Source of the DNA: Roseomonas haemaphysalidis
GTDB taxonomy: Bacteria; Pseudomonadota; Alphaproteobacteria; Acetobacterales; Acetobacteraceae
DNA length: 64,000 bases
Assembly (NCBI RefSeq): GCF_017355405.1
Contig: NZ_CP061177.1
Span: 2,401,001-2,465,000 of the forward strand
Direction: 5' to 3'
Position numbers and translations under genes: made by a program. A model generated the notes under the pieces. It was not told the DNA's origin, did not search any database, and saw nothing but the letters and a program-made list of their open reading frames with translations. Positions 1-64,000 of the stretch are shown here, one piece after another. Position 1 is the first letter of the stretch; each line of letters begins with the position of its first letter.

Positions 1-1
1 C

Positions 2-172
2 CGCCTGCTGCAGGCCCAGGTCTGGCTCAAGGACATCCGCGACCGCGACGCGCTGAACGCGGTGTGGACCCAGTGGCTGCCGGAGGGCGGCGCCCCGGTG
101 CGCGCCTGCGTGGAAGCCAACATGGCCGACCCGCGCCATCTGGTGGAGATCATGATCACCGCCTGCCGGTGA
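2..172 (+). CDS. RidA/YjgF-family protein, C-terminal fragment
   Basis: Only the last 56 residues are inside the window; the gene begins before position 1. The fragment has the typical end of RidA (YjgF/YER057c/UK114) proteins: a VWLKDI strand, a W..WLP..GAP segment, then RACVEANMADP and a final hydrophobic VEIMITA strand. Family members are small trimeric proteins that deaminate reactive enamine/imine intermediates, and the conserved Arg in the R.C.E stretch binds the substrate carboxylate. The subfamily cannot be decided from the fragment. A strong hairpin terminator follows at once, so this is the last gene of its transcript. Confidence 0.75.
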   Translation, partial: RLLQAQVWLKDIRDRDALNAVWTQWLPEGGAPVRACVEANMADPRHLVEIMITACR

Positions 173-205
173 TTGCCTGCTAGACTTTCAATTTTATGGT
201 TCACG

Positions 206-242
206 AAACGGTGTGGCTGGGGAACCTGGCCACGCCGTTTTT
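206..242 (+). terminator. Rho-independent terminator after the RidA-family gene
   Basis: Positions 206-217 pair with 229-240 (12 bp with one G-U pair) around an 11-base loop, and the descending arm runs into five T residues (238-242). It lies 34 bases after the stop codon of the RidA-family gene, the right place for intrinsic termination. Confidence 0.8.
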
Positions 243-490
243 GTTTCTCGACGACGATTCCGGCCCTGTGGCAGATACATCGCAACACTGTTGCATTTCG
301 TGCCGCAAGCCGATGTTATAGGATTAACATCACATTAATCACTGCCGTGTGATGCTGGAACTGCCGAATCACAGTGCATTTCCGGCTGAAACACGCATTC
401 GCATTGTCGTCACCTGAAACCCTTTGCTACCGCCTTGTTCACCGAAGCCGGCAACGGCCCGGTGGGGGCTACTAGGCGCGAGGGGGTTTC
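243..490. promoter_or_regulatory. Intergenic region upstream of the CHAP gene, with a dyad
   Basis: The 318-base gap between the RidA-family stop and the CHAP gene holds the terminator in its first part and no recognisable gene in the rest. It is more AT-rich than its surroundings near 315-342. A perfect 7-bp inverted repeat, CATCACA at 328-334 and TGTGATG at 348-354, is spaced by 13 bases and could be a regulator site. No convincing -35/-10 pair was found. An AGGCGCGAGGGGG stretch lies just before the ATG at 491. Confidence 0.3.
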
Positions 491-1246
491 ATGCGGTTTT
501 CGACCACGGCTCTGACTTTGGCTGTTCTTCTGGGTACCGCCGGTTTGGTGCCCCAGGTGGCGGATGCCGCCCCGACCAGCCGTGGTGGCCGTGAAACCGC
601 GAAGCAGCAGCGTGCGATCCCGGTGGAGCAGAGCGCCGCCCTCAGCAGCAAGCCCACCACCGACAAGCCCGCGATGCGCATGTCTGCGGCGGCCGGCCTG
701 GCGGCGCGCGCCGCCACCTATTCCGGTGGTCCGATCTCCTGCGTCCCTTATGTCCGCCAGGTGACCGGCATGGACATCATCGGCAACGCCCACACCTGGT
801 GGGCCAGTGCCGCTGGCTCCTACGCCCGTGGCTCCCGTCCGGAGCGGGGCGCGGTGATGGCCTTCCGGTCCTCGGGCGGCATGCGCCTGGGCCATGTGGC
901 GGTCGTGTCCCGCATCGTCAGCGCCCGCGAGGTCCTGATCGACCACGCCAACTGGGAAGGCCCCGGCATCCGCAAGGGCACCGTCATCCGGGGCGCTTCG
1001 GTGGTCGACGTCTCGGACCGCAACGACTGGAGCGCGGTGCGCGTGCAGGTGGGCCGCAGCGACGAGGCCTATGGCCGCGTGTACCCGACCTACGGCTTCA
1101 TCTATAACCGCCCCGACAACGGCCAGCGCATGATGACCGCCAGCGCCGGCGGCTTCGAGGAGCTGGCCGAGGCGCCGGCCTCGCCGCACGCCGCCCATCT
1201 GGCCGAGGTGTCCGCCGACCTCGCGCTCGGCAGCGCCCGCCGCTAA
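491..1246 (+). CDS. Secreted CHAP-domain protein (probable peptidoglycan amidase/endopeptidase)
   Basis: 251 residues. An N-terminal signal peptide (about residues 1-26, ending VADA) is followed by a low-complexity linker to about residue 75 and one CHAP domain (about 78-200). The expected catalytic Cys is C84 (ISCVPYVR), the His is H135 (LGHVAVV), and the polar third residue is in DHANW (151-155). CHAP enzymes cleave peptidoglycan stem peptides or the amide to muramic acid; this one would act in the periplasm or outside the cell. The last 50 residues are Ala-rich without a known domain. It is a single-gene unit with a terminator on each side. The exact bond cleaved cannot be told from sequence. 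Confidence 0.85.
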   Translation: MRFSTTALTLAVLLGTAGLVPQVADAAPTSRGGRETAKQQRAIPVEQSAALSSKPTTDKPAMRMSAAAGLAARAATYSGGPISCVPYVRQVTGMDIIGNAHTWWASAAGSYARGSRPERGAVMAFRSSGGMRLGHVAVVSRIVSAREVLIDHANWEGPGIRKGTVIRGASVVDVSDRNDWSAVRVQVGRSDEAYGRVYPTYGFIYNRPDNGQRMMTASAGGFEELAEAPASPHAAHLAEVSADLALGSARR

Positions 1247-1271
1247 GCGCGGACCAGCCCCCATCGTCCGC

Positions 1272-1312
1272 CGCGAAGGGCGGCCCAGGCATCGCCCGGG
1301 CCGCCCTTCGCG
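1272..1312. terminator. Bidirectional hairpin between convergent CHAP and thiE genes
   Basis: A perfect 15-bp inverted repeat, 1272-1286 with 1298-1312, has an 11-base loop and sits between the CHAP stop (1246) and the thiE stop (1316). There is no long T run on either side, so it may work as a weak two-way terminator or an mRNA 3'-end stabiliser. Confidence 0.6.
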
Positions 1313-1315
1313 CAT

Positions 1316-1951
1316 TCAGGCAGCGGCAATGGCCGCGTTCATCGCCCGCACGCCGGCGCCGGCGCCCTCGGGGTGGTTCCACACCGCGCTGACCACGGCC
1401 AGGAAGTCAGCGCCCGCGCGCACCAGCGGCCCGCAGTTTTCGGGATTGATGCCGCCGATCGCCACACAGGGGACCTCGAAGATCGAGGACCACCATTCCA
1501 GCACCTCCACATCCGCCAGCTCCGTCACCGCCTTGGTGCTGGTGGGAAAGAAGGCGCCGAAGGCCACGTAGTCGGCCCCCAGCTCGCCCGCGCGCATCGC
1601 CAGGTGGCGGCTGTTCTGGCAGCTGATGCCGAGCATGCCATTGCCCAGCAGCTTGCGCGCGGCCGCGTGGTCGCCATCCTCCTGGCCCAGATGGGCGCCG
1701 TCGCAGCCGGTTTGCGCCGCCAGCTCCGCCCGGTCGTTCAGAAGAAAGGCCACATCGCGCGATTGCGCGACCGGCCGCAGCACGTCGATCGCGCGCCTCA
1801 CCGCGTCGTCGTCCACGTCCTTCAATCGCAGCTGCAGCGCCGCGACGTCGCCCGCATCCAGCGCGCGGGCAAGGGTGTCGGCGAAGGCGCGGGGCTCCAG
1901 CGCCGGCGGCGTGACCAGGTAAAGGCGGCAGCCTTCCTCACGGGCGGGCAT
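1316..1951 (-). CDS. thiE: Thiamine phosphate synthase
   Basis: 211 residues, the normal ThiE length. It joins the pyrimidine (HMP-PP) and thiazole (THZ-P) moieties into thiamine monophosphate in the cytoplasm. The TIM-barrel fold shows in order: LYLVTPP at the start, LQLRLKD for pyrophosphate binding, [18 protein letters not shown], an [11 protein letters not shown] loop (family GPIFPTxTK) and [10 protein letters not shown] near the C-terminus. The last five residues are mostly Ala. A small unknown gene lies 74 bases upstream on the same strand and may share its transcript. thiD is in this window but 22 kb away. No TPP riboswitch was recognised upstream. Confidence 0.9.
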
Positions 1952-2025
1952 GGCTCAGGCCCGGTCCGGGCGGCGGTTCGGCGTCATGCGGCAGGGCCCT
2001 TCTGGCTGCGGATTGCTGCGGCGGT

Positions 2026-2508
2026 CTAGCGGAGGGGTTTAACGGTGTCACCCGCCAGCCAAGCCCGGAGCCGGCCGGTGCCGAAGGCGCTGCTTGCCCG
2101 CCAGCCCCGCAGGTCCAGCGCCGGGGGCGGTGCGGGCATCAGCAGGGCCCGCAGTTCCGCCGCCACGCTGCGCACGCTGTTCCAGGCCGGGCATTGCGCG
2201 GACAGCACCACAACGGGGGCGCCGGCCCGCAGCGCTTCCAGCGCGTGGCCCGGGGCGGCGCCGCAATCGACCACGGGGATGCAATCCACCGGAATGCCGG
2301 TGCTGCCGGCCGCCAGCATGGCCAGCTGCAGGTCCGGCGCCAGAACGGCGGCGGCCTCCCGCGCCGTCACCAGCGGCAGCGGCCGGTCAGGCGCGAGCAT
2401 CGGCGCCGCCACGACCAGGGCGGCGGCGAGCTGCGCGGCATCATGCACCAGCAGGGCCGGTGCCCAGGTCTGGAGGGCTGCGGCACTGGTCGCAGACGAC
2501 GATTTCAC
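2026..2508 (-). CDS. Conserved-looking hypothetical protein upstream of thiE
   Basis: 160 residues from a GTG start. I do not recognise a named family. The sequence reads as alternating beta/alpha: VHDAAQLAAAL, PLPLVTAREAA, VDCIPVVDCGAAPGHALEALRAG, then APVVVLSAQCP. Cysteines occur in the VDC and AQCP segments. The composition (few charged residues, many Ala and Val) resembles a small Rossmann-like domain without a visible nucleotide motif. It is co-directional with thiE (gap 74 bases), so a link to thiamine or a shared promoter is possible but unproven. The long frame and protein-like hydrophobic pattern support a real gene. Confidence 0.6.
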   Translation of the reverse strand: MKSSSATSAAALQTWAPALLVHDAAQLAAALVVAAPMLAPDRPLPLVTAREAAAVLAPDLQLAMLAAGSTGIPVDCIPVVDCGAAPGHALEALRAGAPVVVLSAQCPAWNSVRSVAAELRALLMPAPPPALDLRGWRASSAFGTGRLRAWLAGDTVKPLR

Positions 2509-2549
2509 GCATCATCCTTGTTCGGGCACCTGGCGGGGTGCCGGTGGCG

Positions 2550-2579
2550 TTGACCCTGGCCGTAGCGCGCGCGTAAAGC
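2550..2579 (+). promoter_or_regulatory. Candidate sigma-70 promoter for the zapA operon
   Basis: TTGACC at 2550-2555 and TAAAGC at 2574-2579 are separated by 18 bases, upstream of the first gene of the zapA unit (start 2692). The match is reasonable for a housekeeping promoter in a GC-rich alphaproteobacterium but is judged by eye only. Confidence 0.35.
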
Positions 2580-2691
2580 CTGGGGCAATGCAGGACATCG
2601 CGAGACCGCGCAGGGCCGGCTGGGCCGGCGCGGCAAACTTGGTTTCCACGGTCCCGCGCCGCAGCGCCGGGACCATGACGAGGACGGCGGC

Positions 2692-3054
2692 ATGAGCGAC
2701 GCGGTAAGCGAGGCTGCGGCACGGCTGGAACGCGCGGTCGGCCGCCTGGCCGAAGCGGCGGGCCGTCCACGCCCGGTGGAGGGCGTGCCCGCCGCGCGCG
2801 TGGCCGAACTGGCCGGGCGGCTGGACGGCACGGTGCTGCGCCTGCGCGCCGCGCTGGCCGAGCTGGACGACGCCGATGCCGACACCGATTCGGAAGATGG
2901 CCTGCCGCCGGGCCCCGGGGTGACGGAACCGGACGTGCCGCCTGAGCCGGCGGCACCGGTATCGCCGCCGGAGCCCCCTGCGGATGCGGTTGCGGACGAG
3001 GATGGCTTGCCCGCCACGCCGCAGCCCACCCCCCACACCGACCAGGAGCGCTGA
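2692..3054 (+). CDS. Small acidic coiled-coil protein upstream of zapA (DUF4164-like position)
   Basis: 120 residues. The first 60 residues are helical with heptad-like Leu/Ala spacing (AAARLERAVGRLAEA; VAELAGRLDGTVLRLRAALAEL). The rest is an acidic, Pro-rich disordered tail (DDADADTDSEDG, PPEPAAPVSPPEPPAD). In many alphaproteobacteria a short coiled-coil protein (DUF4164) precedes zapA; this gene holds that position and has the same architecture, but the family call is inference. Its stop is separated from the zapA start by two bases, so the two are translationally coupled. A role at the division ring is possible. Confidence 0.65.
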   Translation: MSDAVSEAAARLERAVGRLAEAAGRPRPVEGVPAARVAELAGRLDGTVLRLRAALAELDDADADTDSEDGLPPGPGVTEPDVPPEPAAPVSPPEPPADAVADEDGLPATPQPTPHTDQER

Positions 3055-3056
3055 TT

Positions 3057-3383
3057 TTGGGTCAGGTCACGGTCCGCATCGGCGGCTACACGCATCCCGT
3101 TTCCTGCGAGGACGGCCAGGAAGGCCACCTGATCGCATTGGCGGCGGAGGTGGACCGCCGCGTCGGCTCGATCCGTGCCATGGGCGGGCAGTTCGGTGAA
3201 AGCCGGCTGTTGCTCTTGGCCTCCCTGCTGCTGGCGGATGAACTGCACGACCTGCGGGTGGAACTCTCCCACGCCCGCGCCGGCCAGCCGGGGGGCGCCG
3301 CCACCGATCCCAAGCTGGCCGAGCGGCTGGCACGCGTGGCCGAGAAGATCGAGGCCATTGCGGACGGGCTGGAGCGACCCTAA
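3057..3383 (+). CDS. zapA: Cell division protein ZapA
   Basis: 108 residues from a TTG start that follows the upstream stop by two bases. ZapA binds and bundles FtsZ protofilaments at midcell. The N-terminal domain (VTVRIGGYTHPVSCEDGQEGHLIALAAEVDRR) matches the ZapA globular domain with its typical G..Y...C..GQE..L..LA..VD pattern. A long C-terminal helix (about 45-105) would form the dimer/tetramer coiled coil. Length is normal. The gene is followed directly by the 6S RNA and then fthC, a conserved arrangement. Confidence 0.92.
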   Translation: MGQVTVRIGGYTHPVSCEDGQEGHLIALAAEVDRRVGSIRAMGGQFGESRLLLLASLLLADELHDLRVELSHARAGQPGGAATDPKLAERLARVAEKIEAIADGLERP

Positions 3384-3387
3384 TTAC

Positions 3388-3550
3388 TGCTGCGGAGCTG
3401 CCCGGTTCGTCAGGCTTCATATCCCCGGGGCCAATAAGCACCCTCCGGGAGCTGGCTCTGGCCGGGCCTTGGTCCGGCTACCTGGCGCCCACCTGTTTAA
3501 GCAGGTCTCAGGAGGATAAACCCGCCAACGGCCAGGGTGGCTCCACCTCC
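3388..3550 (+). ncRNA. ssrS: 6S RNA
   Basis: The 171 bases between zapA and the 5-formyl-THF cyclo-ligase gene hold no protein, but this is the conserved site of 6S RNA, which binds sigma-70 RNA polymerase and represses it in stationary phase. The outer stem is visible: GGAGCTGCCC at about 3394-3403 pairs with GGGTGGCTCC at about 3536-3545, allowing G-U and one imperfect pair. Between them lie further purine/pyrimidine blocks that can close internal stems (CCCCGGGG near 3423-3430; GCCGGGCC with GGTCCGGC near 3461-3478), leaving a central bubble. Ends are estimated to within about 10 bases. Confidence 0.8.
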
Positions 3551-3554
3551 TTTC

Positions 3555-4127
3555 ATGAGTAATCCGGAAGACTTGGCGCGTGCCAAGGCGGCCCTGCGCC
3601 GCTCGGCAGCGGCAGCGCGCGGAGCACTCGTGCAGCCCGGTGCCGGCGCGGCGCTGGCGGCGGTGGTGCTCCGTCACTGCGCCCCACCGGCCGGGGCCGT
3701 TGTCGCCGGCTTCTGGCCTATAGGCGACGAGATCGACATCCGGCCCCTGATGCTGGCCTTGCAGGATGCCGGACACACCCTGGCCCTGCCGGTCACGCCA
3801 CCGCGTGGCCAGCCACTCGTTTTCCGCCGCTGGCGGTTCGGTGCGCCGCTTGTCCCGGGCCGTTTCGGCACCTCCGTTCCGCCGGATGACGCGCCGGTCG
3901 TAGTCCCCGCCGCCCTGCTGGTGCCGTTGCTGGCGTTCGATGCGGCGGGCCGGCGGCTCGGCTATGGCGGCGGCTACTACGACCGCACGCTGGCGGGGCT
4001 GCCCGGCGCCTGGGCACTGGGCGTTGCCTTTGCCGGGCAGCAGGTGGCAAAGGTGCCTGCCGGCGCGCACGACGTGCCGCTGCACGGCATCGCCACCGAA
4101 GCCGGCTTCCTCCGCACCGAACCATAG
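3555..4127 (+). CDS. fthC: 5-formyltetrahydrofolate cyclo-ligase
   Basis: 190 residues. It converts 5-formyl-THF to 5,10-methenyl-THF with ATP, returning the storage/inhibitor folate to the one-carbon pool. The N-terminal helix (ARAKAALRRSAAAARGAL) has the K/R residues that bind ATP phosphate, and the C-terminal signature RLGYGGGYYDRTLA is clear. I chose the ATG at 3555. A GTG at 3537 is in frame but lies within the 3' stem of the 6S RNA and adds only six residues. The 6S-fthC pairing is conserved in proteobacteria. Confidence 0.92.
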   Translation: MSNPEDLARAKAALRRSAAAARGALVQPGAGAALAAVVLRHCAPPAGAVVAGFWPIGDEIDIRPLMLALQDAGHTLALPVTPPRGQPLVFRRWRFGAPLVPGRFGTSVPPDDAPVVVPAALLVPLLAFDAAGRRLGYGGGYYDRTLAGLPGAWALGVAFAGQQVAKVPAGAHDVPLHGIATEAGFLRTEP

Positions 4128-4138
4128 GTCTCTGCCTC

Positions 4139-4960
4139 TTGCGCATTCTGTTTCTCGGCGATGTCGTGGGCCGTGCCGGCCGCGATGCGGTCACTGGCGA
4201 ACTGCCCGCCTTGCGTGCGGCGTTGAAAGCTGACCTCGTGGTCGTGAACGTCGAGAATGCCAGCCATGGCTTCGGCGTCAGCCCCGACATGGTGCGCGCC
4301 TTTCTCGCGGCTGGCGCGGATGTGCTGACGCTCGGCAACCACAGCTGGGACCGCAAGGAGATCGTTGGGTTCATCGATGGCGAGCCGCGGCTGATCCGCC
4401 CGCTCAACTACCCGCCCGGCACGCCGGGGCGTGGCAGCACGGTGGTGGACGTGCCCGGTGGCCGCAAGGCGCTGGTGGTCAACGCCATGGGGCGGCTGTT
4501 CATGGAGCCCTTGGACGACCCGTTCCGCGCGGTGCAGGGTGCCCTGGCGGCGCACCGCCTTGGTGCCGGCGGCGGCGTGCAGGCCGTGCTGGTGGATATC
4601 CACGCCGAGGCGAGCAGCGAGAAGATGGCCATGGCGCACAGCTTTGACGGCCGCGCCAGCCTGGTGATCGGCACCCATACCCATGTGCCCAGCGGCGATT
4701 ACCGCATTCTGGAAGGCGGCACGGCCTACATGACCGATGCCGGCATGTGCGGCGATTACGACAGCGTCATCGGCATGCAGAAGGGCCCGGCCTCGCTGCG
4801 CTTCTGGAAGAAGGTTCCGGGGGAAAAGCTGGCGCCCGCCGAGGGGCCCGCCAGCTTGTCCGGCCTGTTCGTCGAAACCGACGATGCCACGGGCCTGGCG
4901 TTGCGGCTGGCGCCGGTCCGGCTGGGCGGCAAGCTTTCGCAAGCCATGCCAGATTTCTGA
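4139..4960 (+). CDS. YmdB-family metallophosphoesterase
   Basis: 273 residues from a TTG start directly followed by RILFLGDVVGRAGR. This is the YmdB-like (TIGR00282) calcineurin-fold family, whose studied members are cyclic-nucleotide phosphodiesterases. Metal ligands are present: GDVVG (Asp), NVENASHG (Glu/Asn), LGNHSWDRKE (Asn/His), a D-HAEASSEK segment, and GTHTHVPSGD with two His. TDAGMCGDYDSVIG is the family's C-terminal signature. It lies 11 bases after fthC and probably belongs to the same transcript. Physiological substrate unknown. Confidence 0.85.
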   Translation: MRILFLGDVVGRAGRDAVTGELPALRAALKADLVVVNVENASHGFGVSPDMVRAFLAAGADVLTLGNHSWDRKEIVGFIDGEPRLIRPLNYPPGTPGRGSTVVDVPGGRKALVVNAMGRLFMEPLDDPFRAVQGALAAHRLGAGGGVQAVLVDIHAEASSEKMAMAHSFDGRASLVIGTHTHVPSGDYRILEGGTAYMTDAGMCGDYDSVIGMQKGPASLRFWKKVPGEKLAPAEGPASLSGLFVETDDATGLALRLAPVRLGGKLSQAMPDF

Positions 4961-5057
4961 CCGGGCCACCGCTGTCACCGATTCGTCATCTGGACGTAAG
5001 ATGACGGACACGTCATTCGGATAGCCGCTGCTCGTCGTCCTCAGGATCCAGAGCAGC

Positions 5058-7538
5058 ATGTCCTTCAGCATTACCGGCACCACCTTGTACCGCACCAACA
5101 CCGGCCTGACTGCCGCCGGCGGCGCCGAGGTCTCGGCTTATGATGCCACCCGCAAACTGGTGTTCATCCTGGGGCCGGATGGCGTGGATGCTCTGGACGC
5201 CGCTTCCGGCGCGTTGCGCTTCAGCCTGCCTGGCACCGCCGCCGGCATCACCAGCAGCATCGGTGGCACCAGCGTCGCCGTGAAGGGTGACCAGCTCGCG
5301 GTGGCCTACGAGGGCGCCACCAATGGCCTTCCGGGCCAGGTGGCGCTGTACAAGCTCGACGCCGCCGGAACCGGCGCCACGCTGGCGCAGACCATCCAGG
5401 TGGGCGCCACGCCGGATCAGATCGTCTTCACCCCCGATGGCGGCAAGCTGCTGGTGACGATCGAGGGCCAGCCCTCCGATTACGACACCGCCCAGGTGCC
5501 GGCCGGCACGCTGCGCGACGCGCCCGGCGGTCTTGCCATCGTCGATACCGCCACCTTCGCCACCACCTTCGCCGGCTTCGATACCTTCGACGCGGCGGCG
5601 CTGCGCGACGCCGGCGTCCGCATCAAGGCCGGCGCCACGGCGGCCGAGGATCTGGAGCCGGAATACACCACCATCTCCGCGGACGGCACCAAGGCCTATG
5701 TGACGCTGCAGGAAAACAACGCCATTGCCGTGCTGAATATCGCGACCGGCACCTTCACCGATGTCTTCGCGCTGGGCGCCAAGGACCACTCGATCGCGGG
5801 CTACGGCATGGACCCGTCGGACCGCGACGGCGGCGTGAACATCCGCCAAGTGCCGGTCAAGGGCCTCTACATGCCGGACGGCATCGCCAACTTCGAGGTC
5901 AACGGCAAGACCTACCTGGTCACCGCCAATGAAGGCGACGCGCGTGAATACGGCGCCTATAGCGATACGGCCCGGATCGGCAGCCTGACGCTGGACGAGG
6001 CGAGCTTCGGCGGTGCCGCCGCCGTGGCCGCGCTGAAGGCCAACACGGCGCTCGGCCGGCTGACGGTGTCCAAGGTGGATGGCGACGTCGATGGCGATGG
6101 CGACATCGATGTCCTTTACGCCCTTGGCGGCCGCAGCATGTCCATCTGGGAAGTGGGCGAGGATGGCCTGAAGCAGGTCTATGACTCCGGCGACCTGATG
6201 GAGCGCATCCTGGCGCGCGACTTCCCCGCGCTGCTGGATGACGGCCGCTCGGACGACAAGGGGCCGGAGCCGGAAAGCGTCACCCTCGGTCGGGTGGACG
6301 GCAAGCTCTATGCCTTCGTGGCGCTGGAGCGTTCGGACTCCGTAATGGCCTTCCGCATCGACGCGCCGGATGCCGTGTCCTATGCCGGGCTGGTGCAAAC
6401 CGGCGACGCCCCGGAGGTTGTGACCTTCGTGCCGGCAGCGGATGCGCCCGCCGGCATCGGCGGCCCCATGCTGATCGCACCCAGCGAGGGCGACGGCATC
6501 ACCACCGGCATTCGCCTGAACTTCCCCATCCTGGGGTCCGAGGCCGCGGAGGTGCTGCGCGGCACCGCGGGCAATGACGCCATCGCGGCGGGCGGCGGCG
6601 ATGATCTGATCTTCGGCTCGCGCGGGCAGGACATCGTGCAGGGTGGCGAGGGGCGCGACACGCTGCGCTTCGATGACCTGTCGCTGGGCAATGCCACCCT
6701 TGGGCGCGATGCGGGCGGCGCTGCCGTCAGCCTGTCCTGGGCCGACGCCGCCAGCACCACGACCTTCGCCGGCATCGAGGCGGTGAAGCTGGTGGACAGC
6801 ACCATCGCCTTCACGGGCGACAGCGCCGGCGCACAGGTGGCCGGCCTGTACCGCGCCCTGCTGGGGCGTGAGGCGGATGCCGCCGGGTTGTCATTCTGGG
6901 CTGACCGGCTGGAGGAAGGCGGGCTGGCCGACGTCGCTGGCGGGATGCTGGCGTCCGGCGAAAGCAAGGCGGCGCTGGCCGGCCTGGACACCGGCGCGGT
7001 GGTCGGGCGGTTGTACGAGACCGTGCTCGGCCGCGTCGCTTCCGATGCCGAGCTGGGCTTCTGGCGCGCCCCGGCACAGGCGGACCTCGCGGGCGTTGCC
7101 GCCGCGATCGCCGGCTCGGCCGAGGCGAAGACGGACCCGACCGGCGCGGCGGCGGCCGGCATTGCCACGGTGGATGCCGAGATGGCCTGGATCGCCCACA
7201 GCTTCCAGGGCCTGCTGGGCCGTGCGCCGGAGCTGGCCGGTCTGGCTTCTTTCGATGGCCGGATGGATGCGGGCCTCAGCGAAGCCGGGCTGGTGAGCGC
7301 GATCGCGGCCTCGCAGGAATTCGGCATCCGCACCGCCGGGCTGTCGGACGCCGGCTACGTCGCCTGGCTGTACGAGGGCGTGCTGGGCCGGACGGGCGAT
7401 GCCGAGGGGGCGGCCTTGCATGCCGCCAACCTGCAGGGCGGCATGACGCGCGACGCGCTGGCCTACGACTTCCTGGCCTCGGCGGAAGCGGCGGGCCACC
7501 TGAACGGCATCCTGTCGGACGGCGTTTCCATCCTGTGA
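5058..7538 (+). CDS. Secreted choice-of-anchor I propeller protein with RTX and DUF4214 repeats
   Basis: 826 residues, no Sec signal. Residues 1 to about 480 resemble choice-of-anchor I proteins: a beta-propeller with YMPDGIANFEVNGKTYLVTANEGDAREYG, a calcium-type DVDGDGDIDVL, and GPEPESVTLGRVDGKLYAFVALERSD segments shared with alkaline-phosphatase-like propellers. Residues about 503-536 hold degenerate RTX nonapeptides (GNDAIAAGGGDDLIFGSRGQDIVQGGEGRDT). From about 595 four DUF4214 repeats follow, each centred on LY..LLGR...A.GL..W. RTX repeats and a missing N-terminal signal indicate type I secretion, but no T1SS genes are nearby. The substrate of the propeller is unknown. Confidence 0.8.
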   Translation: MSFSITGTTLYRTNTGLTAAGGAEVSAYDATRKLVFILGPDGVDALDAASGALRFSLPGTAAGITSSIGGTSVAVKGDQLAVAYEGATNGLPGQVALYKLDAAGTGATLAQTIQVGATPDQIVFTPDGGKLLVTIEGQPSDYDTAQVPAGTLRDAPGGLAIVDTATFATTFAGFDTFDAAALRDAGVRIKAGATAAEDLEPEYTTISADGTKAYVTLQENNAIAVLNIATGTFTDVFALGAKDHSIAGYGMDPSDRDGGVNIRQVPVKGLYMPDGIANFEVNGKTYLVTANEGDAREYGAYSDTARIGSLTLDEASFGGAAAVAALKANTALGRLTVSKVDGDVDGDGDIDVLYALGGRSMSIWEVGEDGLKQVYDSGDLMERILARDFPALLDDGRSDDKGPEPESVTLGRVDGKLYAFVALERSDSVMAFRIDAPDAVSYAGLVQTGDAPEVVTFVPAADAPAGIGGPMLIAPSEGDGITTGIRLNFPILGSEAAEVLRGTAGNDAIAAGGGDDLIFGSRGQDIVQGGEGRDTLRFDDLSLGNATLGRDAGGAAVSLSWADAASTTTFAGIEAVKLVDSTIAFTGDSAGAQVAGLYRALLGREADAAGLSFWADRLEEGGLADVAGGMLASGESKAALAGLDTGAVVGRLYETVLGRVASDAELGFWRAPAQADLAGVAAAIAGSAEAKTDPTGAAAAGIATVDAEMAWIAHSFQGLLGRAPELAGLASFDGRMDAGLSEAGLVSAIAASQEFGIRTAGLSDAGYVAWLYEGVLGRTGDAEGAALHAANLQGGMTRDALAYDFLASAEAAGHLNGILSDGVSIL

Positions 7539-7545
7539 CGCTCCG

Positions 7546-7574
7546 GGCGCGGCGGGGAACGGCCCCGCCGCGCC
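7546..7574. terminator. Convergent-gene hairpin
   Basis: A 12-bp perfect stem (7546-7557 with 7563-7574) and a 5-base loop lie between the stop of the RTX/DUF4214 gene (7538) and the stop of the PPOX gene (7579). There is no T run on the plus side; it probably acts as a shared 3'-end structure for both convergent transcripts. Confidence 0.5.
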
Positions 7575-7578
7575 GGGT

Positions 7579-8193
7579 TCAATACAGCACCCGGCCGATC
7601 TCGGGCGCGCGTTCCTTGTCGTAGTAATCGGCGGCGATCAGCCCCTTGGTGTGCACTTCCAGCAGTTCCCCGCCGGTCGGCACCGCGGTGGCGCGGCTGT
7701 CCTGCTTCCAGATGCGCGAGCGCAGGATGGCCCGTGCGCATTGCATGTAGACCTCCCGCACCTCCACCAGCATCACCGTGGCGGGTGCCTGGTCCTGCAC
7801 GGTGTAGCGCTCCCGCAGCCCCGGGTCGGTGGTCAGGCGGGCCTGGCCGCCGATGCGCAGCGTTTCTCCCACGCCGGGGACCAGGAACAACAGGGCCACG
7901 GCCGGGTTGTCCAGCACGTCGCGCAGCGCGTCCAACCGGTTGTTGCCGCGGCGGTCGGGGAGGGCGAGCGTCCGCTCGTCCAGCACGTCGATGAAGCCGG
8001 GCGCATCGCCGCGCGGCGTGCAATGCGGGCCGCGCGCGCCGAAGGTCGCCAGCACGCAGAACGGGCTGCCGGCGATAAAGGCCGCGGTGCGCGGGTCGAT
8101 CCGGTCGGCGACCTTGTTGAGCACCAGTTCGCTGGGCGCCTTGTAGGCGGCGGCGAGCTGCTCCGGCGTGGTCACGGCATGCGGGTCTGTCAT
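7579..8193 (-). CDS. PPOX-class (pyridoxamine 5'-phosphate oxidase-like) flavoprotein
   Basis: 204 residues. The split-barrel fold binds FMN; the sequence resembles the MSMEG_1061/DR_2398-type subfamily of FMN-dependent PPOX proteins, with SPFCVLATFGARGPHCTPRGDAPGF near the N-terminus, RRGNNRLDALRDVLDNPAVALLFLVPG in the middle, and a late LRSRIWK segment. It is not a vitamin B6 PdxH. The ATG at 8193 overlaps the stop of the cytochrome b561 gene (ATGA), so the two are translationally coupled. Substrate unknown; coupling to a membrane cytochrome suggests a redox role. Confidence 0.8.
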   Translation of the reverse strand: MTDPHAVTTPEQLAAAYKAPSELVLNKVADRIDPRTAAFIAGSPFCVLATFGARGPHCTPRGDAPGFIDVLDERTLALPDRRGNNRLDALRDVLDNPAVALLFLVPGVGETLRIGGQARLTTDPGLRERYTVQDQAPATVMLVEVREVYMQCARAILRSRIWKQDSRATAVPTGGELLEVHTKGLIAADYYDKERAPEIGRVLY

Positions 8194-8771
8194 GGGCGGG
8201 CGTCCCCCGGGGTTGCGGCCAGCGGCCCGGCCATGCGGGCCAGCACATCGTCGCGCCACAACCGGCGATGGACAACCACCATCGCCACGTGGCCCGCCAC
8301 CAGCGCCAGCAGCGTCCAGGCAAGAACCCCGTGCGCGGCATTGGCGGGCGCCACCATCCAGCCGACCGGCCCGCCGGAGAAGGGCGCGAACAGCGGGATG
8401 CCGAAGGGCGAGAAGCCCCGCCCCGATCCGGCGGCCCGGAGCAGGGCCAGGCACGGCACCACCAGCATCAACCCATACAGCGCGGCATGGCCGAGCATCG
8501 CGAGGCGCCCCACCGTGCTGCCGCCATGCGGTGGCCGGCGGCCGGCATTGGCCAGCCCCCAGGCGCCGCGCAGCAGGACCAGCAGCAGCAGCAGCGTGCC
8601 CATCGGCGCGTGGCTGCCGACCATGAAGGCGGTGACCGGCGAGCGGCCGACCAGAAGGCGCACCCCCATGCCGGCGAACTGCCAGGCGAACAGCCCCGCC
8701 ATGCCCCAGTGCAGCAGGCGGCTGATCAGGCCAAACCGGGCAGGGGTGTCGAGCCAGTACGAGTGCGCCAC
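8190..8771 (-). CDS. Cytochrome b561-type membrane protein
   Basis: 193 residues with four predicted membrane helices: about 15-38, 48-70, 88-110 and 142-165. His residues in or near the helices fit bis-heme b ligation: [26 protein letters not shown] and AGHVAM. This is the bacterial b561 / Ni-Fe hydrogenase-type cytochrome b fold that moves electrons across or along the inner membrane. It forms a two-gene unit with the downstream PPOX flavoprotein (ATGA overlap), which may be its electron partner. Partner and quinone specificity are not visible. Confidence 0.8.
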
Positions 8772-8971
8772 GCGGTCCTCCCGACGGTTACCGTGCTGTC
8801 ATGTGCGAAGCGGCGGCGGAAGCCAAGCGCGAAAGCCTCGCAATCGCAAAATGGACGGCTGCGCCCGCTTGCGGGCGCGCCGGGGATGGCCGCCTCTCGC
8901 ATCGGCGGGCGGGCGGCGGTATAGGACCGGCACCGCCCGGAACAACACGAGAATACCCGGAGAATCAGCGC

Positions 8972-9721
8972 GTGGCCGGCCATAGCCAGTTCAAGAACAT
9001 CATGCACCGCAAGGGCGCGCAGGACGCCAAGCGCGCCCGCGCCTTTGCCAAGCTGATCCGCGAGATCACCGTCAGCGCCCGCCAGGGCCTGCCGGACCCC
9101 GCCTTCAACCCGCGCCTGCGCTCGGCCGTGCAGGCCGCGCGGGTGGCGAACATGACCAAGGACACCATCGACCGCGCCATCAAGAAGGCGTCCGGCGCCG
9201 GCGGCGGCGAGGACTACGTGGAAGTGCGCTACGAGGGCTACGGCCCTGCAGGCGTCGCCATCATCGTGGAAGCGCTGACCGACAACCGCAACCGTACCGC
9301 CTCCGACATCCGCTCCGCCTTTTCCAAGTTCGGCGGCGCGATGGGCGAAAGCAATTCGGTGGCGTTTCAGTTCGAGCGCAACGGCGTCGTGCGCTACCCC
9401 GCCGGGGTAGCGGACGCCGACGCCATGCTGGAAGCCGCCATCGAGGCGGGTGCCGAGGATGTGGCGAGCGGCGAGGACGGCCACGAGGTCCGCACCGGGA
9501 TCGAGGACCTGTTTTCCGTGCGCGACGCGCTGGAAGAGAAGTTCGGCCCGGCCGAAAGCGCCAAGCTGGAATGGCGGCCCAACGTCACCGTGGACCTGGA
9601 CGAGGAAAAGGCGCGCAGCGTGTTGAAGCTGATCGACGTGCTGGACGAGCATGACGACGTGCAGGCCGTGACCGCCAATTTCGAGGTCTCGGACGCCGTG
9701 GCCGAAGCCCTGGCGGACTGA
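8972..9721 (+). CDS. yebC: YebC/PmpR-family regulator (TACO1-like)
   Basis: 249 residues from GTG at 8972, chosen because the conserved family start [22 protein letters not shown] begins there. YebC proteins have been described both as DNA-binding regulators and as ribosome-associated factors that help difficult peptide stretches be translated. The three-domain fold is complete, with conserved [23 protein letters not shown] and a C-terminal [14 protein letters not shown] region. In many proteobacteria yebC precedes ruvC, as here (13 bases). The very proline-rich tolA downstream makes a translation role worth noting, but that is speculation. Confidence 0.93.
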
Positions 9722-9734
9722 CGGGGGCCGATTG

Positions 9735-10247
9735 ATGAAGTCTGTCCGGTTGCTCGGACTCGATCCCGGCCTCCAGCATACCGGATGGGGGATGGTGGAA
9801 AGCACGGGCAACCGGCTGCGCCACATCGCGGACGGCGTCGTTTCCACCGACGCCGACCTGCCGCTGGCCGAGCGGCTTTGCCAGATCCACCGGGCGCTGA
9901 ACACGCTCATGGACCTTTGGAAGCCGGACGAGGCGGCGGTGGAACATACCTACGTCAACAAGAACCCGGCCTCGGCGCTGAAGCTGGGGCAGGCGCGGGG
10001 CGTGGTGCTGCTGGCCCCCGCCCTGGCTGGGCTGCCCGTCTCGGAATACCAGGCGATGGAAGTGAAGCGCGCCGTGGTCGGCACCGGCCATGCCGACAAG
10101 ACCCAGGTCGCCGACATGGTGCGGCGCCTGCTGCCCGGCGCCACACTGCGCCGCGCCGATGCCTCGGATGCACTGGCCGTCGCCATCTGCCACGCCCACC
10201 ACCGCTCCAGCCGCATCGCGCTGGCGCGCGGATACGCGCCGGCATGA
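9735..10247 (+). CDS. ruvC: Crossover junction endodeoxyribonuclease RuvC
   Basis: 170 residues. RuvC resolves Holliday junctions after RuvAB-driven branch migration. The four acidic catalytic residues are present: D10 (GLDPG), E70 (VEHTYVNKN), D142 and D145 (ADASDALA). Start chosen at ATG 9735; a TTG one codon earlier is possible. The stop overlaps the ruvA start (ATGA). Length and motifs are normal. Confidence 0.96.
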   Translation: MKSVRLLGLDPGLQHTGWGMVESTGNRLRHIADGVVSTDADLPLAERLCQIHRALNTLMDLWKPDEAAVEHTYVNKNPASALKLGQARGVVLLAPALAGLPVSEYQAMEVKRAVVGTGHADKTQVADMVRRLLPGATLRRADASDALAVAICHAHHRSSRIALARGYAPA

Positions 10248-10858
10248 TCGGCAAGCTGACTGGCAAGCTCGATTCCTCCTTCGAGGGCGGCTGCATCTTC
10301 GACGTCAACGGCGTGGGCTACTTGGTCGCCTGCTCGTCGCGCGCGTTGCAGGCCCTCCCGGCACCGCCCGCCATCGCATCGCTGCTGATCGAGACCTCGG
10401 TGCGGGAAGATGCCATCACCCTTTACGGCTTCGCCGACGCCGCCGAGCGGGACTGGTTCCGCCTGCTCACCGGCATCCAGAGCGTCGGGCCCAAGGTGGC
10501 GCTGAACCTGCTGTCCGCGCTGTCCCCGGCCGACATGGCGCGTGCCATCCTGGCGGGCGACAAGGGCTCGCTCACCCGCGCCGCCGGGGTCGGGCCGAAG
10601 CTGGCGATCCGCCTGATCTCGGAACTGCAGGCCAAGGTCGGCGCCATGCCGATCGGCCCGGCCTTCGCGCCCACGGCCGGCGCCCTGCCGCTGCCGGCCA
10701 ATTCCGTGGTGGCCGAGACGGTGTCCGTGCTGCTGAACCTGGGCTGGCGGCGGCCGGAGGCGCAGGCCGTGGTCGCGCGCGTGGCGGACCGGCTGGGCGA
10801 GGGGGTGGCGCTGGAGCAACTGATCCGTGAAAGCCTGAAGGAACTGGCGCCCCGATGA
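10244..10858 (+). CDS. ruvA: Holliday junction branch migration protein RuvA
   Basis: 204 residues. RuvA tetramers hold the four-way junction and load the RuvB motors. Domain I begins MIGKLTGKL, domain II has helix-hairpin-helix motifs ([18 protein letters not shown] and [19 protein letters not shown]), and the C-terminal domain III ([22 protein letters not shown]) contacts RuvB. It overlaps ruvC upstream and ruvB downstream by ATGA junctions, giving a strictly coupled ruvCAB operon. Confidence 0.96.
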
Positions 10859-11877
10859 GCGAGCGCATCTCCGACCCGCACCGCACGGACGAGGACGCCG
10901 CCGAGGCGACGCTGCGCCCGCAGACGCTGGACGACTTCACCGGCCAGAAGGCGCTGCGGGAAAACCTGTCCGTCTTCATCCAGGCCGCCCGCACGCGGGC
11001 CGAGGCGCTGGACCATGTGCTGCTGCATGGCCCGCCGGGCCTGGGCAAGACCACGCTGGCGCAGATCGTGGCGCGCGAGCTGGGCGTCGGCTTTCGCGCC
11101 ACCTCCGGCCCGGTGCTGCAGCGGGCCGGGGATCTGGCCGCCATCCTGACCAACCTGCAGCCGCGCGACGTGCTGTTCGTGGACGAGATCCACCGCCTGC
11201 AGCCGGCGATCGAAGAAACCCTCTACCCGGCGATGGAGGATTTCCAGCTCGACCTCATCATCGGCGAGGGGCCGGCGGCGCGGACCGTGCGCATCGACCT
11301 GCCGCCCTTCACGCTGGTCGGCGCCACCACCCGGGCCGGTTTGCTGGCCACGCCGCTGCGTGATCGCTTCGGAATTCCCCTCCGCCTACAATTTTATACA
11401 CCCGAGGAATTGCTGCTGATCGTGCGCCGTGGCGCACAGAAGCTGAACTTCGCGCTCAGCGATGCCGGGGCGGAGGAGATCGCCAACCGCTCGCGCGGCA
11501 CGCCGCGCATCGCCGGCCGGCTCTTGCGCCGGGTGCGGGACTTCGCGCTGGTGGCGGGCACCGAGGCGTCCCGCGCCTTCGCCGACGACAGCCTGCGCAA
11601 GCTGGAAGTGGATGCCCGCGGCCTGGATTCGCAGGACCGCCGGTACCTGCGCCGCATCGCGGAGTTCCATGGCGGCGGCCCGGTGGGCGTGGAAACCCTG
11701 GCTGCCGCGCTGTCCGAAGGCCGGGACACGCTGGAGGAGGTGGTGGAGCCCTACCTGATCCAGGAAGGCTTCGTGATGCGCACGCCGCGCGGCCGCGTGC
11801 TGGGCGAGCCGGGGTGGCGCCACCTGGGAATGACCCCGCCGCAGGGCAGCCAGGCCGACCTGCTGGGCGGCTTCTGA
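10855..11877 (+). CDS. ruvB: Holliday junction branch migration helicase RuvB
   Basis: 340 residues. RuvB is the hexameric AAA+ motor that pumps DNA through the RuvA-bound junction. Walker A is GPPGLGKTT (59-67), Walker [10 protein letters not shown] (D110, E111), and sensor 1 is in [11 protein letters not shown]. An Arg finger region [14 protein letters not shown] follows, and the C-terminal winged helix contains [14 protein letters not shown]. Its ATG overlaps the ruvA stop, and its stop overlaps the ybgC start (TGATG). Confidence 0.97.
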
Positions 11878-12290
11878 TGCCCGCCCATACCTGGCCCATC
11901 CGGGTGTATTTCGAGGATACGGATGCGGGCGGCATCGTGTACCACGCCAATTACCTGCGCTGGGCGGAACGGGCCCGGACGGAATCGTTGCGTGCCATAG
12001 GTTTGCCGCATCAGCTTATGATAGAACGTCACGCTTCGTTGCTGGTGGTGCGCCGCATCGAAGTGGAGTATGCGGCCCCCGCGCGCCTCGACGACTCCCT
12101 GGTCGTGGAGACGCGGGTGCTGGCGGTGCGCGGCGCCTCGCTCGACCTCGACCAGCAGGTGCTGGACGCGGACAGCAAGGCGGTCCGGGCGGTGCTGAAG
12201 GTCGGGCTGGTGTGCGTGCGTGCCGAGGGCCTGCGTCCGGCGCCGTTGCCGGAGCCCTGGCGGAGCCGCCTGCGTGACGCGTTGAACTGA
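11877..12290 (+). CDS. ybgC: Tol-Pal-associated acyl-CoA thioesterase YbgC
   Basis: 137 residues, a hotdog-fold thioesterase. The signature YFEDTDAGGIVYHANYLRWAERAR contains the catalytic Asp of the family, which hydrolyses short-chain or ACP-bound acyl thioesters at the membrane. It is the usual first gene of the tol-pal cluster and here is fused to the ruv operon by a TGATG overlap. Length is normal. A 39-base gap with a small GC hairpin separates it from tolQ. Confidence 0.93.
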   Translation: MPAHTWPIRVYFEDTDAGGIVYHANYLRWAERARTESLRAIGLPHQLMIERHASLLVVRRIEVEYAAPARLDDSLVVETRVLAVRGASLDLDQQVLDADSKAVRAVLKVGLVCVRAEGLRPAPLPEPWRSRLRDALN

Positions 12291-12329
12291 AAAGGGTGCC
12301 CGGGGGGGCGCCCATCGAAGGAGAATGCC

Positions 12330-13049
12330 GTGGGTGGCAGCGTGAATGCGGCGGATCTCGGCCAGGTGGCGCACGACCTGTCGCTGTGGGGCCTGTTCCT
12401 GCAGGCGGACTGGGTGGTCAAGCTGGTCATGCTCGGCCTGCTGCTGGCCAGCGTCTGGGTGTGGGCGGTGGTGTTCGAGAAGGTGACCACGCTGCGCCGC
12501 GTCAACCGCGCCGCCGATGCGTTCGAGGACAAGTTCTGGTCCGGCGGCAGCCTCGACACCCTGTTCCAAACGGAAGGCGAGCGCCCCAGCCACCCGATGG
12601 CCGCCGTGTTCGGCGCCGCCATGCGCGAATGGGAGCGCTCCTCCACCCGCCCCGCCGATGCCCCCGTCCATGCCGCAGGCATGCAGCAGCGTGCCGAGCG
12701 CGCCATGAACGTCGCCGTCCAGCGGGAAATGGACGGGCTGGAGCGCTGGATGGTGTTTCTGGCTTCCGTCGGTTCGGTCGGGCCCTTTGTCGGCCTGTTC
12801 GGCACCGTGTGGGGCATCATGAATTCGTTCAGCGCCATCGCCGGCATGAACAACACCAACCTCGCCGTGGTGGCGCCGGGCATCGCGGAAGCGCTGTTCG
12901 CCACGGCCATCGGCTTGGTGGCCGCCATTCCGGCGGTGCTGGCCTACAACAAGATCACCACCGACCTGTCGCGCTTCGCCGGCCGGCTGGAAGGCTTCTC
13001 CACAGAGTTCTCCGCCATCCTGTCCCGCCAGGCCGAGGAGCGCGTCTGA
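12330..13049 (+). CDS. tolQ: Tol-Pal system protein TolQ
   Basis: 239 residues from a GTG start preceded by AAGGAG. TolQ with TolR forms the inner-membrane proton-driven motor that powers TolA during outer-membrane constriction at division. Three membrane helices: about 26-48, 140-165 and 180-205. The MotA/ExbB-type signature VGPFVGLFGTVWGIMNSF and the PGIAEALFATAIGLVAAIPAVLAYN helix are intact, with Thr and Glu residues expected around the proton path. Followed by tolR after three bases. Confidence 0.96.
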   Translation: MGGSVNAADLGQVAHDLSLWGLFLQADWVVKLVMLGLLLASVWVWAVVFEKVTTLRRVNRAADAFEDKFWSGGSLDTLFQTEGERPSHPMAAVFGAAMREWERSSTRPADAPVHAAGMQQRAERAMNVAVQREMDGLERWMVFLASVGSVGPFVGLFGTVWGIMNSFSAIAGMNNTNLAVVAPGIAEALFATAIGLVAAIPAVLAYNKITTDLSRFAGRLEGFSTEFSAILSRQAEERV

Positions 13050-13052
13050 GCC

Positions 13053-13577
<525 letters not shown>

Positions 13578-13596
13578 CAGGATCAACGCGCCTGCC

Positions 13597-14811
13597 ATGG
13601 CCCGTCCCGGCCTTTCCTTGACCAGGTTACAGAAGTGGGGCGCCGTTTCGGCGGCGCTGCACCTGGCGATCTTTCTTGCCCTGCTGATCGGGCTGCCGAA
13701 GCCCAAGCTGGAAGAGCCGCAGGAGCAGTCCATCACCGTGGAGCTGATGCCGGCGGACAACCCTCAGCTCGCCAATGCGCCCACGCCGCTGCCCTTGCCC
13801 GCGCCGCCGGCCCCCACGCCGGAAACGGGTGATGTGGTGACCACGCCGGACCTGCCGCAGTCGGCGACGCCCACCCCGCCGCCGCCCCCTCCGCCGCCGC
13901 CGCCCGCGCCGGTGCAGGCGCCGAGCCCGCCCACGCCGACCCCGCCGGCCCCGACGCCGCCGGCCCCGGCCGCCACGCCGACCCCGCCGCCGCCCGCGCC
14001 GGCTCCGCCCACGCCCACCCCGCCGGCCCCCACGCCGCCGACGCCCGCGCGGCCGGTGCAAACGCCGCCGCCTGCGCCGACGCCAGCCCCCGTGCCGGCC
14101 CAGCAGGCGCAGGCGCCCAGCCCGCCGTTGCCGACCCCGCCGCCGCCCGCGCCGCCACCACCGGCCCCGCCCGCGCCGCCGCAGCCGACGCAGCAGGCCG
14201 CGGCACCCACGCCGCCGACCCCGGCACGGCCGACGCCGCAGCCTGCCGCGCCGGCGCCGCCCGCGCCGCCCCGGCCTGAGCCCGCGCGCCCGTCACCAAC
14301 GCCCACCCCGCCGCAGCCCAGCCAGCAGGCGGGCACCGGGCAAACGCCGCCGGTGGCCCGCCCGGCCGAGCGCAGCAACAGCGTGCAGAACACGCTGGAC
14401 CGTCTGCGTGCCGCGCAGCAGCAAAGCGCGCCGCCGCAGGGGCGCCCGAGCACGGCGGCTGGCCGCCCGGCGGCGGGCGGTGGCTCGCCCACCGGCAACG
14501 CGCAGCTCAGCCAGGGCGAGATCCGCGGTGTCGCCGACAAGATCAGTGAATGCTGGTCGGTCGATGCGGGCATGCAGGGTCTCGACCAGATGGTCGTTGA
14601 GTTGCAGGTCGTGGTGGACGATGGCGGAGTGATCCGCTCTGTCCGTTCCCCGCGAGGCGTTCCAACCGAGCCGCGTGCGCGTGCGTTGTACGACATGTCC
14701 CGCCGTGCGCTTCTGGACCCGAAATGCAACCCGCTGCCTGTTCCGAGCGAAAAGCTGCAGGCCATTCGCACTTCCATCTTCCGCTTCAGTCCGAGGGGCT
14801 TGATCCGATGA
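13597..14811 (+). CDS. tolA: TolA-like cell envelope protein with a long proline-rich spacer
   Basis: 404 residues. Order: short cytoplasmic N-terminus, one membrane helix (about 18-37) containing the S-H-L pattern ([16 protein letters not shown]) needed to contact TolQ/R, then about 200 residues made mainly of Pro, Ala and Thr (about 62-260), a Gln/Ser region ([12 protein letters not shown]), and a C-terminal TolA/TonB-like domain from about 300 ([27 protein letters not shown]). Enterobacterial TolA has an Ala/Lys/Glu helix as spacer; here the spacer is polyproline-like, as in TonB. Position between tolR and tolB makes the identity secure. Overlaps tolB by ATGA. Confidence 0.9.
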
Positions 14812-16181
14812 GCAACCCGACCTTTTCCCGTCGTTTCGCTTTGCTGGGTGGCGCCGGCCTGCTGGCCGCACCGGCGATCCTGTCTCGGCCTGCCCTGGCC
14901 CAGGGTGCGGCGCCTTCGACCGGCGGACAGCAGTACATCGACATCACGCGCGCGCGCACCAACCCGATCCCCATCGCGCTGCCCGACTTCACGGGGGCCG
15001 GCGGCGGCGCGCAGCTCGGGGCCAATATCACGCGGGTGATCGCCAACAACCTGAGCAATTCCGGGCTGTTCCGCGTGGTCGACCGCGCCGCCTACCTCCC
15101 GGGTGGCGACCCTTCCGGCACGCCGCAATTCGCTAATTGGCGGATCACCGGCTCGCAGGCGCTGGTCACCGGCCGAGCCGAGCCGCAGGGCGACCGCGCG
15201 CGCATCGAGTTCCGCCTGTGGGATGTGAACGCCGGCGAGCAGCTGCAGGGCACCGCCTATACCGCCGCCGCCGCCAACTGGCGCCAGATCGCCCACGTCA
15301 TCTCGGACGTGATCTACGAGCGCATGCTGGGCGAGAAGGGCTACTTCGACACCCGCATCGTCTACGTCGCTGAAAGCGGGCCGCGCGACCGCCGCACCCG
15401 TCGCCTGGCCATCATGGACCAGGACGGCGAGAACACGCGCTATCTGACCGATGGCAGCGCCCAGGCGCTGTCGCCGCGTTTCCACCCGAACGCGCGGCAG
15501 ATCGCGTTCATGTCCTATGCCAACAACAACCCGCGGGTGTTCCTGTTTAACCTGGACAGCGGCCGGCAGGAGGTGCTGGGCAATTTCCAGGGCATGACCC
15601 TGTCGCCGCGCTTCAGCCCAGACGGCCGCAACGTGGTGCTGTCCTCCACCCGTGGCGGTGACGCCAACATCTTCGTGGTGGACCTCGCGTCGCGCCGGGA
15701 ACGCCAGCTGACCTCGGGGGGCGGGCTGGACGTGTCGCCCTGCTACTCGCCGGACGGCTCGCAGATCGTCTTCAACTCGGATCGTGGCGGCGACCAGCAG
15801 CTCTATGTCATGGACGCCGGCGGCGGCGGCGCGCGGCGCATCTCCTTCGGCAATGGCCGCTACGCGACGCCCGTCTGGTCGCCGCGCGGGGACCTGATCG
15901 CCTTCACGCGCATCGGCGGCGGGCGCTTCGCCATCGGCGTCATGCGGCCCGACGGCTCGGGCGAGCGCATCCTGTCCGAGGGCTGGCAGATGGAAAGCCC
16001 GAGCTTCGCGCCCAATGGCCGCGTGCTGACCTATTACCGCGAAAGCCGGGCCAGCGATTCGCGTGGCGGCGGATATTCGTCGCGCCTGTCGATGATCGAC
16101 ATCGCGGGCTTCAACGAGCGCCAGATCTCGACGCCGACCGATGCCAGCGACCCGAACTGGTCGCCGTTGCTGTCGTCCTGA
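14808..16181 (+). CDS. tolB: Tol-Pal system beta-propeller protein TolB
   Basis: 457 residues from the ATG overlapping the tolA stop. A signal sequence with an Arg pair ([11 protein letters not shown] ... LSRPALAQ, cleavage near residue 32) leads to the TolB N-terminal domain ([15 protein letters not shown], then [16 protein letters not shown]) and a six-bladed propeller with repeated [42 protein letters not shown] and SPSFAPNGR blade motifs. TolB is periplasmic and switches between Pal and TolA. The Arg pair could allow Tat export, but the match to the full Tat motif is weak. Confidence 0.95.
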
Positions 16182-16321
16182 AGGGGGCCTGGATGCGGCG
16201 GCGGCACGCAAAAAGAACGTCAAATGCAACCAATCGCTACCGTAGCGGTTAGCTGCCTTGACCTTGCCTTTTTACAGGCGTAACCGCCGCGCCAATCCGC
16301 CCCGGACATAGGACGATTCCG
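16182..16321 (+). promoter_or_regulatory. tolB-pal gap with a candidate pal promoter
   Basis: The 140-base gap breaks the otherwise overlapping tol operon. TTGACC at 16258-16263 and TAACCG at 16281-16286 are 17 bases apart, about 35 bases before the pal ATG, and could give pal its own transcript. A small hairpin (GCCT at 16266-16269 with AGGC at 16276-16279) lies inside the spacer. By-eye call only. Confidence 0.3.
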
Positions 16322-16828
16322 ATGATCAACACCAAGCTCCTGGCTGCTCTCGCAGCCGCCGCGCTGCTTTCCGCCTGCGCCAGCGAAGACACATCCGGGG
16401 CCGCGACGGGCGCCGGCGCCGGTTCTGCCGGTGGCATGGGCTTCGGGTCCGGCATGGCCGGCAGCGTCCGCCCGGGCAGCCAGGAAGACCTGGTGGCCAA
16501 TGTCGGCGACCGCGTCTTCTTCGCCACCGACCGTTCCACCGTGTCGGCCGACCAGCGCCCGGTGCTGGAGCGCCAGGCCGCTTGGCTGGCGCAGTACCCG
16601 CAGGTCCAGGTCACGCTGGAAGGCCATGCCGACGAGCGTGGCACGCGCGAATACAACCTGGCCCTGGGCCAGCGCCGCGCCAACTCGGCGCGCGACGTGC
16701 TGGTGGCCACCGGCGTGTCGGGCAGCCGCCTGAACGTCATCTCCTATGGCAAGGACCGCCCCGCCGCCCTCGGCTCCACCGAGGACGCCTGGGCGCAGAA
16801 CCGCCGCGCCGTCACGGTGGTGCGCTGA
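16322..16828 (+). CDS. pal: Peptidoglycan-associated lipoprotein Pal
   Basis: 168 residues. Lipobox LSAC with the lipidated Cys at residue 19, a flexible Gly/Ser linker to about 55, then an OmpA-like peptidoglycan-binding domain: VFFATDRSTVSADQRPVL, then LEGHADERGTREYNLALGQRRA with the Asp and Arg that bind diaminopimelate, and a final NRRAVTVVR. Pal anchors the outer membrane to peptidoglycan and is released by TolB/TolA. Length and motifs are normal. Confidence 0.96.
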   Translation: MINTKLLAALAAAALLSACASEDTSGAATGAGAGSAGGMGFGSGMAGSVRPGSQEDLVANVGDRVFFATDRSTVSADQRPVLERQAAWLAQYPQVQVTLEGHADERGTREYNLALGQRRANSARDVLVATGVSGSRLNVISYGKDRPAALGSTEDAWAQNRRAVTVVR

Positions 16829-16879
16829 GCTTCCACTCGGTCTTGCATTGACGCAAGGCTGATGGGCTGAAATGAGAAG

Positions 16880-16905
16880 CGGCGGCCCCCCGGGGCCGCC
16901 GTTTT
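16880..16905 (+). terminator. Hairpin terminator between pal and cpoB
   Basis: 16880-16889 pairs perfectly with 16892-16901 (10 bp, tight loop; in practice about 9 bp with a 4-base loop), followed by TTTT at 16902-16905. It lies 50 bases after the pal stop, so cpoB transcription is probably reduced relative to pal or has its own start. Confidence 0.7.
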
Positions 16906-16949
16906 CACGTCCGGCGCATCGCGCCCGGGCTGCATGCAAGGATGGACCG

Positions 16950-17789
16950 ATGCTCCGCAAGCTTCTTCTCGCCGCGCCGCTGCTGCCCATGTTGATGGCC
17001 GCGCCCGCCATGGCGCAGATGGATAGCCGCGAAGGCATCGCGCTGCAGAACCAGATCCTGCAGCTTCGCAACGAGCTGGAACAGGTGCGCCGCAGCGGCG
17101 GGGGGGGGAGCTACGTGGCGCCGCCCGCCTCGTCCGGCCGCGGTGCCGGTGGGGGATCGCCGGAACTGACCGGGCAGTTGCTGGACCGCGTGAACCAGCA
17201 AGACGAGGAAATCCGCCGCCTGCGTGGCCGCGCGGACGAGGCCGAGTATCGCAGCCGCAGCTTGCAGCAGCAGGTGGAGAAGCTGCAGGGCGACATGGAT
17301 TTCCGCCTACAGCAGCTCGAGGGCGGCGGCGGCGGGCGGGCGCCCGCGGCAGCGGCGCCGGCATCGCCCTCCGCGGCGCCCGCCGCGCCGCCGGCCGCGG
17401 CCGCTCCGCGCACGGCGGAGCGCGCGCTGTCGGATGGCCAGGCCGCCTTGAACCGGCGTGACTACGCGGCCGCGGAGGCAGCGGCGCGCGAAGTCGCCAC
17501 GGGCCGCGGCGCCCGGGCGCAGGATGGCCAGGTGCTGCTGGGCGATGCCCTGCTGGGCAAGCGCGATTTCTCCAACGCGGCCATTGCCTATGATGATGCC
17601 TACAAGCGCAACCGGCAGTCCGGCCGTGCGCCGGAAGCCCTGATCGGATTGGCGAACTCCTTTATCGGCCTCAATGCCAAGCGCGAGGCATGCGACACGC
17701 TGGACAACCTGCGCAGCGAGTTTCCCCGGCTGTCCGGCAGCGTGGCGGAGCGCGCCGCCCAGGCCCGCCAGCGCGGCGGCTGCCGCTGA
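16950..17789 (+). CDS. cpoB: Cell division coordinator CpoB / YbgF
   Basis: 279 residues. Signal peptide to about residue 22 (APAMAQ), N-terminal coiled coil (LQNQILQLRNELEQVRR; LDRVNQQDEEIRRLRGRADEAEYRSRSLQQQVEKLQGDMDFRLQQLE segment), an Ala/Pro linker, then TPR-like repeats from about 165 (ALSDGQAALNRRDYAAAEAAAREV...). CpoB is periplasmic and links Tol action to peptidoglycan synthesis at the septum. The start was set at ATG 16950, where the signal peptide begins; longer in-frame starts run through the terminator. Confidence 0.9.
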   Translation: MLRKLLLAAPLLPMLMAAPAMAQMDSREGIALQNQILQLRNELEQVRRSGGGGSYVAPPASSGRGAGGGSPELTGQLLDRVNQQDEEIRRLRGRADEAEYRSRSLQQQVEKLQGDMDFRLQQLEGGGGGRAPAAAAPASPSAAPAAPPAAAAPRTAERALSDGQAALNRRDYAAAEAAAREVATGRGARAQDGQVLLGDALLGKRDFSNAAIAYDDAYKRNRQSGRAPEALIGLANSFIGLNAKREACDTLDNLRSEFPRLSGSVAERAAQARQRGGCR

Positions 17790-17812
17790 CGCCTGAACGG
17801 TTCGCGGCGCTG

Positions 17813-19024
17813 ATGGCGCCGCTGGGACCGTTTGGCGACCGCCCGCACCTGGCCGTGGGTGTGTCCGGTGGCCCGCATTCCCTGGCGCTGGCCATGCTGA
17901 CGCGGGATTGGGCAGGGGCCAGGGGTGGGCGCCTGACCGCTCTGGTGGTCGATCACGGCCTGCGCCCCGGCAGTGCGGCCGAGGCGCGCGAGGCCGCCAC
18001 GCTCTTGGAACGGCGTCACATCACGTCCGAAGTGCTGACCCTGCGGCTGGGGGTCGGGAATGCCGTGCAGCGACGCGCGCGGGATGGCCGGCTTCAGGTG
18101 CTGCTTCAACGCTGCGGCGCGTTGGGGGCACCCTGGTTGCTGCTGGGGCAGCATCGCGGCGATCAGGCGGAAACGGTGCTGTTCCGGGCGGTGCGCGGCA
18201 GCGGTGCCGCCGGGCTGGCTGGGGTGCCATCCTGCCGGCCGGCGGAAGAAGCGCTCATCCTGCGCCCCCTGCTGACCGTGGCCCCGGCGGAACTCGAAGC
18301 CTATCTGAAAGTGAACGGGCTGGTTCCCTTTCGCGACCCTTCCAACACGGATCCCCGTTTCACGCGGGCGCGGTTGCGTGACGCCCTGCGGGATGCAGAC
18401 GGTGACGGCCCCGGCACGCGGGCGCTCGGCGAGGCAGGTCAGGCTTTCGCTGCGCGACGGTCGCGGCAGGAGCGGGCGGTTGTCGAGCGGCTCGCCGTGG
18501 CCCTGGCCTGGCAACCGGGCGGGTGGGCGAGGGTCGATGCTGCTGCGCTGGGCTCGGATGCCACCGCCGTGCTGGCCTTGTCCGGCCTGTTGCGGCTGAT
18601 CGGTGGTGCCGTGCATGCCCCGGCGGCCGGCGCCGTGCGGTCGCTGCTGCGGCGCGGGGGCGGCACCCTGCATGGCGTGGTTTGGCACCAGGGCATTCTG
18701 TGCCGCGAGCCGGCCGCCTGCGCCCCGCCGGTGCCAGCCGTGCCCGGCGCGGCATGGGATGGCCGCTGGCGGGTCGAGGATTGTCCGCCCGGCTGCATGC
18801 TGGGGGCACTGGGTGTTTTCCCGGCGCTGCGGGACCGGGTGCCGGCGCGGGTTCTCGCCGCATCGCCGGCCTTGTGGCGGGACGGGGCGGTGCTGGCGGT
18901 GCCCACTCTGGGCTTCGGGGCCCCGGCTGTCCTTCGCCCGCTGCTGCCCGGCGGGCCGGTCGGCAGGATTCTGCGTGCCGAGGCGAGGATCGGCGGCACG
19001 ACATGGTTTCAGAACGGTCCCTGA
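17813..19024 (+). CDS. tilS: tRNA(Ile)-lysidine synthetase TilS-like
   Basis: About 403 residues. TilS adds lysine to C34 of tRNA-Ile(CAU) with ATP. The N-type ATP pyrophosphatase domain is visible: LAVGVSGGPHSLALAML (PP-loop), LTALVVDHGLRPGSAAEA, WLLLGQHRGDQAETVLFRAVRGSG and RPLL....ELEAYL, followed by FRDPSNTDPRFTRARLR. The PP-loop reads SGGPHS, so the usual Asp of SGGxDS is His. The start is uncertain: similarity seems to begin at about 17786 (LTPERFAALM), which has only a CTG there; ATG 17813 is the first standard start after the cpoB stop. Confidence 0.82.
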   Translation: MAPLGPFGDRPHLAVGVSGGPHSLALAMLTRDWAGARGGRLTALVVDHGLRPGSAAEAREAATLLERRHITSEVLTLRLGVGNAVQRRARDGRLQVLLQRCGALGAPWLLLGQHRGDQAETVLFRAVRGSGAAGLAGVPSCRPAEEALILRPLLTVAPAELEAYLKVNGLVPFRDPSNTDPRFTRARLRDALRDADGDGPGTRALGEAGQAFAARRSRQERAVVERLAVALAWQPGGWARVDAAALGSDATAVLALSGLLRLIGGAVHAPAAGAVRSLLRRGGGTLHGVVWHQGILCREPAACAPPVPAVPGAAWDGRWRVEDCPPGCMLGALGVFPALRDRVPARVLAASPALWRDGAVLAVPTLGFGAPAVLRPLLPGGPVGRILRAEARIGGTTWFQNGP

Positions 19025-19078
19025 CGCCCTATCTTGATGTCACGCTGGCACTGCTGGCGAACGTATGGGAACCGCACG

Positions 19079-21004
<1,926 letters not shown>

Positions 21005-21040
21005 CAGGCGTTTCGTTCCGCGCAAATTGCGCTAAAGGAA

Positions 21041-21067
21041 AAGGGCTCCGGAAACGGAGCCCTTTTT
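21041..21067 (+). terminator. Rho-independent terminator after ftsH
   Basis: A perfect 10-bp stem (21041-21050 with 21055-21064), GAAA tetraloop and a five-T run (21063-21067) lie 37 bases after the ftsH stop. This is the clearest intrinsic terminator in the window and separates ftsH from folP. Confidence 0.92.
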
Positions 21068-21100
21068 CATGTCCGCCCGTCCTGAAGCTGGAGTTTCCCC

Positions 21101-22159
21101 ATGGCTGAACGCTGGCTGGAGCCGTTGGCGCTGTTGCATGGCCCGGCGGCGTTCCACGCCGTCCGTGCCGGGCTGGCGATGCCATTGGCAGGCGGTCCCT
21201 CCGCCTTTTCCCTGCTGCGGCTGATCGAGGATGGGGTGGAACAGGGTATCCGCCCCGCCGGGGACCTGCCTGAGCCGTGGGACGCGCTGCTGCCCACCCT
21301 GACCCGGCGGCCCCTGCCATTCGCCGGATTGCCGCAGGACCGGCCTCTGGTGATGGGGATCCTGAACGCGACGCCGGACAGTTTTTCCGACGGCGGCACG
21401 CATTTCAACAGCGACGCCGCCATCGCCGCCGGGCATGCCATGCTGGAGCAGGGGGCGGACATCCTGGACATCGGTGGCGAAAGCACCCGGCCCGGGGCCG
21501 CGCCGGTGACGGCGGAGGAAGAGATCGCCCGCGTGCTGCCCATCGTGCGCCGGCTGGCGACGGCCGCCGTGGTCAGCGTCGACACGCGCCACGCCGCCAC
21601 CATGCGCGCCGTGCTGGATGCGGGGGCCGAGATCATCAACGACATCTCCGCCCTGCGGCAGGACAACCGCTCGGTCCGGGCCGTGCAGGAAGCCCGCGCG
21701 CCGGTGGTGCTGATGCACATGCCGGCGCTGGACCTCAAGCGCATGCACGAGCAGACGACCTATGGCGACGTGGTGCTGGATGTCGCCCGCTTTCTGCGCC
21801 AGCGGGTGGAAACGGCGGAAGCGCTCGGCATACCGCGCGGGCGCATCGCCGTGGACCCTGGCATCGGCTTCGGCAAGACGCGGGAACAGGACCTGCTGCT
21901 GTTGAACCGCCTGCCGCTGCTGGCCGGAATCGGCTGCCGGGTCCTGGTCGGGGCATCGCGCAAGCGGCTGGTCGGCTGGGTGACTGGCGTGGAGGCACCG
22001 GCCGATCGCGTGGCCGGCAGCGTGGCTGTCGCGCTCGCGGCGGCGGCGGCGGGGGCCAGCATTCTGCGGGTGCACGATGTGGCGGAAACCGTGCGGGCCC
22101 TGGCCATGTGGCGGGCCTGCGCCGACGGCGCGCTGCCGCAGCCGGCGGAAGCCGCATGA
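21101..22159 (+). CDS. folP: Dihydropteroate synthase
   Basis: 352 residues, longer than the usual 270-290 because of an extra N-terminal region of about 75 residues before the barrel. FolP condenses DHPPP with p-aminobenzoate; it is the sulfonamide target. Motifs: [73 protein letters not shown] and a final [10 protein letters not shown]. The N-terminal extension ([41 protein letters not shown]) is of unknown role. It starts just after the ftsH terminator and is followed by glmM. Confidence 0.94.
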
Positions 22160-22239
22160 AGCCGCCGCGCCACAGGGACCGCTTGGCCAAATCGCGCGGC
22201 TTGGCTAGACCCAAGCCAGCAAAGCAAGGATTGCCCCGC

Positions 22240-23610
22240 ATGACCGATGCCGTACGCCGCCTGTTCGGCACCGATGGCATTCGCGGCGTCGCCAACAAGG
22301 CGCCGATGGATGCGCTGACCGCGCTGCGCCTGGGCCAGGCGGCGGGGCGCTTCTTTTCCCGTGGCGCCCACCGGCACCGCGTGGTGATCGGCAAGGACAC
22401 CCGCATCTCCGGCTACATGCTGGAGCCCGCGTTGACCGCCGGCTTCATCGGCGCGGGCATGGACGTGGTGCTGGTCGGCCCGCTGCCGACGCCGGCCATC
22501 GCGCTGTTGACGCGCAGCCTGCGGGCGGATCTGGGCGTCATGATCTCCGCCAGCCACAACCCGTTCGAGGACAACGGCATCAAGCTTTTCGGCCCCGACG
22601 GGCTGAAGCTGTCGGATGCCGAGGAGATGGAGATCGAGGCGCTGATGGCCGGCGAGGTCACAGGTCTCGCCACCCCCGCGCGCCTGGGCCGCGCCAGCCG
22701 GCTGGAAGACGCCCCGGGCCGCTACATCGAGGCTGTGAAGGCCAGCTTTCCGAAGCGCCTCAGCCTGGCCGGCCTGCGCATCGTCGTCGATTGCGCGCAT
22801 GGCGCCGCCTATAAGGTGGCGCCCACGGTGTTGTGGGAACTGGGGGCCGAGGTGGTGTCCATCGGCGTGGCGCCCGATGGCATCAACATCAACAAGGAAT
22901 GCGGCTCCACCTCGCCGGGCAAGCTGGCGCAGGTGGTGCAGGAGCGGCGGGCCGACCTGGGCATCGCCCTGGATGGCGATGCCGACCGGCTGGCGCTGGT
23001 CGACGAGCGCGGCCAGATGATCGATGGCGACCAGATCCTGGCCACCATCGCGGAGTCCTGGGCGGCGCAGGGGCGGCTGGCCGGCGGTGGCGTCGTGGCC
23101 ACCGTGATGTCCAACCTCGGCCTGGAACGCTTTTTGGAAGGACACGGGCTGAAGCTGCTGCGCACCAAGGTGGGCGACCGCTACGTGTCCGAGCTGATGC
23201 GCGAAACCGGCTGCAACCTCGGCGGCGAGCAGTCCGGCCACATGATCATGAGCGAATTCGGCACGACGGGTGACGGCCTGGTCGCGGCGCTGCAGGTGCT
23301 GGCCGAGCTGGTGGAGCGCAAGCAGCCGGCGAGCGAGGCCTGCCGCCGCTTCACGCCCTTGCCGCAGCGGCTGGTCAATGTTCGCTACAACGGTGCCAAT
23401 CCGTTGAACGACCCGAGTGTGACGGAAGCGATCGCCGAGGCGGAGGCCCGCCTGGGCAGCCGTGGCCGCGTGCTGATCCGCCCCAGCGGCACCGAGCCGT
23501 TGATCCGCGTGATGGCCGAGGCGGAGGAAGAACGGATGGTGGAGGAGACCGTGGAATCCCTCGCCTCGCTGATCCGTGCGCGCGCCGCCGCGCTGATGGT
23601 GCGCGCCTGA
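22240..23610 (+). CDS. glmM: Phosphoglucosamine mutase
   Basis: 456 residues, normal length. It interconverts glucosamine 6-phosphate and 1-phosphate for UDP-GlcNAc synthesis. The start is at [14 protein letters not shown] after an AAGGAT ribosome site. The phosphoserine loop is [15 protein letters not shown], the metal loop is [13 protein letters not shown], the sugar loop is GEQSGHMI, and the phosphate-binding loop is [15 protein letters not shown]. The folP-glmM order is conserved. Its stop overlaps the thiD start (TGATG). Confidence 0.96.
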
Positions 23611-24446
23611 TGCACGGGCGGGTGCTGGTGGTCGCCGGCTCCGATTCGGGGGGCGGCGCCGGCATCCAGGCGGATATCAAGGCCTGCGCGGCGATGGACG
23701 CCTATGCGATGACCGCCGTGACGGCGCTCACCGCGCAGGACACGCTGGGGGTGCATGGCGTGCATCCGGTGCCGGGGGACTTCATCCGGCAGCAGATCCG
23801 CCTGTGCCTGGACGACATCGGTGCCGATACGGTCAAGACCGGCATGCTTGGCGATGCCGCGACCATTGACGTGGTGTGCGACGCCCTGGCCGGAAACGCG
23901 GCCGCCATCCCCCTGGTGGCCGACCCCGTGATGGTGGCCAAGGGCGGCAGCAATCTGCTGGCGCCCGATGCGGTGCAGACCATGATCCGCCGCCTGCTGC
24001 CGCGTGCCGCCCTGCTGACGCCCAACATTCCGGAAGCGGCGGTGCTGTCCGGGCTTTCCGTTTCCAATCTCGATGAGATGCGCGCCGCCGCCGCCGTGCT
24101 GCTGCGGATGGGCGCGCGGGCGGTGCTGTTGAAGGGCGGCCATCTGGACGGCGCGCGCCTGCTGGACCTGCTGGCGACGCCGGCGGACGAGGTGGTATTC
24201 GAAAGCGTTCGCATCGACAGCCGCCACACCCATGGCACCGGCTGCACGCTGGCCTCGGCCATCGCTGCCGGGCTGGCGCAGGGGATGGAGTTGCGGGATG
24301 CCGTCGCCCGGGCACGGAACTTCGTGCAGTTGGCGCTGCGCCAGGCACCGGGGCTGGGGCAGGGGCACGGGCCGCTGAACCACGGCGTCACGATCGACCC
24401 GGCGCGCATCGCTGCCCTCACGGATCGCGCGGCTGTCATGCCATAA
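23610..24446 (+). CDS. thiD: Hydroxymethylpyrimidine/phosphomethylpyrimidine kinase
   Basis: 278 residues. ThiD phosphorylates HMP to HMP-P and then HMP-PP, the pyrimidine substrate used by ThiE. Ribokinase-fold motifs: VAGSDSGGGAGIQADIKA at the N-terminus, TAVTALTAQDTLGV, VKTGMLGDAATI, VADPVMVAKGGSNLL, LTPNIPEAAVLSG and the catalytic THGTGCTLASAIAAGLA. Its ATG overlaps the glmM stop, so thiamine and cell-wall precursor genes share a transcript. Confidence 0.95.
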   Translation: MHGRVLVVAGSDSGGGAGIQADIKACAAMDAYAMTAVTALTAQDTLGVHGVHPVPGDFIRQQIRLCLDDIGADTVKTGMLGDAATIDVVCDALAGNAAAIPLVADPVMVAKGGSNLLAPDAVQTMIRRLLPRAALLTPNIPEAAVLSGLSVSNLDEMRAAAAVLLRMGARAVLLKGGHLDGARLLDLLATPADEVVFESVRIDSRHTHGTGCTLASAIAAGLAQGMELRDAVARARNFVQLALRQAPGLGQGHGPLNHGVTIDPARIAALTDRAAVMP

Positions 24447-24516
24447 GCGTGGCTATGCGTGACGCGCGGCTCGGGCAAGCTGTCCTTCTTGCAATGCAGC
24501 ATGAGGAGCAGGCACG

Positions 24517-25365
24517 GTGGCCGGTGACAGCAGGATGCGTTTGGCAACCTTCACGGTGGATGCCTTCGCCGATCAGGTCTTTGCCGGCAATCCCGCCATC
24601 GTCGTCCCGTTGGAGCGCTGGCTGCCGGATGCGCTGATGCAGGCCATGGCGGCCGAGCACAACGTCAGCGAAACCGCCTTCTTCGTGCCCGACGGTCCGG
24701 GCCAGTGGCACCTGCGGTGGTTCACCCCCCAGGTCGAGGTGCCGTTGTGCGGCCATGCCACGCTGGCCACCGCCTTTGTGCTGGCAACGGAGCTCGGCGT
24801 CACGGCGCCGCTGCGCTTCCGCACCGCATCGGGCCTGCTGGGCGTGACGCGGGACGACGATCGCTTCGTGCTGGATTTTCCGGCCAATCCGCCGCAGCGC
24901 GCCCGCTGTCCCCCGCCGGGCCTGGCTGCCGCGTTGGGCGCCGTGCCGCGCGAGGTGTGGCGGGCGCGCGACTGGATCTGCCTGTTCGACAGCGCGGAAA
25001 CGGTACGGCGCCTCCGCCCCGACCACAGCCGCATCGCCGTGCTTCCGGATGGTGACTCCCGCGTCATCGCCACGGCGGCGGGCGATGACGGGCGGCACGA
25101 TGTCGTGTCCCGCTATTTCGCCGCCAAGGTCGGCGTGGACGAGGACCCGGTGACGGGGGCCGCGCATGTTCAGCTGGTGCCCTTCTGGGCAAGCCGGCTC
25201 GGGCGCACCGCGCTGGTGTGCCATCAGGCCAGCCGCCGCGGCGGCACCCTGTGGTGCGGGCTGGAGGGTGATCGCGTGCGCATGGGTGGGCATGCCGTGC
25301 TTTACGCCCGGGGCGAGGTGCTCTTGCCGGCCTCCCGCTTGCTCCATGCGTCCGTGACCGCGTAA
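24517..25365 (+). CDS. PhzF-family isomerase/epimerase-like protein
   Basis: 282 residues. The diaminopimelate-epimerase-like fold of the PhzF family is clear: [29 protein letters not shown] with the conserved catalytic Glu, [23 protein letters not shown], and [18 protein letters not shown]. PhzF itself isomerises DHHA in phenazine synthesis, but most members of this family have no known substrate and there are no other phz genes here. GTG 24517 is preferred over ATG 24535 because GAGGAG lies 8 bases upstream. Confidence 0.85.
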
Positions 25366-25393
25366 CCCTGCCGCGACCAAAGAGGCCCGACCC

Positions 25394-26563
25394 ATGCTCG
25401 ACCCGATGCCGCAAGCCCGCCCGGCCAACCCGATGTTCTCGTCCGGCCCCTGCGCCAAGCGCCCCGGCTGGTCGCTGTCGGCCTTGGAAGGGGCACTGTT
25501 GGGGCGCAGCCACCGGGCGCCGCCCCTGAAGGCGCGCCTGGCCGAGGTGATCGAGCGATCGCGGGCCGTGCTGCAAATGCCGCAGGGGTGGCGCCTGGGC
25601 ATCGTGCCGGCCTCCGACACGGGCGCGGTGGAGATGGCGTTGTGGTCGTTGCTGGGGCCGCGCGGCGTGGACGTGCTGGCCTGGGAAAGCTTTTCCGGCG
25701 AATGGGCCACCGACATCACGACCCAGCTGCGTTTGCCGGACGTGCGGCTGCTGAAGGCACCCTATGGGGCGTTGCCGGATCTGTCGCAGGTGTCGTGGGA
25801 CCGCGACGTGGTGTTCGTGTGGAATGGCACCACCAGCGGCGTGCGGCTGCCGGATGCGCATTGGATCGCGGATGACCGGCAGGGGCTGGCCATCTGCGAC
25901 GCCACCTCCGCCGCCTTTGCCATGGAACTGCCCTGGGACAAGCTGGATGTGGTCACGTGGTCCTGGCAGAAAGTGCTGGGCGGCGAGGCGGCACACGGCA
26001 TGCTCGCGCTGTCTCCGCGCGCGGTGGAACGCCTGGAAAGCAACACACCGTCCTGGCCCTTGCCGAAGATCTTCCGCCTGACCAAGGGCGGCAAGCTGAT
26101 CGAGGGCATCTTCCAGGGCGACACCATCAACACCCCATCGATGTTGTGCGTCGAGGATGCGCTGGACGGTTTGCGCTGGGCCGAAGGCATTGGCGGCCTG
26201 CCGGCGCTGGTGGCCCGGTCGGAAGCCAACCTCGCCGCCATCGCCACGTGGTTGGACGGTCACGACCAGCTGGCCTTTCTGGCGGAGCGGGCCGATACGC
26301 GGTCCTGCACATCGATCTGCCTGCGGATCACCGCGCCCTGGTTCACGGGGCTGACGGCGGAAGGGCAGGGCGCGGCCGCCAAGGTGCTGTCCAGCCTGCT
26401 GGAGCGGGAAGGGGTGGGGCTGGACACGGCGCCATATCGCGATGCTCCGCCAGGCCTGCGGATCTGGGGCGGCGCCACGGTGGAAACCAGGGATATCCAG
26501 GCTCTTCTGCCATGGATCGATTGGGCGCTGGCCGAGGTGTCTGCGCAGTTTGCGCCTGCCTGA
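25394..26563 (+). CDS. serC: Phosphoserine aminotransferase (alphaproteobacterial type)
   Basis: 389 residues. SerC transfers the amino group of glutamate to 3-phosphohydroxypyruvate in serine synthesis and also serves pyridoxal phosphate synthesis. The alphaproteobacterial subfamily is shown by [17 protein letters not shown] at the start, [33 protein letters not shown], the [18 protein letters not shown] segment and [19 protein letters not shown] with the PLP-binding Lys. Normal length. serA, often next to it, is absent; an EamA transporter follows instead. Confidence 0.94.
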
Positions 26564-26565
26564 AC

Positions 26566-26613
26566 GGCAGGATCTTCTTCTGAATCTCTCGGAACAGAAG
26601 AAATCCTTCTGCC
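26566..26613 (+). terminator. Imperfect hairpin after serC
   Basis: GGCAGGATCTTCTTCTG (26566-26582) pairs with 26595-26613 with one or two bulges around a 12-base loop. It begins three bases after the serC stop. No T run follows, so it may be an attenuator or a weak 3' end. Confidence 0.4.
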
Positions 26614-26702
26614 TGGTCCGATCCGCAGGCCGAGTTCGGTAAGAACACCTGACGCATTGCACGTAGCCTTTCCAGACGGGACATCCGGTGTGGAGTGGCA
26701 CG

Positions 26703-27638
26703 ATGCAGTCTTCCAGGGCGGTGGGCGATGCGGGTTGGGGCAGTGGCCGCTGGGGCGTCGTGTTCCTGTTTCTTGCCGCGCCGCTGCTGTTCGCCGGCAA
26801 CATGGTGGGGGCCCGCTGGCTGGCCGGCAGCGTTCCGCCCGTGACGCTGGCCACCGGGCGCTGGCTGGTGGCGGCCTTGCTGCTGCTGCCGGTGGCGCTC
26901 CCCTACCTGCGCAAGCACGGCATGTCCCACGTATCGAAGAAGCTTCTGCTGCTGGTGGTGCTGCTGGGGGGCGTGCTCAGCGTGGCGCCGCAATATGGGG
27001 CGGCCAGCTATACCTCCGCCGGCAACATCGCCCTGCTGGCCGCCATGACGCCGCTGCTGGTGGCCATGATCGAGCGGGCCGTCTGGGGCATCCGCCTGCG
27101 TCCCGCCATGCTGGCCGGCATCGGCTGCGCGTTCAGCGGCATCGCCGTGGCAACGTTCCGGGGTGACCTGGGGGCGTTGCTGCGCTTGCAGGTCAACCCT
27201 GGCGACCTGCTGATGATGGCGGCCATCCTGGCTTGGTCGGGCTACACGGCGCTGTTGCGTCACCGGCCCGTGGCGCTGCCGCCCATGGTCTTGTTGTGGG
27301 TGGTGGCCGCCGGCGGTGCCGCGTGCCTGTCACCGATGGCGCTGCTGGAATGGACGCAGGCCGGCGTGCCCGCGCTGGGTGCGCAGGCCTTCTGGGGCAT
27401 GCTGTTTCTGGGGCTGGTGGCCGGTGTCGGCGCCTATGGCGCGTACGGCCGTGTGGTGACCCTGGTCGGCGCGGGGCGTGCCAGCATGTCGATGTACCTG
27501 GTCCCGGCCTACGCCCTCGGCCTGGGCGCCTTGCTGCTGGGCGAGCAGCTTCAGCCTTATCATGCGGTGTCGATGGCCCTGGTGCTGGGTGGCGTGGCGC
27601 TGGGCACCGTGTCGCCGGCGAAGACACGCCGGGCCTGA
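26703..27638 (+). CDS. EamA/DMT-superfamily transporter
   Basis: About 311 residues with ten predicted membrane helices in two EamA halves. The first half begins VVFLFLAAPLLFAGNMVGARWLAG with the PPVTLATGRWLVAALLLLPVALPYL segment; the second begins GDLLMMAAILAWSGYTALLRHRP and ends YLVPAYALGLGALLLGEQLQPYHAVSMALVLGGVALG. DMT proteins export or import small metabolites such as amino acids; the substrate is unknown. Proximity to serC allows a serine or related link but does not show it. ATG 26703 was preferred; GTG 26688 is possible. Confidence 0.82.
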   Translation: MQSSRAVGDAGWGSGRWGVVFLFLAAPLLFAGNMVGARWLAGSVPPVTLATGRWLVAALLLLPVALPYLRKHGMSHVSKKLLLLVVLLGGVLSVAPQYGAASYTSAGNIALLAAMTPLLVAMIERAVWGIRLRPAMLAGIGCAFSGIAVATFRGDLGALLRLQVNPGDLLMMAAILAWSGYTALLRHRPVALPPMVLLWVVAAGGAACLSPMALLEWTQAGVPALGAQAFWGMLFLGLVAGVGAYGAYGRVVTLVGAGRASMSMYLVPAYALGLGALLLGEQLQPYHAVSMALVLGGVALGTVSPAKTRRA

Positions 27639-27789
27639 ACGCGAAACAGGCGACGGAAGCGCGCGGGCCATGGCCCGCTCGCCTCGTCGCCTGCCTTGCC
27701 ATCTGGTGGAGATGGAGGGGTCCGCGGGCCCCCAATGGTCCCGGGGGTGGGGGCGTCGCTTCGGGGCCGAGATTATGCGGCGGTTACAA
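27639..27789. other. Convergent intergenic region with a 16-bp palindrome
   Basis: Between the stops of the EamA gene (27638) and the SDR gene (27790) lies a perfect palindrome GCGGGCCATGGCCCGC at 27663-27678 and a G/C-run region near 27720-27755 able to fold. No gene or T run was seen. Confidence 0.35.
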
Positions 27790-28545
27790 TCAAGTCCAGC
27801 CGCCATCCACGACGAACTCCTGCGCCGAACACATGCGCGACGCAGCCGAAGCCAGGAACAGCGCCATCTCCGCGATGTCCTCGGGCTGCACCCGTCCGGC
27901 CAGGGCCTGCCCGGCGTCGATGGCCTTTTCGGCCTCCGGCGTCACCCAATGGGTCAGCTGCCGTTCCGTCATCACCCAGCCTGGCACCAGGGTGTTCACC
28001 CGGATGTTGTCCTTGCCGTAGTCGGTGGCCAGGCTGCGGGTCAGGCCCTGCACGGAAGCCTTGGCCATCGTATAGGCCGCCATGCCGCCCTGCTTGAGCT
28101 TCCAGCTCACCGAGCCGAAGTTGACGATGGAGCCGCCGCCCGCCCGTTGCATCTGCGGCAACACGGCCTGGGCCGCGAACAGCATGGGTCGCTGGTTGAT
28201 GGCGATGCGGTCGTCATAGAACTCCGGCGTCACCTCCTCCAGCTTGTGCCGCTGGTCGTTGGCGGCGTTGTTCAGCAGCACGGTGATGTCGCCATGCGCG
28301 GCGCGCGCCTGCTCCACCGCAGCGCGCAGGGCCGCGATGTCTCGGATGTCGCAGGGGATGAAGAGGGGTGCATTGGGCAGGCGCGCGGCCAGGGCCTCGC
28401 TCGGCTCGCGGGCGATGTCCACGAAGGCCACCTTGCTGCCCTGCCGGGCGAAGGCTTCGGTCAGCGAGGCACCGATGCCGCTGCCGCCGCCGGTGATGAA
28501 GACGCTCCGTCCCGAAAGGTCGGGGTAGGTGGCTTTCGGCTGCAT
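27790..28545 (-). CDS. Short-chain dehydrogenase/reductase, probable sugar dehydrogenase
   Basis: 251 residues, classical SDR. NAD(P) motif TGGGSGIG (18-25), LNNAAN in place of NNAG (91-96), catalytic S145, Y158 and K162 (YTMAK), and the PGWVMTERQ loop. D43 after the second strand (VAFVDIAR) favours NAD over NADP. The full sequence resembles bacterial galactose, arabinose or fucose 1-dehydrogenase-type SDRs. The locus context (aldonate/altronate genes divergently transcribed) fits oxidation of an aldose or sugar acid. The specific substrate is not determined. It lies 53 bases downstream of the GntR-type regulator. Confidence 0.85.
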   Translation of the reverse strand: MQPKATYPDLSGRSVFITGGGSGIGASLTEAFARQGSKVAFVDIAREPSEALAARLPNAPLFIPCDIRDIAALRAAVEQARAAHGDITVLLNNAANDQRHKLEEVTPEFYDDRIAINQRPMLFAAQAVLPQMQRAGGGSIVNFGSVSWKLKQGGMAAYTMAKASVQGLTRSLATDYGKDNIRVNTLVPGWVMTERQLTHWVTPEAEKAIDAGQALAGRVQPEDIAEMALFLASAASRMCSAQEFVVDGGWT

Positions 28546-28598
28546 TCTGGGCGTTCCTGCTGCTGCGTGGCCGGTTTGGTCCCGGCCTTGCGCTGAGG

Positions 28599-29555
28599 CT
28601 AACTCAAAGCGGCTGGCACTGGTATCCCCGCCGTCCGCAGCCCGGCGGTCCCGTGCGGCCGCAGCGGGCCGAGGTCGATGGAACGCAGCAGGGTGGCCCG
28701 GGCGGTACGCAGATGGGCGCGGCACTTGGCGTCGATCGCCCTCAGGTCACGCGAGCGCAGCGCCGCGATGTAATCCAGGTGCTCCTGGATTGCCACGATG
28801 TTGCGCTCCTTCTCGTCCGCCTTGTTCCACTGGTAGTGATAATGGAAGATGATCGAGATGACGTCGTAGAAGTCCAGGATGAAGCGGTTGCTGGACGCCT
28901 GGTGGATCAGCCGGTGCAGCCGCTCGTCCAGGCGGGAAAAGTCGCTGAACCGGTCGTCGATCTCGTCCAGCAGGCGGTGGTGCTGCCGCTCGATCTCGTC
29001 CAGCAGGGCCCAGGCGGGAGCGTCATCGGCCAGCCCGACGAAGTGGCGGGCGGAGCGCAGCTCGAACAGCTCGCGGATCTCATAGATCTCGGCAGCGAAG
29101 GCAGGGGTGACGCCCTTGAACACCCAGCCGCTGTTGGGATGTCGTTCCAGGAGACCGAAGCGGCTGAAGTGAGTTAGATATTCGCGGATGGCGGTGGTCG
29201 ATGTCCCGAACTGCCGTGCCAGTTCCGAAGCGTTGATCGTTTGGCCCGGCTGGCAGTCGCCTTGCAGCACCCATTGCATGAAGCGGCGCTCGACCAGCTC
29301 GGCCACCGTTTCGGTCTGCGGCTCCGGAAAGTAATCGGCGGCCTCGGGCGCCCGCAGCAGGAAGCGCCGTGCGCCGCTGGTTCGCACCAACCCATTGGCC
29401 GCCAGCGTCGCCAGCACGGCACGGACGGTGGTGCGGCTGACTTCCAGGGCTTCCGCCAGCTCGGCTTCCGAGAATGGCCATTCACCCGGGGCGCGGTGCG
29501 CCAGCAAGGACAGGCAGCGGTTGAAGGCCCGCTTGTATACGGTGTTGGTTTTCAT
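28599..29555 (-). CDS. GntR/FadR-family regulator with two apparent winged helices and an FCD domain
   Basis: 318 residues, about 80 longer than a normal FadR-type regulator. Residues about 10-68 look like one winged helix (FSEAELAEALEVSRTTVRAVLATLAANGLVRTSGARRFLL). Residues about 86-148 look like a second (INASELARQFGTSTTAIREYLTHFSRFGLLERHPNSGWVFKG). From about 152 an FCD ligand domain follows (AAEIYEIRELFELRSARHFV, then DERLHRLIHQASSNRFILDFYD with metal/ligand His residues). It diverges from the sugar-acid operon and most likely represses it until an acid intermediate binds. Start ATG 29555 gives MKTNTVYKRAF. Confidence 0.85.
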   Translation of the reverse strand: MKTNTVYKRAFNRCLSLLAHRAPGEWPFSEAELAEALEVSRTTVRAVLATLAANGLVRTSGARRFLLRAPEAADYFPEPQTETVAELVERRFMQWVLQGDCQPGQTINASELARQFGTSTTAIREYLTHFSRFGLLERHPNSGWVFKGVTPAFAAEIYEIRELFELRSARHFVGLADDAPAWALLDEIERQHHRLLDEIDDRFSDFSRLDERLHRLIHQASSNRFILDFYDVISIIFHYHYQWNKADEKERNIVAIQEHLDYIAALRSRDLRAIDAKCRAHLRTARATLLRSIDLGPLRPHGTAGLRTAGIPVPAALS

Positions 29556-29617
29556 GCGCGTTTGGCCCGCTGCTCCCGCCGGCATTGAACAGCGGGCGCG
29601 CCGCGGCGTCCATGGCC

Positions 29618-29673
29618 GTTCTTTGTCCACGAAGAACTGATTGACAGGACCGGATCGCGTGGTCCTTTATGCT
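29618..29673. promoter_or_regulatory. Divergent control region of the sugar-acid locus with two dyads
   Basis: In the 206-base gap between the regulator start (29555) and the oxidoreductase start (29762) are two inverted repeats. GTTCTT (29618-29623) and AAGAAC (29632-29637) are 8 bases apart; AGGACC (29646-29651) and GGTCCT (29661-29666) are 9 bases apart. TTGACA at 29641-29646 joins them, with TTTATG/TATGCT near 29666-29673 as a poor -10 (spacing 19-21). The layout fits an operator overlapping a plus-strand promoter, probably for the GntR-type regulator. Confidence 0.45.
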
Positions 29674-29761
29674 TAAGCCGACAAGAGCGACAAAGAGCAA
29701 GCGGAGAGGACGTGACCAGGATTCCCCCATCGTACCGCCACGTCTGCGCGGTTGGCGCCGC

Positions 29762-30871
29762 ATGAGCGGACGCATCATCCAGTTCGGCACCAGCCGCTTC
29801 CTGCAGGCGCATGTCGATCTGTTCGTGCATGAGGCGCGCGAGCAGGGGCAGCAGGCCGGGCCGATCACTGTCGTGCAGGCATCGGGTTCAGCCGCGCGGG
29901 CCGGGCGCGTGGCCGCTTTCGGTGCGCCGGGTGGCTATCCGGTCATCATCCGCGGCATGCAGAGCGGCGTGCCGGTCGAGCGCCAGGTTTCCGTCACCAG
30001 CATTGATCGCGGTCTGTCCGCAATCCGCGACTGGGATACCCTGGTGCGCCTGTTTGTCGAGGACGCCAGCTACGTCGTGTCCAACATGGGTGACACGGGC
30101 TACGATATCGCCGAATCGGACCGCGGGCCGGCGCTGCTGTCCGGCACCGTTCCCGCCAGCTTTCCCGGCAAGCTGACCGCGCTGCTGCACCACCGCTGGA
30201 AGGCGGGTGGCCACATGTTGACGGTGTTGCCTTGCGAGCTGATCAATCGCAACGGCCATGTGTTGCAACAGGCTGTGCTGGATCTCGCGGCGGAGGCCGG
30301 TGCGGCCGATGCGTTCCTGACCTGGCTGCGGGACGGCGTGATCTGGGCGGACACGCTGGTGGACCGCATCGTGTCCGAGCCGCTGGAGCCGATTGGCGCC
30401 GTGGCGGAGCCTTACGCCATCTGGGTGATCGAGCGCCGCCCCGGGCTGGTGCCGCCCTGCCACCACCCCAGCATCGTGCTGGCCGACGATCTGCAACCCT
30501 TCGAGCGGCTGAAGCTGCATATCCTGAACCTGGGCCACACCGTGCTGGCCGATATCTGGCAGCGCGAAGCCCGCCCGGCGGGGGAAACAGTGCGCGAGAT
30601 CCTGGCCGACCCCGCCATCCGCGCCCGCCTGGATGTGCTGTACGCCAACGAGGTGCTGCCCGGCTTCGCGGCGCGGGGCATGGCGGCCGAGGCCGCGCCC
30701 TATGTGGCGGCGACCATGGACCGCTTCCTGAACCCCTTCCTCGACCATCGCATCGCCGATATCGCGCAGAACCACCCGACCAAGGTGGCGCGCCGCATCG
30801 GCGCATTTCTGGAATGGTCCGGCCGCGCCGGTGCCAGCCCGGTGCTCGATGGCGTGGTGGCCGGCGCATGA
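29762..30871 (+). CDS. Mannitol-dehydrogenase-family oxidoreductase (tagaturonate/fructuronate reductase-like)
   Basis: 369 residues, shorter than E. coli UxaB (about 480). It begins IIQFGTSRFLQAHVDLFVHEA, the N-terminal Rossmann segment of the family. VLPCELINRNGHVLQQAVLDLA and VDRIVSEPLE follow, then the catalytic-lysine region FERLKLHILNLGHTVLADI. Family members reduce D-tagaturonate to D-altronate or D-fructuronate to D-mannonate with NADH. The altronate-type dehydratase in the same operon favours the tagaturonate reaction. It is the first gene of the operon and overlaps the next by ATGA. No good ribosome site was seen; an ATG at 29669 gives an unlikely basic extension. Confidence 0.82.
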   Translation: MSGRIIQFGTSRFLQAHVDLFVHEAREQGQQAGPITVVQASGSAARAGRVAAFGAPGGYPVIIRGMQSGVPVERQVSVTSIDRGLSAIRDWDTLVRLFVEDASYVVSNMGDTGYDIAESDRGPALLSGTVPASFPGKLTALLHHRWKAGGHMLTVLPCELINRNGHVLQQAVLDLAAEAGAADAFLTWLRDGVIWADTLVDRIVSEPLEPIGAVAEPYAIWVIERRPGLVPPCHHPSIVLADDLQPFERLKLHILNLGHTVLADIWQREARPAGETVREILADPAIRARLDVLYANEVLPGFAARGMAAEAAPYVAATMDRFLNPFLDHRIADIAQNHPTKVARRIGAFLEWSGRAGASPVLDGVVAGA

Positions 30872-31551
30872 CCTACCAGTTCGATTTCTCCGCGCTCGTT
30901 CCCTACTGGTCGCTTTTTCTGGAAGGCGTCTGGCTGACGCTGCAGCTTTCGGCCGTATCCACCGTCCTCGGCTTTGTCGGCGGCGCGTTGTGCGCCATTG
31001 CCCGCGCCGATGGGCCGCCCTGGCTGCAACGCATCGTCGGCGGCTATGTCGAGGTGATCCGCAACACGCCGCTGCTGGTGCAGATCTTCCTGGTGTATTT
31101 CGGCATTGCCGTGCTGGGCATACGGATCGACGCGAACCTGGCCGCCGTGCTAGCGCTCGTCGTCAACGTGGTCGCCTACACCTGCGAGATCATGCGTGCG
31201 GGCATCGAGAGCATCCACAAGGCGCAGGTGGAAGCCGCCGATTGCCTGGGGCTGAACCGCCGCCAGACCTACTGGCACGTGATCCTGCGCCCGGCGATCG
31301 AGCGAGTCTATCCCGCGCTCGTCAGCCAGTATGTGCTGCTGATGCTGGCCTCCTCCATCACCTCGCAGATCTCGGCGGAGGAGCTGACGGCAGTGGCCAA
31401 CCGCATCCAGTCCGACACCTTCCGCTCCTTCGAAACCTACATCGTGGTTGGCCTGCTCTACATCGCGCTGTCCTTTGTCGTGCGGGGTGCCTTCTGGGCG
31501 TTCGGCATGCTGGTCTTCACCCGCCGCCGCAAGCTCGGCACGGCGCTGTAA
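30868..31551 (+). CDS. Amino-acid-type (PAAT) ABC transporter permease 1
   Basis: 227 residues with about five membrane helices. The N-terminal helix (WSLFLEGVWLTLQLSAVSTVLGFVGGALCAIAR) and VIRNTPLLVQIFLVYFGI match HisM/GlnP-type permeases. The EAA loop EAADCLGLNRRQTYWHVILRPAIER contacts the ATPase. Its ATG overlaps the upstream oxidoreductase stop, so transport and catabolism are made together. Sequence alone assigns amino acids, but the context points to a carboxylated sugar. Confidence 0.88.
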   Translation: MTYQFDFSALVPYWSLFLEGVWLTLQLSAVSTVLGFVGGALCAIARADGPPWLQRIVGGYVEVIRNTPLLVQIFLVYFGIAVLGIRIDANLAAVLALVVNVVAYTCEIMRAGIESIHKAQVEAADCLGLNRRQTYWHVILRPAIERVYPALVSQYVLLMLASSITSQISAEELTAVANRIQSDTFRSFETYIVVGLLYIALSFVVRGAFWAFGMLVFTRRRKLGTAL

Positions 31552-31565
31552 GGGGAGGGGAAAGC

Positions 31566-32202
31566 ATGCCGACCTTTGGCCTCGGCCACGTCTGGTTCCT
31601 GATCATCGCCGCCGGGTGGACGCTGGCGCTTTCCGCCATCGCCTTTATCGGCGGCGGTCTCCTCGGCTTCGTCATCGCGCTGATGAAGGTGTCGGACAAC
31701 AAGCTGCTGCGTGGCATCGCCTCGGCCTATGTGCAGATCGTGCAGGGCACGCCGCTGCTGATCCTGCTGTTCCTGATCTATTTCGGCGTGGCGATCCTGG
31801 GCTTCAACAACGTCCCCGCGCTGCTCGCGGCGGGTGCCGGCCTGACCATCTACGCCTCGGGGTTTCTTGGCGAGATCTGGCGCGGCTGCATCGAAAGCGT
31901 GCCGAAGACCCAGTGGGAGGCCGCCGAGTGCTTGGCGATGACCCGTTGGCAGCGCATGACCCGCGTCATCCTGCCGCAGGCGGCGCGCATCGCGACCGCG
32001 CCCACGGTCGGGTTCCTGGTGCAGATCGTCAAGAACACCTCGCTGGCGTCCGTGGTCGGCTTCGTCGAGCTGTCGCAGGCCGGCAAGCTGATCAACAACT
32101 CGACGTTCCAGCCCTTCATCGTCTTCATCACCGTCGCGGTGATCTACTTCCTCATCTGCTACCCGCTCTCGGTCTGGAGCCGTGGGCTGGAAAGGAGGCT
32201 CA

Positions 32203-32219
<17 letters not shown>
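31566..32219 (+). CDS. Amino-acid-type (PAAT) ABC transporter permease 2
   Basis: 217 residues. Paralogue of the upstream permease, with TLALSAIAFIGGGLLGFVIALMKV, IVQGTPLLILLFLIYFGVAIL and the EAA loop EAAECLAMTRWQRMTRVILPQAARI. It would pair with permease 1 as a heterodimer. A GGGGAGGGGAAAG ribosome site precedes the ATG. Its last 17 bases overlap the ATPase gene, which starts at 32203. Confidence 0.88.
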
Positions 32220-32931
<712 letters not shown>

Positions 32932-32953
32932 AAACCAGAAGAGGAACACCAGA

Positions 32954-33742
32954 ATGAACCGCAGGACCCTGTTCGGCGCCGGCGCCGGCCTGATCGCCGC
33001 CTCCACCCTCGGCCGCCCGGCCTTTGCCCAGGTGCCGGATGCCATCAAGACGCGCGGCAAGCTGATGGTCGCGCTCGACCTCGGCTCGCCGCCCTTCGGC
33101 ATGACCGATGCCTCCATGCAGCCCACCGGTTCGGACGTCGAGGCCGCGCGGCTGCTGGCCGCCGACTGGAAGCTGCCGCTGGAGATCGTGCAGGTCACCA
33201 GCCCCAACCGCGTGCCGTTCCTGCTGACCGGCAAGGCCGACATGGTGATGGCCAGCTTCAGCGTGACCGACGAGCGCAAGCGCGTCATTGACTTCTCCAA
33301 GCCCTATGGCGTCATCCAGATCGTCGTCGCCGGCAAGAAGGGCGTGGCGCTGCCGGACTACGCGGCGCTGTCGGGCAAGCGCGTCGGCACCACCCGCGGC
33401 AGCTCCAACGACGCCGCCTTCACGGCACTGAACACCGGTGCGCAGATCGTGCGCTTCGACGACGACGCGACGCTGATCACCGCGCTGGTGTCCGGCCAGA
33501 TCGACATCATGGCGACCTCGCCGCAGATCATGGCGACCGCCAACACCCGCGCCGGCAACAGCCCGTTCGAGGTCAAGATCGTGGTCCGCACCAATCCCTA
33601 CGCGGTTGGCATCCGCAAGGGCGAGACGGCGCTGCAGACCGCGTTGAACGAATGGATCGACGCCAACATGGCGAACGGCAAGCTGCGCGAGATCTACAAG
33701 AAGTACAACGGCGTCGACCTGCCCGAGCAGATGCCGGCGTAA
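32954..33742 (+). CDS. Periplasmic solute-binding protein, family 3
   Basis: 262 residues. The signal sequence carries an Arg pair (NRRTLFGAGAGLIAASTLGRPAFAQ, cleavage near 25). Core SBP_bac_3 features: RGKLMVALDLGSPPFGM, GSDVEAARLLAADW, VMASFSVTDERKRVIDFSKPYG with the Arg expected to bind a carboxylate, LSGKRVGTTRGSSND, and a C-terminal LREIYKKYNG. It feeds the ABC transporter encoded directly upstream. The ligand is probably the sugar acid processed by the flanking enzymes, but an amino acid cannot be excluded. Confidence 0.88.
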   Translation: MNRRTLFGAGAGLIAASTLGRPAFAQVPDAIKTRGKLMVALDLGSPPFGMTDASMQPTGSDVEAARLLAADWKLPLEIVQVTSPNRVPFLLTGKADMVMASFSVTDERKRVIDFSKPYGVIQIVVAGKKGVALPDYAALSGKRVGTTRGSSNDAAFTALNTGAQIVRFDDDATLITALVSGQIDIMATSPQIMATANTRAGNSPFEVKIVVRTNPYAVGIRKGETALQTALNEWIDANMANGKLREIYKKYNGVDLPEQMPA

Positions 33743-33747
33743 TGCTT

Positions 33748-33772
33748 CCGGCCCGCCCTCCAGGCGGGCCGG
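33748..33772 (+). terminator. Intra-operon hairpin after the binding-protein gene
   Basis: A perfect 10-bp stem (33748-33757 with 33763-33772) and a 5-base loop start 6 bases after the binding-protein stop, with no T run. Such hairpins often stabilise the abundant binding-protein mRNA and lower expression of downstream genes. Confidence 0.5.
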
Positions 33773-33796
33773 CCCTTATCCGACTGACCGAGAGAC

Positions 33797-34813
33797 ATGA
33801 CCATGAAGGTGCTGATCTGCGACGAACCCGGCAAGCTGTCGGTGATCGACCGCCCCGAGCCGAAGCCGGCCGCGGGGGAGGTGCTGGTGCGCATCAAGCG
33901 TGTCGGCATCTGCGGCACCGACTTCCATATCTTCGGTGGCAAGCACCCGTTCCTAGAATACCCGCGGGTGATGGGGCATGAGCTGTCCGGCACCATCGAG
34001 TCCGCGCCCGAAGGCAGCGGGCTGCGCGCCGGCCAGAACTGCTACATCGTGCCTTATCTGAGCTGCGGCCATTGCGTGGCCTGCCGCAAGGGCATCACCA
34101 ACGCCTGCCAGAACATCAGCGTGCTCGGCGTCCACAAGGACGGCGGCATGGCGGAGCTGCTGTGCGTGCCCGCCGGCAACGTCATCCCGGTCGGCGACAC
34201 GCCGCTGGAGGACGCGGCGATGATCGAGTTCCTGGCGATCGGCGCGCATGGCGTGAAGCGCGGCGGCATCGGCGCACAGGACCGCGTGCTGGTGGTGGGC
34301 TCCGGCCCCATCGGCATGTCGGCCATCATCTTCGCCAAGGCGCGCGGCGCGCATGTCACCGTCATGGACATGCGCGAGGACCGGCTGGCCTTCACGCAGG
34401 ACCAGCTCGGCGCCGACGCGCTGCTGCTGGCCAATGCGGAGGCCGAGGCCAAGGCGGCTGCCGCCACCCAGGGCGACTTCTTCGATGCCGTGATCGACTG
34501 CACCGGCAACACCGCCGCCATGCAGCGCGGCTTCGGCTTCGTGGGCCATGGCGGGCGCTACGTGCTGGTGTCCGTGGTGCGGGAGAACATCACCTTTTCC
34601 GACCCCGAGTTCCACAAGCGCGAAACCACGCTCTTCGCCAGCCGCAACGCGCAGGCGGACGACTTCGCCGAGGTCGTGACACAGATGCAGGCGGGCCGCG
34701 TGCCGACCAAGGCGCTGAACACGCATCGCGGCCCGTTGACCTCCGGCCCCGAGCTGTTCCGCGAATGGGCGCGCCCCGAGGCCGGTGTCATCAAGGCCAT
34801 TCTGGAAGTATGA
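33797..34813 (+). CDS. Zinc-dependent alcohol dehydrogenase family, probable aldonate 5-dehydrogenase
   Basis: 338 residues, MDR fold. Catalytic zinc ligands are C39 (GICGTD), H61 and E62 (GHELSG); the structural zinc is bound by C90, C93, C96 and C104. The Rossmann motif is VVGSGPIG (166-173). The closest known functions for this type are L-galactonate 5-dehydrogenase (YjjN/LgoD), L-idonate or L-gulonate dehydrogenases, which make a keto-hexuronate. With a tagaturonate-reductase-like enzyme and an altronate-type dehydratase in the operon, L-galactonate to D-tagaturonate is the best guess. It overlaps the dehydratase gene by ATGA. Confidence 0.85.
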   Translation: MTMKVLICDEPGKLSVIDRPEPKPAAGEVLVRIKRVGICGTDFHIFGGKHPFLEYPRVMGHELSGTIESAPEGSGLRAGQNCYIVPYLSCGHCVACRKGITNACQNISVLGVHKDGGMAELLCVPAGNVIPVGDTPLEDAAMIEFLAIGAHGVKRGGIGAQDRVLVVGSGPIGMSAIIFAKARGAHVTVMDMREDRLAFTQDQLGADALLLANAEAEAKAAAATQGDFFDAVIDCTGNTAAMQRGFGFVGHGGRYVLVSVVRENITFSDPEFHKRETTLFASRNAQADDFAEVVTQMQAGRVPTKALNTHRGPLTSGPELFREWARPEAGVIKAILEV

Positions 34814-36333
34814 CCGCGCCCCGCACGCTGCGCCTGCACGATGCCGACAACGTCGTCGTCGCCATCGATGCCATTCCCGCCGGCACGATGCTGCCCTTCG
34901 GCCTGCTGGTGACGGAGCGGGTGCCCAAGGGGCACAAGCTCTCGACGGCCGGCATCGGGCAGGGGCAGCCGGTGCGGAAGTTCGGCCAGATCATTGGCTT
35001 CGCCGGGCGGGACATCCTGCCTGGTTCCTGGGTGCACGAGCACAACGTCGCCATCCAGGACTTCGAGCGGGACTATGCCTTCGCGCAGGAGGTGCGGGAC
35101 GACCAGCACCTGCGCGACGGCGAGTTGCCGGCGCATTTCCAGGGCTTCCACCGCGCCGACGGCCGGGTGGGCACGCGCAACTACATCGGCATCCTGTCAT
35201 CGGTGAACTGCTCGGCCACCGTGATCGACTTCATCGCCGATGAGATCGCCCGCTCGGGCATTCTGGCCGAATACCCGAACATCGACGGCGTGGTGCCTTT
35301 TACCCATGGCACCGGCTGCGGCATGGGCAGCAAGGGCGAGGAGTTCGACCTGCTGGCCCGCACCCAGTGGGGCTATGCCAGCCATCCCAACTTCGCCGCC
35401 GTGCTGGTGGTTGGGCTGGGCTGCGAGGTGTTCCAGATCCCGCGCCTGAAGGACGCCTATGGCATCGTGGAAGGCGAGCACTTCCAGAGCCTGACGATTC
35501 AGGAAAGCGGCGGCACGCGGCGGGCCATCGATATCGGCGTCGGCAAGATCCGCGAGATGCTGCCCTTCGCCAATCGCAGCGTCCGCAGCACCGCTCCCGC
35601 CTCGGCGCTGACGCTGGCGCTGCAATGCGGCGGCTCGGACGGCTATTCCGGGCTGACCGCCAATCCGGCGCTGGGCGCGGCCGCCGACCTGCTGGTACGC
35701 CAGAGCGGCACCGCCATCCTGTCCGAAACGCCGGAGATCTTCGGCGCCGAGCACCTGCTGACGCGGCGGGCGGAGAGCGTGGAGGTCGGCCGCAAGATCG
35801 TCGACCTGATCGCCTGGTGGAAGGACTATGCCGCGCGCGCCGGGGGGGAGCTGAACAACAACCCATCGCCGGGCAACAAGGCGGGCGGCCTGACCACCAT
35901 CCTGGAGAAGTCCTTGGGCGCGGCCGCCAAGGGCGGCACCGCCACGTTGCGCGGCGTGTATCGTTATGCCGAGCGGATCGACCGCACCGGCTTCGTGTTC
36001 ATGGATACGCCGGGATATGATCCGGTGGCCGCCACGGGGCAGGTGGCCGGCGGCGCCAACCTGCTGTGCTTCACCACCGGGCGCGGCTCCGCCTATGGCT
36101 GCAAGCCGACACCCTCGGTCAAGCTGGCGACCAACTCCGACCTTTACCGGCGGATGCAGGACGACATGGACATCGACTGCGGGGATATCCTCGACGGCGT
36201 GAGCGTTGCGCAGAAGGGCGAGGAGATCTTCGGCCGTCTGCTTTCCATCGCATCCGGCGAGCGGTCCAAGTCCGAACTGCTCGGCTATGGCCGCAATGAG
36301 TTCGTGCCCTGGCAGCTCGGCGCCACCATGTAG
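34810..36333 (+). CDS. UxaA/GarD-family sugar-acid dehydratase (probable altronate dehydratase)
   Basis: 507 residues. An N-terminal SAF domain (about 1-95: LRLHDADNVVVAIDAIPAGTML) precedes the UxaA/GarD core with GFHRADGRVGTRNYIGILSSVNCSATV, THGTGCGMGSKGEE, ALQCGGSDGYSGLTANPALG and FTTGRGSAYGCKPTPSVKLATN. These iron-dependent enzymes dehydrate D-altronate to 2-keto-3-deoxy-D-gluconate, or galactarate in the GarD branch. Length (UxaA 495, GarD 523 in E. coli) does not separate them. The nearby reductase favours altronate. It is the last gene of the operon. Confidence 0.88.
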   Translation: MTAPRTLRLHDADNVVVAIDAIPAGTMLPFGLLVTERVPKGHKLSTAGIGQGQPVRKFGQIIGFAGRDILPGSWVHEHNVAIQDFERDYAFAQEVRDDQHLRDGELPAHFQGFHRADGRVGTRNYIGILSSVNCSATVIDFIADEIARSGILAEYPNIDGVVPFTHGTGCGMGSKGEEFDLLARTQWGYASHPNFAAVLVVGLGCEVFQIPRLKDAYGIVEGEHFQSLTIQESGGTRRAIDIGVGKIREMLPFANRSVRSTAPASALTLALQCGGSDGYSGLTANPALGAAADLLVRQSGTAILSETPEIFGAEHLLTRRAESVEVGRKIVDLIAWWKDYAARAGGELNNNPSPGNKAGGLTTILEKSLGAAAKGGTATLRGVYRYAERIDRTGFVFMDTPGYDPVAATGQVAGGANLLCFTTGRGSAYGCKPTPSVKLATNSDLYRRMQDDMDIDCGDILDGVSVAQKGEEIFGRLLSIASGERSKSELLGYGRNEFVPWQLGATM

Positions 36334-36334
36334 C

Positions 36335-36670
36335 TCAGCCGGGCAGGCAGCGGGTCACGTCGTCATGGCCGCGCGCCAGCATCGGCTTGGTGCCCTCGGG
36401 GCAGGCGGACTGCACGCGGCTGGCGGCCGGCAGGCCGCGGTCCCACCCCGGGGCGGGCAGTCCAAAGCCGGAACCGGCGGCCGTGCGGCGGCCCCCGGCG
36501 TTGCACCGGCCGGGGGCGCCGCGCACCGGCGCACCGCCATTCGGGCACAGCCAGCGCCGCAATTCCTCGATCTGCGCAGAGCTGGGGCGCCGGTACTCGG
36601 CAGCCAGCGTGGGCGTGGCGGCGAGCAGGAGCAGCATGATCAGGGCGGTGCCACGCATCATGGGCGGCAT
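36335..36670 (-). CDS. Small secreted Cys-containing hypothetical protein
   Basis: About 111 residues. A hydrophobic signal segment (ALIMLLLLAATPTLAAE) is followed by about 85 residues, Gly/Arg/Pro-rich, with four Cys (WLCPNGG, GRCNAGG, SACPEG, TRCLPG). The even number of Cys suggests two disulfides in the periplasm or outside. I recognise no family. The start could be any of three close ATGs (36670, 36661, 36658). The stop lies one base after the dehydratase stop, tail to tail. Confidence 0.6.
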   Translation of the reverse strand: MPPMMRGTALIMLLLLAATPTLAAEYRRPSSAQIEELRRWLCPNGGAPVRGAPGRCNAGGRRTAAGSGFGLPAPGWDRGLPAASRVQSACPEGTKPMLARGHDDVTRCLPG

Positions 36671-36761
36671 ATGGCACGTGGGGCCCCGCGCCGTAACCCG
36701 TGACAGGAAACAGAATGTTGCGGGCCTTGAACCGCCCCTCAGTCATGGCAACATCACCCGC

Positions 36762-37061
36762 ATGGATCAGCAGTTCCGTCAGCGCCCCGTCATCGACATG
36801 ACCCCGGAGGGTGAGTTCCGCGGTCCACAGGCACGTCCCACCAGCTTCACGGACAAGGTCATGGCCCGCGTTGGCGGTGTCGCGGCGCTTGTCGCGCTGG
36901 TGGCGGGCGGCGTGGTGGTGGCGGGCATCGCCATCGCGTTCTTCGCGATCGCCTTGCCGATCGCGGTTCTTGCCGGCGCCGTCGCGTTCGGCAGCCTGTG
37001 GTGGCGCATGAAGCGAGCCGGGCGGCAAGGCCATGCCTTTTCGTCCATGATGCGGCGCTGA
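36762..37061 (+). CDS. Small membrane protein, unknown function
   Basis: 99 residues. A hydrophilic N-terminus (DQQFRQRPVIDMTPEGEFRGPQARP) is followed by a very hydrophobic stretch of about 45 residues (about 39-84: GGVAALVALVAGGVVVAGIAIAFFAIALPIAVLAGAVAFGSLWW), enough for two helices in a hairpin, and a basic tail. No family recognised. Inside-positive rule places both ends in the cytoplasm. Confidence 0.65.
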   Translation: MDQQFRQRPVIDMTPEGEFRGPQARPTSFTDKVMARVGGVAALVALVAGGVVVAGIAIAFFAIALPIAVLAGAVAFGSLWWRMKRAGRQGHAFSSMMRR

Positions 37062-37387
37062 ACCGGCCGCCACCCGCCTTCACGGTCGACCCGAGCCGGC
37101 TCTACGACGTCGGCGACCAGGGCGAGGTGCATGTCGCACCACTGGAACAGGAAACGCGCCCCTCCGGGCGCGTTTGGCGTTGGTGGATCGCTGCTGTCGC
37201 GCTCAATGCGGCCGGGGCCGCCAGCACCGTGCTGGCTTTCGTTCTGGGCGGCCGGCCGGCAGGTGCGGCCATGGGCCTCGTGATGATCGGCACCGCGCCC
37301 TTGCTGGGCGTGGCGCCGGCCCTGGTCTGGTCGCAGCGCCGCCGTCTGCACCAGCGGGTGGAGCGCCGGCCCGCCCGCTTTCGCTAG
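36998..37387 (+). CDS. Small membrane protein, unknown function (start uncertain)
   Basis: Up to 129 residues. The credible part begins near 37062 (PPPAFTVDPSRLYDVGDQGEVHVAPLEQET), followed by two membrane helices (WWIAAVALNAAGAASTVLAFVLGG and AMGLVMIGTAPLLGVAPALVW) and a very basic tail. No ATG exists in this frame before that part; GTG 36998 overlaps the previous gene by 64 bases. Its end overlaps the comM stop by four bases, tail to tail. Unknown family. Confidence 0.45.
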   Translation: MVAHEASRAARPCLFVHDAALNRPPPAFTVDPSRLYDVGDQGEVHVAPLEQETRPSGRVWRWWIAAVALNAAGAASTVLAFVLGGRPAGAAMGLVMIGTAPLLGVAPALVWSQRRRLHQRVERRPARFR

Positions 37388-38880
37388 GCGCGGCCGCCGG
37401 AGCGCTGCCGGAAGGCCAGGGCCTCCGCCATGTGGGCGCGGGCGATCGTCGCCTCGCCCGCCAGATCGGCGATGGTCCGGGCCACGCGAAAGCACCGCGT
37501 GAAGCCACGGTTGGACAAGCCAAGCTGGGTCGCGGCCCGTTCCGCCAGGGCCAGGGTGTCCGGCGCCGCCGCCGCCGTCAGCCCGTCCAGCGTCGCCTCG
37601 GCATTGATGCCGCCGCGCTGGTGCTGCGCATGCCGCGCCGCCGCGACCCGTGCCGCCACCACCACGCTGGTTTCGCCCCGCGGCGCGCGCGCCAGTTCTC
37701 CCGGTGCGATGGGCGCCATGCCGATGGTCAGGTCCACTCGGTCCATCAGCGGGCCGGAGATGCGCTGCTGGTACTGCTCGCCGCAGCGGGGCGCCTGACC
37801 GCATTCGCGTGGGCCGTCGCCCAAATGGCCGCAGCGGCAGGGGTTCATCGCCGCCACCAGCTGGACGCGGGCGGGATAGGTGATGTGCGCCGCGGCCCGG
37901 CTGATGGAGCAGACGCCCGATTCCAAAGGTTGCCGCAAGGCTTCCAGCGCCGGGCGCGGGAATTCCGGCCATTCGTCCAGAAACAGCACCCCGCGATGCG
38001 CCAGGCTGATCTCGCCCGGCTTGGCCCCCGGCCCGCCGCCCACCAGCGCCGCCTGGCTTGCGGAATGGTGCGGGTCGCGGAATGGCGGGCGGGCGGAGAT
38101 GCGGCCCTGTTCGATCAGTCCCGCCACGCTGCGGACCAGGCTCACCTCCAGCGCCTCCTGCGGCGTCAGGTCCGGCAGCAGTCCGGGCAGGCGGGCAGCC
38201 AGCATCGACTTCCCCGCGCCGGGCGGGCCGATCAGCAGGATGTTGTGCTGCCCGGCAGCGGCGATCTCGATAGCCCGCTTGGCGCTTTCCTGGCCCTTCA
38301 CCTCGGACAGGCAGGGGCCGGTGGGGGGCTCCGACAGCAGGGCGGGGGGCTTGGGCGGGTCAAGCAGCTGCCGGCCGGTGAGGTGGGCGATGAATTGCCG
38401 CAGGTCGGCGGCGGCCAGGATCTCGATGTCGCCCGCCCAGGCGGCCTCGGCGCCCTGCGCACCGGGGCAGATCAGCCCCAGCCCCCGCGCGGCGGCCCCC
38501 AGTGCCGCGGGCAGGATGCCGGCGACGGGCCCGACGGTGCCATCCAGCGCCAGCTCGCCCAAGGCGGCGAAGCCGGCCAGTTCCTCGCGCGGCAGCACTT
38601 CCATCGCCGCCAGCACGGCCAGGGCGATGGGAAGGTCGAAATGCGAACCTTCTTTCTGGATGTTGGCGGGGGCGAGGTTCACCAGCACGCGCTTGGGCGG
38701 CAGGGCCAGCCCCAGCCCGGTCAGCGCGGCACGCACCCGCTCGCGGCTTTCCGCCACGGCCTTGTCCGGCAGACCGACCACCATGAAGGCGGGCAGGCCG
38801 GTGGAGATCTGCACCTGCACCTCGACCGGTACGGTTTCGATGCCGGAAAAGGCGAAGGTTGCCAAGCGCGCGATGGTCAT
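37384..38880 (-). CDS. comM: YifB/ComM-family AAA+ ATPase
   Basis: 498 residues. ComM is a hexameric helicase that promotes branch migration during integration of DNA taken up by transformation; many non-competent bacteria keep it. The N-terminal Lon-like S5 fold (VEVQVQISTGLPAFMVVGLPDKAVAESRERVRAAL) precedes the Mg-chelatase-type AAA+ domain: Walker A GPPGAGKSM, Walker B GVLFLDEWPEF, the PCRCGHLG and ECGQAPRCGEQY cysteine cluster, and GPLMDRVDL. The C-terminal helical domain contains GLSNRGFTRCFRVARTIADL. Length normal. Confidence 0.94.
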   Translation of the reverse strand: MTIARLATFAFSGIETVPVEVQVQISTGLPAFMVVGLPDKAVAESRERVRAALTGLGLALPPKRVLVNLAPANIQKEGSHFDLPIALAVLAAMEVLPREELAGFAALGELALDGTVGPVAGILPAALGAAARGLGLICPGAQGAEAAWAGDIEILAAADLRQFIAHLTGRQLLDPPKPPALLSEPPTGPCLSEVKGQESAKRAIEIAAAGQHNILLIGPPGAGKSMLAARLPGLLPDLTPQEALEVSLVRSVAGLIEQGRISARPPFRDPHHSASQAALVGGGPGAKPGEISLAHRGVLFLDEWPEFPRPALEALRQPLESGVCSISRAAAHITYPARVQLVAAMNPCRCGHLGDGPRECGQAPRCGEQYQQRISGPLMDRVDLTIGMAPIAPGELARAPRGETSVVVAARVAAARHAQHQRGGINAEATLDGLTAAAAPDTLALAERAATQLGLSNRGFTRCFRVARTIADLAGEATIARAHMAEALAFRQRSGGRA

Positions 38881-38890
38881 GGGAAAGGGA

Positions 38891-39928
38891 TCAACGCCCC
38901 CAGGCGGTCAGAAAGCGTTCCAGCAGCCCGCCGATCACCTCGACGTTGTAGCCGCCTTCCTGCACCAGCACGGTCGGCAGGTTGAGCGCCGCCAGCTTCT
39001 CCGCCGCGCGGGCGAAGCCATCGGCCGTGACGCCCAGAAAGCTCAATGGCTCGTGCTCCGAGGCATCGAAGCCCAGCGGGACCACCAGTGCATCGGGGCG
39101 GAAAAGCCGCACCCGCTGCAGCCCCGTGTCGATGGCGGCGAGCCAGGCGTCGTCCGCGCTGCCCTGGCGCAGGGGCAGGTTGGCGTTGCAGCCGGAGCCG
39201 TCCCCCGCGCCGGTTTCCCCGGCATGGCCGACATACCACGGATAATAGCCCGAAGGATCGCCGTGCACGGAGACGGTCAGGACATCGCCGCGGTCCCAGA
39301 AGATGCCCTGCGTGCCGTTGCCATGGTGCGCGTCGATGTCGAAGACCGCGACGCGGGCGGCGCCGGCGTCCCGCAGCCGCTGCGCGGCGAGGGCGCTGTT
39401 GTTGATGTAGCAATGCCCGCCCGCCCGCGCTGCATAGGCATGGTGGCCCGGCGGGCGGCACAATGCGTAGGCGGTGCCGCCCTGCGCCACCGCGTCGGCC
39501 GCGGCCAGCGCCGCGCCGGCGGCACCCGCGGCGGCTTCCCAGGTGCCGTCGCCTATGGGGCAGGCGGTGTCGGCCGTGTACCAGCCGACGCGGCCGATGA
39601 TGGATTCGGGGCACACCGCCCCCTGGGCCAGCATCTCGGGTGTGGGATGCATGTTGGCGACAGCCTCGGGGCCCCGTTCCCGCAATCCGTTCCAGCCGCG
39701 CGAGGCGCTTTCCAGAAAATCGACGTAGCCGGCGTCATGCACCGCCAGCAGCGCCGCCCGCGTCGCGGCGGGCGGCTCGGCCGGTGGCAGGCCCAGCCGG
39801 TGCAGCGCGGACAGCAGCGCGCCCGCCCGCTCCGGCACCTCGAAGTTCGCGCGGACTTGGCCGCGCTGGAGAAAGAAGCGCGGCGTATGCCGCAGCTGGG
39901 CGGGGTGGGCGAAGCTCTGCATGGCCAT
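38891..39928 (-). CDS. Histone deacetylase-family amidohydrolase (acetylpolyamine-type)
   Basis: 345 residues. Zinc deacetylase of the AcuC/AphA/HDAC superfamily: ALCRPPGHHA (active-site His pair), CYINNSALAAQRL, VFDIDAHHGNGTQGIFW (zinc Asp and His), SGCNANLPL, and LGFDASEHEPLSF (second zinc Asp, DASEHDP-like). EGGYNVE is the C-terminal signature. It would remove acetyl from a polyamine, amino acid or similar amide. It is divergent from the oligopeptide-type transporter operon with 88 bases between starts, which suggests, but does not prove, a shared substrate. Confidence 0.88.
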   Translation of the reverse strand: MAMQSFAHPAQLRHTPRFFLQRGQVRANFEVPERAGALLSALHRLGLPPAEPPAATRAALLAVHDAGYVDFLESASRGWNGLRERGPEAVANMHPTPEMLAQGAVCPESIIGRVGWYTADTACPIGDGTWEAAAGAAGAALAAADAVAQGGTAYALCRPPGHHAYAARAGGHCYINNSALAAQRLRDAGAARVAVFDIDAHHGNGTQGIFWDRGDVLTVSVHGDPSGYYPWYVGHAGETGAGDGSGCNANLPLRQGSADDAWLAAIDTGLQRVRLFRPDALVVPLGFDASEHEPLSFLGVTADGFARAAEKLAALNLPTVLVQEGGYNVEVIGGLLERFLTAWGR

Positions 39929-40016
39929 GACGCTAAGATGAAGGGGCGGGCTTGTCGATCCGGTGCAACGAAGGCTAGCGTTCGGGCCAGGGGATTTTTC
40001 CAACGGAGACCGACGT

Positions 40017-41603
40017 ATGTCCATGTCGCGACGCGGCCTGATGGCTGGCGCTGCCGCCTTGCCGGTGCTCTGGCGGATCGAGGATGCCATCGCCCAGGGC
40101 GTGCAGCCCAGGCGCGGCGGCACGCTGAACAGCATCGTCAATCCGGAACCCCCGATCCTTCATGTGGGGATCAACAACCAGGCGCCGACGCTGATCGTCG
40201 GCGGCAAGATCTTCCAGGGCCTGCTCCGCTACGACAGCAAGCTCTCCCCCATGCCGGAGCTCGCGAAGAGCTGGGAGGTGAGCGCCGATGGATTGGAATA
40301 CACCTTCCACCTGCAGCAGAACGTGAAGTTCCACGACGGCGTGCCGATGACCGCGGACGACGTGGTGTTCTCCATCATGAAGTTCCACATGGAGGTTTCG
40401 CCCCGCGCGCGGGGCGTCTTCGCCCGCATCAAGGAAGGCATCGCGGTCGACCCCACGACGGTGAAGTTCGTGCTGTCGGCACCGTTCGAGCCGTTTTTAC
40501 TGATGTTCGACAACACGGTCTCGGCCATCGTGCCGAAGCACCTGTTCGAGGGCACCGACTTCCGCCAGTCGCCGGCGGTGGCCAAGCCGGTCGGCACCGG
40601 GCCGTTCCGGCTCGCCGAATGGCAGCGGGGCAACTTCATCCGGCTGGAGCGCTTCGAGGATTACTGGAAGCCGGGGCAGCCCTATCTGGATGCCATCATC
40701 TACCGCGTCGTGCCCGACAGCCAGAGCCGCCGTCTGGCCCTGGAAAGCGGCCAGGTGCAGCTGACCCAGTCCAACGACATCGAGCCCTTCGACGTGCCGC
40801 AGATGCGCGCGCGCCCGAACCTGGAGGTGCAGACCACCGGCTGGGAATACTTCGGCCCGCTGATGTGGATGGACTTCAATCACCGCGTGAAGCCGCTGGA
40901 CGACGTGCGGGTGCGCCGTGCCCTGACCATGGCGGTGAATCGCGACTTCATCGCGCAGCGTCTGTGGTTCGGCATCGGCAAGCCCGCGACCGGCCCGTTC
41001 CACAGCGCCACGCGGTTCTACGACGGCACCGCCAAGGTGCCGGGCTACGACCTCAATGCCGCCAAGGCGTTGCTGGATGAGGCGGGGCTGAAGCCGAACG
41101 GGCAGGGCGTGCGCTTCAGCATCAAGCATCTGAGCCTGCCGTACGGCGAGGTCTTCACCCGGTTGGGCGAATTCCTGAAGCAATCCTTCCGGCAGGTGGG
41201 CGTGGACCTGCAACTGGAAAGCGTCGATGTGGGCACCTGGTCGCAGCGCACCGCCAACTGGGACTTCGATACCACCATCAACTACCTGTACCAATATGGC
41301 GACCCGACGCTGGGCGTGGAGCGTTCCTACGTTTCCACCAACATCAAGAAGATCCTGTTCTCCAACGTCGCGGGTTATGCGAACCCCGAGGTGGACAAGC
41401 TCTTCGAGCAGGGGCGCGATGCCGCTGACCCGGCAATGCGACAGCAGGCCTTCTCGGCCGTGCAGAAGATCCTGGTGGCCGACATGCCGCTGCTGTGGCT
41501 GATGGAAATGTCCTTCCCCACGATCTACGACCGGAAGCTGAACAAGGTGATCACTTCCGGCTCCGGCGTGCATGCCAGCTTCGACGACGTGTTCCTGGCC
41601 TGA
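40017..41603 (+). CDS. Oligopeptide-type ABC transporter substrate-binding protein (SBP family 5)
   Basis: 528 residues. The signal peptide has an Arg pair (SRRGLMAGAAALPVLWRIEDAIAQ). The SBP_bac_5 body shows LAKSWEVSADGLEYTFHLQQNVKFHDGVPMTADDVVFS, KPVGTGPFRLAEW, FEDYWKPGQPYLDAIIYRVV, and DDVRVRRALTMAVNRD. These proteins bind peptides, nickel complexes or opines. GGAG 9 bases before ATG 40017 decides the start. It heads an operon with two permeases, a double ATPase and four hydrolase or VOC genes. Confidence 0.92.
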   Translation: MSMSRRGLMAGAAALPVLWRIEDAIAQGVQPRRGGTLNSIVNPEPPILHVGINNQAPTLIVGGKIFQGLLRYDSKLSPMPELAKSWEVSADGLEYTFHLQQNVKFHDGVPMTADDVVFSIMKFHMEVSPRARGVFARIKEGIAVDPTTVKFVLSAPFEPFLLMFDNTVSAIVPKHLFEGTDFRQSPAVAKPVGTGPFRLAEWQRGNFIRLERFEDYWKPGQPYLDAIIYRVVPDSQSRRLALESGQVQLTQSNDIEPFDVPQMRARPNLEVQTTGWEYFGPLMWMDFNHRVKPLDDVRVRRALTMAVNRDFIAQRLWFGIGKPATGPFHSATRFYDGTAKVPGYDLNAAKALLDEAGLKPNGQGVRFSIKHLSLPYGEVFTRLGEFLKQSFRQVGVDLQLESVDVGTWSQRTANWDFDTTINYLYQYGDPTLGVERSYVSTNIKKILFSNVAGYANPEVDKLFEQGRDAADPAMRQQAFSAVQKILVADMPLLWLMEMSFPTIYDRKLNKVITSGSGVHASFDDVFLA

Positions 41604-41613
41604 TCGCCGGCGC

Positions 41614-42597
41614 ATGGAACTGTCGCGCTTTCCTGCCTACCTAGCGGGGCGCCTGGTCAAGGCGGCGATCGTGGTGCTCGCGATCGTCGTCTGCAACTTC
41701 CTCCTGATCCACGCCGCGCCGGGGGATCCGGCCAGCATCATCGCGGGCCAGTCCGGCGCGGCGGATGCCCGCTTTCTGGAGCAGCTTCGGGCGCAGTTCG
41801 GGCTGGACCAGCCGCTGTATGTGCAGCTCTGGCTATACCTGAAGGGCGTGCTGACGCTGGACCTCGGCTTCAGCCACCGCCAGCAGGCCAGCGTCGCCTC
41901 GCTGGTGTGGGACCGGCTGCCGGCGACGCTGCTGCTGACGGGCGCCGCCTTTGTTTTCGCGATCGTGCTGGGCGTGACCATGGGCGCGCTGGCGGCGCGG
42001 CGGGTGGGCCGCTGGTCGGACAGCGTCATCACCGTGCTGGCGCTGGCCTTCTACGCCACGCCGCTGTTCTGGGTGGGGCTGATGCTGGTGCTGCTGTTCA
42101 GCGTCACGCTGGAATGGCTGCCCTCCTTCGGCATGATGTCGGTGGGTGTCGAGCTGTCGGGCATCGGCAAGGTGCTGGACGTGGCCAAGCACCTGCTGTT
42201 GCCGGCGCTGACGCTGGGGCTATTCTACGTGGCGGTTTATGCGCGGCTGTCGCGTGCCACCATGCTGGAGGTGGCGGACCAGGACTTCGTGAAAACCGCG
42301 CGCGCCAAGGGCGTGCCGGAAGGGCGCATCCTGCGGCGCCATGTGCTGCGCAACGCCATGCTGCCGGTCATCACCTTCGCCGGCATCCAGGCGGGGCAGC
42401 TGGTGGGCGGATCCATCCTGGTCGAGACGGTGTTCGCCTGGCCCGGCATCGGCCGCCTTGCCTTTGAGGCGCTTTTGGCCCGCGACTATCAGGTGCTGAT
42501 GGGCGTGTTCTTCTGCACCAGCGTCATGGTGGTGCTGTTCAACCTGATCACGGACCTGCTCTACGCCGTGGTCGATCCGCGTGTGGAGGTGTCGTGA
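41614..42597 (+). CDS. DppB/OppB-type ABC transporter permease
   Basis: 327 residues with six membrane helices. It starts with the RLVKAAIVVLAIVVCNFLLIHAAPGDPA segment, then LDLGFSHRQQASVASLVWDRLPATLLLTGAAFVFAIVLG, and the EAA loop DFVKTARAKGVPEGRILRRHVLRNAMLPVITF. The ATG lies 10 bases after the binding-protein stop. It pairs with the DppC-type permease that follows. Confidence 0.92.
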   Translation: MELSRFPAYLAGRLVKAAIVVLAIVVCNFLLIHAAPGDPASIIAGQSGAADARFLEQLRAQFGLDQPLYVQLWLYLKGVLTLDLGFSHRQQASVASLVWDRLPATLLLTGAAFVFAIVLGVTMGALAARRVGRWSDSVITVLALAFYATPLFWVGLMLVLLFSVTLEWLPSFGMMSVGVELSGIGKVLDVAKHLLLPALTLGLFYVAVYARLSRATMLEVADQDFVKTARAKGVPEGRILRRHVLRNAMLPVITFAGIQAGQLVGGSILVETVFAWPGIGRLAFEALLARDYQVLMGVFFCTSVMVVLFNLITDLLYAVVDPRVEVS

Positions 42598-43442
42598 TGC
42601 GCGGCTTCGCACGCAACTTCGCCCGCAACCGCGGTGCGGTGGTGGGGCTGGTTATTCTGCTGCTGGTCGTCATCCTCGCCATCGGCGCCCCCTGGTTCTA
42701 TCCCGGCAGCCCCTGGGACATGGCGGGCATGCCCTTTGCCCCACCGGGCGAGATGGACATGCTGCTCGGCTCTGACAGCCTGGGCCGGGACGTGGCGGCC
42801 GGCATCGCGCATGGCGCGCGGGTGTCTCTGCTGGTCGGTGCCGTGTCCACCGTGGTGGCGCTGGTCATCGGCATCGGGCTCGGCGCGCTGGCCGGCTACC
42901 TGGGCGGCTGGGTGGACGACGTGGTGATGCGCTTCACCGAGTTCTTCCAGACCATCCCCTCCTTCGTGCTGGCCATCCTGCTGGTGGCGATCTTCACGCC
43001 GACCATCTGGTCCATCGTCTTCGCCATCGCCGTGGTGTCCTGGCCGCCGGTGGCCCGCGTGGTGCGCGCGGAGTTCCTGTCGCTGCGGTCGCGGGAGTTC
43101 GTGCAGGCGTCCGAGGTGCTGGGCAAGTCGCGGCTTTCCATCGTCTTCGGGGATATCCTGCCCAACGCGCTGTCGCCCATCGTCGTGCTGTCGTCGCTGA
43201 TGGTGGCGTCCGCGATCCTGCTGGAATCCGCTCTGTCCTTTCTGGGTCTGGGCGATCCGAACCTGATGTCCTGGGGCTTCCTGATCGGCTCCGGCCGCAG
43301 CGTCATCCGCATCGCCTGGTGGATGAGCGTGTTCCCCGGCATCGCCATCTTCCTCACCGTGCTGTCGCTCAACCTGGTGGGCGAAGGGTTGTCGGACGCG
43401 CTGAACCCGCGCTTGGCCCGCGCCCGTGGAGGCAAGCCATGA
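42597..43442 (+). CDS. DppC/OppC-type ABC transporter permease
   Basis: 281 residues, about six membrane helices. It opens FARNFARNRGAVVGLVILLLVVILAIGAPWF and holds LLGSDSLGRDVAAGIAHGARVSLLVG and the EAA loop EFVQASEVLGKSRLSIVFGDILPNALSPIVV. ATG 42597 overlaps the upstream stop (TGATG); a GTG codon just before is also possible. The stop overlaps the ATPase start (ATGA). Confidence 0.92.
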   Translation: MRGFARNFARNRGAVVGLVILLLVVILAIGAPWFYPGSPWDMAGMPFAPPGEMDMLLGSDSLGRDVAAGIAHGARVSLLVGAVSTVVALVIGIGLGALAGYLGGWVDDVVMRFTEFFQTIPSFVLAILLVAIFTPTIWSIVFAIAVVSWPPVARVVRAEFLSLRSREFVQASEVLGKSRLSIVFGDILPNALSPIVVLSSLMVASAILLESALSFLGLGDPNLMSWGFLIGSGRSVIRIAWWMSVFPGIAIFLTVLSLNLVGEGLSDALNPRLARARGGKP

Positions 43443-45046
43443 CCCGCCTGCTGACGGTTGAGAACCTTTCGGTCGCGCTGCCCCAGGGCGCCGACCGGCC
43501 CCATGCGGTGGAAAACCTGTCGCTGCATCTGGTTGCCGGGGAAATCCTTTGCATCGTGGGTGAGAGCGGCTCGGGCAAGTCGATCACCGCCAACACCGTG
43601 ATGGGCCTGCTGCCGAAGCAGCTTCCCGTGACATCCGGGCGCATCACCTTCGAGGGCGAGGAGATCCTGGCGCTGTCCGACGAGGCGCTGCGTTCCCGCC
43701 GCGGCCGCCGCATGGCGATGGTGTTCCAGGAGCCGATGACGGCGCTGAACCCGCTGATGCGGGTGGGCGACCAGATCGCGGAAGCCCTGCAGGTGCACGG
43801 CAAGGGCGCCGAGGCGGCGAGGCGCGTGCCGGAACTGCTGGCGGCGGTGAACCTGCCCGACCCGGCGAGCATCGCCAAGAGCTACCCCTTCCGCCTGTCC
43901 GGCGGCCAGCGGCAGCGCGTGATGATCGCCATGGCGCTGGCGCTGGAGCCCGCGCTGCTGATCGCCGATGAGCCGACCACCGCGCTTGACGTCACGACGC
44001 AGATGCAGATCCTGCGGCTGATGCGCAAAATCCAGTCGCGCCAGGGCATGGGGGTGATGTTTATCACCCATGACTTCGGCGTGGTGGCCGAGATCGCGGA
44101 CCGCGTGGTGGTGATGCAGCATGGCCGCATCGTCGAGCAGGGCACGGCGCAACAGGTGCTGAACGCGCCGCAGCACCCCTACACCAAGGCGCTGATCGCC
44201 GCCGTGCCGCATGGCGACGCCGCGGCGCGGCCAGAGGTATCGAAGACGCCGGTGCTGGAGATGCGCGGCATCGAGAAGACCTATTCCCGCGGCGGCTGGA
44301 TCGGCCCGCGCGCGACGGTGCGCGCCATCCACAGCGCCGATTTCACGCTCTACAAGGGCGAGACGCTGGGGCTGGTCGGTGAATCCGGCTCCGGCAAATC
44401 CACGCTGGCCCGCTGCGTGGTGCGGCTGGTGGAGCCGGAAAAGGGCGAGATCATCTTCGCCGGCGAGGACCTCCGCCCGCTGTCCCGCGCCGGGTGGCTG
44501 CCCTACCGCAAGCGCATCCAGATGGTGTTCCAGGACCCCTACGCCTCGCTGAACCCGCGCCGCAAGGTGGGCGACGCGATCGCCGAGGGCCCGATCACCC
44601 ATGGCGTCGATCCCGCCGAGGCGCGTGCCCGCGCGGTGGAGTTGCTGCGGCTGGTGCAGCTCGACCCTTCGGCCATCGAGCGATACCCGCACGAGTTCAG
44701 CGGCGGGCAGCGCCAGCGCATCGGGCTGGCGCGTGCGCTGGCGATGCAGCCGGAACTGCTGATCGCCGACGAGCCGGTATCCGCGCTCGACGTCTCGGTG
44801 CAGGCTCAGGTGCTGGCGCTGCTGGCGGATATCCGCAAGCGGCTGGGCCTGACCATGCTGTTCATCACCCACGACCTGCGGGTGGCGGCGCAGATCTGCG
44901 ACCGCATCGCCGTCATGCAACGTGGTGCCATCGTGGAGCTCGGGACCACCGAGCAGGTCTTCGGCGCGCCGAAGCACGCCTATACCCGCGCGCTGCTGGA
45001 CAGCATCCCCGGCCAGGGATGGACCCCGCCCGCGCTTTCTGCCTGA
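43439..45046 (+). CDS. Fused double ABC ATPase (DppD-DppF / GsiA-type)
   Basis: 535 residues with two complete ABC domains, each with Walker A GESGSGKS, signature LSGGQRQRV or FSGGQRQRI, Walker [13 protein letters not shown] or [12 protein letters not shown], and the H-loop THD. The halves correspond to DppD (about 1-265) and DppF (about 275-535), fused as in GsiA. The fused form guarantees an equal ratio of both motors. It overlaps the DppC-type permease by ATGA. Confidence 0.94.
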
Positions 45047-45056
45047 AGGATTGATC

Positions 45057-46346
45057 ATGCCTGCTCTCGACCCCGGCGTCCGCCGCGCGATCTTCGATGC
45101 CGTGAAGGCGCTGGAAGGCGAATCCAACGCGGCGCTGGAGCGTCTGGTGCGCTGCCCCTCCACCCTTGGCAACGAGGCCTCGGCGCTGGACGAGATGGCG
45201 CGGAACTACGAGGCGCTGGGGCTGACCGCCCTGCGCATCCCCACCGTGCCGGCGAAGCTGCAGGACGTGCCGGGCTTCTCGCCGCCGCTGATCTCCTACG
45301 AGGGGCGCGACAACGTCGCCGCCGTGCACAAGCCGCGCGAGGCCAAGGGTCGCAGCCTTGTGCTGCAGGGCCATGTGGACGTGGTGCCGGAGGGCGCCGC
45401 CGACCTTTGGGCCACGCCGCCCTATGAGCCCAGCACCCGCGATGGCCGCATGTACGGCCGCGGCGTGGGCGACATGAAGGCCGGCGACATCAGCAATGTC
45501 ATGGCCTTTCGCGCGCTGCAGATGGCCGGGCTTCAGCCGGCCGCCGAGGTGCAGTTCCATTCGGTGATCGAGGAGGAATGCACCGGCAACGGCGCGCTGG
45601 CCTGCATGATGGCGTTGCCGAAATGCGACGCCGCCATCATCCCCGAGCCGGGGCCTGGCTTCGATGCCATCTATTCCGTGGAGGTGGGCGTCGTCTGGGC
45701 CTGGGTCACGCTGACCGGCCGCCCCACCCATGTCCGCAACATGCACGAGGGCATCAACGCCATCGAGGGCGTCTACCTGATCTCCCGCATGTTCAAGGAC
45801 TACGAGGGGGAGATGAACAAGGCTGAGAACGTCCACCCGTCCTTCTTCGGCGTGAATCACCCGGTCAACGTCAACCTCGGCACGCTGGAAGGCGGCGAGT
45901 GGAACAGCTCGGTGCCCACGCGCGCGCGCATCGGCATGCGGGTGGGCGTCATGCTGGGCCGCACGGCACAGGACGTGAAACGGGATATCGAGGCGCTGGT
46001 CGAGCGTGCCCGGCAGGATGAGCGGCTGCGCGGCACCCAGTTGAAGCTGGAGTTCAAGGGCTTCATGGCCGACCCCTGCGAGTTCGACATGCAGTCGCCC
46101 ATCGCGCTGCTGACCAAGAAGCATTTCGCCGAGGCCTCGGGCCGGGAACTGCGGGAATACAAAGTCTCGGCCCTCACCGACGGGCGCTTCTTCACGCTGT
46201 ACCAGGGCACGCCGGTGGCCTGCTTCGGGCCGGAGGCGGATAGTATCCACGGCATTGATGAAAGCGTCAGCCTGGATGGCTTTCACGCCACCACCAGTGC
46301 CATCGCGCTGTCCATGGCCGAGTGGTGCGGGGTCGAGAAGGCATGA
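45057..46346 (+). CDS. M20 family metallohydrolase, ArgE/DapE-like
   Basis: 429 residues. Two-zinc peptidase/deacylase: H106 and D108 in LQGHVDVVPEG, D139 in GRGVGDMKAGD, general base and ligand in IEEECTGNG (about 172-174), and a late GFHATTS His. The lid domain contains GRPTHVRNMHEGINAIEG. ArgE/DapE-type enzymes remove an acetyl or succinyl group from an amino acid, and others are dipeptidases. It follows the transporter ATPase by 10 bases and overlaps the next M20 gene by ATGA. Confidence 0.88.
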   Translation: MPALDPGVRRAIFDAVKALEGESNAALERLVRCPSTLGNEASALDEMARNYEALGLTALRIPTVPAKLQDVPGFSPPLISYEGRDNVAAVHKPREAKGRSLVLQGHVDVVPEGAADLWATPPYEPSTRDGRMYGRGVGDMKAGDISNVMAFRALQMAGLQPAAEVQFHSVIEEECTGNGALACMMALPKCDAAIIPEPGPGFDAIYSVEVGVVWAWVTLTGRPTHVRNMHEGINAIEGVYLISRMFKDYEGEMNKAENVHPSFFGVNHPVNVNLGTLEGGEWNSSVPTRARIGMRVGVMLGRTAQDVKRDIEALVERARQDERLRGTQLKLEFKGFMADPCEFDMQSPIALLTKKHFAEASGRELREYKVSALTDGRFFTLYQGTPVACFGPEADSIHGIDESVSLDGFHATTSAIALSMAEWCGVEKA

Positions 46347-47581
46347 GCAACCTTCCCGTCTCGGGCGCCCGGCTGTGGGACAGTCTGATGGAGATGGCGC
46401 GCATCGGCGGCACCCCCAAGGGCGGCTGCAACCGGCAGACCCTGACGGAGCTGGACGGCGCCGGCCGCGCCCTGCTGCGGCGCTGGGCGGAGGAGGCGGG
46501 CTGCACCCTCAGCGTCGACCGCGTTGGCAACATGGCGCTGCGAAGGGAAGGGCGGGACCCGTCGCGGCCGGCCGTGGCGATCGGCAGCCATCTGGACACC
46601 CAGCCGACAGGTGGCAAGTTCGACGGCGTGCTGGGCGTGCTGGCGGGGCTTGAGGTGCTGCGCGCGCTGCATGATGCGCGCATCGAGACGGAGGCGCCGA
46701 TTGTCCTGGTCAACTGGACCAACGAGGAGGGAGCCCGCTTCTCGCCGCCGATGATGGGCAGCGGCGTGGCCATGGGCCTGTTCACGGAGGAGGAGGTCCT
46801 GGCCAAGCGGGACCCCGCGGGCGCGGTGTTCGGCGAGGAACTGCGCCGCATCGGCTGGCAGGGTGAGGCCGACCCCGCCGGGCTGCAATCGCTCGGCGCC
46901 TATTTCGAGTTGCATATCGAGCAGGGTCCGCTGCTGGAGCGCGAAGGCATCCCGGTCGGCGTGGTGGACCGGGCTTTGGCGCAGGCCTGGTTCGACGTGA
47001 CGGTGACGGGCGAGGATTTCCACGCCGGCGGCGCCATGGCACCCCGCCGCGACGCGCTGGTGGCGGCGTCGCTGCTGGTGCAGGCGGTGGAGGAGATCGC
47101 CATCGCCGAGGCTGGCCGCGGCACGGTGGGGCGCCTGACGCTACGGCCGGACAGCCGCAATGTCGTACCCTCCGAGGCGTGGTTCAGCGTGGACTTCCGC
47201 CATGGCGACGAGGCCGCGCTGGCCCGCATGGGCGCCGCGCTGCGTGCCCGTGCCGCCGAGGTGGCCGCCGCCCGCAAGGTCAGGGCGGAGGTGGCCGACT
47301 TCTGGCACTGCCCGCTGACCCCTTTCGACCCCACGCTGGTGGCCGCCCTGGAAACCGCCGCCCGCGGGCGGGGCCTGAACTATCAGGTGATGCCCACCGG
47401 CATCGGCCATGACGCGGTTTATGTTGCCCGCCGCGTTCCCACCGCCATGATCTTCGTGCCCTGCGAAGGCGGCATCAGCCACAACGAGGCCGAATCCATC
47501 ACCCCCGCCTGGGCCGAGGCGGGACTGGTGGTGCTGGCCGACGCCGTGCTGGCGACCGCCGGCCGTGCCCAACCGGAGTAA
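46343..47581 (+). CDS. M20 family amidase, hydantoinase/carbamoylase type
   Basis: 412 residues. HyuC/AllC/beta-ureidopropionase-type zinc amidase: H83 (AIGSHLDTQPTGGKFDG), D94, E128/E129 (NWTNEEGARF), ELHIEQGPLLE and a C-terminal GISHNEAE. Such enzymes hydrolyse N-carbamoyl amino acids, allantoate or ureidopropionate, releasing ammonia and CO2. This subfamily is distinct from the ArgE/DapE-like M20 encoded just upstream, so two different N-groups may be removed. Start overlaps the upstream stop (ATGA). Confidence 0.88.
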   Translation: MSNLPVSGARLWDSLMEMARIGGTPKGGCNRQTLTELDGAGRALLRRWAEEAGCTLSVDRVGNMALRREGRDPSRPAVAIGSHLDTQPTGGKFDGVLGVLAGLEVLRALHDARIETEAPIVLVNWTNEEGARFSPPMMGSGVAMGLFTEEEVLAKRDPAGAVFGEELRRIGWQGEADPAGLQSLGAYFELHIEQGPLLEREGIPVGVVDRALAQAWFDVTVTGEDFHAGGAMAPRRDALVAASLLVQAVEEIAIAEAGRGTVGRLTLRPDSRNVVPSEAWFSVDFRHGDEAALARMGAALRARAAEVAAARKVRAEVADFWHCPLTPFDPTLVAALETAARGRGLNYQVMPTGIGHDAVYVARRVPTAMIFVPCEGGISHNEAESITPAWAEAGLVVLADAVLATAGRAQPE

Positions 47582-47585
47582 CCGC

Positions 47586-49064
47586 ATGCGCATCGCCATC
47601 GGCGGCTTTCTGCACGAAAGCCATTCCTTCGCTCCCGTCGCCACGGGGTGGGAGGAATTCCGCACCCCGGGCGGCTTTCCCGCCTATCACCGTGGCGCGG
47701 GGCTGTTCGATGTCCTGCGTCCGACGTCCGCCCCCGCGGCCGGTGCGCTGTCGGTGGCGGAGCCGGAGGGCATCGAGCTGGTGCCGCTGTCCTGGTGCTT
47801 CGCCAATCCGGCCGGGCCGGTGACGGAAGAAGCCTTCGAGCGGATCGCCGCCTGCCTGGTGGCGGACCTTGCCGTCGCGGTCGATGCCGGCGGGCTGGAT
47901 GGCGTGTACCTCGACCTGCACGGCGCCATGGTGGCCGAGCAATTCCCGGATGCCGAAGGCGAGCTGTTGCGCCGGGTCCGTGCCGTTGTCGGGCCGGATG
48001 TGCCGATCACCACAAGCCTCGACCCGCATGCCAACGTCACGGCGCTGATGGCGGAAAAGGCGGATGCGCTGGTGCCGTTCCGCACCTATCCGCATGTGGA
48101 CATGAAGGCCGCCGGAGCGCGGGCCATGGAACTGCTGATCGCGCGCATCCGCCGCGGCACGCCCTGGCCGCGCGCCTTCCGGCAGGTGGACTACTGGACC
48201 CCGCTGACCATGCAATGCACCATGGTCTCGCCCATGGCCGACGTGCTGGCGGAGCGTGCCCGGCTGGCCGCCGGCAGCGGCGTGGTGGAACTGGGCTTCT
48301 GCTTCGGCTTTCCCTATGCCGATTTCCCCGGATGCGGCATGGCGATCACCTGCTACGCCGAGGATCAGGCTGCCGCCGATGCGGCCGCCGAAGGGCTGAA
48401 AGCGTATCTGGATGCGCATGAGGCCGATTTCGCGGGCGGCGCCATTCCGGCGGCCGAGGGTGTGGCGCAGGCCGTGGCCCGGGCCGGCGCCGGCGGCCCG
48501 GTCGTGCTGGCCGACACGCAGGACAATCCCGGTGGTGGCGGTCATGGCGACACCACCGGCCTGCTGGCGGAGCTGATCCGCCAGAACGCACCCGCCACGC
48601 TTGGCATCATCAATGACGCGGCCAGCGCCGCTGCCTGCCATGCGGCGGGGCAGGGTGCCGAGATCGCGCTGTCCCTGGGCGGCAGGTCCGACGGCACGCC
48701 GATCGAGGTGCGGGCCAAGGTGCTGCGACTGACCGATGGCCGCTTCACCTGCACGGGGCCGATGAGCGCGGGCAACCCCGCCGACCTTGGCCCCACGGCC
48801 TTGATTGGCATCGGCCCGGTCAAGGTGATCGTTGTCACGCGCAAGATGCAGGCGCACGACCAGGCGCTGTTCCGCCACATCGGCATCGAGCCGGCGGGCG
48901 AGCCGATCCTGGCGCTGAAGTCCAGCGTGCATTTTCGGGCCGATTTCCAGCCCATCGCGCGGGAGGTAATCGTGGTGGCGGCGCCGGGCCCGGTGCTGGC
49001 CGATCCGTCCGGCTTTCCGTTCCAGCATCTGCGGCCCGGCATCCGCACCCGCCCCATGGGCTGA
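47586..49064 (+). CDS. M81 family metallopeptidase (MlrC-like)
   Basis: 492 residues. It begins RIAIGGFLHESHSFAP, the M81 start (GG..HE.N/SF), has DGVYLDLHGAMVAE, ITTSLDPHANV and FRTYPHVDM with the zinc-binding residues, and a C-terminal DUF1485-like domain (ADTQDNPGGGGHGDTTGLLAELI). MlrC of sphingomonads cleaves the linear microcystin tetrapeptide; related genes are common next to peptide transporters and most have unknown substrates. It follows the carbamoylase-like gene by four bases. Confidence 0.88.
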   Translation: MRIAIGGFLHESHSFAPVATGWEEFRTPGGFPAYHRGAGLFDVLRPTSAPAAGALSVAEPEGIELVPLSWCFANPAGPVTEEAFERIAACLVADLAVAVDAGGLDGVYLDLHGAMVAEQFPDAEGELLRRVRAVVGPDVPITTSLDPHANVTALMAEKADALVPFRTYPHVDMKAAGARAMELLIARIRRGTPWPRAFRQVDYWTPLTMQCTMVSPMADVLAERARLAAGSGVVELGFCFGFPYADFPGCGMAITCYAEDQAAADAAAEGLKAYLDAHEADFAGGAIPAAEGVAQAVARAGAGGPVVLADTQDNPGGGGHGDTTGLLAELIRQNAPATLGIINDAASAAACHAAGQGAEIALSLGGRSDGTPIEVRAKVLRLTDGRFTCTGPMSAGNPADLGPTALIGIGPVKVIVVTRKMQAHDQALFRHIGIEPAGEPILALKSSVHFRADFQPIAREVIVVAAPGPVLADPSGFPFQHLRPGIRTRPMG

Positions 49065-49071
49065 ACGCCGC

Positions 49072-49491
49072 ATGCTGCCGATGTTCAGCCATGTCACCCT
49101 GGGCACCGGCGACTATGCGGCGTCGGTGCGCTTTTACCGCGCGCTGCTGGCACCGCTTGGCTTGGAATGTTTCGAGGACGACACCGCGTCCGGCTGGGCG
49201 GGTTGGAAGCGGCCGGGGCAGGCCGCCGAATTCTATATCTGCCCGCCCTTCAACGGCGCGCCCGCCACGGCGGGCAACGGCACCATGGTGGCCTTTCTGG
49301 CGCCGGACCCGGACACGGTGGATGCGGCTTATGCCGCAGGCATTGCCGCCGGCGGAACCGATGACGGTCCGCCGGGACCGCGCCCAATCTATAACGATGC
49401 GTATTACGGGGCCTACCTCCGCGACCCGGACGGCAACAAGGTCGCGCTATGCCGGCGCGGGGATATCATGATACCACCGGCCGCTCCGTAG
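49072..49491 (+). CDS. VOC (glyoxalase/bleomycin resistance) family protein
   Basis: 139 residues. The vicinal-oxygen-chelate fold shows FSHVTLGTGDYAASVRFYRALLAPLGL at the start and YNDAYYGAYLRDPDGNKVALCRR at the end, with an H near the start and a Glu/Asp in the usual metal positions. Typical for the lone VOC proteins whose substrates are unknown. It starts 7 bases after the M81 gene and is probably the last gene of the transporter-hydrolase operon. Confidence 0.85.
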   Translation: MLPMFSHVTLGTGDYAASVRFYRALLAPLGLECFEDDTASGWAGWKRPGQAAEFYICPPFNGAPATAGNGTMVAFLAPDPDTVDAAYAAGIAAGGTDDGPPGPRPIYNDAYYGAYLRDPDGNKVALCRRGDIMIPPAAP

Positions 49492-49590
49492 CCCAGCCGC
49501 GCGGCCCTATCGTCTCCATGCCGGCTCTGCTACGGCTTGCCACAAGCTGGCGATCTGTTTGCCGGCATGAAACGGAACAGATGATTTTCA
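49492..49590. promoter_or_regulatory. Gap before the acyltransferase gene, with a 7-bp dyad
   Basis: ATCTGTT (49553-49559) and AACAGAT (49576-49582) form a perfect inverted repeat 16 bases apart, 8 bases before the ATG at 49591. It could hide the start in a hairpin or bind a regulator. No Shine-Dalgarno sequence was seen before that ATG. Confidence 0.35.
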
Positions 49591-50688
49591 ATGGGCAAGT
49601 CGCTGTCCGCCTACCTAGATCTCCTGCGCTTCCTCGCTGCAATGATCGTATTCCTGGGTCACTTGGCAGGAGCTCGCTTTACGGCAGGGATCTTCTGGCA
49701 ACTTTCCAATTACATGGATGAGGCCGTCACAATCTTCTTTGTGATCTCCGGCTTCGTTATCGGTTATGTCGTTCTTGGGCGGGGTGAGGATCGAGACGGG
49801 TTTGTCGTCGCCCGCGTCAGCCGCATCGTGTCCGTGGCCATTCCCGCGCTCATCGCGACAGCCTTTCTGGATGCAGCCGGACAGGCAATCCGGCCAGAAC
49901 TTTATTCGGCTGACTGGGGGTTCTCGAATGAGCACCCTTTTTTACAGTATCTTGGGTCTCTGCTTTTTTTGAATCGGATCTGGCATCTCAATCTCGATGT
50001 GGGATCGAATTTACCGTATTGGTCACTAAATTACGAAGTCTGGTACTATATCCTTTTTGGCGTTGCCGCCTTTGCTCGCAGCGCAACACGCTGGATCGGG
50101 GTACCCATAGCGGCCGCCATCTGCGGGCCAGAGATCCTGGTCTTGTTCCCCGTATGGCTTTTCGGCGTCGGCGCTTACGCCATTGTTGCATCCAATCGGA
50201 TTGGCCCGCGCACCGGGATGGCATTGTTCGCCATGAGTATCGTGGCTTTCATCACATATGATGTTGCCGGTGGTCGCGCCGCACTTGGTTTGCCGTTGAT
50301 CCCCGGCTTGGTGAATCGCGCTGACGCTTTGCACGACTATGTCGTCGGCATCTTGTTCACCGCCAATCTGATCGGCTTCGCGGCCTCTGCGCCGGTACTT
50401 GGGCGCTTTATTCTGCCGATATCCCGCCCAGTGCGCTGGGCCGCTGGCGCTACCTTTACGATCTATCTTTTCCACCTACCGGTGGCGCAGTTTTTGACCA
50501 CCATCCTGCCCTGGCCCCCCACCAGCTGGGCGACCAGGATCATCCTCCTCTGCGGCTCGACGATCATCCTCTTCTTGATCGCTGAAGTCACCGAACGGCG
50601 GAAGGATGATTGGCGGCCTGTGGGAGTGGCCGTGCTGTCACTCATTCGGGGCAGACGAGCCGCCAGCCCCCGAGCCGATGCTCCCTAA
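49591..50688 (+). CDS. Acyltransferase family 3 membrane protein (O-acetyltransferase)
   Basis: 365 residues, about ten membrane helices. It starts SLSAYLDLLRFLAAMIVFLGHLAG, with the family's R-F-L-A-A and catalytic His, then ITIFFVISGFVIGYVV and the NLPYWSLNYEVWYYILFG segment with the conserved W-SL-E-YY pattern. Such proteins O-acetylate cell-surface sugars (OAfO, exopolysaccharide, peptidoglycan). Base use differs from its neighbours: many A/T third positions and T-rich runs near 49925-50060, a sign of recent acquisition. No other polysaccharide genes adjoin it. Confidence 0.85.
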   Translation: MGKSLSAYLDLLRFLAAMIVFLGHLAGARFTAGIFWQLSNYMDEAVTIFFVISGFVIGYVVLGRGEDRDGFVVARVSRIVSVAIPALIATAFLDAAGQAIRPELYSADWGFSNEHPFLQYLGSLLFLNRIWHLNLDVGSNLPYWSLNYEVWYYILFGVAAFARSATRWIGVPIAAAICGPEILVLFPVWLFGVGAYAIVASNRIGPRTGMALFAMSIVAFITYDVAGGRAALGLPLIPGLVNRADALHDYVVGILFTANLIGFAASAPVLGRFILPISRPVRWAAGATFTIYLFHLPVAQFLTTILPWPPTSWATRIILLCGSTIILFLIAEVTERRKDDWRPVGVAVLSLIRGRRAASPRADAP

Positions 50689-50700
50689 ACGACGCCCCCG

Positions 50701-51627
50701 CTAACCCGCCGCCATCAGCGCCCGCACGGCATCGGGGCGTGGCATGGGTGCCACGGCGCCATAGCCGGTGGTAGCCAGGGCGGCGGCGGCATTGGCGTAG
50801 AGCGCCGCATCCTCCGCCGCATCGCCAGCCAGAAGACGGGCCAGGAAGTTGCCGGCAAAGGTGTCGCCCGCGCCGGTCGCGTCCACTGCCTTGACCTGGC
50901 GGCCAGGAATGCGCGTGCGGCCATCCCGTGTGGCGACCATGGAGCCCTCCTTGCCGAGCTTCAGCAACACCAGCGGTGCCAGCTTCAGGTAGAAGTCGGC
51001 AATGGCGTCCGGGTCCTTCAACCCGGTCAGCTCGGTGGCGTCGTCCAGGCTGGGCAGGGCGATGTCCGCTTCGGCGATGGCGGCGTGCATGATTGCGGCC
51101 GCGCGCTTCACCGGCCACAGCGCCTTTCGCAGGTTGGTGTCGTAGGACACCTTCACGCCTGATCGCTTTGCCACGTCGATGGCATGGAAGCAGGCGTCGC
51201 AGGCGCTGGTCGAGATCGCTTGGCTGATTCCCGACAGGTGCAGGATTCGGGCGCTGCGGAAGGCCTCCACCGGCACGTCATCCGGCGTGTAATGCGCGGC
51301 TGCGCTGCCTTTGCGATAGAAGGTGAACTCATGGCCGTTCTCGCCATGGCTGACGAAATACACCGCAGTCGGCAGTCCGGGCTTGCGGACCACCGTGGCG
51401 GTGTCGACGCCCTCCGTTGCCCACAGCTTCATGAAGTTCTCGCCCGGTGCGTCCTGCCCGATGGCGGTGAGGTAGCCCACCTGCGCACCCGCCCGGGCGG
51501 CGGCGATGGCGGCATTGGACGTGTCGCCCCCATGGCCTTCCAGGAACAGTGGCCGCCCCTGGTCGTCCTTGGCGTTCTGGTTGAATTCCAGCATCGGCTC
51601 GCCGATGCACAGCAGCTCCACCGTCAT
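50701..51627 (-). CDS. kdgK: 2-keto-3-deoxygluconate kinase
   Basis: 308 residues, ribokinase/PfkB family. It phosphorylates KDG to KDPG. It begins ELLCIGEPMLEFNQ, and has the substrate segment GGDTSNAAIAAARAGAQVGYLTAIG, VSYDTNLRKALWP, and the catalytic VDATGAGDTFAGNFLARLLAGD with D255 as base. The KDPG aldolase gene lies directly upstream and the two overlap by ATGA, so they are made together. It completes the pathway from the altronate-type dehydratase at 34.8 kb. Confidence 0.9.
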   Translation of the reverse strand: MTVELLCIGEPMLEFNQNAKDDQGRPLFLEGHGGDTSNAAIAAARAGAQVGYLTAIGQDAPGENFMKLWATEGVDTATVVRKPGLPTAVYFVSHGENGHEFTFYRKGSAAAHYTPDDVPVEAFRSARILHLSGISQAISTSACDACFHAIDVAKRSGVKVSYDTNLRKALWPVKRAAAIMHAAIAEADIALPSLDDATELTGLKDPDAIADFYLKLAPLVLLKLGKEGSMVATRDGRTRIPGRQVKAVDATGAGDTFAGNFLARLLAGDAAEDAALYANAAAALATTGYGAVAPMPRPDAVRALMAAG

Positions 51628-52256
51628 GCCTGGACGATGCCCAGGGCCTCGCGCGCCGCAGCTTCCAGGGCGCCGCGGTTGCCGGCGGCAATGGCGGACT
51701 CGTCCACCAGCTTGCCGCCAATGCCAACGAAGGACGCGCCGGCCGCGATGTAGTCGCCGGCGTTGCGGGCATCGACGCCGCCGGTGGGGCAGAACACCAC
51801 GTCCGGGAACACCGACTTCAGCGCCTTGATATGTGCCGGGCCGCCAGCCGAGCTGGCCGGGAAGATCTTCACGACGTCGGCGCCCGCCGCCCGTGCGGCG
51901 CGCACCTCGGTCGGCGTGAAGGCGCCCATCATCACACAGGCCTCGGCCGCGCGGGCGGGGGCGACCAGCGCCGGCTCCACCCAGGGCGACACCACGAACC
52001 GCGCGCCCGCCCGCAGGCTTGCCTCGGCCGCCGCGGCATCCGGGACGGTGCCGACGCCCACCAGCAACGACGGGTCGGCCGCCACGTCCCGGATGACCGA
52101 CAGGGCGTCCGGGATGGTCAGGGTGATCTCAAAGATGGTGATGCCAGCGCCCTTCAACCATTCCACCGCAGTGGCGGCGCGGGCGGCGGTGCTGGTGCGG
52201 ATCACCGGCACGATGCGCGCGGCGCGGAAGGTTTCGATCAACGGGTGCTGTGCCAC
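51624..52256 (-). CDS. eda: 2-dehydro-3-deoxy-phosphogluconate aldolase
   Basis: 210 residues from a GTG start at 52256 where similarity begins (AQHPLIETFRAARIVPVIR). It splits KDPG into pyruvate and glyceraldehyde 3-phosphate. The catalytic Glu is E43 (IFEITLTIP) and the Schiff-base Lys is K130 (VVKIFPASSAGGP); FCPTGGVDARNAGDYIAAGA follows. Normal length. Its stop overlaps the kdgK start. It can serve the Entner-Doudoroff route or the sugar-acid route; no edd gene is in this window. Confidence 0.93.
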   Translation of the reverse strand: MAQHPLIETFRAARIVPVIRTSTAARAATAVEWLKGAGITIFEITLTIPDALSVIRDVAADPSLLVGVGTVPDAAAAEASLRAGARFVVSPWVEPALVAPARAAEACVMMGAFTPTEVRAARAAGADVVKIFPASSAGGPAHIKALKSVFPDVVFCPTGGVDARNAGDYIAAGASFVGIGGKLVDESAIAAGNRGALEAAAREALGIVQA

Positions 52257-52323
52257 GGGTTCATCCTGCCAAGGGTCTGCCTTGGCGCCGAAGCTAGCGC
52301 CCGCTGCCCGCCGCGTGAAGCTG

Positions 52324-52602
52324 TCAGCCGGCGGCTTCCAGACGCGCCGCCGTGTGTTCCAGGCTCCGCGCAGCCGCACCGGCATGCACCAGCTCGACCG
52401 ACACACCGGACAAGGCCGAGCCATAAGCCCCCAGGCTGCCTTCGAGCTGCGCCGTCGCCTTGCCCAGTGACGCCACTTCGGCCCGGAACTCGCGCACGGC
52501 GGCCGCCTGTGCCTCCAACGCATCCTGGAGGCGGCGGAATGCCAGACGCATCCGGTCCTGCGGCATCTGGGGGAACGGAAGGACGGCGCTGCTGTCGGTC
52601 AT
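52324..52602 (-). CDS. Small coiled-coil hypothetical protein
   Basis: 92 residues, almost fully helical: DRMRLAFRRLQDALEAQAAAVREFRAEVASLGKATAQLEGSLGAYGSALSGV in outline, with heptad-spaced Leu/Ala. No membrane segment or known domain. It lies 67 bases upstream of eda on the same strand and could be in the same transcript. Unknown function; protein-like composition supports it as real. Confidence 0.6.
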   Translation of the reverse strand: MTDSSAVLPFPQMPQDRMRLAFRRLQDALEAQAAAVREFRAEVASLGKATAQLEGSLGAYGSALSGVSVELVHAGAAARSLEHTAARLEAAG

Positions 52603-52769
52603 GGGCGGTGCCTGCCTGCAATGGTTAAGTGATCGTTACGCACTCCTACGGCAATGCAGAAATTTAGACAAAGTTTATTTTAAGAGATTTTTTACAAAAT
52701 GCCCGCCTTGCCGGCCCTTGCCATCCGGCCTAGACCGCCCGCCCCCTGACACCACCCGGGCCTACCGCC
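52603..52769. promoter_or_regulatory. AT-rich divergent intergenic region
   Basis: Between the small coiled-coil gene (minus) and the Hsp70-family gene (plus), the stretch at about 52660-52700 is strikingly A/T-rich for this genome (AATTTAGACAAAGTTTATTT and TTTTTTACAAAAT). It is the best candidate for promoters in both directions. No classical sigma-32 motif was recognised. Confidence 0.45.
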
Positions 52770-54038
52770 ATGCAAGACGTGATCGGCATCGATTTCGGCA
52801 CGACCAACAGCGTCATCGCCCGCCGCATGCCGGACGGCGAAACCGTGGGGCTGCGCTACGCCGCCGGGCAGGGCATGGTCGAGACCTTTCGCTCCGTGCT
52901 GTGCTTCTGGGCCGAGGAAAGCGGCGCCAGCCGCGGCCGCCTGCAGCACGCCGCGGGGCCGGACGCGATCGAGGCCTATCTGGATGATCCGCTGGGCGCC
53001 CGGCTGATCATGTCCATGAAAAGCTACCTGGCCAGCCGGTCCTTCGTGGAAACGCGGGTCTTCAACAGGCCCTTCGCGCTGGAGGACCTGATCTCCACCT
53101 TTCTGCGCGCGCTGGTGGCGGGGGCGGCGGGCATGCCGGCGGGCGATGCCACGCGGGTGGTGGCGGGGCGGCCCGTGCGCTTCGTGGGCGACAACGCCGA
53201 CGACACCCTGGCCGAAACCCGGCTGCGCGCCGCGTTCGGCGCGGCGGGCTTCCAGCAGGTGCAGATGGCCCTGGAGCCGGAAGCGGCCGGTCATCGCTTC
53301 GCCAGCACGCTGCAAGGGGCGGCCAATGTCCTGGTCGGCGACTTCGGCGGCGGTACGAGCGACTTTTCCATCCTGCGATTTGAGCCCGGCGCCCGCCGCA
53401 AGGTGGAGCCGCTGGGCCATGCCGGTGTGGGCATCGCCGGCGATGCCTTCGACTTCCGCATCATCGACAATGTCATCTCGCCACTCCTGGGCAAGGGCGG
53501 CAGCTACAAGGTGATGGACACCGAGCTGCCGGTGCCGCCGGCGTTTTTCACCAGCTTCGCCCGCTGGCACCAGTTGTCGCTGATGCGGGCCCCCAAGACA
53601 CTGCGCGAAATCAACGAGGTGGCGCGGATGGCGCTGGAGCCGGAGCGGCTACAGAACCTGATCCGCTTGGTGGAAGACGAGGCCGGCTACGCTTTGTACC
53701 AGTCGGTCTCGGCCGCCAAGGCCGCGCTGAGCCAGGGCGAGCAGGCTGTGCTGCGCTTCAGCCACCGTGGCTTCGAAGTGGATGCGCCGGTCCGCCGCAC
53801 CGATTTCGAGACCTGGATCTCGCCGGAGCTGACCCGCCTGTCCGCCACCATCGATCGCGCCCTGGCCGATGCCATGCTGACGCCGGACAAGGTGGATCGG
53901 GTGTTCCTGACGGGCGGCACGTCGCTCGTGCCCGCCGTGCGGCGCCTGTTCGACGACCGCTTCGGTGCCGAACGGGTCACCGGCGGCGGCGAGTTCGTGT
54001 CCGTGGCGGAGGGGCTGGCCTTGATCGGCGCCGACTAG
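52770..54038 (+). CDS. Hsp70-family protein, YegD-like (no substrate-binding domain)
   Basis: 422 residues, only the ATPase (actin-like) half of an Hsp70. The phosphate 1 loop is IGIDFGTTNSVIA (5-17); phosphate 2 is VLVGDFGGGTSDFSI; the adenosine motif is VFLTGGTSLVPAVRRLF. The substrate-binding beta and lid domains of DnaK are missing, as in E. coli YegD, whose function is unsettled. It stands alone behind an AT-rich upstream region. Its stop overlaps the end of the convergent GT2-like gene by four bases. Confidence 0.88.
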   Translation: MQDVIGIDFGTTNSVIARRMPDGETVGLRYAAGQGMVETFRSVLCFWAEESGASRGRLQHAAGPDAIEAYLDDPLGARLIMSMKSYLASRSFVETRVFNRPFALEDLISTFLRALVAGAAGMPAGDATRVVAGRPVRFVGDNADDTLAETRLRAAFGAAGFQQVQMALEPEAAGHRFASTLQGAANVLVGDFGGGTSDFSILRFEPGARRKVEPLGHAGVGIAGDAFDFRIIDNVISPLLGKGGSYKVMDTELPVPPAFFTSFARWHQLSLMRAPKTLREINEVARMALEPERLQNLIRLVEDEAGYALYQSVSAAKAALSQGEQAVLRFSHRGFEVDAPVRRTDFETWISPELTRLSATIDRALADAMLTPDKVDRVFLTGGTSLVPAVRRLFDDRFGAERVTGGGEFVSVAEGLALIGAD

Positions 54039-55279
54039 GCGACGTGCCGGCGGCGAGCCGGCCAGCGCACCGCCCGGGGCGCGGGGCAGATTGCCACCAT
54101 CCCTGGCGCGGCCTGCGCGATCAGCATCGCAACGACTAGCAGGGTTTCACCGACGCCCCAGGGCCGGACCGCCGCCAGGCCGAGGGCAGCCAGAACCAGC
54201 GCTGCGGCCAGCGACCGCTCAAGGCCCAGGCCCTCCGCCCGCGAAGCGGTGCCGCCCAGCAGGCCCTGCCACGTGGCGCGGCCATCGCGCCAGGCGTTGC
54301 GCATGCCGCCCTGGGCCAGGGGCAGCAGGCCCGGCAACCCCAGCGCCAACAGCACGGGCAGGGGCTGCGCCCAATCCTCGTCCCACAAAGCCAGGGCGAC
54401 CAGCACCAGGGAAACAAGCACGCCCGCCAGCGCCGCCGCGTCGGCCAGCAGTGGCAGGATGGCGCGGGACAGCTCGCGACGCTGCGCGCCGGTCAGGCTG
54501 CGATCCCGGGGCGACAGCAACAGGCCGGGGCGCGCGCGCAACGCCGCTGTCAGGCCCGCCACCTGGCGATGCCTACGGGATGCCACATCGTCGGCGCTGC
54601 CGGACGGGGCGTCCTGCCCCATCGGCGCAGTCATCCGGGCGGTATCCCAGCCCTGGCGCATCAGGGTCACGTTGAGCTCGGCGTCGGGCGATAAGCTGGA
54701 TTGGTTCCAACCGCCGGCACCGCGCAGCGCTTCCACACGAAACAGCGTCAGCTCGTCCGGCACCGGCATCGTCGCATCGGCCAGCACAGCCCCGGCTGGT
54801 AGCAACGGCGACCGCACCGTGCCGACGCCGTTGCGGGCCAGCGCAGGCACCGCGCCCCTCAGCCAGCCGGGACGCACAACCTGGCCCGCCTTCAGGACGC
54901 CGACCACCGCGGCGTCGCCCGCCGTCTCGCCCAATGCGAAGTTCAGCGCGCCGGCGCGAAAGCCGGGATAGGTTCCAAGGTGGAAGAAACGGAACTGCGG
55001 GCCCAGCAGGGCACAGTATTCCGCCGCCGCCTCCCAGCAGCCGGGGTCGGCGGTGTGGGTATCGACCACCAGAACCTCCAGGGCGGGGTAGTCCAGCGCC
55101 CCAACCGATTCCAGCGTGCGGCGCACCGCTTCCGGCGCCGCATCGCGCAGCGGCAGATGCAGGGACACCTTCGGCCACGGGCGCGACTGGTCGGCGCTGG
55201 TGGCGGCACGGGGGCGAAATGCGGTGGCGTTCAAGGTGGGCCTCCGGCGGCTGGTGGCAACGCCTGTGTCGGCCCGCAT
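54035..55279 (-). CDS. Degenerate glycosyltransferase family 2-like membrane protein
   Basis: About 414 residues. The scaffold matches processive GT2 (cellulose-synthase-like) enzymes: KVSLHLPLRDAAPEAVRRTLESVGALDYPALEVLVVD, then FRFFHLGTYPGFRAGALNFALGETAGDAAVV, LSPDAELNVTLMRQGW, and four or more membrane helices in the last 150 residues. But the DxD-like metal site reads LKAGQ where an active enzyme has D.D, and QxxRW is replaced by RHRQV. It probably no longer transfers sugar. ATG 55279 was chosen; the longer frame starts only with TTG 55363. Confidence 0.75.
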   Translation of the reverse strand: MRADTGVATSRRRPTLNATAFRPRAATSADQSRPWPKVSLHLPLRDAAPEAVRRTLESVGALDYPALEVLVVDTHTADPGCWEAAAEYCALLGPQFRFFHLGTYPGFRAGALNFALGETAGDAAVVGVLKAGQVVRPGWLRGAVPALARNGVGTVRSPLLPAGAVLADATMPVPDELTLFRVEALRGAGGWNQSSLSPDAELNVTLMRQGWDTARMTAPMGQDAPSGSADDVASRRHRQVAGLTAALRARPGLLLSPRDRSLTGAQRRELSRAILPLLADAAALAGVLVSLVLVALALWDEDWAQPLPVLLALGLPGLLPLAQGGMRNAWRDGRATWQGLLGGTASRAEGLGLERSLAAALVLAALGLAAVRPWGVGETLLVVAMLIAQAAPGMVAICPAPRAVRWPARRRHVA

Positions 55280-55404
55280 CGCGGCTGCCTGCGGTCGGCT
55301 TGATGGCAGCAATGGGGCTTTTCGCGCCGCAACAAGGCAGCGCTGCGTGACCGCGCCCTTCAAGGCGGCTAGAAGGCCAGCTTCCCCGAACCGTTGGAGC
55401 GTCC

Positions 55405-56712
55405 ATGACCGTTGTTTTGGAAGTGGGCATCATCCTGCTGCTGGTGCTCCTGAACGGCACTTTCTCCATGAGCGAGCTGGCGATCGTGTCCTCGCGCCGG
55501 GGCAAGCTGCTGGCCATGGTCAAGGCCGAGAAGCCCGGCGCGGCGGCGGCCCTGGCATTGTCGGAGGACCCCAGCCGCTTTCTGCCGACCGTGCAGGTCG
55601 GTATCACCCTGGTCGGCATCTTCGCGGGTGCCTATGCCGGGTCGGGCATGGCCAACCGCCTGGCCGAGGTGCTGACGCTGATCCCGGGCTTCGCCGCCTA
55701 TGCCAGCCAGGTGGCGCTGTTCATCGTGGTGCTGATCATCACCTACCTGTCGCTGATCCTGGGCGAGCTGGTGCCCAAGCAGTTCGCCCTGCGGAACCCG
55801 GAGGGCGTGGCCTGCCTGGTGGCGCGGCCGATGACGGCGCTGTCGCGCGTGGCGGCGCCCATGGTGTGGCTCTTGTCGCACTCCTCCGCACTGGTTCTGA
55901 AGCTCCTCGGCGCCTCGGCCCCCGTGGAGTCGAGCGTGACGGAAGAGGAGGTGAAGGCCGTGGTGGCGGAGGGCGCCCAGGCCGGAGCCCTGGAGCATGA
56001 GGAGCGCCACATGATCGAGCGCGTGCTGCGGCTGGCCGACAAGCCCGTGCGCGCGCTGATGACACCGCGCAACGAAGTGGACTGGATCGACCGTGCCGCC
56101 ACCCCGGCCGAGATCGCCACCCGCCTGCGTGCCAGCAACGTGACGCGCTTCATCGTCGCGGAAGGACGGATCGACAACGTGGTGGGCGTGGTCGCCACCA
56201 AGGACCTGCTCGACCAGCTGCTGGAAGAGGGGGGCGAGCTGTCGGTGGCCACCGCGATGCGTCAGCCCATGGTGCTGCCCGACAACCTGTCGGCGCTGGA
56301 TGCGCTGGAGCGGCTGCGCAGCGACCGCATCGGCCTGGCGCTGGTGATGGACGAATATGGCAGCTTCGAGGGTGTCGTCACCGCCTCGGACCTCCTGGAG
56401 GCGATCGTGGGCGAGCTGGGCGGCGATCCCGTGCCGGCCACCGGCGGTGGCGCGGTGCAGCGGCATGACGGCAGCCTGCTGCTGGACGGCATGATGGCGA
56501 GCGACGAGGCACGCGACCGGCTGGACCTGCCGGAACTCCCCGGCAAGGGCGGATACCATACGGTGGCAGGGCTGATGCTGGCGCTGTTGCAGCGCGTGCC
56601 GCGCGAAGGCGACCGGATCGTCTGGGGCGGCTGGCGCTTCGAGATCGTCGACATGGACGGGCGCCGGGTCGACAAGGTGCTGGCGCACCGGGAAGAAGCC
56701 ACGGGGGCCTGA
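55405..56712 (+). CDS. CNNM/CorC-type (UPF0053) transmembrane protein with CBS domains
   Basis: 435 residues. The DUF21/CNNM membrane domain (about 1-180, opening with VVLEVGIILLLVLLNGTFSMSELAIVSSRR) has the conserved GITLVGIFAGAYAG segment and GELVPKQFALRNPE. It is followed by a CBS pair (about 205-330: MTPRNEVDWID..., then VLPDNLSALDALERLRSDRIGLALVMDEYG) and a CorC_HlyC domain at the C-terminus (HTVAGLMLALLQRVPREGD). Such proteins handle Mg2+/Co2+ or are called hemolysin-like; transport direction is not visible. Confidence 0.88.
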   Translation: MTVVLEVGIILLLVLLNGTFSMSELAIVSSRRGKLLAMVKAEKPGAAAALALSEDPSRFLPTVQVGITLVGIFAGAYAGSGMANRLAEVLTLIPGFAAYASQVALFIVVLIITYLSLILGELVPKQFALRNPEGVACLVARPMTALSRVAAPMVWLLSHSSALVLKLLGASAPVESSVTEEEVKAVVAEGAQAGALEHEERHMIERVLRLADKPVRALMTPRNEVDWIDRAATPAEIATRLRASNVTRFIVAEGRIDNVVGVVATKDLLDQLLEEGGELSVATAMRQPMVLPDNLSALDALERLRSDRIGLALVMDEYGSFEGVVTASDLLEAIVGELGGDPVPATGGGAVQRHDGSLLLDGMMASDEARDRLDLPELPGKGGYHTVAGLMLALLQRVPREGDRIVWGGWRFEIVDMDGRRVDKVLAHREEATGA

Positions 56713-56722
56713 GCCCCCGTGG
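56699..56722. terminator. Convergent hairpin with the stop codon in its loop
   Basis: CCACGGGGGC (56699-56708) pairs perfectly with GCCCCCGTGG (56713-56722) around CTGA, so the TGA stop of the CNNM gene (56710-56712) forms the loop. It lies between convergent genes (next stop at 56735) and has no T run. Confidence 0.5.
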
Positions 56723-56734
56723 AGTCGGGCGGGC

Positions 56735-58168
56735 TTAAAGCCCGGCCTGGCTGACGAACTTGGTGTTCAGGTAGGCCTCGATGGCCTCCGAGCCGCCCTC
56801 GGAACCATAGCCGCTGTCCTTCATGCCGCCGAAGGGCACTTCCGGCAGGGCGAGGCCCAGGTGGTTGATGGTCATCATGCCGCTCTCGACCTCGTTGGCG
56901 ATGGCGTTCGCCGTCTTGGCCGAGCGGGTGAAGGCATAGGAGGCGAGGCCGAAGGGCAGGCGGTTGGCTTCCTCCACCACCTCGTCGAAGTCGCGGAACG
57001 GCATCATCAGCGCCAACGGGCCGAAGGGCTCCTCGTTCATGGCGCGCATCTCGCGCGTCATGCCGCTGATCACCGTCGGCTCGAAGAAGTAGCCCTTGTT
57101 GCCGATGCGGTTACCGCCGGTGCGGACGTCGGCGCCGCGCTGGCGGGCATCGGCGATCAGCTCCTCCATCGCGGGGATGCGGCGCTCATTGGCCAGGGGG
57201 CCCATCTGCACGCCGTCCTCGACGCCATTGCCCACCTTCAGCGCCTTGGCATGCTTGGTGAAGCTGTCGACGAACTGGTCGAACACCTTCTCCTGCACCA
57301 GAAAGCGGGTGGGGGACACGCAGACCTGCCCCGCGTTGCGGAACTTGCTGCCGGCCAGCGTCTTGCTGGCGAGTTCCACGTCGGCGTCGTCGAACACGAT
57401 GGCCGGCGCGTGGCCGCCCAGCTCCATGGTCGCGCGCTTCATGTACTTGCCCGCCATTTCCGCCAGGTGCTTGCCCACGGGGGTGGAGCCCGTGAAAGTC
57501 ACCTTGCGGATGATCGGGTGCGGGATGAGGTAGGAGGAAATCTCAGCCGGCACGCCGTAGACGAGGCCGATGACGCCCTTGGGCACGCCGGCATCCACGA
57601 AGGCGCGGATCAGCTCGGCCGGCGAGGCCGGGGTCTCCTCCGGCGCCTTGACGATGATGGAGCAGCCGGTCGCCAGCGCTGCCGACAGCTTGCGGACGAT
57701 CTGGTTGATCGGGAAGTTCCAGGGCGTGAAGGCGGCGACGGGGCCGACCGGCTCCTTGATCACCAGCTGGTACACGCCGGGGGCACGGGCAGGCACGATC
57801 CGGCCGTAGGCGCGGCGGGCTTCCTCGGCGAACCAGTCGATGGTGTCGGCACCGCCAAGGATCTCCATCTTGGCCTCGGCCAGGGGCTTGCCCTGTTCCA
57901 TGGTCATGATGCGGGCGATCTCGCCGGCGCGCTCGCGCAGGATGTCGGCGGCCTTGCGCATCAGCTTGGAGCGGTCGAAGGCCGACACGCGCTTCCAGGT
58001 GTTGAAGCCGCGCGCGGCCGCCTCCAGCGCCTCGTCCAGATCGGACTCGGTGGCGTGGGGGACGGTGCCGATCTGTTCCTCGGTCGCCGGGTTGATGATG
58101 GGCATGGTGCGGTTGCCGCTCGCCGGGCGCCACTGGCCGTCGATATGCAGCAGGACATTATGGTCCAT
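56735..58168 (-). CDS. gabD: NAD(P)-dependent succinate-semialdehyde dehydrogenase-type aldehyde dehydrogenase
   Basis: 477 residues, the GabD length. Catalytic E249 ([12 protein letters not shown]) and C283 ([12 protein letters not shown]), oxyanion N151 in [10 protein letters not shown], cofactor GSTPVG (227-232) and KAPEETP. E/F in NEEPFGPLA and a C-terminal [12 protein letters not shown] are normal. The sequence sits in the succinate-semialdehyde/glutarate-semialdehyde dehydrogenase group; substrate choice between SSA, ketoglutarate semialdehyde and related compounds cannot be fixed here. The latter would matter for sugar-acid routes. AGGAG lies upstream of the start at 58168. Confidence 0.88.
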
Positions 58169-58226
58169 TGTCGCTTCTCCTGGTTTCCGTTGGCGGGAAC
58201 ATGGAACCGGAGGGCGCAAAAGACCA

Positions 58227-58255
58227 CCCCGCCGCGAACAGCTTTCGCGGCGGGG
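58227..58255 (-). terminator. Rho-independent terminator of the tkt-gap-pgk operon
   Basis: Read on the minus strand, a perfect 12-bp stem (58244-58255 with 58227-58238) and a 5-base loop are followed by TGGTCTTTTG. It begins 10 bases after the pgk stop. Confidence 0.85.
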
Positions 58256-58265
58256 CGGGGTCAGA

Positions 58266-59462
58266 TCAGTGCGAGGTCAGCGCCGCGACGCCCGGCAGCG
58301 TCTTGCCTTCCAGCCATTCCAGGAAGGCGCCGCCGGCCGAGGAGACGTAGCTCAGCTTGTCGATGACGCCCGCGTGGCGCAGCGCCGAGACAGTGTCGCC
58401 GCCGCCGCCGATGGACACCAGCTTGCCGGCCTCGGTCAGCGCCGCCGCGGCCTGCGCCACCGCGACGGTGGCCTTGTCGAAGGGCACGATCTCGAAGGCG
58501 CCGAAGGGGCCGTTCCACACCAGGGTCTTGGCGTTTTCCAGCTTGTCCTCGACCACCGCGACGGTGCGCGGCCCGACGTCCAGCGCCATCATTTCCGCCG
58601 GTACGTCATCAAGGCCCACCACCTTGTTCGGTGCATTGGCGGCAAAGGCCTCGGACACCACCAGGTCTTCCGGCAGCAGGATCTCGCAGCCATTGGCAGA
58701 GGCCTCCGCCATGATGGTGCGGGCGGTCTCGTGCATCTCCGCTTCCTGCAGCGACTTGCCGACGGACTTGCCCTGGGCCGCCAGAAAGGTGTTGGCCATG
58801 GCGCCGCCGATGACGAGCACATCCACCTTCTTGGTCAGGTTGCCCAGCAAGTCCAGTTTGGTGGAGACCTTGGCGCCGCCAACGATGGCGACCACAGGGC
58901 GCTGCGGGTTGCCCAGCGCCGCGTCCAGCGCTTCCAGCTCCGCCTGCATCAGCCGGCCGGCATAGGCCGGCAGCTTGTGCGCCACGCCCTCGGTGCTGGC
59001 ATGGGCGCGGTGCGCGGCGGAAAACGCGTCGTTGACATAGATATCCGCCAGCTTGGCAAGGCCCTCGACCAGCGCCGGGTCGTTCTTTTCCTCGCCGGCG
59101 TGATACCGGGTGTTTTCCAGCAGCAGCACGCCGCCGTCCTTGAGCGCGGCGACGGCGGCCTCGGCATCCGGGCCGACGCAGTCATCGGCGAAGGCGACGG
59201 GCTGGCCCAGCGCGTCCGACAACGCCTCGCCCATCGGGCGCAGCGACATCTCGGGCACGCGCTTGCCCTTGGGCCGGTCGAAATGCGAGCAGACGATGAC
59301 CTTGGCGCCCTTGTCCGCCAGTTCGCGGATGGTGGGCACCAGGCGGTCGATGCGCGTGCGGTCGGTGATCTTGCCGTCCCGCACGGGCAGGTTCAGGTCG
59401 GCGCGCAGCAGGACCCGCTTTCCGGCGGGGTCGAGCTGATCCAGGGTCCGGAAAGCGGCCAT
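58266..59462 (-). CDS. pgk: Phosphoglycerate kinase
   Basis: 398 residues. Pgk interconverts 1,3-bisphosphoglycerate and 3-phosphoglycerate with ADP/ATP. Markers: [18 protein letters not shown] with the substrate Arg and Asn, [43 protein letters not shown] in outline, [12 protein letters not shown], and [12 protein letters not shown] near the C-terminus. Normal length. It lies 15 bases downstream of gap in a co-directional operon and is followed by a strong terminator. Confidence 0.96.
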
Positions 59463-59477
59463 GCTACGCGCGCCTTC

Positions 59478-60500
59478 TCAGAGCTTGCCGAGGTAGGCGG
59501 CGGTGTCCGACATGCGGTTGGAGAAGCCCCACTCGTTGTCGTACCAGCTCATCACCCGCACCAGCCCGCCATCGACCACCTGGGTCTGCGTGGCGTCGAA
59601 GGTCGAGGAATGCGGGTCGTGGTTGAAGTCGATCGAGACCAGCGGCGCGGTGTTGTAGCCCAGGATGCCCTTCAGGGGGCCGTTCTCGGCGGCTTCCTTC
59701 ATCACCGCGTTGATCGCCTCCTTGGTCAGGCCCTCGGTCCGCTCCGGCACGAAGTCCAGGCTGACGAGGGAGACGTTCGGGGTTGGGATGCGGATGGCGG
59801 TGCCGTCCAGCTTGCCCTTCAGCTCCGGCATCACCAGGCCCACGGCCTTGGCGGCACCCGTCGAGGTCGGGATGGCGGAGACGGCGGCGGCGCGGGCGCG
59901 GTGCAGGTCCTTGTGCAGCGTGTCCACGGTGTTCTGGTCACCCGTATAGGCGTGGATGGTGACCATGTAGCCGCGCAGGATGCCGAACTTCTCGTGCAGG
60001 ATCTTGGCGACCGGCGCAAGGCAGTTGGTGGTGCAGGAGGCGTTGGACACGATCTTGTCCTCGGCCGTCAGCGTCTCGTGGTTGACGCCGTAGACGATGG
60101 TCTTGTCCGAGTTCTCGCCGGGGGCCGAAATCAGCACCTTGCGGGCGCCGGTGCCGAGCAGCACGGAAGCCTTCTCGCGCGCCGTGAAGATGCCGGTGCA
60201 CTCGGCGGCGATGTCCACGCCCTGCCACTGCAGCTTGGTCGGGTCGCGCTCGGCCGTCACCTTGATCGGGCCCCAGGTCTTGCCATGGGCCTTGATGGTG
60301 ATGCTGTCGCCCTCGACGATCACCTCGCCGGGGAAGCGGCCGTGCACGCTGTCGTAGCGGAACAGGTGGGCATTGGCCTCGACGGAACCGAGGTCGTTGA
60401 TGGCGACGAACTCGACGTCGTCGCGCGCGCTTTCGCAGGCGGCGCGCAGCACCAGGCGCCCGATGCGACCGAACCCGTTGATTGCGACTTTCACTGCCAT
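59478..60500 (-). CDS. gap: Glyceraldehyde-3-phosphate dehydrogenase
   Basis: 340 residues. Catalytic C156 in [15 protein letters not shown] with the partner His in [14 protein letters not shown] site INGFGRIGR (8-16); D36 after AIND (NAD preference); and a C-terminal [13 protein letters not shown]. This type I enzyme serves glycolysis, gluconeogenesis or a Calvin-type route. It is the middle gene of tkt-gap-pgk. Normal length. Confidence 0.97.
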
Positions 60501-60537
60501 GGTCTTGTCTCTCCCGTTTACGAAAACTGCTGTCGGA

Positions 60538-62580
60538 TCAGGCCAGCTTGCGGCGGACCGCAGCCACGGCCGCCTCGGCGGTGATGCCGAAATGCTTGAA
60601 CAGGTCATCGGCGGGCGCGGAGGCGCCGAAGCCGGTCATGCCGATGAAGGTGCCGTCGTTGCCCAGCCAGCGGTCCCAGCCGAAGCCCAGCGCGGCCTCG
60701 ATGCCGAAGCGCGGCGCATCGCCCAGCACCTGCTGGCGGTAGCCGTCGTCCTGCAAGGCGAAGAGCTCCCAGCAGGGCAGGGACACCACGGCGGTGGGGA
60801 TGCCTTCCGCCTCCAGCGTTTCGCGCGCCTGCATGGCGAGATGCACCTCGGAGCCGGTGGCGACCAGGGTGGCGCGGCGCATGGCGGAGGCCTCGGCCAG
60901 CACGTAGCCGCCGCGGGCGGACTTGTTCTCGCCCGCCTCGGCGCGCAGCGCCGGCAGGTTCTGGCGGGACAGCGCCAGCACGGCCGGGCCATCGGCCCGG
61001 GCCACGGCCAGTTCCCAGCACTCGGCAGTTTCCATGGCATCCGCCGGGCGGAACACGTGCAGGTGGGGAATGACGCGCAGGCTGGCCAGGGTTTCCACCG
61101 GCTGGTGGGTCGGGCCGTCCTCGCCAAGCCCGATGCTGTCATGCGTCAGCACATGGATCACCCGCTGCCGCATCAGCGCGGCGAGGCGGATGGAGGGGCG
61201 CATGTAGTCGGCGAAGACCAGAAAGGTGCCGGAATAGGGAATGACGCCGCCATGCAGCGCCAGACCGTTCATCGCGGCGGCCATGCCGTGTTCGCGGATG
61301 CCCCAGTGCACGTAGCGGCCGGCGAGGTTCTGCACCGAGAACACCGGGATGCCGCGCACATTGGTGTTGTTGGAGCCGGTGAGGTCGGCGGAGCCGCCCA
61401 TCATCTCCGGGATCGCTGGCACCAGGGCCTCCAGCGCGCGCTGCGAGGCGATGCGCGTGGCGATCTTGGGCATCTCCTCGGCCAGCTTGGCGCGGTGCGC
61501 GACGCCGGCCTCGTGCCAGCCGTCCGGCAGCTTGCCAGCCATGGCGCGTTCGAACTCGGCCTTCTGCGGGTGCTTGGCCAAGCGCTTCAGCCAGGAGCGG
61601 CGGCTGCCGGCGGAGCGGCGGCCGGCGGCTTCCCAGGGGGTCTTGATCTCTTCCGGGATCTCAAAGGGGGCCGCGGTCCAGCCCAGCGCATCCTTGGCCG
61701 CCTGCAACTCGACACCGCCCAGCGCCGCGCCGTGCACGCCGGAGGTGCCGGCCTTGCTGGGGGCCGAGAAGCCGATGATGGTCTTGCAGGCGATCAGCGT
61801 CGGCTTGCCGGAGCGGGTGGCGGCGTCCAGCGCGCGGGCCACGGCCTCCTGGTCATGGCCATCCACCCGGCGCACCGCCCAGCCATAGGACTGGAAGCGG
61901 CGCAGCACGTCGTCCGACGAAGTGATGGTGACGTCGCCGTCGATGGAGATGCCGTTGTCGTCCCACAGCACCGTCAGCTTGTTCAGCCGGAAGTGGCCGG
62001 CGATGGAGGCGGCCTCGTGGCTGATGCCCTCCATCAGGCAGCCGTCACCGGCGATCACCCAGGTGCGGTGGTCCACCAGCGACTTGCCGAAGCGGGCCGA
62101 CAGGTGCCGCTCCGCCATCGCCATGCCGACCGCATTGGCCAGGCCCTGGCCCAGCGGGCCGGTGGTGGTCTCGATCGCCGGGTGCTCGCCGTATTCCGGG
62201 TGGCCGGCGGCGACGGAATGCAGCTGGCGGAAGTTGCGCAGGTCCTCGGTGCCGATCCCGGCATGGCCGGTCAGGTGCAGCAGGGCGTAGAGCAGCATGG
62301 AGCCGTGGCCGGCCGACAGCACGAAGCGGTCACGGTCCGCCCAGCGCGGGTCGGCGGCGTCGTACTTCAGATACTTGGTGAACAGCACCGTTGCCGCGTC
62401 CGCGATGCCCATGGGCATGCCGGGGTGGCCCGACTTCGCCTTCTCCACCGCATCCATCGCCAGCACGCGGATGGCGTCGGCCATGCGGCGCCCTTCCGTG
62501 AGCGGCAGCGCCAGGATGCGCTGCTGCGCGGCAATGGCCGGGTTGACGGACGGATCGACGGCGGGTGCAATGCTGGCCAA
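60538..62580 (-). CDS. tkt: Transketolase
   Basis: 680 residues. Transfers two-carbon units with thiamine diphosphate in the pentose phosphate pathway. Markers: [51 protein letters not shown], the TPP site [15 protein letters not shown] and [10 protein letters not shown], then [17 protein letters not shown] and [22 protein letters not shown] 62580 is preferred because GGAGG lies about 10 bases upstream on the minus strand; a longer ATG start at 62631 exists. It heads the tkt-gap-pgk operon. Confidence 0.95.
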
Positions 62581-62658
62581 GGGACCAAGACCTCCGGTAC
62601 GGCTGACGCGGCTATAATGGCCGCGTCGCAATGCGGCAACCCGGCATCCGGCCCGGCC

Positions 62659-63831
62659 TTACCGCTTGCGGCCGCGCAGCATGCGCCCCAGCGAAGCAAG
62701 AGGCGCCATCGCCAGCCGCAGGCCGAAGCCGGGATCGTAGCCGCCGCGCTTTGGCTTGCGCGCGGGCTGGCGTTGCGGGGGCGGCTTGCTGGCCCAGGGC
62801 CTCACCAGGCGCGGGGCGGGCGGCGGCGCGTCTTGCCGTGCGGGCGCCAGCCCCCAGGACTGGGCGATGCGCCAGGTGGATGAGATACCCACGTCAAGAA
62901 TGAAGTCCGACGCCGTGCCCATGCGCGACACGCGCCGCCCGCCGGGCCCGGCGTGCGGTGCCGCGATCGGCGTGCCGTGCCGGAGGCCTGCAATGCTTCG
63001 CGACTCCACTACCGCCCGCCCGGCGGCGTCGCGCCACACGCGGTGGGGGTGGCCATCGGCGATGCCGGTTTCCGGGGCCGTGCCGTCCAGCCCGTGCAGC
63101 GCGGTCCATTGTTTTTCCAGCTCCAGCGCATTGGCCGGCACCACCGTCTCGTCCGCGTCGCCCTGCCAGATGGCGACGCGGGGCCAGGGGCCGTCGCCGC
63201 CCGCGGCCTGGCGCGCCAGCGCGGCCCAGTCGGCACCGCTGCGCCGGCGGGCATGGAACATGGCATTCAGGGCCTCGCCCACGCTGCGCGCGGCGCCGAA
63301 CGGCACGCCCGCGATGATGGCGCCGGCGGCAAATCGCCCGGGCCGCACCGCCAGCAGCGCCGCCGCCATGGCACCGCCCGCCGAAAGCCCCGTGACGAAA
63401 ACCCGCGCCGGGTCCAGCGCGTGCCGCCCGATCATGCAGTCGATCATGGCGTCGATGGACGCGAGCTCGCCGCCCTGCGGCGCCACGTCCGCGGGCTGAA
63501 ACCAGTTGAAGCAGAGGTTGCGGTTGTTGCCTTGCTGCTGCTCGGGAAACAGAACCGCGAAGCCGCGCCGCCGGGCCAGCGCCGACCAACCGGTGCCGTG
63601 GTCGTAGAGCGCGGCGTTTTGCTTGCAGCCGTGCAGCACCACCACCAGCGGCGCGCCCGCCGGCAGCGCGGGTGGCGCATAGGCCAGCATCCGCAAATCG
63701 CCCGGGTTGCGGCCGAAGCCCTCGACAATCTGCAGCAGCGTCCGGGGACGCGGCGGGCTGGGCGCCCGGCCGAGCAGCCGGGACCAGCGGCGCTGGTAGC
63801 GCGTCAGATCGGCGAGGCTGGTGGCGAACAT
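62659..63831 (-). CDS. PHB-depolymerase-family alpha/beta-hydrolase esterase
   Basis: 390 residues. The esterase-PHB / LpqC-type family is shown by PLVVVLHGCKQNAALYDHGTGW, FPEQQQGNNRNLCFNWFQPADVAPQGGELASID, the nucleophile S150 in VFVTGLSAGGAM, and AIWQGDADETVVP with the catalytic Asp. The His is probably in RHGTPIA. There is no clear Sec signal. The last 80 residues are basic and Pro-rich (PPPQRQPARKPKRGG). Substrate may be a polyester or feruloyl/acyl ester. Confidence 0.88.
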   Translation of the reverse strand: MFATSLADLTRYQRRWSRLLGRAPSPPRPRTLLQIVEGFGRNPGDLRMLAYAPPALPAGAPLVVVLHGCKQNAALYDHGTGWSALARRRGFAVLFPEQQQGNNRNLCFNWFQPADVAPQGGELASIDAMIDCMIGRHALDPARVFVTGLSAGGAMAAALLAVRPGRFAAGAIIAGVPFGAARSVGEALNAMFHARRRSGADWAALARQAAGGDGPWPRVAIWQGDADETVVPANALELEKQWTALHGLDGTAPETGIADGHPHRVWRDAAGRAVVESRSIAGLRHGTPIAAPHAGPGGRRVSRMGTASDFILDVGISSTWRIAQSWGLAPARQDAPPPAPRLVRPWASKPPPQRQPARKPKRGGYDPGFGLRLAMAPLASLGRMLRGRKR

Positions 63832-63953
63832 GGCGATCCTTCCGGCACGCGCATGCTGCGGTGCAACATGGAAGGAACCTGACCCGCACCGCGAAGTTGC
63901 GTCGCGCGGCGCTGCCGATAGACTTGCAGCTCCGCCGAACAAGGAGCCGACTG

Positions 63954-64000
63954 ATGGCGCATGCCCTGGATACGTCCCGCGGCCCCGCGATCCTGCGCAA
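63954..64000 (+). CDS. Start of an unidentified gene (truncated by the window end)
   Basis: AAGGAG at 63941-63946 precedes ATG 63954 by seven bases, and the frame stays open to the window end (MAHALDTSRGPAILR). Only 15 codons are visible, too few to identify. It is divergent from the esterase gene with 122 bases between the starts. Confidence 0.55.
   Translation, partial: MAHALDTSRGPAILR

Follow-up and report, generated by a model that had tools for sequence, protein, structure and literature searches.

What does a run of genes in Roseomonas haemaphysalidis, in which a peptide-type importer stands beside four hydrolases, take up and cleave, and do its parts belong to one pathway? The cluster lies at positions 38891–49491 of the window, by which we mean the whole stretch of 64,000 nt that was analysed (assembly GCF_017355405.1, NZ_CP061177.1, positions 2,401,001–2,465,000, forward strand). 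Sequence comparison suggests that it is the Roseomonas-group form of a salvage cluster that is built from modules and acts on small N-acylated amines or amino acids, a reading to which we assign a probability of about one half.

Layout of the cluster

Gene coordinates are given from the likely starts, and families were assigned with Pfam and NCBIfam:

38891–39928, minus strand: HDAC-fold (acetylpolyamine amidohydrolase-like) Zn deacylase, 345 aa (Pfam Hist_deacetyl, 4.8e-74)
39929–40016, no strand: divergent control region of 88 bases with a conserved TTGTC(G/C)AT ... TAGC element
40017–41603, plus strand: solute-binding protein (SBP), Opp/Dpp family 5 (Pfam SBP_bac_5, 2.6e-88)
41614–42597, plus strand: permease, DppB/OppB type (Pfam BPD_transp_1, 1.1e-47)
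42594–43442, plus strand: permease, DppC/OppC type (Pfam BPD_transp_1, 6e-34, and OppC_N)
43439–45046, plus strand: fused two-domain ABC ATPase, GsiA/YejF-like layout (Pfam ABC_tran in two stretches, 2.4e-64)
45057–46346, plus strand: M20D, ArgE/DapE-family deacylase, PRK06837 (NCBIfam subfamily cut-offs passed)
46343–47581, plus strand: M20C, hydantoinase/carbamoylase-family amidase (NCBIfam subfamily cut-offs passed)
47586–49064, plus strand: M81 (MlrC-like) metallohydrolase (Pfam DUF1485, 3.1e-89; MlrC_C, 9.5e-57)
49072–49491, plus strand: VOC/glyoxalase-fold protein, accessory (Pfam Glyoxalase, 2.6e-11)

The genes and families named in the first-pass annotation (importer with fused ATPase, both M20 enzymes, M81, VOC and HDAC) were all recovered by Pfam and NCBIfam. 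Its tight plus-strand run was confirmed as well, with intergenic gaps of -4 to +10 bases and the HDAC gene diverging from the SBP gene across 88 bases. In alignments, all catalytic residues that we checked are present in the four hydrolases (HDAC, M20D, M20C and M81). None of the four reaches any NCBIfam equivalog or exception cut-off, and the only NCBIfam cut-offs passed among them are two M20 subfamily cut-offs each for M20C and M20D. The first-pass annotation took each family to cleave a different amide (acyl, carbamoyl, peptide, acetyl), but with no equivalog or exception cut-off reached, the family names leave open which bonds are cut here.

The importer has the same order of SBP, two permeases and fused ATPase as the Gsi, Yej and Dpp peptide importers. 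It differs from them in that its SBP and permeases reach no NCBIfam cut-off, and in that it adjoins varying amidases and deacylases in the ten plasmid regions that we opened. The Gsi equivalog cut-offs are missed (GsiB 167.7 vs 594, GsiA 550.6 vs 1077, GsiC 246.5 vs 463, GsiD 192.6 vs 484). The fused ATPase scores under the cut-offs of the two-domain models PRK15134 and PRK10261, and exceeds the single-domain cut-offs of NikD, NikE, CntD and CntF because its score is summed over two domains. By eye, the N terminus of the SBP is twin-arginine-like.

Conservation among relatives

The possibility, raised in the first-pass annotation, that these genes occur together only in this strain was refuted by a neighbourhood survey. 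Among 80 named M81 loci, HDAC is found in 67, M20D in 67, M20C in 70 and the importer in 29. HDAC, M20D and M20C occur jointly in 64 of the 80, with median gaps of 11–115 bases, and spacing of no more than 300 bases is seen between M20D and M20C in 63 of 67 loci and between M20C and M81 in 58 of 70. Because the same gene order recurs in relatives, the grouping goes beyond chance. Gene distances are correlated across all loci (Spearman 0.70–0.92), much of which species kinship alone would yield. The sets used for distances, trees and residues consist of single tblastn pieces with at least 70% query cover and fixed identity limits, and exclude genes that are split or incomplete, among them the HDAC of locus L043. 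Recurrent neighbours, and the choice of proteins for Pfam and NCBIfam, came from our own ORF caller, which produces some false frames.

The importer is absent from 51 of the 80 M81 loci, and 37 of those 51 retain HDAC, M20D and M20C. On a tree of 68 loci it changes state at least 10 times while the enzymes stay. Across genomes of the order, M81 at 55% identity or more was counted by hand in 62 of 200, and the SBP at 58% or more in 28 of 200. A search for the SBP elsewhere in the genomes, in which the best 7 candidates per genome were scored and some copies may have been missed, found no close SBP among those candidates in two genomes of the same genus (G194, without a match at E 1e-120; G034, best 42%). 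In four genomes (G105, G022, G197 and G161), the SBP and M81 are on different contigs, so in some cases the SBP has been relocated or is a paralogue. Because many relatives keep the enzymes without the importer, the enzymes probably also have an importer-independent use.

The TTGTC(G/C)AT ... TAGC element in the 88-base gap is conserved in an alignment of relatives and has a 16-base spacer in the window. The pattern is present in 25 of 27 HDAC–SBP gaps vs 3 of 37 HDAC–M20D gaps, a count that is descriptive, since the pattern was both derived from and counted in the same loci; it has 30 plus-strand matches in 1.62 Mb. A generic sigma-70 scan gave one promoter-like site in the cluster vs 0.9 expected, and this site is not at the element.

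Sister clusters and probable module shuffling

HDAC, the M20 enzymes and the importer are also grouped, in varying subsets, in some other Alphaproteobacteria and in one named betaproteobacterium. These sister clusters carry class III aminotransferases, 2-hydroxyacid dehydrogenases (GhrA-like), a ketopantoate-type reductase, class II aldolases and GntR regulators. Among the ORFs and Pfam matches of the window cluster, these kinds of aminotransferase, reductase and regulator are all absent. Outside the family, hand counts from 289 genomes of the class, with strict E-value limits, place HDAC no more than 5 kb from M20C in 8 of the 59 genomes that have the two (6 genera), and no more than 10 kb from M20D in 8 of the 29 that have this pair (7 genera). 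Random placement would give about 0.1 for each of these pairings, a rough estimate for genomes of ~4.5 Mb. Importer and HDAC occur together in 8 of 40 HDAC stretches from outside the family, and also in L235. Six of the 40 had been preselected for a nearby M20, and without them the importer is found in 5 of 34, M20C in 3 of 34 and M20D in 0 of 34; in 26 of the 40, importer, M20D and M20C are all absent. Hand-picked plasmid regions hold the importer with HDAC in six of ten cases and without it in four, and 331 records of the plasmid collection match the SBP at E 1e-60 vs 35 that match HDAC. HDAC and SBP distances outside the family are uncorrelated (Spearman 0.08, a value reached by 143 of 500 shuffles, n=15), which points to module shuffling. 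Other gene pairs outside the family correlate at 0.40–0.89, values that 10–25 of 500 shuffles reach, with just 5–10 rows each.

M81 was found with the other enzymes only in Acetobacteraceae, save that L271 has an M81 from a different subfamily. Neither HDAC nor ArgE-like M20D is present in any of 39 stretches around M81 taken from other families, which extend at most about 9 kb to each side and in several cases end early at contig ends; in up to 16 of the 39, M81 has the same housekeeping neighbours. A Dpp-type importer adjoins M81 in four of them (L167, L176, L186 and L190), so a link between M81 and an importer is not nil. M81 is thus a local recruit that joined the set in Acetobacteraceae. 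As a candidate for the organising gene it was rejected, since neither HDAC nor M20D accompanies its relatives of 40–51% identity in other families.

One compound or many?

Much of this variation would suit a general amide-scavenging operon, in which each hydrolase has a separate substrate, the genes are grouped for N or C recycling, and no single compound is imported. The separate standing of M81 in other families, the HDAC–M20D–M20C loci that have no importer, the extra M20C copies found in tandem at some relatives' loci and the mix-and-match composition of the sister clusters are all consistent with such an operon. However, the tight spacing and fixed order across most of the 80 loci argue against it, as does the repeated pairing of HDAC with M20C or M20D outside the family, and we consider it a serious but unlikely contender. 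The first-pass annotation had envisaged one compound bearing several amides, imported and cut in order. Its conserved neighbourhood stands; the single multi-amide compound taken apart stepwise is unsupported as stated, given the loci that lack the importer, the restriction of M81 to one family and the mixing of modules in sister clusters, and the order of cuts is not readable from the letters.

The HDAC-fold protein has no NCBIfam match, and its best PDB match is 3men (1.9e-88), with M. ramosa ApaH at 2.4e-75. Its nearest solved relatives are acetylpolyamine amidohydrolases, and class III aminotransferases adjoin HDAC in sister clusters, both of which would fit an importer that brings in acetylated polyamines for the HDAC-fold enzyme to deacetylate. 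Like the cluster 4 deacylases M. ramosa ApaH and PsApaH, the enzyme has the HDAC fold with its catalytic and zinc residues and no Glu gatekeeper (the HDAC10 PEG motif is PLS in the window), and the loop preceding the active site shows no large gap in the alignment. The catalytic HH, the zinc-binding D-H-D and the Tyr are present in the window and kept in all 84 linked copies. According to PMC11532494, Glu106 of M. ramosa ApaH contacts the polyamine and PsApaH has His at this position. The cluster enzymes differ here: the equivalent of Glu106 is Ile111 in the window, and across the 84 linked copies it is Ile or Val in 75 and Leu, Thr, Ala, Gly or Phe in the others, never acidic or His. At the Ile of the PIS motif, 82 of the 84 have Leu and two have Ile, and the genes are linked to those of amidases and of a peptide-type importer. 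Because the acidic polyamine-contacting residue is missing throughout, plain acetylpolyamine use is doubtful, and since the importer is of the Opp/Dpp type and the M20 and M81 enzymes would be left without a role, we regard this explanation as improbable.

M20D passes PRK06837 (437.2 bits, cut-off 376) and TIGR01910 (226.9, cut-off 217.6), falls below the equivalog cut-offs for AcOrn-deacetyl (89.4 vs 297.7) and dapE_proteo (75.2 vs 361.8), and matches 3pfo in the PDB (3.9e-73); the metal and base residues checked are identical in 78 of 78 copies. M20C passes TIGR01879 (371.9 bits, cut-off 204) and PRK09290.1-3 (550.2, cut-off 452), matches 5thw (3.6e-126) and has identical checked residues, including Asn272 and Arg285, in 77 of 77 copies. 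It shares these subfamily cut-offs, the metal ligands and the Asn and Arg with the hydantoinase/carbamoylase M20 family (AmaB/HyuC, beta-ureidopropionase), and its resemblance to solved N-carbamoyl-amino-acid and N-carbamoyl-beta-alanine hydrolases would accord with a role in removing the carbamoyl group of a ureido acid derived from hydantoin, pyrimidine or allantoin. Such a route is nevertheless very improbable, because M20C misses the AllC (219.7 vs 597.75), ErtE (316.7 vs 520) and other equivalog cut-offs, and Pfam finds neither a hydantoinase nor a dihydropyrimidinase among the cluster genes.

M81 matches 3iuu (7.6e-57) and microcystinase C, 7ylq (5e-49), and belongs to the same Pfam family as MlrC. 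PMC12474180 reports five active-centre residues for MlrC and the mlr partner kinds MlrA, MlrB and MlrD. A role in breaking down cyclic or unusual microcystin-like peptides, in which M81 would do what MlrC does, is hardly credible: although the five residues are identical in 81 of 81 M81 copies and the importer is peptide-type, M81 scores 175.2 bits vs the MlrC cut-off of 999, Pfam finds no MlrA-, MlrB- or MlrD-type families among the cluster genes, and outside the family M81 is found apart from the other enzymes.

A possible salvage route

If the cluster does salvage N-acylated amines or amino acids, the importer would bring in a small compound of peptide-like or N-acyl type, and the HDAC-fold enzyme would free its terminal amine. 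M20C may cut the amide adjacent to a carboxylate, because it retains the Arg and Asn that are conserved in its family, and M20D and M81 would cleave the acyl or peptide links that are left. In the sister clusters, the class III aminotransferase would take over the freed amine, and the 2-hydroxyacid or ketopantoate-type reductase would act on the oxo acid so formed. More tentatively, the loci may represent an undescribed modular catabolic pathway of Proteobacteria, in which a distinct HDAC-fold subgroup (non-acidic at position 106, PLS) would serve as entry deacylase, acting on a metabolite other than a polyamine that arrives through its own Opp/Dpp-type importer, together with two M20 amidases, and to which Acetobacteraceae would have added M81 from a stand-alone gene. 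No description of this gene set was found in the open-access full-text literature that we searched (titles and abstract starts).

To our knowledge, the natural substrate is not known for many bacterial HDAC-family enzymes, and the only activity of M81 enzymes that has been studied is microcystin breakdown. By tying both to amidases and an importer, the cluster offers a direct route to a natural substrate, and would show how a stand-alone hydrolase such as M81 enters a catabolic operon. The VOC gene is present in 14 of the 80 M81 loci, with at least 5 state changes on the tree, and an acyltransferase downstream in one of the 80; both are treated as accessory.

Gene layout and enzyme integrity

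The cluster genes make up a genuine neighbourhood that is both conserved and modular. The gene inventory drawn up in the first-pass annotation was borne out, with all described genes present in the order described.

Features of the window cluster
38891-39928, minus strand: HDAC-fold gene (HDAC)
88 bases: divergent gap between HDAC and the plus-strand run
Plus strand, in order: solute-binding protein (SBP), two permeases and fused two-domain ATPase (an Opp/Dpp-type importer); ArgE/DapE-family M20 enzyme (M20D); hydantoinase/carbamoylase-family M20 enzyme (M20C); MlrC-like hydrolase (M81); VOC protein
49591-50688: acyltransferase gene, next after the cluster

Spacing between the plus-strand genes is -4 to +10 bases, and a yifB-like gene (named by eye) lies behind HDAC. 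Among named sequences, M81 finds its best matches in Roseomonas, Pseudoroseomonas and an Acetobacteraceae strain (82-85% identity). A second SBP, 62% identical, is found elsewhere in the same genome (G000:C1:1945873-1947456, L211); relatives of the importer permeases and ATPase were not found within about 9 kb of it.

As far as can be judged from sequence, the cluster enzymes are intact. In 77/77 copies M20C retains all the residues checked (metal ligands, base, Asn and Arg), and in 78/78 M20D retains its own; the roles of these M20 residues are those known for their families. The zinc surroundings of MlrC, as given in PMC12474180, comprise Glu56, His150, Asp184, His186 and His208; all five are present in the window M81 and identical in 81/81 M81 copies. 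The catalytic HH, D-H-D and Tyr of HDAC are kept in 84/84 linked copies. The closest solved structures to the window HDAC are acetylpolyamine amidohydrolases, and it may act as a deacylase of that fold, but it lacks one tested feature of the polyamine enzymes. According to PMC11532494, Glu106 of M. ramosa ApaH touches the polyamine and PsApaH has His at position 106, whereas the aligned residue here is Ile111; this position is never acidic and never His in the 84 linked copies, and the Ile of the PIS motif of polyamine deacetylases is Leu in 82 of them.

Conservation among close relatives

Confinement of the gene set to this strain, which the first-pass annotation had regarded as fatal to its idea, did not occur: the grouping is shared by relatives. 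Among 80 M81 loci (the best 80 of 184 confirmed, retrieved by name, one genome per species; presence set by fixed identity limits and a match longer than one quarter of the query), HDAC was found at 67, M20D at 67, M20C at 70, all three together at 64, and the full importer at 29. Nine of the 80 carry M81 without any other cluster enzyme (L065, L075, L080, L082, L089, L092, L094, L097, L107), and in all nine an ORF of cluster c23 stands directly before M81; the L094 member, taken to represent c23, is a D-2-hydroxyacid dehydrogenase. An M19-type dipeptidase gene, identified by Pfam on one representative, adjoins HDAC in 30 of the same 80 loci; it is present in 28 of 68 tree loci, with at least 7 state changes, and absent from the window cluster. 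This membrane dipeptidase gene lies between the yifB-like gene and HDAC (range L034-L113). Extra M20C copies, 50-58% identical to the window copy, adjoin the closer copy within the cluster at L044, L054, L056, L060, L066, L072, L076, L084, L086, L090 and L099.

Putative control region and importer turnover

The divergent gap measures 80-117 bases across 27 HDAC-SBP gaps, and relatives share an element in it, TTGTC(G/C)AT followed by TAGC, with 16 bases between in the window. With spacing of 14-22 bases, the pattern occurs in 25/27 HDAC-SBP gaps and 3/37 HDAC-M20D gaps, counted in the loci from which it was derived; over the full 1.62 Mb it matches 30 times on the plus strand. We infer that the element may represent divergent promoters, a reading kept tentative because the pattern was built from these loci and a standard promoter scan did not have the element among its sites.

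Importer presence changes at least 10 times on a tree of M20D, M20C and M81 from 68 loci, built by a quick method, the count being blind to gain versus loss. Three loci (L034, L036, L045) are without the importer and have well-supported sisters that possess it. In L034 and L036 the element now stands before M20D, and in L034, a MAG, short ATPase-like pieces remain in a 491-base gap. These two loci present the picture of importer deletion behind a retained control region; in L045 the element is not kept whole. Since such relatives keep the enzymes, these seem not to depend on this importer alone. Partial ATPase-like pieces, possibly an importer remnant, also lie between HDAC and M20D in L197 (5129-6140, M81 turned to the plus strand), which is without the rest of the importer.

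Conservation outside the family

Alphaproteobacteria of other families supplied 39 M81 stretches (L152-L190; 40-51% identity). In these M81 stands apart from the cluster enzymes, with HDAC and M20D each in 0/39 and a weak M20C-like match in one. The commonest neighbours, named by eye from translations and present in up to 16/39, are xthA-, ilvD-, erpA-, valS-, dGTPase- and argS-like. Because M81 is separate there and often near ilvD-, xthA-, erpA- and argS-like genes, an old, general role of this M81 clade is suggested.

The remaining cluster members do occur in groups outside the family. A class-wide survey searched 289 genomes with each cluster protein, with pair distances counted by hand. 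HDAC lies less than 5 kb from M20C in 8/59 genomes having both (6 genera) and less than 10 kb from M20D in 8/29 (7 genera). Among 40 HDAC-centred stretches, six of them picked for M20 already known near by, 8 have the same importer, 4 M20D and 5 M20C; 14 have at least one of these and 26 none. Minus the six, the counts are importer 5/34, M20D 0/34, M20C 3/34 and at least one in 8/34. L235, retrieved for its M20 genes, carries HDAC, M20C, importer and M20D, and in L271 HDAC, importer and M20D are followed by an M81 of just 32% identity.

The proposal that the genes import one multi-amide compound and dismantle it in order is unsupported, because neither M81 nor the importer is obligatory and, outside the family, HDAC distances show no correlation with SBP distances (Spearman 0.08, reached by 143/500 shuffles; n=15). 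At a probability of about 0.5, the cluster is best read as serving the salvage of small N-acylated amines or amino acids; we rank this reading above a general amide-scavenging set, which we consider rather unlikely. No paper on this gene set was found in the open-access full-text literature searched.

Sister clusters on annotated plasmids

Ten annotated plasmid regions, chosen by us from match lists, were examined, and six of them combine the importer with HDAC.

Gene content of sister clusters
Azospirillum brasilense: M20D, importer, 2-dehydropantoate-2-reductase-like gene, M20C, HDAC, ThDP enzyme, BKACE
Skermanella rosea: class II aldolase, importer, reductase, HDAC, M20D
Comamonadaceae bacterium, up to M20C: aldolase, importer, glyoxylate/hydroxypyruvate reductase, class III aminotransferase, HDAC, M20C
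Same Comamonadaceae bacterium, after M20C: GntR, second HDAC, APH-type phosphotransferase, second class III enzyme
Pseudosulfitobacter: aminotransferase, HDAC, GntR, aldolase, importer
Chelatococcus daeguensis: importer, HDAC, GntR, M20C
Nitratireductor: aldolase, importer, M20D, dehydrogenase, HDAC, GntR

In 4 of the 10 regions the importer stands with other enzymes and without HDAC. Importer relatives are far commoner than the importer-HDAC pair, since 331 records of the whole plasmid collection match SBP and 35 match HDAC (E 1e-60). The companion enzymes, none of which is in the window cluster, point to a route in which the freed amine would be transaminated and the oxo acid reduced. A phosphotransferase gene adjoins a class III PLP enzyme gene in two sister clusters (L308 19045-21001, L310 3838-6218), a pairing reminiscent of routes through hydroxylysine or ethanolamine phosphate lyases.
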